Shown: piece by piece, positions 1-23,352 of the stretch
Layout of the letters: each line of letters begins with the position of its first letter
Numbering within the stretch: the first letter of the stretch is position 1
IMG/VR virus record: IMGVR_UViG_3300020392_000084
Location: 1 to 23,352 of that record
DNA from: a virus
Direction: 5' to 3' (one strand)
DNA length: 23,352 bases
Translations under genes and position numbers: made by a program
Notes under the pieces: model-generated
Told to the model about the DNA's origin: nothing
Seen by the model: the letters and a program-made list of their open reading frames with translations, nothing else
Database searches by the model: none

Positions 1-82
1 GTGAATGATGATATATAGCGCCCCTGGGTAAAGCAGCATCTAACCAATCCACAACCATTTTATGAAATTGGTATTCTTTCAT
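1..82 (-). CDS. VRR-NUC-like nuclease, N-terminal fragment (cut by window edge)
   Basis: An open frame begins at 82 with ATG and runs off the left edge, so only the first 27 residues are visible. It starts MKEYQFHKMVVDWLDAALP and continues into a stretch with an RGAIYHH pattern. A short helix with a tryptophan, then LP..A..HH, is how many phage VRR-NUC proteins begin (a PD-(D/E)XK nuclease family found beside replication genes). None of the catalytic residues are inside the window, so the assignment rests on this N-terminal resemblance and on position. The ATG lies one base after the TAG of the HTH gene at 84-293, so both are probably read from the same leftward message. It would be the second gene of the early leftward operon leading to replication genes outside the window. 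It could be an unrelated protein. Confidence 0.45.
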   Translation of the reverse strand, partial: MKEYQFHKMVVDWLDAALPRGAIYHHS

Positions 83-83
83 G

Positions 84-293
84 CTAATCTACACGGTAAA
101 AATCATTAGGCGTTACAGCTCCGTCAGTTACTGTCATAATTGCAGCCATATATTTTGCGCTTGGTATCATCCTATCTTTGTGTGTTCTAGGAAGACAAAA
201 ACGCCTGGCAATCGTTGCATGACTAGCACCTATCATTGCAGCTAACTTGGCATAGCTCATTTTATTTTGATCTTTAAATTCTCGTAATGTCAT
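84..293 (-). CDS. Cro-type helix-turn-helix DNA-binding protein
   Basis: A 69-residue protein, the usual size of a phage Cro-like repressor. Residues 12-35 (MSYAKLAAMIGASHATIARR followed by FCLP) form the HTH. The second half carries PSAKYMAAIM and TDGAVTPNDFY, a typical ending for Cro/YdaS-type regulators. It is divergent from the larger regulator at 400-1062, with a shared operator between them, and is the first gene of a leftward operon that continues into a nuclease-like gene. The likely role is control of the lysis-lysogeny switch as the early lytic repressor. A -10 box TATAAT (301-306, minus strand) lies only 7 bases upstream of the ATG, so the message should begin at or next to the start codon. 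That leaderless arrangement explains the absence of a ribosome binding site. Which of the two HTH proteins maintains lysogeny cannot be decided from sequence. Confidence 0.75.
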   Translation of the reverse strand: MTLREFKDQNKMSYAKLAAMIGASHATIARRFCLPRTHKDRMIPSAKYMAAIMTVTDGAVTPNDFYRVD

Positions 294-300
294 GCCCTGG

Positions 301-328
301 ATTATATATAATTGACAGTATCGGTCAA
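301..328 (-). promoter_or_regulatory. Leftward promoter giving a probably leaderless transcript
   Basis: On the minus strand, TTGACC (323-328) and TATAAT (301-306) are separated by 16 bases. The -10 box is a perfect consensus match. Its downstream edge is 7 bases from the A of the ATG at 293, so transcription is predicted to start at or within a base or two of the start codon. The -35 box lies inside the operator at 311-338, so repressor binding should block it. Confidence 0.65.
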
Positions 329-338
329 TACTGTTAAT
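311..338. promoter_or_regulatory. Divergent operator O1 (two overlapping dyads)
   Basis: A 28-base imperfect palindrome reads ATTGACAGTAT, six bases, then ATACTGTTAAT; its arms match at 10 of 11 positions. Nested in its left part is a 19-base dyad, ATTGACAGTATCGGTCAAT (311-329). The same 19-base layout recurs at 1070-1088 as ATTGACAAGTACTGTCAAT. It covers the -35 box of the leftward promoter and a TTGACA (312-317) facing right toward the regulator gene at 400. The rightward -10 is poor (TTAATT-like, about 334-340), so rightward promoter activity is uncertain. This is the expected binding site for one or both HTH proteins. Confidence 0.7.
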
Positions 339-352
339 TACTTAATTTGCAT

Positions 353-369
353 TATGACAGAATATGACA
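353..369 (+). repeat. Two direct copies of TATGACA, 10 bases apart
   Basis: TATGACA occurs at 353-359 and 363-369, a spacing of one helical turn, just upstream of the ribosome binding site of the regulator at 400. The core TGACA is shared with operator half-sites at 311 and 1070. TATGACAG also occurs (on the minus strand) at the integrase promoter. These may be additional regulator contact sites, or chance in an AT-rich leader. Confidence 0.35.
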
Positions 370-399
370 TACCATTATCTTTAACAATGAGGTACAACA

Positions 400-1062
400 A
401 TGAACAATAGGATTTCAAATTATAGAAATATGCTCTTGGGAGATCATTATAAATATATGACTAGCAACTTAAAGAAGTATATTCAATTGTCAGGTATGAG
501 CCATGCTGAAGTTGCAGCTGCTAAAGGTATAGCGCCTGAAAGCCTTAGTAGGCATATATCAGGAAGGTCGCAATTTAGTATCCAGGATGCTATTGATTAT
601 GCTGAAATATTACAAATAGACCCAACTGCTATATTGTTTGATCCTTGTAGAGTAAAGGTGTACGGCACTATTACTGATGGTTTTGTTGTAGATATGGTTA
701 GCGCAAGTGAAAAAGAAAAATTTATTCATACATCTAATATACGATTCGCTAGTCATGTTGGCGGATTTTTAAATAATAGAACTAATTGGAATTCATTTTT
801 TAATGGATGTATTACCTGGGCAGATATGCGTCCAATACAAGAAGAAACTGTACCGCAAGACGCTTTAAGTAGGTGCTGTATATACAAATGCACATGCTGC
901 AATATGATTAGGCAAGCTGTTATTCACAAACAACAAAGCGGTAAATTCACCATAGAACCTCTAGACCATCAAAACATTAAAACTGATGTTGATATACTTT
1001 GGGCGTGTCCAGTTTTAGGAAGAGCTGAACGTCCTGAATTGTTAGGTTTAGAAGTAAAATAA
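400..1062 (+). CDS. HTH transcriptional regulator, candidate lysogeny repressor
   Basis: A 220-residue protein with an N-terminal XRE-like HTH (about residues 22-80, including GMSHAEVAAAKGIAPESLSR and an ISGRSQFS turn). The C-terminal domain begins at VYGTITDGFVVDMV (87-100) and ends with DVDILWACPVLG. It has the size and layout of a phage CI-type repressor, but I cannot place the Ser-Lys pair of a LexA/S24 self-cleaving domain. The C-terminal part instead contains a cysteine cluster, RCCIYKCTCC (158-167). Start choice: GAGG eight bases before the ATG at 400. Divergent from the Cro-like gene and flanked on both sides by the same 19-base operator type, so it probably regulates itself, the leftward early operon and the recombination operon. 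Assignment as regulator is secure from the HTH and context; the mechanism of induction is unknown. Confidence 0.72.
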   Translation: MNNRISNYRNMLLGDHYKYMTSNLKKYIQLSGMSHAEVAAAKGIAPESLSRHISGRSQFSIQDAIDYAEILQIDPTAILFDPCRVKVYGTITDGFVVDMVSASEKEKFIHTSNIRFASHVGGFLNNRTNWNSFFNGCITWADMRPIQEETVPQDALSRCCIYKCTCCNMIRQAVIHKQQSGKFTIEPLDHQNIKTDVDILWACPVLGRAERPELLGLEVK

Positions 1063-1069
1063 ATTTATA

Positions 1070-1099
1070 ATTGACAAGTACTGTCAATTTCTATCTAAT
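1070..1099 (+). promoter_or_regulatory. Operator O2 and promoter of the recombination operon
   Basis: The 19-base dyad ATTGACAAGTACTGTCAAT occupies 1070-1088, with perfect 7-base arms around a 5-base centre. It contains a perfect -35 box TTGACA (1071-1076), followed after 17 bases by TCTAAT (1094-1099), five of six matches to the -10 consensus. The start of transcription should be near 1106, leaving a leader of about 27 bases before the ATG at 1133. The overlap of operator and -35 box implies repression by the adjacent regulator. Confidence 0.75.
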
Positions 1100-1132
1100 C
1101 CCATCTAATAGATAACAGATGGGGTTAATTAT

Positions 1133-2062
1133 ATGGAGTTCCCAACACTGCCCAACTGGGCAACACAAAAAAACTACTTATGGCATTCTAATCCTGAAAG
1201 TAGACCAGTATGTAGAACATACTTTGATAAATGTATTATTAGACCAAAGCTCGATATAGCCTGGTCTATAGTCAAAGGCGAAAAGGATGGTGATAAAAAT
1301 CACGCCTTAGAACAAATCAAAAAATATACTAATGATGCAGCTAAAATGACAGCTGGTCGAGTTGTTCAAACTTTAATTGAAGATTACCGTATCAATAATA
1401 AAGCAGATACTATTGAAGATTGTATTGATGCTGGTAAAGAAATGTTTGCCGAATACAAACCTAAGACCTGGGATGATGGCAAGGATGAAGCACAACTAGA
1501 AATTTGTCGTGATACTTTTGCTGATGTATTTAAGAATGCATTAGAAGGTTTAGATGAAGCGCAGAATAAAATGCGTATCAATAAACTAGAAGGTGAACGT
1601 AATTATATGTTTGCTGTTCCAGGTCTTACATTGGAGTATAACGGCAAGCCTGATTTTAACGGTCAAATAGAACTCAAAACCACCTGGGCAACATACAGTA
1701 AAGTTATAAGTTCAGGTAGACGTTCAGCAAGTTTACCTTCTCAACCCAGCTGGTCGCATTTGTGCCAGGTTGCTGGGTACTGGGCATTTAAGCATGAACC
1801 ACAATCAATTGTGTATGCTAACGAAAAAGGTTTTAGAGTTTTTACTGAAGAGAACTGCGAAAAACTAGCGCCTGAAGCATTAAAAAATATTTGGAATCAT
1901 ATTGTAGCTAAATGTCGTATCCGTGAAAACCAGCTTAAATCAGCTGAAACAGTGAATGATTTAATACAGCTGGTCGAACCTGACTTTAGCCATATGTTCG
2001 CCTGGGATATTCATCCTGACGTTTTATCAGAAGCAAAACTTTTATGGGGATTTGTACAATGA
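1133..2062 (+). CDS. PD-(D/E)XK exonuclease (Cas4/RecB-like), recombination nuclease
   Basis: A 309-residue protein with the active-site signature of the PD-(D/E)XK nuclease superfamily: GKPDFNGQIELKTTW puts the metal-binding and catalytic residues at D174, E180 and K182. A QVAGYW motif (Q212, Y216) matches the QxxxY box of RecB-family exonucleases. An upstream helix with AGRVVQTLIEDY (74-85) is also typical of the fold. The likely role is to resect double-stranded phage DNA 5' to 3' so that the annealing protein encoded at 2524 can load, as in lambda Exo/Beta-type modules. First gene of the operon behind the promoter at 1071-1099. Its stop overlaps the next start (ATGA). The ribosome binding site is weak (a GGGG about eight bases upstream). 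The superfamily is clear; the 5'-3' polarity and partner are inference. Confidence 0.8.
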   Translation: MEFPTLPNWATQKNYLWHSNPESRPVCRTYFDKCIIRPKLDIAWSIVKGEKDGDKNHALEQIKKYTNDAAKMTAGRVVQTLIEDYRINNKADTIEDCIDAGKEMFAEYKPKTWDDGKDEAQLEICRDTFADVFKNALEGLDEAQNKMRINKLEGERNYMFAVPGLTLEYNGKPDFNGQIELKTTWATYSKVISSGRRSASLPSQPSWSHLCQVAGYWAFKHEPQSIVYANEKGFRVFTEENCEKLAPEALKNIWNHIVAKCRIRENQLKSAETVNDLIQLVEPDFSHMFAWDIHPDVLSEAKLLWGFVQ

Positions 2063-2196
2063 ATAAGTATTTAAAAATGCATATTGCAAAAGCAACACCC
2101 AAACAAAATTTAAATTTACTTGGGTACACTGTTTTACAGTTTCTTGGTTTTTTTATGTTCACCGTATTCATGATTTTTTTACTGGTGATACTATGA
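2059..2196 (+). CDS. Small membrane peptide (45 residues), unknown function
   Basis: An open frame of 45 codons starts at the ATGA that overlaps the nuclease stop and ends at another ATGA overlapping the next start. It is therefore embedded by translational coupling on both sides, strong support that it is real despite its size. Residues 1-20 are polar and basic (MNKYLKMHIAKATPKQNLN). Residues 21-45 form one long hydrophobic helix (LLGYTVLQFLGFFMFTVFMI followed by FLLVIL). The predicted topology is a single-span inner-membrane peptide. I do not recognise a family. Its place between the exonuclease and annealing protein genes is unusual for a membrane protein. Possible roles include exclusion of superinfecting phage or modulation of a host nuclease complex, but nothing in the sequence tests this. 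Confidence 0.6.
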   Translation: MNKYLKMHIAKATPKQNLNLLGYTVLQFLGFFMFTVFMIFLLVIL

Positions 2197-2531
2197 TTCA
2201 AACAAATATGTTTGATAAATTAGAGGTACCTAGAAACGTCCGTGAAGCACGCTTTCTAGAGTTTCATAAACAGTACCCAATAGTTTATAGGCTATGGGAT
2301 AGGTTTACCAGGGAATGCATTGATAAGGGTATGAGCAAAGTAGGCGCAGCTCTTATCATGGAACGCATACGCTGGGAAACAAGCGTAGCTATACAAGACA
2401 CAACCAACAAAAATAAAAAACTAAAAATAAATGATCATCACAAAGCATATTATTCACGGCTTTGGATGAAGAACAATCCACAATACAAAGGTGTATTTGA
2501 AACAAGAGGAGTAGAAGGTAGTAATGATTGA
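2193..2531 (+). CDS. Conserved phage protein of unknown function
   Basis: A 112-residue soluble protein. The pattern REARFLEFHKQYPIVYRLWD (residues 17-36), then ALIMERIRWETS and a C-terminal YYSRLWMKNNPQY, belongs to a protein I recognise as common in phage early regions beside recombination or replication genes, but I know of no assigned function. The aromatic and basic composition would suit nucleic-acid contact; this is a guess. Overlaps the membrane peptide by ATGA upstream and the annealing protein by 8 bases downstream, so it is translated as part of the same operon. Confidence 0.7.
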   Translation: MIQTNMFDKLEVPRNVREARFLEFHKQYPIVYRLWDRFTRECIDKGMSKVGAALIMERIRWETSVAIQDTTNKNKKLKINDHHKAYYSRLWMKNNPQYKGVFETRGVEGSND

Positions 2532-3153
2532 AACGGATATATTACATAATATTATTGAAGATATAAAAAAAGCACCAGCTGTAGAAATTCATAAAAAGAA
2601 ATACACAACTGTAGCTACAAGATTAGAAATATTTAGAAAACATACTGGTTTTAAATACGGTATCAACACTGACATTGTTACATATGGATCACAACCAGGT
2701 GAAAAGATTGTCATCAAGGCAACCATATCCACTGATCAGGGATTTGTTTTAGCTAGTGGTACAGCTGAAGAGATTATTGGCAGCGGAAATATAAACAAAA
2801 CATCAGCACTGGAGAATTGTGAGAGCAGCGCCTGGGGGCGTGCTTTGGGCAGCCTAGGCATACATGGTGGTGAGTTTCCTAGTTACGAAGAAATGGAAAT
2901 AGCACAAGAGAAGGAGGATAAATTGAAAGATAATCCTAAACCTGATGGTGATCCTGAAAATAAATTAGCTGCTGCTGAAGAATATGTAGAACAGCAGATA
3001 AAAGCAATTCAAACAATGAACCAAAATGCACTCACTGTTTGGACACAACAAGAATCAGACAACTTAAAATCGTTAGCTGATCTTAATAAAAATCTACATA
3101 CAAAATTATTTAACGCTTACAAGGAAAGGAAACAAAATGCCGTCAGCGCCTAA
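2524..3153 (+). CDS. Rad52/ERF-like single-strand DNA annealing protein
   Basis: A 209-residue protein. The core GSGNINKTSALENCESSAWG followed by RALGSLG (residues 87-112) matches the signature of phage annealing proteins of the Rad52/ERF group, where an N-K-T-S-A-x-E-x-x-E-T/S-S-A-x-G-R-A-L pattern forms part of the DNA-binding ring. Upstream, YTTVATRLEIFRKHTGF (27-43) and IVIKATI correspond to the beta-sheet part of the fold. Residues 119-209 are charged and probably helical, a likely flexible tail for partner binding. It would anneal complementary strands made by the exonuclease of the same operon, aiding replication, concatemer formation and genome mosaicism. The exact family (ERF, Sak or another Rad52-like group) cannot be fixed without a profile search. 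Start at 2524 overlaps the previous gene by 8 bases. Confidence 0.72.
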   Translation: MIETDILHNIIEDIKKAPAVEIHKKKYTTVATRLEIFRKHTGFKYGINTDIVTYGSQPGEKIVIKATISTDQGFVLASGTAEEIIGSGNINKTSALENCESSAWGRALGSLGIHGGEFPSYEEMEIAQEKEDKLKDNPKPDGDPENKLAAAEEYVEQQIKAIQTMNQNALTVWTQQESDNLKSLADLNKNLHTKLFNAYKERKQNAVSA

Positions 3154-3433
3154 TATGAAAAATAGTAAATTGAGATTAAATGGATCTATAAATGCAACCG
3201 ATCAAATATCGGTAGGATTTTGGTTTAACATTGATGACCAAGATTTAGTTGACCAGCTAGAAAAGTATTACGCTATAGCTAATAAATCACCGTCAATACA
3301 GCTGCAAAGAAAAGAGATTGATACATATACAACAATGGGTAGTGCTAATCTATTCTTGCCTGATGAACGCAAGACTATGTTGCAAAGCAACTCAACACCA
3401 ATAGGAGATGATGATGGTTTCCCTGGAAGGTAG
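3137..3433 (+). CDS. Unknown 98-residue protein with acidic tail
   Basis: Starts inside the end of the annealing protein gene (17-base overlap), with AGGA about seven bases upstream of the ATG. Residues 10-50 (SKLRLNGSINATDQISVGFW and onward through LEKYY) look like alternating beta-strands followed by a helix. The C-terminus ends IGDDDGFPGR. A beta-rich small protein with an acidic tip, beside an annealing protein, raises the possibility of a single-strand-binding role. The tip is not the classical DDDIPF ending, and I cannot show an OB fold. No family recognised. The gene overlaps the start of the excisionase-like gene. Confidence 0.6.
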   Translation: MPSAPNMKNSKLRLNGSINATDQISVGFWFNIDDQDLVDQLEKYYAIANKSPSIQLQRKEIDTYTTMGSANLFLPDERKTMLQSNSTPIGDDDGFPGR

Positions 3434-3683
3434 AACACTATTAAGACCTAAAGAGGTTGCCATAAGATTGTTTGGTGATTTTGGTGATACAAACCGTAAA
3501 AGAATTTATCGATGGATTGAAACTGGTATGATTAAGGCTTTTAAAGATTCAAGAATATATTTTATTCCAAAATCTGAAATTGAAAGAATAGAAAAACAAT
3601 TAAATCCAGTTCAAAGTGGAATGGATAGAGAGAGCTTAGTTAGGTACCATGAAGCAGAACTTATGAAAGCACTCAAATTATGA
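3414..3683 (+). CDS. Excisionase-like HTH DNA-binding protein
   Basis: An 89-residue protein with a MerR/HTH_17-type DNA-binding domain: LLRPKEVAIRLFG, then NRKRIYRWIETGMIKAFKDS and YFIPKSEIERIEKQL, the helix-turn-helix plus wing arrangement of phage excisionases and AlpA-like proteins. Three consecutive ATG codons lie at 3408, 3411 and 3414. The GGAG at 3404-3407 is six bases from the third and too close to the first two, so 3414 is the preferred start. It is the last gene of the rightward operon and converges on the integrase gene. By analogy it would bend attachment-site DNA with integrase to drive excision, and its promoter (1071-1099) is under the regulator's operator, as expected for an induction-linked Xis. 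A transcription regulator is the alternative. Confidence 0.62.
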   Translation: MVSLEGRTLLRPKEVAIRLFGDFGDTNRKRIYRWIETGMIKAFKDSRIYFIPKSEIERIEKQLNPVQSGMDRESLVRYHEAELMKALKL

Positions 3684-3704
3684 TGGCGGATTAGTTTCCG
3701 CCAT
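3683..3704. terminator. Hairpin between convergent xis-like and integrase genes
   Basis: ATGGCGGA (3683-3690) pairs with TCCGCCAT (3697-3704) around a 6-base loop, a perfect 8-base-pair stem. It overlaps the TGA of the rightward gene and the last codons of the integrase. It could slow or stop transcription from both directions, but neither flank has the T-run of an efficient intrinsic terminator, so activity is uncertain. Confidence 0.45.
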
Positions 3705-4839
3705 ACATCGCTGAAGCAGCTGCTTGTCTTGCCTTCGCTTGTTTTCTTTCATTCTTAACAAAGTGACCATACTGCTTGTAAGTAAAGTTAGAGTTAGAAT
3801 GCCCCATAAGAGCAGCTACTTCCGCCCAATCTTCACCCAGGCTAGATAACTGTACTGATGCATAAAAGTGTCTCATATCGCCCCATAGGATAGGTTTTAC
3901 ACCAGCTCTTTCACAAACTCTTTTGATTAATTTGATCAATATCTTTTGTACTTTTGGTGTACCGTTGGAGCTTGCAAAAACAATGTCACCAGGTGCGCTA
4001 AACTTTGATGCAATCTTTAGCTCTTTAAGTTTCTTCATAGTAGATGCATCAATAGGTATTTCTCTTCTACCTCTTTTAGTTTTAGTGTCACCAATAATCA
4101 TTGTGCCATGCTTCACTGCACCCTCGATACGAATTGTATCATTATTAAAATCAATGTTACCCCATTTCAATGCACGCAGTTCACCTTGTCTCATGCCGCT
4201 TGCAAGAGCTGTAAGAACCATACACTGATCATAAAGAGTTTCAGCTGGTAATCCGTCACTAACAATCTTTTGAATTGTCTCAGGCTGTATTCTTGGCGCC
4301 CTATCTCCAAGCTCTGATGACATACCTAATGATACTTTATCAAGAGGGTTGATCGTAATCCAACCTTTTAGATCACAATAATTCAAAAACATTTTTAATA
4401 CTTTAATTCTTTTCTCAGCTGTAGCTTTTGACTTACCTTCGTCAGTAATACCTTTTACAAAAGCTGTAACTAATTCAGATTTGTTTTCTCTTTTGATAAT
4501 ATCAAAACTTTGATCTAAAAATTTCTTACCATCAATCTTGATATCCAAACAATAACCTAATGATTTTTTAATCTCTTTGAAAAATGAAACAGACAATTCT
4601 TTATTATCTATTCTAGTTGTTTGGTAATGATAAAACTTATCTACTGCCTGGGATACTTTTTCTACGTCAACTTTTTCTGCAATAGCACCAGTAATAAATT
4701 TAGCTTTGAGTAATTCAGCTTCTTTTAAAGCAGCTGCTTTTGATGAAAAGTTTCCATAATAATGTGAGTAACCCACACGCCTTGCATCAATAACCCAATG
4801 CTTTCTTGCTTCCCAGTATCTTACTTTAAGATCCTTCAT
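3691..4839 (-). CDS. int: Tyrosine-recombinase integrase
   Basis: A 382-residue phage integrase. Residues 1-50 form an arm-binding type N-terminus (YWEARKHWVIDARRVGYSHY). Residues 57-160 are the core-binding SAM-like domain. Residues 180-370 are the catalytic domain. Visible catalytic residues: R217 in ASGMRQGELRALKW, a lysine in the beta-hairpin DTKTKRGRR (K253 or K255), R323 in WGDMRHFYAS, H347 in ALMGHSNS, and nucleophile Y357 in YKQYGH. The histidine normally opening the HxxR box is replaced by G320. It should recombine the tRNA-Asp attP at 5178-5222 with the host tRNA gene; its predicted arm sites lie at 5090-5108 and 5310-5328. Start choice: GGAG eight bases upstream of the ATG at 4839, which overlaps the stop of the 56-residue gene (TAATG), so the two are coupled. 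Confidence 0.93.
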   Translation of the reverse strand: MKDLKVRYWEARKHWVIDARRVGYSHYYGNFSSKAAALKEAELLKAKFITGAIAEKVDVEKVSQAVDKFYHYQTTRIDNKELSVSFFKEIKKSLGYCLDIKIDGKKFLDQSFDIIKRENKSELVTAFVKGITDEGKSKATAEKRIKVLKMFLNYCDLKGWITINPLDKVSLGMSSELGDRAPRIQPETIQKIVSDGLPAETLYDQCMVLTALASGMRQGELRALKWGNIDFNNDTIRIEGAVKHGTMIIGDTKTKRGRREIPIDASTMKKLKELKIASKFSAPGDIVFASSNGTPKVQKILIKLIKRVCERAGVKPILWGDMRHFYASVQLSSLGEDWAEVAALMGHSNSNFTYKQYGHFVKNERKQAKARQAAASAMYGGN

Positions 4840-5009
4840 TAGTTAGCTCCTACAAAATTGTGGTACCAAACTTCAAAATCAAAATTTACAACAAAGTTTA
4901 CAGCTTCTTTTTTTGTTGAAAATGTATGAATGTTACCTTGTGATCTTGCAACCCACTCTTGATTTTTTTCTACATAGTAAATAAACCAATCACCAATTCT
5001 ATATGACAT
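4839..5009 (-). CDS. Small protein translationally coupled to integrase
   Basis: A 56-codon frame starts at 5009 with a clear GGAG six bases upstream and ends in a TAATG overlap with the integrase start, so it is the first gene of the integrase message. The sequence MSYRIGDWFIYYVEKNQEWV, then ARSQGNIHTFSTKKEAVNFV, resembles small beta-beta-alpha proteins of the DUF2188 type (tryptophan, then a conserved T-K-x-E-A). That resemblance is by eye and weak. The likely role is to modulate integrase synthesis or act as an accessory DNA-architecture protein at the adjacent attP. A mere leader peptide keeping ribosomes on the integrase message is the other option. Confidence 0.6.
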   Translation of the reverse strand: MSYRIGDWFIYYVEKNQEWVARSQGNIHTFSTKKEAVNFVVNFDFEVWYHNFVGAN

Positions 5010-5043
5010 TTTTTTCTCCGCTTTGTTAACAACTTATATAATA

Positions 5044-5071
5044 TATATAACAGCTACTGTCATATTTACAA
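5044..5071 (-). promoter_or_regulatory. Candidate integrase promoter with regulator-like half-site
   Basis: On the minus strand TTGTAA (5066-5071) and TATATA (5044-5049) are 16 bases apart, within an AT-only stretch that offers alternative -10 boxes. The spacer contains TATGACAG (minus strand, 5057-5064), the same word found at 353-360 and sharing TGACAGTA with operator O1. This suggests that integrase expression is under the same regulator. The predicted leader to the ATG at 5009 is about 25-30 bases. Confidence 0.45.
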
Positions 5072-5089
5072 GACAAGAACAGAAAAAAA

Positions 5090-5108
5090 TGTCTACAAAA
5101 TGTCTACA
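5090..5108 (+). repeat. Integrase arm-type sites, left pair
   Basis: TGTCTACA occurs twice as direct copies (5090-5097 and 5101-5108) separated by AAA, giving an 11-base period. The same 19-base unit recurs exactly at 5310-5328, on the other side of the tRNA-derived core. Short, paired, same-orientation repeats flanking a core are the layout of arm-type integrase sites. Confidence 0.75.
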
Positions 5109-5152
5109 TGGACTATTTATAAAAGTTATGGGAAAGGTCTTTTGGGGGATAA

Positions 5153-5181
5153 GCCATTGATATTACTAGTAATATAATGGC
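5153..5181. repeat. Long dyad abutting the tRNA 3' end
   Basis: GCCATT (5153-5158) and AATGGC (5176-5181) flank the perfect 16-base palindrome ATATTACTAGTAATAT (5160-5175), with one bulged G at 5159. The right arm includes the complement of the tRNA GCCA end. It could form a 14-base-pair hairpin just 3' of the tRNA sequence after integration, or serve as a protein-binding dyad in attP. There is no T-run, so a simple terminator is not indicated. Confidence 0.6.
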
Positions 5182-5222
5182 GAGAGTGACGAGACTCGAA
5201 CTCGCGACCTCCGGCGTGACAG
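5178..5222 (-). other. attP: attP core: 3' half of tRNA-Asp(GTC)
   Basis: Read on the minus strand, 45 bases match a tRNA-Asp from the anticodon loop to CCA: CTGTCAC loop (anticodon GTC), 3' anticodon stem, variable region, T arm with stem GCGAG/CTCGT around TTCGAGT, acceptor strand CACTCTC, discriminator G, CCA. The sequence upstream (TTTTTTACGAA) cannot form the 5' half, so this is not a tRNA gene but the segment a phage carries to restore the host gene after integration. Integrase gene and arm sites lie around it. The true identity length with the host, and hence the crossover, cannot be fixed without attB; the anticodon loop end is the likely strand-exchange region. Confidence 0.85.
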
Positions 5223-5265
5223 TTCGTAAAAAACCTATGCGTGGGGTGTAAAGAGGTAGGTATTC

Positions 5266-5301
5266 AGGGAAATACGGCTACAGAGTTCCCACCGATTCCC
5301 T
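5266..5301. repeat. Weak inverted repeat beyond the late operon
   Basis: AGGGAA (5266-5271) and TTCCCT (5296-5301) can pair, with an inner CGG/CCG three-pair segment. It lies between the attP core and the right arm sites, and downstream of the last late gene. A poor terminator candidate because no T-run follows in either direction; it may be structural in attP or chance. The rest of 5223-5309 shows nothing else I can name. Confidence 0.25.
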
Positions 5302-5309
5302 CGAAAAAG

Positions 5310-5328
5310 TGTCTACAAAATGTCTACA
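5310..5328 (+). repeat. Integrase arm-type sites, right pair
   Basis: TGTCTACA at 5310-5317 and 5321-5328, separated by AAA: an exact second copy of the unit at 5090-5108, in the same orientation. It lies immediately next to the stop of the 34-residue gene. Its presence on the far side of the core shows that both P arms are intact, meaning the att site is unrecombined here. Confidence 0.75.
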
Positions 5329-5329
5329 A

Positions 5330-5434
5330 TTAGGATTTATATTTACCCATGATAGATTTCTTTTTTTTACCATCTTTTTTCATAGGCTTTTTCTTTGTAT
5401 CCATTTTCTTACCGTATGATGATTTACCGTACAT
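5330..5434 (-). CDS. Lysine-rich 34-residue protein
   Basis: The last gene of the late operon. A 34-codon frame begins in a TAATG overlap with the stop of the preceding gene. It encodes MYGKSSYGKKMDTKKKPMKK and continues to GKYKS; 14 of 34 residues are lysine. The repeated YGK motif and extreme positive charge fit a nucleic-acid-binding or packaged DNA-condensing peptide. Size is small, but the exact overlap with the upstream gene and its composition, shared with the neighbouring genes, support it. No family known to me with a proven function. Confidence 0.55.
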   Translation of the reverse strand: MYGKSSYGKKMDTKKKPMKKDGKKKKSIMGKYKS

Positions 5435-5628
5435 TATTTTTTTCCTTTCATTTTTTTCATTAATGACATTGCTTTTGATTGAGCTGCTTTTGGTAGATCC
5501 TTCGAGTGAAATACTTGCTTTGAACTAGCGTTATGTGTCTTGCCAGTATGTATCTGACCGTTTGGCATTTTGTGTACGTCACCTCTATAGGGTTTACCAT
5601 CTTTAAAAAAATGTATTCCTGGCGCCAT
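5434..5628 (-). CDS. Small basic protein (64 residues)
   Basis: Begins MAPGIHFFKDGKPYRGDVHK, followed by PNGQIHTGKTH, then a lysine-rich helical tail (AMSLMKKMKGKK). AAGGAG six bases upstream gives a strong ribosome binding site. The N-terminal part looks like two short beta-hairpins with glycine turns; the tail is strongly basic. I recognise this type from marine phage genomes, where it is unnamed. It sits in a run of six short, mostly basic genes between endolysin and attP and may bind DNA, either in the virion or late in infection; that is inference. Confidence 0.65.
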   Translation of the reverse strand: MAPGIHFFKDGKPYRGDVHKMPNGQIHTGKTHNASSKQVFHSKDLPKAAQSKAMSLMKKMKGKK

Positions 5629-5643
5629 TTGCTTCTCCTTTTA

Positions 5644-5925
5644 TTAACTCCATTTAGTTTTGTCTGCCCAGTAAGCAGCTGACATTTTACCCTTGGCTAT
5701 ATTCTTTGCGTGTCTAGCCTTGAAACTTTTACGTTTGTTTTTCATCCTTTCACTTTCACCCTTCTTCGGCGCACCAGCTGTATCAGCTCCTTGCTGACCA
5801 AACCTTATTGTTTTTATTTTGTCACCTGACTTGGCAACAACAACATGACTTTTAGTAGGATGATTAGGTGTACGCTTTGGTTTATTGAAACCACTTACCT
5901 TCATTCTTTTTAGAATGCTGCTCAT
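5644..5925 (-). CDS. Conserved small basic protein (DUF6321-like)
   Basis: A 93-residue protein. SGFNKPKRTPNHPTKSHVVV (residues 11-30), IRFGQQGADTAG, then RKSFKARHAKNIAKGKMSAA and YWADKTKW form a pattern conserved in many phages. I recall the family as DUF6321, with moderate certainty. No enzymatic motif; strongly basic. The combination of a beta-rich N-terminus and an Arg/Lys/His-rich helix suggests nucleic-acid binding. Its start overlaps the stop of the preceding 56-residue gene (ATGA), so the two are coupled. Confidence 0.7.
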   Translation of the reverse strand: MSSILKRMKVSGFNKPKRTPNHPTKSHVVVAKSGDKIKTIRFGQQGADTAGAPKKGESERMKNKRKSFKARHAKNIAKGKMSAAYWADKTKWS

Positions 5926-6092
5926 GAAGATCTAACAGAACCCATCTTTGATGCTTTGTTAGCAAACTTAGAGCCACCTATCTTTGTCATTGTACCGTAT
6001 ACATAACTATCAGCAGCTTTGCCTTTTAAACCTTTTGCTTTGGCTTTTGCCATCAAAGATTTTTCTAATTTTTCTTTCATCATACCTGGCAT
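5922..6092 (-). CDS. Small basic protein (56 residues)
   Basis: A 56-codon frame starts at 6092 with an excellent GGAGG-type ribosome binding site and a one-base TAATG overlap with the previous gene. It ends in an ATGA overlap with the DUF6321-like gene. The protein, starting MPGMMKEKLEKSLMAKAKAK, has a basic amphipathic helix followed by KAADSYVYGTMTKIGGSKF and a Ser/Lys tail. The middle resembles small phage proteins annotated only as hypothetical. The gene arrangement leaves little doubt that it is translated. Function unknown. Confidence 0.68.
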   Translation of the reverse strand: MPGMMKEKLEKSLMAKAKAKGLKGKAADSYVYGTMTKIGGSKFANKASKMGSVRSS

Positions 6093-6337
6093 TATATCCT
6101 CCTAAATTTTCTAGTTTTTTTCATGATTGATTCAGGCTGTTTTGAAAACTGTTTACCAGCTTTCTTTGACTTTCGTTTAGCAGCTGTAGTTGCAGCGTAC
6201 TCAGCTGGTGTTAGAGCCTTTATTGCTTTCTCAGGCAAATAACGCTCACCAGTAACGCTTGATTTTTTGCCTGACTTAGTGCGCCATTTCTGTTCGCCCC
6301 AGCTCTTCAGGCTTCTTTGTGACTTGGCTAGGCTCAT
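6092..6337 (-). CDS. Conserved basic protein with SLKxWxxQKWRTKSGK motif
   Basis: An 81-residue protein, highly basic. SQRSLKSWGEQKWRTKSGKK (residues 6-25), then TGERYLPEKAIKALTPAEYA (29-48) and KRKSKKAGKQF. I recognise the first two segments as a widespread small-protein pattern in marine phages and, from memory, in some large algal viruses, usually without assigned function. Its ATG overlaps the TGA of the gene at 6334-6501 (ATGA), and the partner of that gene carries the other half of the pattern often seen together. DNA binding is plausible from charge and aromatic residues but not shown. Confidence 0.7.
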   Translation of the reverse strand: MSLAKSQRSLKSWGEQKWRTKSGKKSSVTGERYLPEKAIKALTPAEYAATTAAKRKSKKAGKQFSKQPESIMKKTRKFRRI

Positions 6338-6501
6338 CTATAACCACCACCTCTTGCCTTATATGTTTTGGCTAGTAGTTGTGCTTTCCTGGCTGACCAT
6401 TTACCAGCAGCTGTTCCGTGAGTAGCTCGACCTAATATAGATTTATACAACCTTTTTCTCATATTTGGTTTTGTGTAATTACCAGCTTTATTAACCGCCA
6501 T
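6334..6501 (-). CDS. Conserved small basic protein (DUF5872-like)
   Basis: A 55-residue frame begins at 6501, 11 bases inside the end of the endolysin gene, and ends in an ATGA overlap with the next gene. Its sequence has NYTKPNMRKRLYK (8-20) and KWSARKAQLLAKTYKARGGG (34-53), a pattern I associate with DUF5872-type proteins. That family name is from memory. It is very basic and compact, probably two helices. The double coupling to neighbours and the conserved pattern support it as a gene. Function unknown; charge and context suggest nucleic-acid binding. Confidence 0.68.
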   Translation of the reverse strand: MAVNKAGNYTKPNMRKRLYKSILGRATHGTAAGKWSARKAQLLAKTYKARGGGYR

Positions 6502-6940
6502 GTAACAATCCTTTTCTATAACCCTCTGATCTATTGTAGGTTAGTGTTTCTTTTCTACCATCAGGTATGTATGAGCAGTGTATCCAGCCGCTGTTACCGC
6601 CCTGGAAACATTCTAATATCAATTGATCAAATGGTAGGTTTTCTTCTATCCATGAAGCTAACTTGTAATTACTTACACCAGCTACCTCAAAATCTGCTGC
6701 TTCACCTTTTGCGTGTTGGCTGGTTGCCTTTGATCCAATAGCTTCACATAGTTCAGGTGAACGGTATCCACTTGAAACTATAAATGATCCAAACTCATTT
6801 CGTATTGGCTGTAATATATTTTCACATAATGCTGTAAGATTGAAAATGTGATCAGCTGTTGGTGTATTTGGTATACCTTTTCTTTCAGCTGTCTGACTTT
6901 TTGTAAGTTCAGCTAGTGAAAAGTTTTTTGATAACATCAT
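6491..6940 (-). CDS. Endolysin, peptidase M15 family
   Basis: A 149-residue peptidase M15A/VanY-like domain without other modules. Zinc ligands are readable as H76 and D83 in SQHAKGEAADF and H121 in GWIHCSY. The preceding SSGYRSPELCEAIGS (56-70) is the conserved substrate-loop strand of the family. An N-terminal FSLAELTKSQTAE segment is also typical. It would cleave peptide crosslinks in the murein of a Gram-negative host. No signal peptide, so it needs a holin, which is encoded directly upstream (6937-7317; ATGA overlap). Length is normal for the phage members. The function is well supported; whether it is an L,D- or D,D-endopeptidase or carboxypeptidase is not decidable. Confidence 0.87.
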   Translation of the reverse strand: MMLSKNFSLAELTKSQTAERKGIPNTPTADHIFNLTALCENILQPIRNEFGSFIVSSGYRSPELCEAIGSKATSQHAKGEAADFEVAGVSNYKLASWIEENLPFDQLILECFQGGNSGWIHCSYIPDGRKETLTYNRSEGYRKGLLHGG

Positions 6941-7317
6941 TTTCTATTCCTGAATTTATCTACGCCTTTCAATCCTAGTCCAGCTAGAATTGTGAAATAC
7001 AAAACATTTTGATACCAATCAGGCAGCTCGTTTAGTCTATCAAATCCTTGTTTGACTATATCTTCCATACCAGGGATAAAAACCAGGATCACTGGTATTA
7101 AGACAATGACGGTAATTATTTCGTCTTTCCAAGAACCCTGGGTACTCTGCGCCATAATAAGTTCCCACTTACTACTATGGGTTGCAGCTGTCTTCATAAC
7201 TTCAGCTTCAGCTTCTGCCTTTGCTTTTGCTACGGCGCCTTTTGCTTTTGTCTGCTCTATCTTTGATTCCATAAAGCTAGATGCCAGGGATGCAAGCGGT
7301 GTTAGAAATTGTAACAT
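6937..7317 (-). CDS. Holin (GTA-holin/3TM-like)
   Basis: A 126-residue membrane protein. A charged, alanine/lysine-rich N-terminal helix (residues 18-45) precedes WELIMAQSTQGSWKDE (51-66), which is followed by two hydrophobic segments at about 67-83 (IITVIVLIPVILVFIPG) and 101-117. The polar helix, SWKDE boundary and two to three hydrophobic spans fit the 3-TM holin family known from gene-transfer agents and alphaproteobacterial phages. It ends in an ATGA overlap with the endolysin gene, the usual holin-endolysin pairing. It would form the membrane lesion that releases endolysin. Assignment rests on topology and position. Confidence 0.75.
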   Translation of the reverse strand: MLQFLTPLASLASSFMESKIEQTKAKGAVAKAKAEAEAEVMKTAATHSSKWELIMAQSTQGSWKDEIITVIVLIPVILVFIPGMEDIVKQGFDRLNELPDWYQNVLYFTILAGLGLKGVDKFRNRK

Positions 7318-7319
7318 AA

Positions 7320-7634
7320 TTATTTCCTATCCATCCAGGCAGTTGTACCCATATATGTACCAACTATACCAGCGCCTGAAATGTAAAATAAATTCGATAT
7401 GTCTGACATCGCTTCCAAGCGATCTAGCGGAATAAAGAAACAAGCAACTGTGAATACACCCATACCGATTAGGGTATATCTAGCCATCCTAAGTTGTGCT
7501 AAATTTTTTCTTAGTTTTGTTTCTGTCTCTCGTATCTCTTTAGCAGCAGATATTTCATCGTCCGTAATCTCACCGTCATTATTGAGATCCCAAGCAGTTC
7601 CGTACTTAGATTTTTTTTGTAATTTTTTCTGCAT
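7320..7634 (-). CDS. Two-span membrane protein with an EF-hand loop
   Basis: A 104-residue protein with the start at ATG 7634, overlapping the TGA of the previous gene (TGATG); an upstream in-frame TTG is less likely. Residues 16-27 (DLNNDGEITDDE) are a canonical EF-hand calcium loop with D1, N3, D5, G6, I8 and E12 in place. A basic helix follows, then two hydrophobic segments at about 53-70 (YTLIGMGVFTVACFFIPL) and 82-100. It sits immediately before the holin and may be a second holin or antiholin whose soluble face binds calcium. Calcium binding is predicted from the motif only; only one EF-hand is present, whereas they usually pair. Confidence 0.65.
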   Translation of the reverse strand: MQKKLQKKSKYGTAWDLNNDGEITDDEISAAKEIRETETKLRKNLAQLRMARYTLIGMGVFTVACFFIPLDRLEAMSDISNLFYISGAGIVGTYMGTTAWMDRK

Positions 7635-7840
7635 CAATAAACCTTTACTTTTTTTGGATTTACCCTGGGAACTAATTTACAAATACATTCATAAACAATA
7701 TCTTCATCATTTCGTTTGTATGATTGCTTGCTCAATATGCTCTTAAAATCCATGCAAGATACTGCGCTTCTGAAATATATTCCTTGCTTGTCCATAGCTC
7801 CATTAAGACTACAGATTAAAAGAAAGGCACTAACACTCAT
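7634..7840 (-). CDS. Small exported cysteine-containing protein
   Basis: A 68-residue protein beginning MSVSAFLLICSLNGAMDKQG, a short hydrophobic stretch that looks like a signal peptide or signal anchor, although with no lysine or arginine before it. The rest is polar with cysteines at 10, 29, 52 and 54 and a basic end (NPKKVKVY). The cysteine at 10 does not sit in a good lipobox (LLIC), so a lipoprotein like Rz1 is possible but not supported. ATGA overlap with the gene upstream. It could be a spanin-type or periplasmic accessory lysis protein by location. Function unknown. Confidence 0.6.
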   Translation of the reverse strand: MSVSAFLLICSLNGAMDKQGIYFRSAVSCMDFKSILSKQSYKRNDEDIVYECICKLVPRVNPKKVKVY

Positions 7841-8307
7841 ATGATACCTTTTTTCTTAGCTATTAATGCCAGTACAGTTACTACACCAGCAAGCAAAGCA
7901 GAAATTAAAATACCTAGAAGAACTTTTAATATAATATCCTGGATATTCTCTTTTCTTTTTTGTGCAGCAATCGCAGCTTCTTTCCTTTTTTTCCTGGCTT
8001 CAGAACAAAACGCTAAATAATCTGAATATAAGTTTGCCCTACCATATAACTGCATAAACTCACGCAGCTGGTCTTGTTTCTTTTTAATTTGCTCTAGCGC
8101 CATAAACTCTTCTAGGTCTGTATCTTGTTTACCTAAAAAGTTTGTCCAAATACTATTTTTCTTTTTGTGTAAATCAGCTCGTAGTTGATCTTCTGCTGCT
8201 ATAAATTTGCCGATCGAACTCGCAGCTTTGGTTACATCGCGCGTATTTTCTACTGTTCTTTTAATGACCGCAAATGCAGCATTAGCGGCTGCTAACATTT
8301 CCAGCAT
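7837..8307 (-). CDS. Tail-anchored coiled-coil membrane protein
   Basis: A 156-residue protein. Residues 1-125 are helical and charged (ANAAFAVIKRTVENTRDVTK, then LRADLHKKKNSIWTNFLGK and RKKRKEAAIAAQKRKE). A single hydrophobic helix follows at about 127-150 (ILKVLLGILISALLAGVVTV then LALIA), ending KKKGII. I recognise similar proteins in marine phages near lysis genes but know no function. The C-terminal anchor with a long cytoplasmic coiled coil could suit a spanin-like, holin-regulating or membrane-tethering role. It opens the run of small membrane proteins before the holin. Confidence 0.62.
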   Translation of the reverse strand: MLEMLAAANAAFAVIKRTVENTRDVTKAASSIGKFIAAEDQLRADLHKKKNSIWTNFLGKQDTDLEEFMALEQIKKKQDQLREFMQLYGRANLYSDYLAFCSEARKKRKEAAIAAQKRKENIQDIILKVLLGILISALLAGVVTVLALIAKKKGII

Positions 8308-8332
8308 TTTATGGTTTACCTTTTATGTAAAT

Positions 8333-8503
8333 TTAATTTTTGATTATTATAGATATTAGAAGCACAATGGTTGTACCAGCAGAGCCTATGAGGACGGCTT
8401 CCAGGCGCTTAACACGATTCAGTAACTCTATAAATCTTTCCTGGCTAAGAGCTGCTAGTGTATCAAGTTCAGCCTTAACAGATTGCACACTAGGTTTAGT
8501 CAC
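8333..8503 (-). CDS. XhlA-like small membrane protein, GTG start
   Basis: A 56-residue frame starts with GTG whose G is the last base of the upstream TAG stop. GAGG lies seven bases before the GTG, inside the end of the upstream gene, so initiation is well supported. The protein is a short coiled coil (VKAELDTLAALSQERFIELL then NRVKRLEAVL) followed by one hydrophobic helix (LIGSAGTTIVLLISIIIKN). This layout is that of XhlA/haemolysin-type phage proteins that assist holins. Assignment is by layout, not a specific motif. The coupling ties it to the chaperone-like gene upstream. Confidence 0.62.
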   Translation of the reverse strand: MTKPSVQSVKAELDTLAALSQERFIELLNRVKRLEAVLIGSAGTTIVLLISIIIKN

Positions 8504-9060
8504 TAGCTCACCTCATTAGGAAAATCATAGATAGCTGCATTGCCAGTTGGATCACCATTACTATCTTTAGGCACTAAAAATAATGCTTGAAAATCACTTA
8601 AAGTTTTACAGTTATTAATCTTTGTTTCTATCGTTGCAGTAGCAGTTCTAACATCTGTTCTGTATTTAGATATGTCACTTGGTATTGCTGTATCTGCTTC
8701 TGCTTTCCTAGTCACATACCAATCTGATGCAGTCAGTAAACCATTAGCTGTTGATTTAGTTCTTTCTATCCATTGATATTTTAAACCTCGTTGAATCATT
8801 TGTTTACCAGTAGTAGGGTCTATAACTGCCTTACCATCATCATCAACTACGTTTTCATCTTCTAGTTTTCTTTCAATACCTTTTGCCCAGTAAAACCTAT
8901 CGTCATAACTAGTATCTACATCTTTCTCTACAGTTACACCCCATTTTTTTAAATCATCAGAAGACCAAGAAGATGACCAGTTATATGGGTGCTTAAACCC
9001 ATCATCATCTTGCCATGCCTTCCCAACTTTGAGGTATCTGTCTTTATATTTATAAGCCAT
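8503..9060 (-). CDS. Tail-fibre assembly/chaperone-like protein
   Basis: A 185-residue protein downstream of two tail-fibre-type genes. Residues 109-137 (LLTASDWYVTRKAEADTAIP then SDISKYRTDVR) match the C-terminal pattern of phage tail-fibre assembly proteins: a DWxxxR, a proline-containing turn and YRxxxR. The N-terminal part (GFKHPYNWSSSWSSDDLKKW) is aromatic-rich as in other members, where it recognises the fibre tip. It may assist folding or trimer assembly of the adhesin encoded just upstream at 9070-11625. GGAG eight bases before the ATG gives a good ribosome binding site. Confidence 0.6.
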   Translation of the reverse strand: MAYKYKDRYLKVGKAWQDDDGFKHPYNWSSSWSSDDLKKWGVTVEKDVDTSYDDRFYWAKGIERKLEDENVVDDDGKAVIDPTTGKQMIQRGLKYQWIERTKSTANGLLTASDWYVTRKAEADTAIPSDISKYRTDVRTATATIETKINNCKTLSDFQALFLVPKDSNGDPTGNAAIYDFPNEVS

Positions 9061-9069
9061 TATTTACTC

Positions 9070-11625
9070 CTATCTTGCATTAGCATATTTAAATGGGTTC
9101 TCAGCAAAAGCCATATATATGTATGTGCCACCACTAGCATTTTTAGAACTATCTGATGTTCTTATTTTAAAACCATTACTCAAAAAATCATAATCAAAGA
9201 AAAGATTTTCAGCATTTGACAAATTGGGTTGGACTTGCTCATCAACTAAATTATGTGGACTTCTTGTTGAATCTGCAACATTCCAAGAAACAACACCATC
9301 AGTCCTTTTTACCATCACCCAAGATGGTCTAAATCCAGTATAGACAAACGTACCATCTGTAGAGCCATTTCCTGTATAAGAACCAAAACGGCTGTAAGAT
9401 TCTACCTCTGCGAAACAATAGGCAACATAATCAATTCCTGACACATCATCCCAAGCATATCTTGCTGGACAAAATGTTGTAGTTGTAAAACCAGTATCAG
9501 TTCTTTGCCACCCAGCATTATTAGAAGCAGATGTTAGATTTAACCATAATTGATAATTTAGGTATGTTTGATCAGGTTGATACCCAGGATGCCACACATT
9601 CCAGTTTCCATAGGTAGTACTGTCTCTAGCTTTTGTGATTACCATTGACGGTTTTGTACCAAGTCCATGCCCAATAGTTGTTGGTGTTCCAGTTTCACCA
9701 CCATCACTTGATCTTGTGCCAGTATAAAGAACAATACTAAACCCAGCAGTTGTGTTTGCTTGTACTGTACTTGTTATAGAACCATCTGAATTGCTTGAGG
9801 TTGTGCCACCATTTGCTTTCCAGTTCCAAGATACATAGGTTTGACCACTTAAATTCATCTCATTTTGAGCACCTTCAATAGTATAACCATCACTATCAAA
9901 ACTTGAAATTGCGTTTGAGCTTGTTGCTTCTTGATTAGTATTATTTGAATTTAAACGATTGAATCCACCTCTACTACTATCTAATAAATAATGATTGTTT
10001 GCACTTGACCTTATTTTTGTCCAAACCCAATCTGGCTGAAAACCTATACCAGTTATGGCTTGAGTTGAACTGTTTCCACTATATGTTTTTGTATTAAAAT
10101 GGTCATCTGCTTGTGTATCAGCATTAGGACTTATGGTTGGTTCAGGTAGGTTAGCTGAACATAATGCTAAAAATCCTGATGGCACAGTATCATAAAAATC
10201 GCCAATACCATTTGAATCTTGTGCATTTTCTGAACCACTTGTTTTATTCCCTGCAAAACTAGAATCTTGACCAAAATTCATAATTGCTCCCTGCTGATAA
10301 AAAACAGATGTAATCTTGAAAGTAGTTGGGGTTACAGTTGCTATGGGATTAGTTCCGTCAGCAGGATTTCCAGTTGCACTTCCTGATTCATTATAATAAG
10401 TACCATTTTTACCAAACCATATTTTACCAGTAGCACCATCATAAGCTATATTTACAATATCTCCTGCAGATAATGTAGGAAAACCAGTGCCAATTGTAGA
10501 ACCATCAAGAGTTATATATCCTGCAGTTGTTATATAAAAGCCTACTTTATTGCTTGAAGATGCTTGTAAATCAAGTAATTCAAGACTTGCAGGCTGTAAA
10601 GCACCAGTAGTAGTAATATTATAATATTCAAAATAATATTTATTAGTTTCATCTAAATGAAAAGTAATCTCGCAATATTTATTATTATTAGGTGTATTTT
10701 GACTTTTAAGATTACCCTCACTAAATGTCGATATTCCATAAGTAGAATGAGGAGCAATAGAGTTCCAAGTTGGAAAATTATTCTCAGGACTATCAGGCAT
10801 GTTCGAATCATAAGTTTCAAAATTTTGGTCTTTGAAATGATTACTTGTCGCACTTCCACTACCATCAACTCCAGTATCAGCACCTATTGTTGATGAAGAT
10901 GCTGTGCTTTGACCATCTCCAGTTTGTTTAAACTCTAATCGAAATCCATTATCCCCATGATTTCCAGTGTAATCTTTAGCTATCCATACACCATTTTTAA
11001 ATTCTCCAAAACTTGAAGGTGTAAGTTGTTGACCATCTACATGATGAAAATCACATAAATAACCATTTAATCTATTACTTGAGCTTCCACCAGTTGCAGT
11101 ATTTGGCAAGTAACTCATTTGAGAGTCACCAATTCTTTCTCTTGTATGAGCAGAATTATTACCAATTACTGTATTGCTATCACTTGGATAAGAAGAACTT
11201 TCTAAACTAGTTTCTTGTGTACCATTTATATATAGTTTTACTCTATCTGAGCTTGTTCCTTGAGAAACATCAATTGCAACAACTATGTGATACCAAGCAC
11301 TAGAATCTCTGAACAATCTGTTTGTTCTGATAAGTCCAGTTTGACTATCTGATTCAAAAAACCTTGCCCTTAATCTTGAGCTATCAATGCTAATGTCAAA
11401 TGATGTTTGTGTTCCTCCACCATCACCCTTACTAAATACTGTAAAAGATGTGTCAGAAGCATCAAACTTTAACCAAAAAGCATATGTTGCTATTTTTCTA
11501 TTTCCAGCTTGAGCAATATCTCTGTATAAAGTTGTAGCTCTTGTTGCATCAAATCTCAATGACTGAGTTGCCACAGAATTATAAAATCCTGCTTCTGCTC
11601 CAAACCATTTATCAGAACTAAACAT
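9070..11625 (-). CDS. Tail adhesin with LamG, SPRY and three repeat modules
   Basis: An 851-residue protein. Residues 17-232 form a concanavalin-like LamG domain (SLRFDATRATTLYRD, YAFWLKF, AWYHIVVAIDV, VKLYINGTQE, GYLCDFHHVDGQQLTPSSFG). Residues 310-455 are SPRY-like (YYFEYYNI, VGFYIT, GDIVNIAYDGATGKIWFGKN). Residues 512-603, 628-747 and 748-847 look like three diverged copies of one module built on a (Y/V)TG(N/T)... GF(Q/R)P(D/S)WV(W/M) start. The ending YIYMAFAENPFKYANAR is common in marine phage fibres. It is likely a receptor-binding protein that recognises surface glycans. It follows the T7-like fibre gene by four bases. CAGCTG, frequent elsewhere in the window, is absent, which fits a recently exchanged gene. 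The domains are supported; the receptor is unknown. Confidence 0.78.
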   Translation of the reverse strand: MFSSDKWFGAEAGFYNSVATQSLRFDATRATTLYRDIAQAGNRKIATYAFWLKFDASDTSFTVFSKGDGGGTQTSFDISIDSSRLRARFFESDSQTGLIRTNRLFRDSSAWYHIVVAIDVSQGTSSDRVKLYINGTQETSLESSSYPSDSNTVIGNNSAHTRERIGDSQMSYLPNTATGGSSSNRLNGYLCDFHHVDGQQLTPSSFGEFKNGVWIAKDYTGNHGDNGFRLEFKQTGDGQSTASSSTIGADTGVDGSGSATSNHFKDQNFETYDSNMPDSPENNFPTWNSIAPHSTYGISTFSEGNLKSQNTPNNNKYCEITFHLDETNKYYFEYYNITTTGALQPASLELLDLQASSSNKVGFYITTAGYITLDGSTIGTGFPTLSAGDIVNIAYDGATGKIWFGKNGTYYNESGSATGNPADGTNPIATVTPTTFKITSVFYQQGAIMNFGQDSSFAGNKTSGSENAQDSNGIGDFYDTVPSGFLALCSANLPEPTISPNADTQADDHFNTKTYSGNSSTQAITGIGFQPDWVWTKIRSSANNHYLLDSSRGGFNRLNSNNTNQEATSSNAISSFDSDGYTIEGAQNEMNLSGQTYVSWNWKANGGTTSSNSDGSITSTVQANTTAGFSIVLYTGTRSSDGGETGTPTTIGHGLGTKPSMVITKARDSTTYGNWNVWHPGYQPDQTYLNYQLWLNLTSASNNAGWQRTDTGFTTTTFCPARYAWDDVSGIDYVAYCFAEVESYSRFGSYTGNGSTDGTFVYTGFRPSWVMVKRTDGVVSWNVADSTRSPHNLVDEQVQPNLSNAENLFFDYDFLSNGFKIRTSDSSKNASGGTYIYMAFAENPFKYANAR

Positions 11626-11629
11626 TTAA

Positions 11630-13426
11630 CTATCCAAAGTTAAGTTGTGGTGTACCTAGCAATATAGAATTATCTGCTTTGACTACATAAGGTACAACAT
11701 CATAATCATTATTTGCTGATGACAATGTAAGACCACCAGCACCCACAGTTTCATAATCAGTTCCAAGAGATACTGTTCCAGCACTACTGCTACTAGGCTG
11801 TATAAATATTATAACACCAGTCTGACCTATTTGTGATCCTTCTGTACTTGGATTAGCTAATGAGTTAGAACCACTTGATAAAGTAAGTATAAAGTTTTGA
11901 TATGTATCAAAATCTAGAGTTAAGTTTGTACCAGTAAATGTGCTTGGCAATTGTGCTTTAGTAAATGTGTTTTGTGCATTAGTCGTTACAATGTTTGCAC
12001 CAGCTAGAGTAGTTGCACCAGTACCACCTTTTGAAATAGCAACCTGACCTGATAGTTGAGATACAGCAATCGTTTTATTTGTTAGTGTTTGTGTAGCTGA
12101 AGCACCGACTATCTCCTGATCTCCACCAGGGGGAAGGGTCAAAACATTTGTAACACTAGCTGAATGTGGTTGTGCTTTTACTGTTTGTCCATGTGTGTTT
12201 ACTTCACAATTAAAAACTAATGTACCTGGATTACTGTTACCTTTGAGAACTGTCTTACCAGTGCCGTTAGGTGCAAGTTCAATATCTGCATTTGATGTCG
12301 TTACGATATCCTGACCATTCATATCAAGATCTCCACCCAGTTGTGGGGATGTATCTCCTGATAATTCTGTTAAAGTACCAGCGCCATCATTACCTGAATA
12401 TGAAAAGTCTACTCTTAATCCATCATCATTACTAAATGTGCCATTAGAAACAAGATGAGTAACTGGAACTTTTGTATAACCTGAAGCATCTGTGACTGCA
12501 CCAGTTACTTTATACAAAGCAAATGTTGATGCAGCACCTTCTTTTTCTATGTGAATTAAACCTCTAGCTGTTGCATTACTTGCATCATCAAAACTTTGTA
12601 CAAAAGACGATATATCAGCACTATTATCGTCTGCATCATCAAAAAACATAATAGACACAGAACTTAGCGTAGCATTGTTCAAAGCAAGTTTTCCAGCACC
12701 TGGATCTGCATCCGATGTACTATTGCTAAATGTCATTTGTAATCCAGCGGAGTTACCAGTTGCTCCAGTTGCCCCAGTTGGGATACCTAAAGCAAGAGCC
12801 AAAGCACCTGAACTAGCAGTGTAAGTAGCAGCTGCTGTTGGACTACCACCAGCAGCGACAGCAGATGCTGTAGCAGTTACTGTACTTACCTTACCCTCTG
12901 TTACAGTTAAATCGCCACTGCTATCAAAACTTAATAACTTATTTGCTCTGTCTGATGCAGAAGTCGCAAATTCAGGAGTAGTAATTGTATTTGTTCTAGA
13001 TACTTTGAATGATCTATCAAGCTCTTCTTGCAGCTGTTGAGTTATAAACGTAACTCTATCTAATGCATTTTCATGACTTTCAGCTGGAAACGGATCATTT
13101 TCAACATAGTCTGTTCCCTGGGTAAGAGTTAAGTTTCTTCTAATAACAACAGTTTCACCACTAGCTGGTCTATTGTCTGAAGATGAATGATGAGCATCAG
13201 AGCTATTACCAGTGTTAAATTTAAACAGAACATTACCACCTGATGAATTACCAGCGTTTGTAACAATGTAATGTGTATTTAGTGTCTTTACAGTTTCAAC
13301 ACCAGTAGATGATCTTATAATTACAGTAAGATCAGCATCAGCAAATATCTTAAATCCATAGGCAAAACTATGGGTAGATCCATTACCTGAATAACTGTTC
13401 TTGGTAGTTGTACTAGATACTGTCAT
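11630..13426 (-). CDS. Tail fibre protein with T7 gp17-like N-terminus
   Basis: A 598-residue fibre. The first ~145 residues match the virion-attachment domain of T7-type fibres: an FAYGFKIFADADLTVI segment, HYIVTNAG, ETVVIRRNL, then DPFPAESHENALDRVTFITQ with QLQEELDRSFKV. Next comes an Ala/Thr-rich shaft with a short collagen-like run GIPTGATGATG (214-224), a central domain, then a TLTNKTIAVSQLSGQVAISK fibre motif (447-466) and a beta-rich end (NLTLDFDTYQNFILTL onward). It should attach to the tail and carry or be joined by the adhesin encoded downstream. The start overlaps the stop of the 1079-residue gene, so translation is coupled. Confidence 0.85.
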   Translation of the reverse strand: MTVSSTTTKNSYSGNGSTHSFAYGFKIFADADLTVIIRSSTGVETVKTLNTHYIVTNAGNSSGGNVLFKFNTGNSSDAHHSSSDNRPASGETVVIRRNLTLTQGTDYVENDPFPAESHENALDRVTFITQQLQEELDRSFKVSRTNTITTPEFATSASDRANKLLSFDSSGDLTVTEGKVSTVTATASAVAAGGSPTAAATYTASSGALALALGIPTGATGATGNSAGLQMTFSNSTSDADPGAGKLALNNATLSSVSIMFFDDADDNSADISSFVQSFDDASNATARGLIHIEKEGAASTFALYKVTGAVTDASGYTKVPVTHLVSNGTFSNDDGLRVDFSYSGNDGAGTLTELSGDTSPQLGGDLDMNGQDIVTTSNADIELAPNGTGKTVLKGNSNPGTLVFNCEVNTHGQTVKAQPHSASVTNVLTLPPGGDQEIVGASATQTLTNKTIAVSQLSGQVAISKGGTGATTLAGANIVTTNAQNTFTKAQLPSTFTGTNLTLDFDTYQNFILTLSSGSNSLANPSTEGSQIGQTGVIIFIQPSSSSAGTVSLGTDYETVGAGGLTLSSANNDYDVVPYVVKADNSILLGTPQLNFG

Positions 13427-16400
13427 TATCGACCTCTACTAATTATTGATTGTTCTTGTTTGATTCTTTCTTTGTCTATGTAGCCTTGTTGTAGTTCTTC
13501 ATTACCAGGTTTAGCTATAAGTATTGGTAAAGCAGCTTCATAAAAAAGATCTTCTGTCCTTTTAATCATTCTTTTTTTTGTTTCATCGTCAGCTCTTATG
13601 TAGGCTGGATTGAGCATAAGAACTTGCAGATAGTCTCTGAATTTGTACATTGCGCTTGATCTTGTAGAGCCACCAATATTCAATCTTAATTGAACTTGAT
13701 TTTTTGCAATGTCATTAAGTTGACCTCTTCTAATTTCATCAAGACTTATATTATTTATACGCTTCCTTTCTTCAGATAATGGCGCTCCTAATCTAATAAG
13801 CTCCTGGTGATATGGTTTTATGTTCTCATCACCATAAGACATTTTGAAAGGTGTAATACTATTCCACAAAGCTCTTATTGGATTTACATCAAAAGCAACA
13901 CCACGCTCTTTTTTAAATCCAAGCATATCGTATTTATAAGCAAATTTTTCCTCAACACCTTTGACATAAGGAATAGTCATAACAGTTGTATTCCAGCCAT
14001 AGGCAACAGTGTCATAAAAAAATTGTGCGGCAGTATCTCCATCTACATTTTTTTTTGTACCAACAAGTCCATAAGGTACATCTTTGAATGGGTTGTCTGT
14101 ATTTTGACTATCCTCGTATAATTTAATTACATCCTCTTTTGTATAATAAAACTTTTCCACAGATGCTCTTTTACTTGGCAGTATAGTTCCTTGACCATCA
14201 ACACCTTCTTCACTGTCAGTAAGTTTTTTTATCTGTCTAAATGCACTACTGTACGGTATTGGCAAAATACCAACCATATTACCAAGAGGACTATCTAATA
14301 CTAAAGATGGATCCATGTACTCTAAAGATCTTGCAATAGCACCAAGACCTTGTAGAAAAGGTAAATCTCTAAAGTAATCGTATGTTGCTAAAGCACCAGC
14401 AGAAGCTAGATTTAATCTATCTTCAGGATCATAAAACATTGTTTGATATTGAGCTGTACTTGCTGCAATACCTAAAAAAGCGCTTACTGGTTCTAAACCC
14501 TGGTAACTTACATAAAGTAATTTGCCATTAGGTAATCCAGTTTGCTCATTATACATTGGTAACGGATCACCTTCTTCATCCGTTGGAAAACCTTCTGCTC
14601 TATAAACTAAACTGTACGGCTGCCATCCTGGGGGCAACATTTTTTGAGATTGTTTATCTCTTGGATAAGACCCAGTAATTTGACCATTTAATGCATACTC
14701 ATGAAAGTAAGACATAGTCATTGCACCCAATGACATTTTACCTAATGTTCTTTGCTGTACTCTAGCGCCGTTCCTACCTAGAATATTATCTCTAATGTTG
14801 TTTCTTGTTGGCAACAACAATGCAGCAGCGTTTATTAAGGGATGCCCTTCAGCTGTTCTTTTAATACTGTTTGTTGGCGCCACCACAAAAGGCATAGCAA
14901 TTTTGCCATAAAAATTATTTCTTAATGAGTTTGATATTTTACCCATCAAACCGTCACCAAGATCATTTGTCATGGTTGCGTATCTTGCAGCGTGATCTAA
15001 TTCTTCTGCGTTATATTTTGGATCAAGCAAAACCATCATAGCATCATCAATGGCATCTTGTTTATTTTTACCAAGTGATTTAGATCTTCTTACTTGCCTA
15101 ACAGCTTGCTCATAAAGCTCACCTCGACTTGATATAACTCTCCAAAAATCATCAGCTGATTGCAAAGCTGTACCTGGATATCTAATAATCTTACCTAAAA
15201 AATCAACAGCTTTACCAGGCGCACCTGATAAACCCAAAGTTTCTGAATCTATAGCTCTGTAATTTGATAATTCTACTTTGTTTAAAACATCTGCTGGTAC
15301 TCCAGTTCTGAATGTTTTACCCATAACAAGATATGCATCTCTTAGAGCTTTATGATATCCGTAATACCTTGCAAATATATCTTCAAAAAAAACACCCTCA
15401 ACATTCACTTTTTGTCCAGCAACTCTTTGTCCAGCTCTTACGACAGTGCCATAACTTGCGCCTATTATATCAGCCATAGAATTATACATCATGAATAGAG
15501 GTGTTGCTAAAGCGTTTTTAATGTGTGTTGGCGCCCAACTTAACAAACCATTAATATATATTTCATGCCAAATTCTTGGTGCAGCTTGTCTCCAAGTACT
15601 AAAAGCGTATTTGTTTGCAGCTGCTTGACTTGTATTTAAATTTTCTAAGTAACCTCTTGCCATATCTTCAGCAAGTTTTTGTCCGCCAGTTTCATCTAAT
15701 AAAGTTTGTGCCTGAACTTGTGGTATATTTGTACCAGTTTTAATTTTAAAACTTTGAAGCGCTCTTGCTATTTCAGTTTGTGCGCCTTTTGCTTTCATTT
15801 GTATACCAGCATGAATAGACATTTGACGCCTGAATGCTACCAGGTCGTTTGGACTTGCATCACCAGCATCAACTTTTTTAGCTAGTGTCTCAAGTTTATC
15901 AGCTGACTTTTGTAGCAAAATTCTTATAGCTGTCATTTCTTCAGCATTAAGTAATTGACCAACTTTTTTATTAAGTAATTTTTTGGTCAATCCTAAATCG
16001 TCAGCAAGTAATTCAGCAGCTTTTCCAAGTGTTTCTTCGTTTGTTTGTATACCTCTTTTTTCTAATTCTTGTGGGTTTTTATATATTTCACTTATTGAGT
16101 TAATAGCTCTATTTACATCACTACCACTTTCAAAATTATTAAAATTAAAATCTAGTCCAGTTTCACCTGATATTAATTTTTTTTCTTTTATTTCAAGATA
16201 ATCTAATGCATCACCTTCATTAGACAGACCAGTTCTAAAACCTCTAACAGCTTTTTTTGCTCTTAAATTTGCTTCAGTATCAGCTGCTTCTTTTGCTAAC
16301 TCAATTACATCTTCTTCAGGATCAATTGCGGTTTGTGCATTAAACCTTGCTTTTTTAAAACGCTCTGCACCTTTTTCTGATAGAACACCAGGTGTTACTT

Positions 16401-16665
16401 TTTCTTGTACAGTTCTGTAAGTTTCATCATCTTTTAGCAAACCTTCAACAGATGGTTCAGGAACTTTAGTCGTTGTTTGTGATCCTGATACACCAGTATC
16501 CATACCACCTTTGTCTTGTCTTTTAAGTATATCACTAAGGCTGCCAATAACTTTACCAAAACCACCAGCTACTTTTATGTTTTCACTTACATCAGGTCTT
16601 TTGTCGGCAAAATTAGTCATGCCAGTAGCAGACGCATCTAGCGTTTGTTCTTCAGGTGTTGCCAT
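13426..16665 (-). CDS. Large internal virion / DNA-ejection protein
   Basis: A 1079-residue protein at the position of T7 gene 16 (before the fibre). Largely helical and charged for the first 360 residues; a more hydrophobic region at 365-412 (WHEIYINGLLSWAPTHIKNA then LATPLFMMYNSMADIIGASY) could contact or cross the membrane during ejection, followed by further amphipathic segments (NNFYGKIAMPFVVAPTNSI). No transglycosylase motif is visible in either this or the 951-residue partner. It is likely injected with DNA to extend the tail through the cell envelope. GAGG five bases before the ATG at 16665 directly follows the T-run of an intrinsic terminator, so its expression may depend on read-through. 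Function is inferred from order, size and composition. Confidence 0.65.
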   Translation of the reverse strand: MATPEEQTLDASATGMTNFADKRPDVSENIKVAGGFGKVIGSLSDILKRQDKGGMDTGVSGSQTTTKVPEPSVEGLLKDDETYRTVQEKVTPGVLSEKGAERFKKARFNAQTAIDPEEDVIELAKEAADTEANLRAKKAVRGFRTGLSNEGDALDYLEIKEKKLISGETGLDFNFNNFESGSDVNRAINSISEIYKNPQELEKRGIQTNEETLGKAAELLADDLGLTKKLLNKKVGQLLNAEEMTAIRILLQKSADKLETLAKKVDAGDASPNDLVAFRRQMSIHAGIQMKAKGAQTEIARALQSFKIKTGTNIPQVQAQTLLDETGGQKLAEDMARGYLENLNTSQAAANKYAFSTWRQAAPRIWHEIYINGLLSWAPTHIKNALATPLFMMYNSMADIIGASYGTVVRAGQRVAGQKVNVEGVFFEDIFARYYGYHKALRDAYLVMGKTFRTGVPADVLNKVELSNYRAIDSETLGLSGAPGKAVDFLGKIIRYPGTALQSADDFWRVISSRGELYEQAVRQVRRSKSLGKNKQDAIDDAMMVLLDPKYNAEELDHAARYATMTNDLGDGLMGKISNSLRNNFYGKIAMPFVVAPTNSIKRTAEGHPLINAAALLLPTRNNIRDNILGRNGARVQQRTLGKMSLGAMTMSYFHEYALNGQITGSYPRDKQSQKMLPPGWQPYSLVYRAEGFPTDEEGDPLPMYNEQTGLPNGKLLYVSYQGLEPVSAFLGIAASTAQYQTMFYDPEDRLNLASAGALATYDYFRDLPFLQGLGAIARSLEYMDPSLVLDSPLGNMVGILPIPYSSAFRQIKKLTDSEEGVDGQGTILPSKRASVEKFYYTKEDVIKLYEDSQNTDNPFKDVPYGLVGTKKNVDGDTAAQFFYDTVAYGWNTTVMTIPYVKGVEEKFAYKYDMLGFKKERGVAFDVNPIRALWNSITPFKMSYGDENIKPYHQELIRLGAPLSEERKRINNISLDEIRRGQLNDIAKNQVQLRLNIGGSTRSSAMYKFRDYLQVLMLNPAYIRADDETKKRMIKRTEDLFYEAALPILIAKPGNEELQQGYIDKERIKQEQSIISRGR

Positions 16666-16674
16666 GAGATCCTC

Positions 16675-16702
16675 AAAAAAAAAGGAGCGCCTAAAGCACT
16701 CC
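16675..16702 (-). terminator. Intrinsic terminator inside the late operon
   Basis: On the minus strand GGAGTGC (16702-16696), a five-base loop TTTAG, and GCGCTCC (16690-16684) form a 7-pair stem with one G-U pair, followed by nine T (16683-16675). This is a textbook rho-independent terminator. It lies between the 61-residue gene and the 1079-residue ejection gene, in the reading direction of the operon. A TATATATAG stretch at about 16706-16714 upstream of the stem is a possible -10 region, but I see no convincing -35. Confidence 0.8.
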
Positions 16703-16728
16703 CACTATATATAGTCTTCTACCATATT

Positions 16729-16914
16729 TTAGGACATTTGTGAATTTTTTTCACTTGTCGGTTTGTTTGCAGATCCAGTTATATAAAGCTCGGCAAAACC
16801 TTTTCCTGATTTTTTTGCTTCTATTTGTCTTCTTAGGTTTTTGACAATGAAAGAATTTTCATCCCTTCCGCTATCAAGTTCCTCCTGAAGCTGTTCTTCC
16901 AAAGTACTCGTCAT
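16729..16914 (-). CDS. Small helical protein of the ejection module
   Basis: A 61-residue protein starting MTSTLEEQLQEELDSGRDEN, then SFIVKNLRRQIEAKKSGKGF and a Ser/Lys-rich end. Two ATG codons are possible; the one at 16914 has GGAG six bases upstream and is preferred over 16926. It overlaps the end of the 951-residue gene by 41 bases in another frame and is the last gene before the internal terminator. Helical, mixed charge, perhaps a coiled coil. No family recognised. It may be a minor virion component or an assembly factor for the ejection proteins. Confidence 0.55.
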   Translation of the reverse strand: MTSTLEEQLQEELDSGRDENSFIVKNLRRQIEAKKSGKGFAELYITGSANKPTSEKNSQMS

Positions 16915-19729
16915 AAGTAACTCCACCGTTTATCCATTCTACATCAGGTCTTTTAAATACCTGGGTGTCATATGATAATACATCTGCAAAACTAATTCCA
17001 TCTATTTTTGATATTTCTTCTAAAACATCTCTAAATTGTTTTTCTTTTTCTTTAAATATTTCTTTTGCACGAGCTGGATCAAATGTACCATCAAATTCAG
17101 GAATATATTGAAATCTAACTCCAGTTAGTCCAGCTGTTGGTTCATTACTTAATGCCATAATATCAGCTCTGTCCTGATACCTTGCATCAGTTATGAATGT
17201 AAAGCCATCAATGTTTCTTGCTCTTAGTATATCTGAAATCATTTGTGCAAAGTCAACATTTGTACGTTTTTGAAAATATATTTCTGCACCAGGTCTAGCA
17301 TCAACAGTACCATCAGGAACAACTTTAGATATAAATGTTGATTCTTGATTATACTTTTGTGCAGCTCTAACTACAGAATCTGTAAGTTTTTTAGGATTAA
17401 AGTTTGTTCTTGTAACTACCTCAAAATTTAATGATCTTTCAAGTGCTTGATCATAATATCCGAAACTTGGATTTGCCTGAAACCCCATCACAGTAGGATC
17501 ATCTTTTATGTCTTTTGTAACCTCTGTTGAAAAATCTGCTTGTTGTACATTACTTGGCACATCTCCAGGTCTTTCTCTTGAAATACCAATTACTGTTCTT
17601 TCAGGTGATCCTTCTAATGTCTTTAGCTCATTAGCAGCGGCAATCCTATCTTGTTCGTTTGTGTTTTTACTATTTATTATTGATCTTAATTCTTTTACTC
17701 TGCCTGGATTAGCTGACCCACCATACACACTTTCAAAGTCTAATGATCCACCCTCACCAGCTTTTGTTGTCCATCCGTTTTTAGTCCACTTTTCTTTTTC
17801 TAAAAACCATACAACTGCTTGAAGATCATCTGCGCCCATATCACCAATATTTGGATTAAATGCTTTTATACCGCCCTCCGTATTCAATCTATTTGCAGCA
17901 TCAGAAAATACCTCTTGACCAAAACCAAACTCTGATCCTATTTGTGGATTTTCAAAAGTACTTTTAGTTAAATGTTGACCAGCCACAGCTTTTTCTGCTG
18001 GTGGTGGTATTCTCGGTTTACCAGCTGCATCTCTTAAATATCTTGCCGCCCAAACATCAATTGTTGCTTCATTACCAAACCCAATAAGGTTGCCAGTAAA
18101 ATTAACTGTTTTCGGTGCCTTTCCTGGTTTGATTTGCCTGAACATATCAAGAAGCGCTGTAGTAGCTGCTGGACTATTATTACCAAATAGTTTACCAGCC
18201 GCGTTCCTTATAAGGTCAAAATTTGTGTTTTCACTTTTAGCCATTTGCGTAAGTGTTTTTGAACTTAAATCTGCACCTTCATCAACTAGAGATTTATACA
18301 TTTCAATATTTGCATCAAAGTCACCACGAACAAAACCTCTCAAAACTTCTACTGCATTTTCATAGTTTTGTTGTACGTTAGTCATCGCTGACGTTGCACC
18401 AATAATATCAGCAAATACATCTGATAAACCACCAAACTCTCTTCTTAGTCTAGATCTCATTGATCTATACCAGTTAGCCTGGTTAATAATATCTATTGCG
18501 GCTTGATCACCATTCTTTGCTCTTTCAAGAACAGCGTTTACATCAGTTACCATTTTGTTTACTAAATTGTCTTTATGCTTCGAAAGAGCTTCTTTAGAAT
18601 AACTTTGTATTTTTTTGTCACCAGGTGTATGAAAAGCATAACTTGGTTGCTGCCATCTAATATCTATTTTTCCTTTTTTATCTACTTTAAATGATGGATT
18701 TTTACTGTCAGCAGCAATATTGATTGGAAGCCATCCTTCGTTTTCAGGATATTCGTTTTTAACCCTTAGAGCTTCATCTCTAATAGTATTATATTCTTTT
18801 GTTGTTTTAGTATCTGCCTTGAGCTTTGTTGTTTCAGCTCTTGATAGTCTATTAATTAGTTTACTTATCAAACCACCTTCAGCTTCATTTGGAGTAGTTG
18901 CAGCTGCACCAGCAACAGTGCCACCACCAACAACTTTGCTCCAAGGTATAATTTTTCCTACTGCTAAAGTTTTTTCTAAAAGACCACCAATAGTCAATCC
19001 TTCAATTACTGACTTTGATTGTTTTACTATCTGCGGATCATCTTCATACTTTGTAACCAAACCAAGTAACATTTCTCTTAATGATTCTCTATCGGCTTCT
19101 TTTACATCTTCAGGATTTCTGAAAAGAGTTTGTATAGCTGTAGGATCATTAGGATTAAAAGCAATATAATCAGCTATAGCACCCCACATCAAACTTCTTG
19201 TAAAAGGGTTTGCATTAGTAACAAGTTTTACGAAACTAGCAGCTGGTACAGCAGCCGATCCGAATTGAGCTAAAGTTTCTGCTAAAACACCAGTGATTTC
19301 ATTATCATAAGGCTTTGATAGGTAGGCGTTATACTTTTCATTTAATGATGTTGGTATTAGTTCAGCCCCAATATCTTTAATTTTTTGTATGCCATCAAGT
19401 AAAAACTGTTCACCCATAACTGGATTTTTAATATCAAAACCAATCTTATTTAAACCAGCTGTTGCAATTTCTACTGGCAAAGCAATAGCTCTAGCTAAAT
19501 TTTTTGGAGTTTCTTCCATCATTTTTGCCGTGCCAACTAAAGCAGCTCTACCAGCAGTATCCAACATACTTTCTTTTTCTTCTTTAGGCTTGACTATGTC
19601 TTGTTCTACTTGCGCATCTTTTTGGACAACTGGTTGTGCTTGAGCTTTATTTACAACGCCAATGTTAAAGTAAGAAGCAGCGCTTGATGCATCATATTTA
19701 TCTAATACTTCATCTAAATCGTATGTCAT
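16874..19729 (-). CDS. Large virion protein, probable ejection component
   Basis: A 951-residue protein. The N-terminus (MTYDLDEVLDKYD) is acidic. Residues 55-200 contain several alanine-rich amphipathic or weakly hydrophobic helices (GRAALVGTAKMM, ETLAQFGSAAVPAASFVKLV). The middle holds a domain I have met in other phage virion proteins but cannot name: WYRSMRSRLRREFGG (420-434), EATIDVWAARYLRD (554-567), DDLQAVVWFLEKEKW (634-648). The C-terminal 200 residues are mixed alpha/beta. The WYR, TIDVWAAR and QAVVWF set is conserved-looking and could mark an enzymatic domain delivered into the cell. It abuts the 558-residue gene with no gap and so belongs to the T7-like internal virion protein block. 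Confidence 0.62.
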   Translation of the reverse strand: MTYDLDEVLDKYDASSAASYFNIGVVNKAQAQPVVQKDAQVEQDIVKPKEEKESMLDTAGRAALVGTAKMMEETPKNLARAIALPVEIATAGLNKIGFDIKNPVMGEQFLLDGIQKIKDIGAELIPTSLNEKYNAYLSKPYDNEITGVLAETLAQFGSAAVPAASFVKLVTNANPFTRSLMWGAIADYIAFNPNDPTAIQTLFRNPEDVKEADRESLREMLLGLVTKYEDDPQIVKQSKSVIEGLTIGGLLEKTLAVGKIIPWSKVVGGGTVAGAAATTPNEAEGGLISKLINRLSRAETTKLKADTKTTKEYNTIRDEALRVKNEYPENEGWLPINIAADSKNPSFKVDKKGKIDIRWQQPSYAFHTPGDKKIQSYSKEALSKHKDNLVNKMVTDVNAVLERAKNGDQAAIDIINQANWYRSMRSRLRREFGGLSDVFADIIGATSAMTNVQQNYENAVEVLRGFVRGDFDANIEMYKSLVDEGADLSSKTLTQMAKSENTNFDLIRNAAGKLFGNNSPAATTALLDMFRQIKPGKAPKTVNFTGNLIGFGNEATIDVWAARYLRDAAGKPRIPPPAEKAVAGQHLTKSTFENPQIGSEFGFGQEVFSDAANRLNTEGGIKAFNPNIGDMGADDLQAVVWFLEKEKWTKNGWTTKAGEGGSLDFESVYGGSANPGRVKELRSIINSKNTNEQDRIAAANELKTLEGSPERTVIGISRERPGDVPSNVQQADFSTEVTKDIKDDPTVMGFQANPSFGYYDQALERSLNFEVVTRTNFNPKKLTDSVVRAAQKYNQESTFISKVVPDGTVDARPGAEIYFQKRTNVDFAQMISDILRARNIDGFTFITDARYQDRADIMALSNEPTAGLTGVRFQYIPEFDGTFDPARAKEIFKEKEKQFRDVLEEISKIDGISFADVLSYDTQVFKRPDVEWINGGVTYDEYFGRTASGGT

Positions 19730-21406
19730 TTAATTTGTTCCTAAAGCATCAATGTTGAATTTTTCAAACATTTTTAATTGTACCTCTAATGCTTGAATAG
19801 TTGGATCATCAGCTCTTGCCCCTGAAGATGTTACAAAATCTCTTGCAGACTTTATTGGTTTAGCTAAATCATAAGCAAATGTCTTACCACCAAATGATGG
19901 TTTATAGGTTGCTGCTGTTAAAGTATCAAGATGTCTATACAATGCATCACGCATGACTTTTCTAAAATCTTCATCTTTAGCTTTTATAATATCATCCATT
20001 GCATCAATAAAATCATTGAAAGGTATGTCAGCTGTTTCTTTCTTTTTTCTTCTATCTTTGACAAATGTATCAAGAGCTTTTTTACCATCTATGTAAAGAC
20101 TTTTTGTCGCTTCACCAGCTATCGAATAAACATCCATATTTTCATTGTACCTGGTAGCATCTTTAAGCATATCTAACGCTTTTTTATAACCGTCATCTTG
20201 CTCTTTAATGAATGCTTTTATTGCAGCTTTATATTCATTAGTAGTAAGTTTTGGCTTCAAAGTTTTTATAGCTGCCATTGTCAGCTGATTTCTGCTGTCT
20301 AAAATAGTTAAAGTCTCAACGGCAGTTTTATCTGATTTAGTCAGACCATTATCATCGTCAGAATCACCAATACCCAAGAACTCTTCTACTGCTTCCCTTT
20401 GTGCCAGTGTTTCATAAGCACCTTCTGATATGTGTATTCTATGAGCAGCTATAGCAGCTGATCTTTGACTTGGATTGTCAATATCTGCATTTATTATAGA
20501 TTTAAATCTTTTCTTAATTATTGCTGCATCTTCATCGTCTGTTTTCTTTTTTTCTTCTTCTCGATTTTTATCTATCTTATCACCAAGAGCTAAAATTCTT
20601 TTTGTTAATGCATCTTGTTTATCTACCATTTTCATGGCGTTGTTTAGAACTGTATTCTCACTTTTTCCATCTACTATTTCCATAGCTGCTACCGAAGCAT
20701 CAGGAGCATTTTTTAAAATGTTTGTAACCAATCCATCAACTAATTTTTCAACCGATACATCAACTGCTGTCGTATATTCTTTTGCAGTAGTGAAGCTACC
20801 ATTAATAAGTGATTTGAGTAATATACCTGGTTCTTTTGCATCTGTAGAAAAAACTTTTTTAAAATTTTCTGCCTGAACTTTTTTATCATTAGAATTAACA
20901 ATTCCAACTATAGCTTCATCAGTGCTGCTAGATATATTTGCTTTGTTTACCTCAATAATTCTAGTATTATTTTTTTTCACATAATCAATTATTGCAGCAC
21001 TATAGACCTCTTGCCCTACAGACATAAATCTAGATTGTGATTTTTTAGAACTTAGAAAGGGTTTACCAGTTACTGGATTAATTTTAAGACCCATCTGATA
21101 CTGTTTTAGTATCTGTCTCATTTTACCCTTGGCTTCTGTTTCAGCCTGGATAGGATTTTGATTTTGTAATGCTTTTGATTTTTCTTCTTCAAAATCTGCA
21201 ATGATAGCTTTTTTGGCTGTGTCAACTTCAGTATCAGCTTCAATATCTAATTTTCTCATATAGATTTCAGTGAAATCATCACCGATATCACCAATAGCAC
21301 GATCTATAGCTGAAGCTGCATTTAGATCCATGCTTGCTGTTATACGCCGTCCGCCACCGCCACGGATACCAAAACCAGTTTGTTGTTTGTATGTAGGTAC
21401 TTTCAT
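19730..21406 (-). CDS. Internal virion protein, T7 gp15-like position
   Basis: A 558-residue, almost wholly helical protein with high lysine and aspartate content. The N-terminus has a glycine-rich turn (TGFGIRGGGGRRITASMDLN, residues 10-29). The body shows long charged helices (LDIEADTEVDTAKKAIIADF, GDKIDKNREEEKKKTDDEDA). No enzymatic motif. Its place between a gp14-like protein and the large ejection proteins matches T7 gene 15, whose product forms part of the injected channel. Assignment rests on order, size and helical composition. It is contiguous with both neighbours (one base between stop and next start). Confidence 0.62.
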   Translation of the reverse strand: MKVPTYKQQTGFGIRGGGGRRITASMDLNAASAIDRAIGDIGDDFTEIYMRKLDIEADTEVDTAKKAIIADFEEEKSKALQNQNPIQAETEAKGKMRQILKQYQMGLKINPVTGKPFLSSKKSQSRFMSVGQEVYSAAIIDYVKKNNTRIIEVNKANISSSTDEAIVGIVNSNDKKVQAENFKKVFSTDAKEPGILLKSLINGSFTTAKEYTTAVDVSVEKLVDGLVTNILKNAPDASVAAMEIVDGKSENTVLNNAMKMVDKQDALTKRILALGDKIDKNREEEKKKTDDEDAAIIKKRFKSIINADIDNPSQRSAAIAAHRIHISEGAYETLAQREAVEEFLGIGDSDDDNGLTKSDKTAVETLTILDSRNQLTMAAIKTLKPKLTTNEYKAAIKAFIKEQDDGYKKALDMLKDATRYNENMDVYSIAGEATKSLYIDGKKALDTFVKDRRKKKETADIPFNDFIDAMDDIIKAKDEDFRKVMRDALYRHLDTLTAATYKPSFGGKTFAYDLAKPIKSARDFVTSSGARADDPTIQALEVQLKMFEKFNIDALGTN

Positions 21407-21844
21407 TTAACCCATACCATAAGCTGTTGCAGCAGCTTTTCCGATTGCTCTAATCTTCATTGCTTTAGCTTGAGACTTGGCTTCAAAATATGCAAGTTGT
21501 CCTCGTAGTCTTTCATTTACAGCATTTTCTCTAAAATCACTTGCTGTAGCAGCTGCCTGACGCCTTTGATTTTCATTATCTATTTCAAAGCTCAAAGCGT
21601 TATTTAATAAAACATCAAGAGCTGATCCACTTATAGCTACATTGTTTTTACGCATTGCCATAGCTGACGCATCATTTAATCCTCTAAAATCATTCCTAAA
21701 TTTTACAGCATTCCTAGATGCATCAAACAAAGCCATGTCTGCCTTTTGTTCTTCTGATTTTGCGTTTCTATCTGCTATTTGTTTGTTATATCTTCCAGCT
21801 GCTTTCACGCTGTCAGCAGCCATAAAATCGCCAATTAATCCCAT
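21407..21844 (-). CDS. Internal virion protein, T7 gp14-like position
   Basis: A 145-residue, alanine-rich helical protein. MGLIGDFMAADSVKAAGRYN begins an amphipathic helix. The middle has NNVAISGSALDVLLNNALSF (68-87), then NENQRRQAAATASDFRENAV, and a final segment KAMKIRAIGKAAATAYGMG. The S-G-S-x-x-D-V-L pattern with flanking long Ala/Arg/Gln helices is shared by small ejection proteins of T7-like and related podoviruses. It probably forms the outer-membrane portion of the ejection channel. Overlaps the GNAT-like gene by one base. Confidence 0.68.
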   Translation of the reverse strand: MGLIGDFMAADSVKAAGRYNKQIADRNAKSEEQKADMALFDASRNAVKFRNDFRGLNDASAMAMRKNNVAISGSALDVLLNNALSFEIDNENQRRQAAATASDFRENAVNERLRGQLAYFEAKSQAKAMKIRAIGKAAATAYGMG

Positions 21845-22284
21845 TATATCACCCTACTAAATAAAATATGATCTCGACCGTCAGTACTGTATTTCCTGGC
21901 AGTGCCTTCTACTTGCATACCTAAGACTTTTATCCACCTTTGAGCGTCTTCCCAATCATGCCTTACATATGCTTGAACTCTATGAAAACTATTTAAATTC
22001 ATAAGTTCGTTTAAAGTTTTTTTAACAAGTTTTGTTACTGTAATTGGATAGTCATATATGATACTTGATCCAATAAACCAGGCATCTCCTACACCATCCC
22101 ATATTGGATAGATGCCACCTGAACAAATTATTTTGCCGTTATTCACAGCTGTAAAAGATAAATTTTTTACAACCATAGTTTCAACAAATTGTGAAACCTC
22201 AATTGCTGGTCTAATCTTTTCGTTATTTACTGAACCACCTAATATTTCTTTTGCGTGGTCAGCTTCAAAATCAACTGTAATCAT
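21844..22284 (-). CDS. GNAT-like protein of the tail/ejection module
   Basis: A 146-residue protein with a GNAT-type layout: strand FTAVNNGKIICSGGIYPIWD (44-63), then DAWFIGSSIIYDYPITVTKL, helix KTLNELMNLNSFHRVQAYV and DWEDAQRWIKVLGMQVEGTA (112-131). The last matches the common A-x-R-W-x-x-x-L-G-F/M strand-helix ending of GNATs. The acetyl-CoA pyrophosphate loop (R/Q-x-x-G-x-G/A) is not evident, so it may be a structural relative without catalysis. Proteins of this type often occupy the slot of T7 gene 13 between tail and internal virion genes. Its start overlaps the tail protein's stop (ATGA). Confidence 0.65.
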   Translation of the reverse strand: MITVDFEADHAKEILGGSVNNEKIRPAIEVSQFVETMVVKNLSFTAVNNGKIICSGGIYPIWDGVGDAWFIGSSIIYDYPITVTKLVKKTLNELMNLNSFHRVQAYVRHDWEDAQRWIKVLGMQVEGTARKYSTDGRDHILFSRVI

Positions 22285-23352
22285 TTATCAAAAACAGATA
22301 CCGTTGGGAATATAGCTAGTATTGTCATTGGTAATGGCTGGTCTTGCTGAATAACGATCGTTGCATCATCATCGTACCCACCTCTAAATTCTACAGTTTT
22401 ATCTCCAGTAAATAATGGTATTGCTGTATCCATTGCATCACCTGAATCTCTAAATGGCACAACATCTAATTCACTGGTAGATGTTCCAACCTTTAATCCT
22501 ACTGATCTAAATAATCTTACAGTTACTTCAGATATTCTTTTTACTTTGCCCTGGGAACTTCCCAAAGCGCTGCCACCGTCAACTCTTAATGTTTCTACTT
22601 TACTTGTAAAAGGCAAACCTATGTGTGCTTTTGTAACAGAACGCTGGAGCGTAACAGCGCCTGAACTTACAGTGACGTTTGGATGCAGTGATCCATCTGC
22701 TAAAACTGAAACAGTTTGACCTTCTAAATGGTCTAGACCTGATATAGTTGTTGCAGCGCTGCCTGAATATGTTAGTCCACTATCAACAAAGAATGCATCT
22801 GTAATATCAGATCCAAAATCAAATCCTGACATTCTTTCAACATATCTTTTTGTTGCTCCACCTATTGTCCTTTTTACAATTAAATAAACTTCATCTTCAT
22901 CTAGATCACCAGGTATAACCGCTACAGATTCAACAACAGCATTACCTGATCCAAATACACCACCGATAATATGCCTATGCCAAGCAACAACTTGCTCTTC
23001 TCTTCTATATGTCATGCATGATAGGACGCCGTCTGATCTAACCGTCCATGCAACGCTGTCAGGCTCTTGCTGATAAGCGAAAGCTGTGATACCGCCCTCT
23101 GTTATATGTTCAGCTAAAATAGTCATGTCAGGCGCTACATAACTGTCTGATTCATTACTAAAAATTAATTCACGCAGTTTTCTTTTAGCACGCTGTAAAA
23201 ACAATGTAGCATTACCAACTTGCATTGGCTGGATATCAGCTGATCCATATGTTGTTTGTTGTTTGATCTGCGTATTGTTTGGCTTCAATGGTTCATCAAA
23301 ACCTGACGCTCTAACAATAAATTCACCACCACTAGTACCAACTATGAGCTGC
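22281..23352 (-). CDS. Phage tail protein, C-terminal part (start beyond window)
   Basis: The open frame continues to the right edge without a start; a TTG at 23288 is an internal leucine, because the codons before it read on as QLIVGTSGGEFIVRASGFDE. About 357 residues are visible. The conserved stretch NTQIKQQTTYGSADIQPMQV, LFLQRAKRKLRELIF, HITEGGITAFAYQQEPDSVA and TYRREEQVVAWHRHIIGG is typical of the tail tube/stabilisation protein of BPP-1-like and related podoviruses (database names vary, some as FCCH-domain protein). The C-terminal part is beta-rich. Position before the gp13-, gp14- and gp15-like genes corresponds to T7 gene 12 (tail tubular protein B, nozzle). The family match is strong; the precise tail location is inferred. 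Confidence 0.75.
   Translation of the reverse strand, partial: QLIVGTSGGEFIVRASGFDEPLKPNNTQIKQQTTYGSADIQPMQVGNATLFLQRAKRKLRELIFSNESDSYVAPDMTILAEHITEGGITAFAYQQEPDSVAWTVRSDGVLSCMTYRREEQVVAWHRHIIGGVFGSGNAVVESVAVIPGDLDEDEVYLIVKRTIGGATKRYVERMSGFDFGSDITDAFFVDSGLTYSGSAATTISGLDHLEGQTVSVLADGSLHPNVTVSSGAVTLQRSVTKAHIGLPFTSKVETLRVDGGSALGSSQGKVKRISEVTVRLFRSVGLKVGTSTSELDVVPFRDSGDAMDTAIPLFTGDKTVEFRGGYDDDATIVIQQDQPLPMTILAIFPTVSVFDK

Follow-up and report, generated by a model that had tools for sequence, protein, structure and literature searches.

The window analysed in this work is a whole linear IMG/VR virus record of 23,352 bp, and the features of its early region are listed in Table 1. Read from right to left, the region contains a tyrosine integrase, an excisionase-like gene, a 98-aa gene, an annealing-protein-like gene and a 112-aa gene, and further leftward an exonuclease-like gene, the gene of a 220-aa HTH_3 regulator, a divergent gene for a 69-aa HTH protein and the cut start of a VRR-NUC gene. 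The translation of this last fragment, MKEYQFHKMVVDWLDAALPRGAIYHHS (2..82, minus strand), is identical to the start of its homologue in locus L016, and the homologue in L023, where a 69-aa-type gene is followed by VRR-NUC, NrdR-like and terminase genes, has a Pfam VRR_NUC match (E 5.5e-8). The exonuclease-like protein has no match in the Pfam search; its best relatives, at 26-33% identity, come from 9 phage records (8 from pelagiphages) and are either nucleases or hypothetical proteins. An annealing role is ascribed to the 209-aa protein because its gene adjoins the nuclease and because annotated annealing proteins occupy that place in pelagiphages. The NCBIfam search named only the type of the integrase.

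Table 1. Genes, predicted operators and promoter-like elements in the early region of the window.
Feature	Position	Strand	Evidence or remark
Leftward operon gene 2, 5' end (VRR-NUC nuclease in relatives)	2..82	-	truncated by record end
69-aa HTH protein, Cro-like, gene 1 of leftward operon	84..293	-	weak HTH matches, predicted model
69-aa gene promoter, TTGACC-N16-TATAAT	301..328	-	11/12 consensus, promoter scan
OR1, predicted operator, TTGACA-GTATC-GGTCAA	312..328	.	within 311-329; overlaps both divergent -35 boxes
Candidate 220-aa gene promoter, TTGACA-N17-TAATTA	312..340	+	read from sequence; unlisted by promoter scan
Right arm of 28-base dyad: third half-site or -10 region	329..338	.	arm search, pattern count
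Alternative 220-aa gene promoter, TTGCAT-N17-TACCAT	347..375	+	read from sequence; OR2 inside spacer
OR2, weaker predicted 17-bp site, ATGACA-GAATA-TGACAT	354..370	.	3 mismatches in window
220-aa HTH_3 regulator, CI-like	400..1062	+	Pfam HTH_3 E 2.8e-6; predicted fold
OL, predicted operator, TTGACA-AGTAC-TGTCAA	1071..1087	.	within 1070-1088
Exonuclease operon promoter, TTGACA-N17-TCTAAT	1071..1099	+	by eye; excluded by second-hexamer rule of scan
Exonuclease-like protein, 309 aa	1133..2062	+	similarity to pelagiphage proteins
Single-strand-annealing-like protein, 209 aa	2524..3153	+	PHROG 11717, unknown function, E 9e-23
Excisionase-like HTH protein	3408..3683	+	PHROG 66, E 8e-5
Tyrosine integrase	3691..4839	-	Pfam Phage_integrase E 5e-22

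The closest relatives of a 1079-aa virion protein are found in pelagiphages, roseophages and a few others. When the profile of the 220-aa protein was run against genome contigs, four Bacteroidales loci were matched, only over the first 106-110 residues or less, so that no host can be assigned from them. A few further points of the region deserve mention. The annealing-like proteins of L017, L022 and L023 are 59-70% identical to that of the window, and the neighbouring exonucleases 84-95%, as if the annealing-protein gene had been exchanged by recombination. Beside the integrase, a stretch on the minus strand (5178-5222) looks like the 3' portion, T-arm plus acceptor, of a tRNA with a CCA end, presumably tRNA-Asp, and is a candidate attP; ARAGORN reported no tRNA in the whole window and Rfam no match in bases 1-6500, this stretch included.

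The preliminary description of this DNA had pointed to two 19-base dyads that bracket the 220-residue regulator gene and overlap -35 boxes, and this is indeed what is found. Compared with ATTGACA-N5-TGTCAAT, the dyad ATTGACAGTATCGGTCAAT (311-329) has one mismatch and ATTGACAAGTACTGTCAAT (1070-1088) none; the former overlaps the -35 box of the minus-strand promoter of the 69-aa gene, the latter that of the exonuclease operon. The larger 28-base dyad proposed at 311-338 is likewise real, with 13-nt arms (309-321 and 328-340) that are 92% complementary; its pattern occurs once in the window at up to three mismatches against 0.04 expected, and is present in 4 out of 100 shuffles. Its right arm coincides with what is probably the -10 region belonging to the 220-aa gene and, judged by eye, recurs in relatives of class A and not in those of class C (see below for the classes). 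The 19-base pattern is found twice in the whole window at up to one mismatch (0.01 expected, none of 100 shuffles reaching two), and three times at up to three mismatches against 3.00 expected. As the latter count is at chance level, the window by itself is modest evidence, and it is the relatives that carry the case. One more operator-like match, TTGACTTGGATTGTCAA (20465-20481, 11 out of 12 matches), lies within a 558-aa virion-side gene and is probably due to chance.

The promoter matches alone are weak too, since the scan, taken as a whole, gave 7 promoter-like sites and the shuffles 5.3. The -10 box of the 69-aa gene ends 7 nt ahead of the ATG, and from this spacing its mRNA is probably leaderless. 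Where the window has the alternative promoter of the 220-aa gene, boxes resembling TTGACA-N17-CATxxT are seen by eye in class-C relatives.

The relatives were collected in two sets. The set anchored on the 220-aa gene held 62 loci including the window, 30 of them non-redundant; 66 out of 67 loci were analysed, L158 (a 41-residue match at a contig edge) being left out. Homologues of the 69-aa protein were found at 68 loci in viral contigs, of which 58 were analysed along with the window; L034, whose match is at a contig edge, and L075-L083, with weak or partial matches, were excluded. A motif-free palindrome test on 30 upstream regions gave the highest counts at gaps 5 and 7 (9 out of 30 each, with shuffle maxima of 6 and 5), and because this signal is weak, motif-based tests were adopted. 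On the OR side, beside the divergent 69-aa gene, a 17-bp site with at most two mismatches is present in all 30 non-redundant loci, and with at most one in 23 (shuffles: mean 1.9, maximum 6). On the OL side, between the 220-aa gene and the exonuclease, the corresponding numbers are 29 and 24 (shuffles: mean 1.4, maximum 4), the site being absent at this threshold from L149 only. The dyads are thus kept in close relatives with the same regulators, and they appear to behave as operators of the switch and of the recombination operon, as had been proposed. The second-best OR site (2-4 mismatches) is 40-44 bp from the best one in 26 out of 30 loci, i.e. about four helical turns away; at this spacing it is missing in L097, L101, L116 and L149. 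We count these four loci and the missing OL of L149 against a lambda-type interpretation.

The exact core TGAC-N7-GTCA lies within 150 bp upstream of the 69-aa gene in 17 out of 22 non-redundant loci (shuffle mean 0.03, maximum 1, in 200 rounds), and with any other inverted spacing between 0 and 21 the count is 5 of the 22 or fewer. These are the 30 upstream regions minus 8 whose 69-aa homologues are 30-42% identical (L065, at 41%, was kept), and the core is absent from L059 and L062-L065, which likewise counts against a lambda-type interpretation. Relaxed to TTRACA-N5-TGTCAA with up to one mismatch, the pattern occurs in 33 out of 39 whole records, and a reversed control pattern gives 5 matches in all. 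The exonuclease relatives with a 220-aa gene have the dyad ahead of the exonuclease with conserved arms and variable centres (AGTAC, ACATC, ACAGC, GCTTC, TCAAC). The conserved operator unit in these alignments is the 17-bp dyad TTGACA-N5-TGTCAA; the consensus given previously is upheld in so far as the dyad is kept, but its conserved part is this core and not the full 19 bases. Other spacings also exceed the shuffles, namely gaps 1 and 2 on the OR side, present in 18 and 11 of 30 loci when two mismatches are allowed, and gap 12 on the OL side, present in 10 of 30. We do not regard them as separate motifs: the OR-side matches consist largely of the gap-7 site's right arm with a T-rich centre, and the gap-12 matches share one gap-7 arm.

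The 69-aa protein has weak Pfam and PHROG HTH matches, below the cut-offs, and its predicted model is a five-helix HTH (pLDDT 85.9) whose weak structural matches include P22 Cro, Xfaso1 Cro, CapH and YdaS (best Foldseek E 0.2, best Z 7.7). In 61 out of 66 loci the 220-aa gene has a divergent neighbour of the 69-aa type, the remaining five having 510 bp or less of upstream sequence. The C-terminal motif AVTPNDFY of the 69-aa protein (residues 59-66, encoded at 96-119) is invariant in all 37 aligned homologues, more so than the recognition helix. In the 220-aa protein, sequence searches recognize only the HTH: at E <= 0.1, HTH_3 is matched in 18 and HTH_26 in 20 of 20 family members, no S24 match is listed for these 20, and three queries found no relative of the protein in 50,697 phage records. 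Its predicted model (pLDDT 85.9, pTM 0.68) has as best fold matches the lambda-186 hybrid repressor (E 7.4e-7), 186 CI and lambda CI. Residues 81-214 superimpose on 186 CI (2fjr) with Z 9.3 and an rmsd of 3.2 over 104 residues at 13-14% identity, and most other matches listed cover the HTH alone; the whole-chain TM to known repressors is only 0.31-0.37, which we count against a lambda-type interpretation. On this basis the protein is predicted to be of the CI type, with an N-terminal Cro/C1-type HTH and, from the model, a CI-like C-terminal domain. A catalytic serine/lysine pattern is not seen in residues 80-220 of 20 aligned sequences, where the sole column with serine in at least half of them is S103 (13 out of 20). 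RecA-driven self-cleavage is thus unlikely, as there is no conserved cleavage serine.

In terms of sequence similarity, the DNA target of the 220-aa protein seems to be conserved while the rest of the protein drifts, because in L019, L020, L022, L027 and L028 the recognition helix is 91-100% and the HTH (residues 21-80) 73-80% identical to the window, as compared to 33-42% in residues 81-220. The loci fall into two classes according to this helix, those with an IRPE-type helix forming class C (L154 was assigned to it by hand) and the others class A. In class A the OL half-site is TTGACA, with A at base 6 in 15 out of 16 loci, or 14 out of 15 if L149 is set aside, whose OL is a non-site with four mismatches and was yet counted as A. 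In class C the half-site is TTGAC followed by T, G or C (8, 3 and 3 of 14 loci) and never by A. The corresponding helix of the 69-aa protein is mostly xHAT in class A (GDAT in L107 and L109, HPT in L105) and DQAT or KEAT in class C. Half-sites and the recognition helices of both proteins thus change in step in these sequences; this is essentially one split, and L152, with G at base 6 and a class-A-like helix, breaks the covariation. From the half-site class it can be predicted which of these phages have their immunity in common.

Which of the two proteins binds the dyad can be approached through loci without the 220-aa gene. There are 26 with a 69-aa gene and an exonuclease in view (L024-L026, L030, L031, L035-L038, L040-L053 and L055-L057), many of them near-copies (L024, L030, L035, L040, L042 and L044 are non-redundant), and all 26 have TGAC-N7-GTCA within 150 bp upstream. 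The claim that one protein, encoded between the dyads, regulates everything is thus not supported. Since the dyad is kept in these loci, the 69-aa protein is the better-supported and more general binder. The 220-aa gene, where the sequence reaches far enough, never occurs without the 69-aa gene, so its product's own binding is inseparable by comparison. Because the recognition helix of the 220-aa protein is maintained and its other domain has diverged, this protein probably uses these sites as well; that the recognition helices of the two proteins differ from each other counts against sharing.

The joint occurrence of the 220-aa gene and an integrase was followed in 20 whole records, which may be fragments. 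The 220-aa profile is found in 8 of them and an integrase in 11; every one of the 8 with the 220-aa gene also has an integrase, and none of the 9 integrase-less records has the gene. Three records (G011, G015 and G016) have an integrase and no 220-aa gene, which again counts against a lambda-type interpretation. Mapped on a tree of the exonuclease, the 220-aa gene requires 5 or more changes, as compared to 1 for the integrase; a test of independent pairs is without power, as there are only 3 pairs, 1 agreeing and 2 not differing. Close relatives without the 220-aa gene are L024-L026, L030 and L031, an integrase being shown for L026, L030 and L031. L030 and L031 have a single dyad, TTGACAGAAAAAGTCAA, between the divergent 69-aa gene and the exonuclease, and the 33.7-kb record of L030 holds no relative of the 220-aa protein and no HTH_3 match except the 69-aa gene. 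One might speculate from these sequences that, in relatives with an integrase but no 220-aa gene, the choice between lysis and lysogeny is governed by the 69-aa protein alone, with one repressor and one operator, even though we think this rather doubtful. If it were true, the single dyad of L030/L031 could cover both -35 boxes, and the 220-aa gene would be an add-on, repeatedly gained or lost around a Cro-like core common to the integrase-less phages.

A perfect extra dyad lies far from the switch in 5 of the 6 integrase-less records looked at individually rather than in a survey (L036, L037, L038, L040 and L043, not L033). At L036:8582, L037:8583, L038:9003 and L043:6649 it precedes a rightward terminase-small-subunit-like gene (the assignment, by PHROG 1482, was made for L036 only); in L036-L038 it is overlapped by the start of a leftward ORF, and the record of L040 ends before any such terminase gene. 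This arrangement suggests that the 69-aa protein may also act at the packaging operon of integrase-less relatives.

Taking the sites and the predicted folds together, we consider it quite probable that the dyads are operators of a lambda-type immunity region found in uncultured marine phages, bound in common by the CI-like 220-aa and the Cro-like 69-aa proteins. The 220-aa gene, between OR (OR1 and OR2) and OL, would encode the lysogeny repressor, and the divergent 69-aa gene a Cro-like repressor at the head of the leftward lytic operon. We infer that both would bind the same 17-bp site, each as a dimer. One arm of the operator is or overlaps a -35 box and the other arm lies in the spacer, so that a bound dimer would be expected to block RNA polymerase. 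With OR1 and OL occupied, the leftward operon and the exonuclease/annealing/excision operon would be silenced, and through OR2, which lies in the alternative promoter or in the early transcript of the 220-aa gene, either protein could shut the 220-aa gene off. Given the lack of a conserved cleavage serine, an antirepressor or another signal seems a more likely inducer than RecA-mediated self-cleavage.

The sharing of the sites is the point at which other explanations have to be considered. If only the 69-aa protein bound the dyads, it would be a Cro-like timer of the early operons, and the 220-aa protein would act at other sites or otherwise. The dyads of the 26 loci without the 220-aa gene, the integrase-less phages that keep the dyad and add further perfect sites, and the differing recognition helices all speak for this explanation; however, 29 out of 30 loci have OL where the 220-aa gene ends, and the 220-aa recognition helix, conserved amid drift, switches class together with the half-site, and we regard exclusive binding by the 69-aa protein as unlikely. 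Exclusive binding by the 220-aa protein, which the preliminary description implied, agrees with the dyads bracketing its gene in those 29 loci, but it is very improbable in view of the 26 out of 26 loci that keep the dyad without the gene and of the 12 out of 20 records searched in which the 220-aa profile is absent.

The dyad might also simply result from two -35 boxes set back to back, TTGACA facing TTGACA, and at OR1 both arms are in fact the -35 boxes of divergent promoters. At OL a single promoter is to be expected, yet the second arm, in the spacer, is conserved (the GTCAA positions in 11-16 of 16 class-A loci); in addition, the left arms of class-C OR1 sites are TTGATT or TTAACT, and the spacing of the arms is fixed. 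We give it next to no credence. Binding by a regulator of the host appears scarcely credible either, since the variation of the half-site from one sub-lineage to the other follows that of the phage regulators, and the sites are concentrated at the phage switch.

It is interesting to compare the shared-operator switch favoured here with known systems. The repressor gene is flanked by operators on both sides (an OR site in 30 and an OL site in 29 out of 30 loci), a small divergent HTH gene is the first in the OR-side operon (61 out of 66 loci), the int, xis, annealing and exonuclease genes lie on the OL side in the window and its relatives, and 17-bp dyad operators lie over the promoters; in all these respects the region is lambda-like. 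In lambda, OL and OR have three operator repeats apiece. Here there are one OL and two OR sites and thus fewer than three on either side, the 220-aa repressor is without a conserved cleavage serine, and the 69-aa gene and the operator occur also without the repressor gene. The best predicted-fold match of the 220-aa protein, its C-terminal part on 2fjr, is to phage 186 CI, although the gene layout is lambda-like and not 186-like. The release of phage 186 is due to an antirepressor, Tum, a protein that binds the 186 repressor (PMC3121763). In the telomere phage PY54 the cI/cro switch has a single operator, Cro acts on a 16-bp palindrome, and the cI and cro mRNAs are leaderless (PMC4488713). The likeness to this description of PY54 lies in the palindromic operator and in the leaderless mRNA, though PY54 differs in its single operator, and here only the 69-aa mRNA looks leaderless, judging from its spacing.

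Among cultured pelagiphages, HTVC010P, HTVC034P, Skadi-4 and Lederberg (L084-L087) carry a 69-aa-type gene, 32-34% identical, in the same place, divergent to nuclease/annealing genes (the nuclease is annotated as such in HTVC034P and Skadi-4). Unlike the protein of the window, their 69-aa-type proteins have an insertion in the recognition region, and TGAC-N7-GTCA is found within 150 bp upstream in none of the four. We found no title or abstract on the operators or a CI/Cro pair of these phages, although PMC8477408, on HTVC010P-type life strategies, may describe one. From the present comparison, an operator consensus that can be tested and a pair of repressors become available for a group of marine phages whose immunity we did not find described in the literature searched, and among the relatives there are natural examples of an operator retained without the CI-like gene. 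Judged by these sequences, this is most likely a switch of the known lambda kind in a new variant form, for which the operator in the preliminary description was right and the single-regulator reading too narrow.
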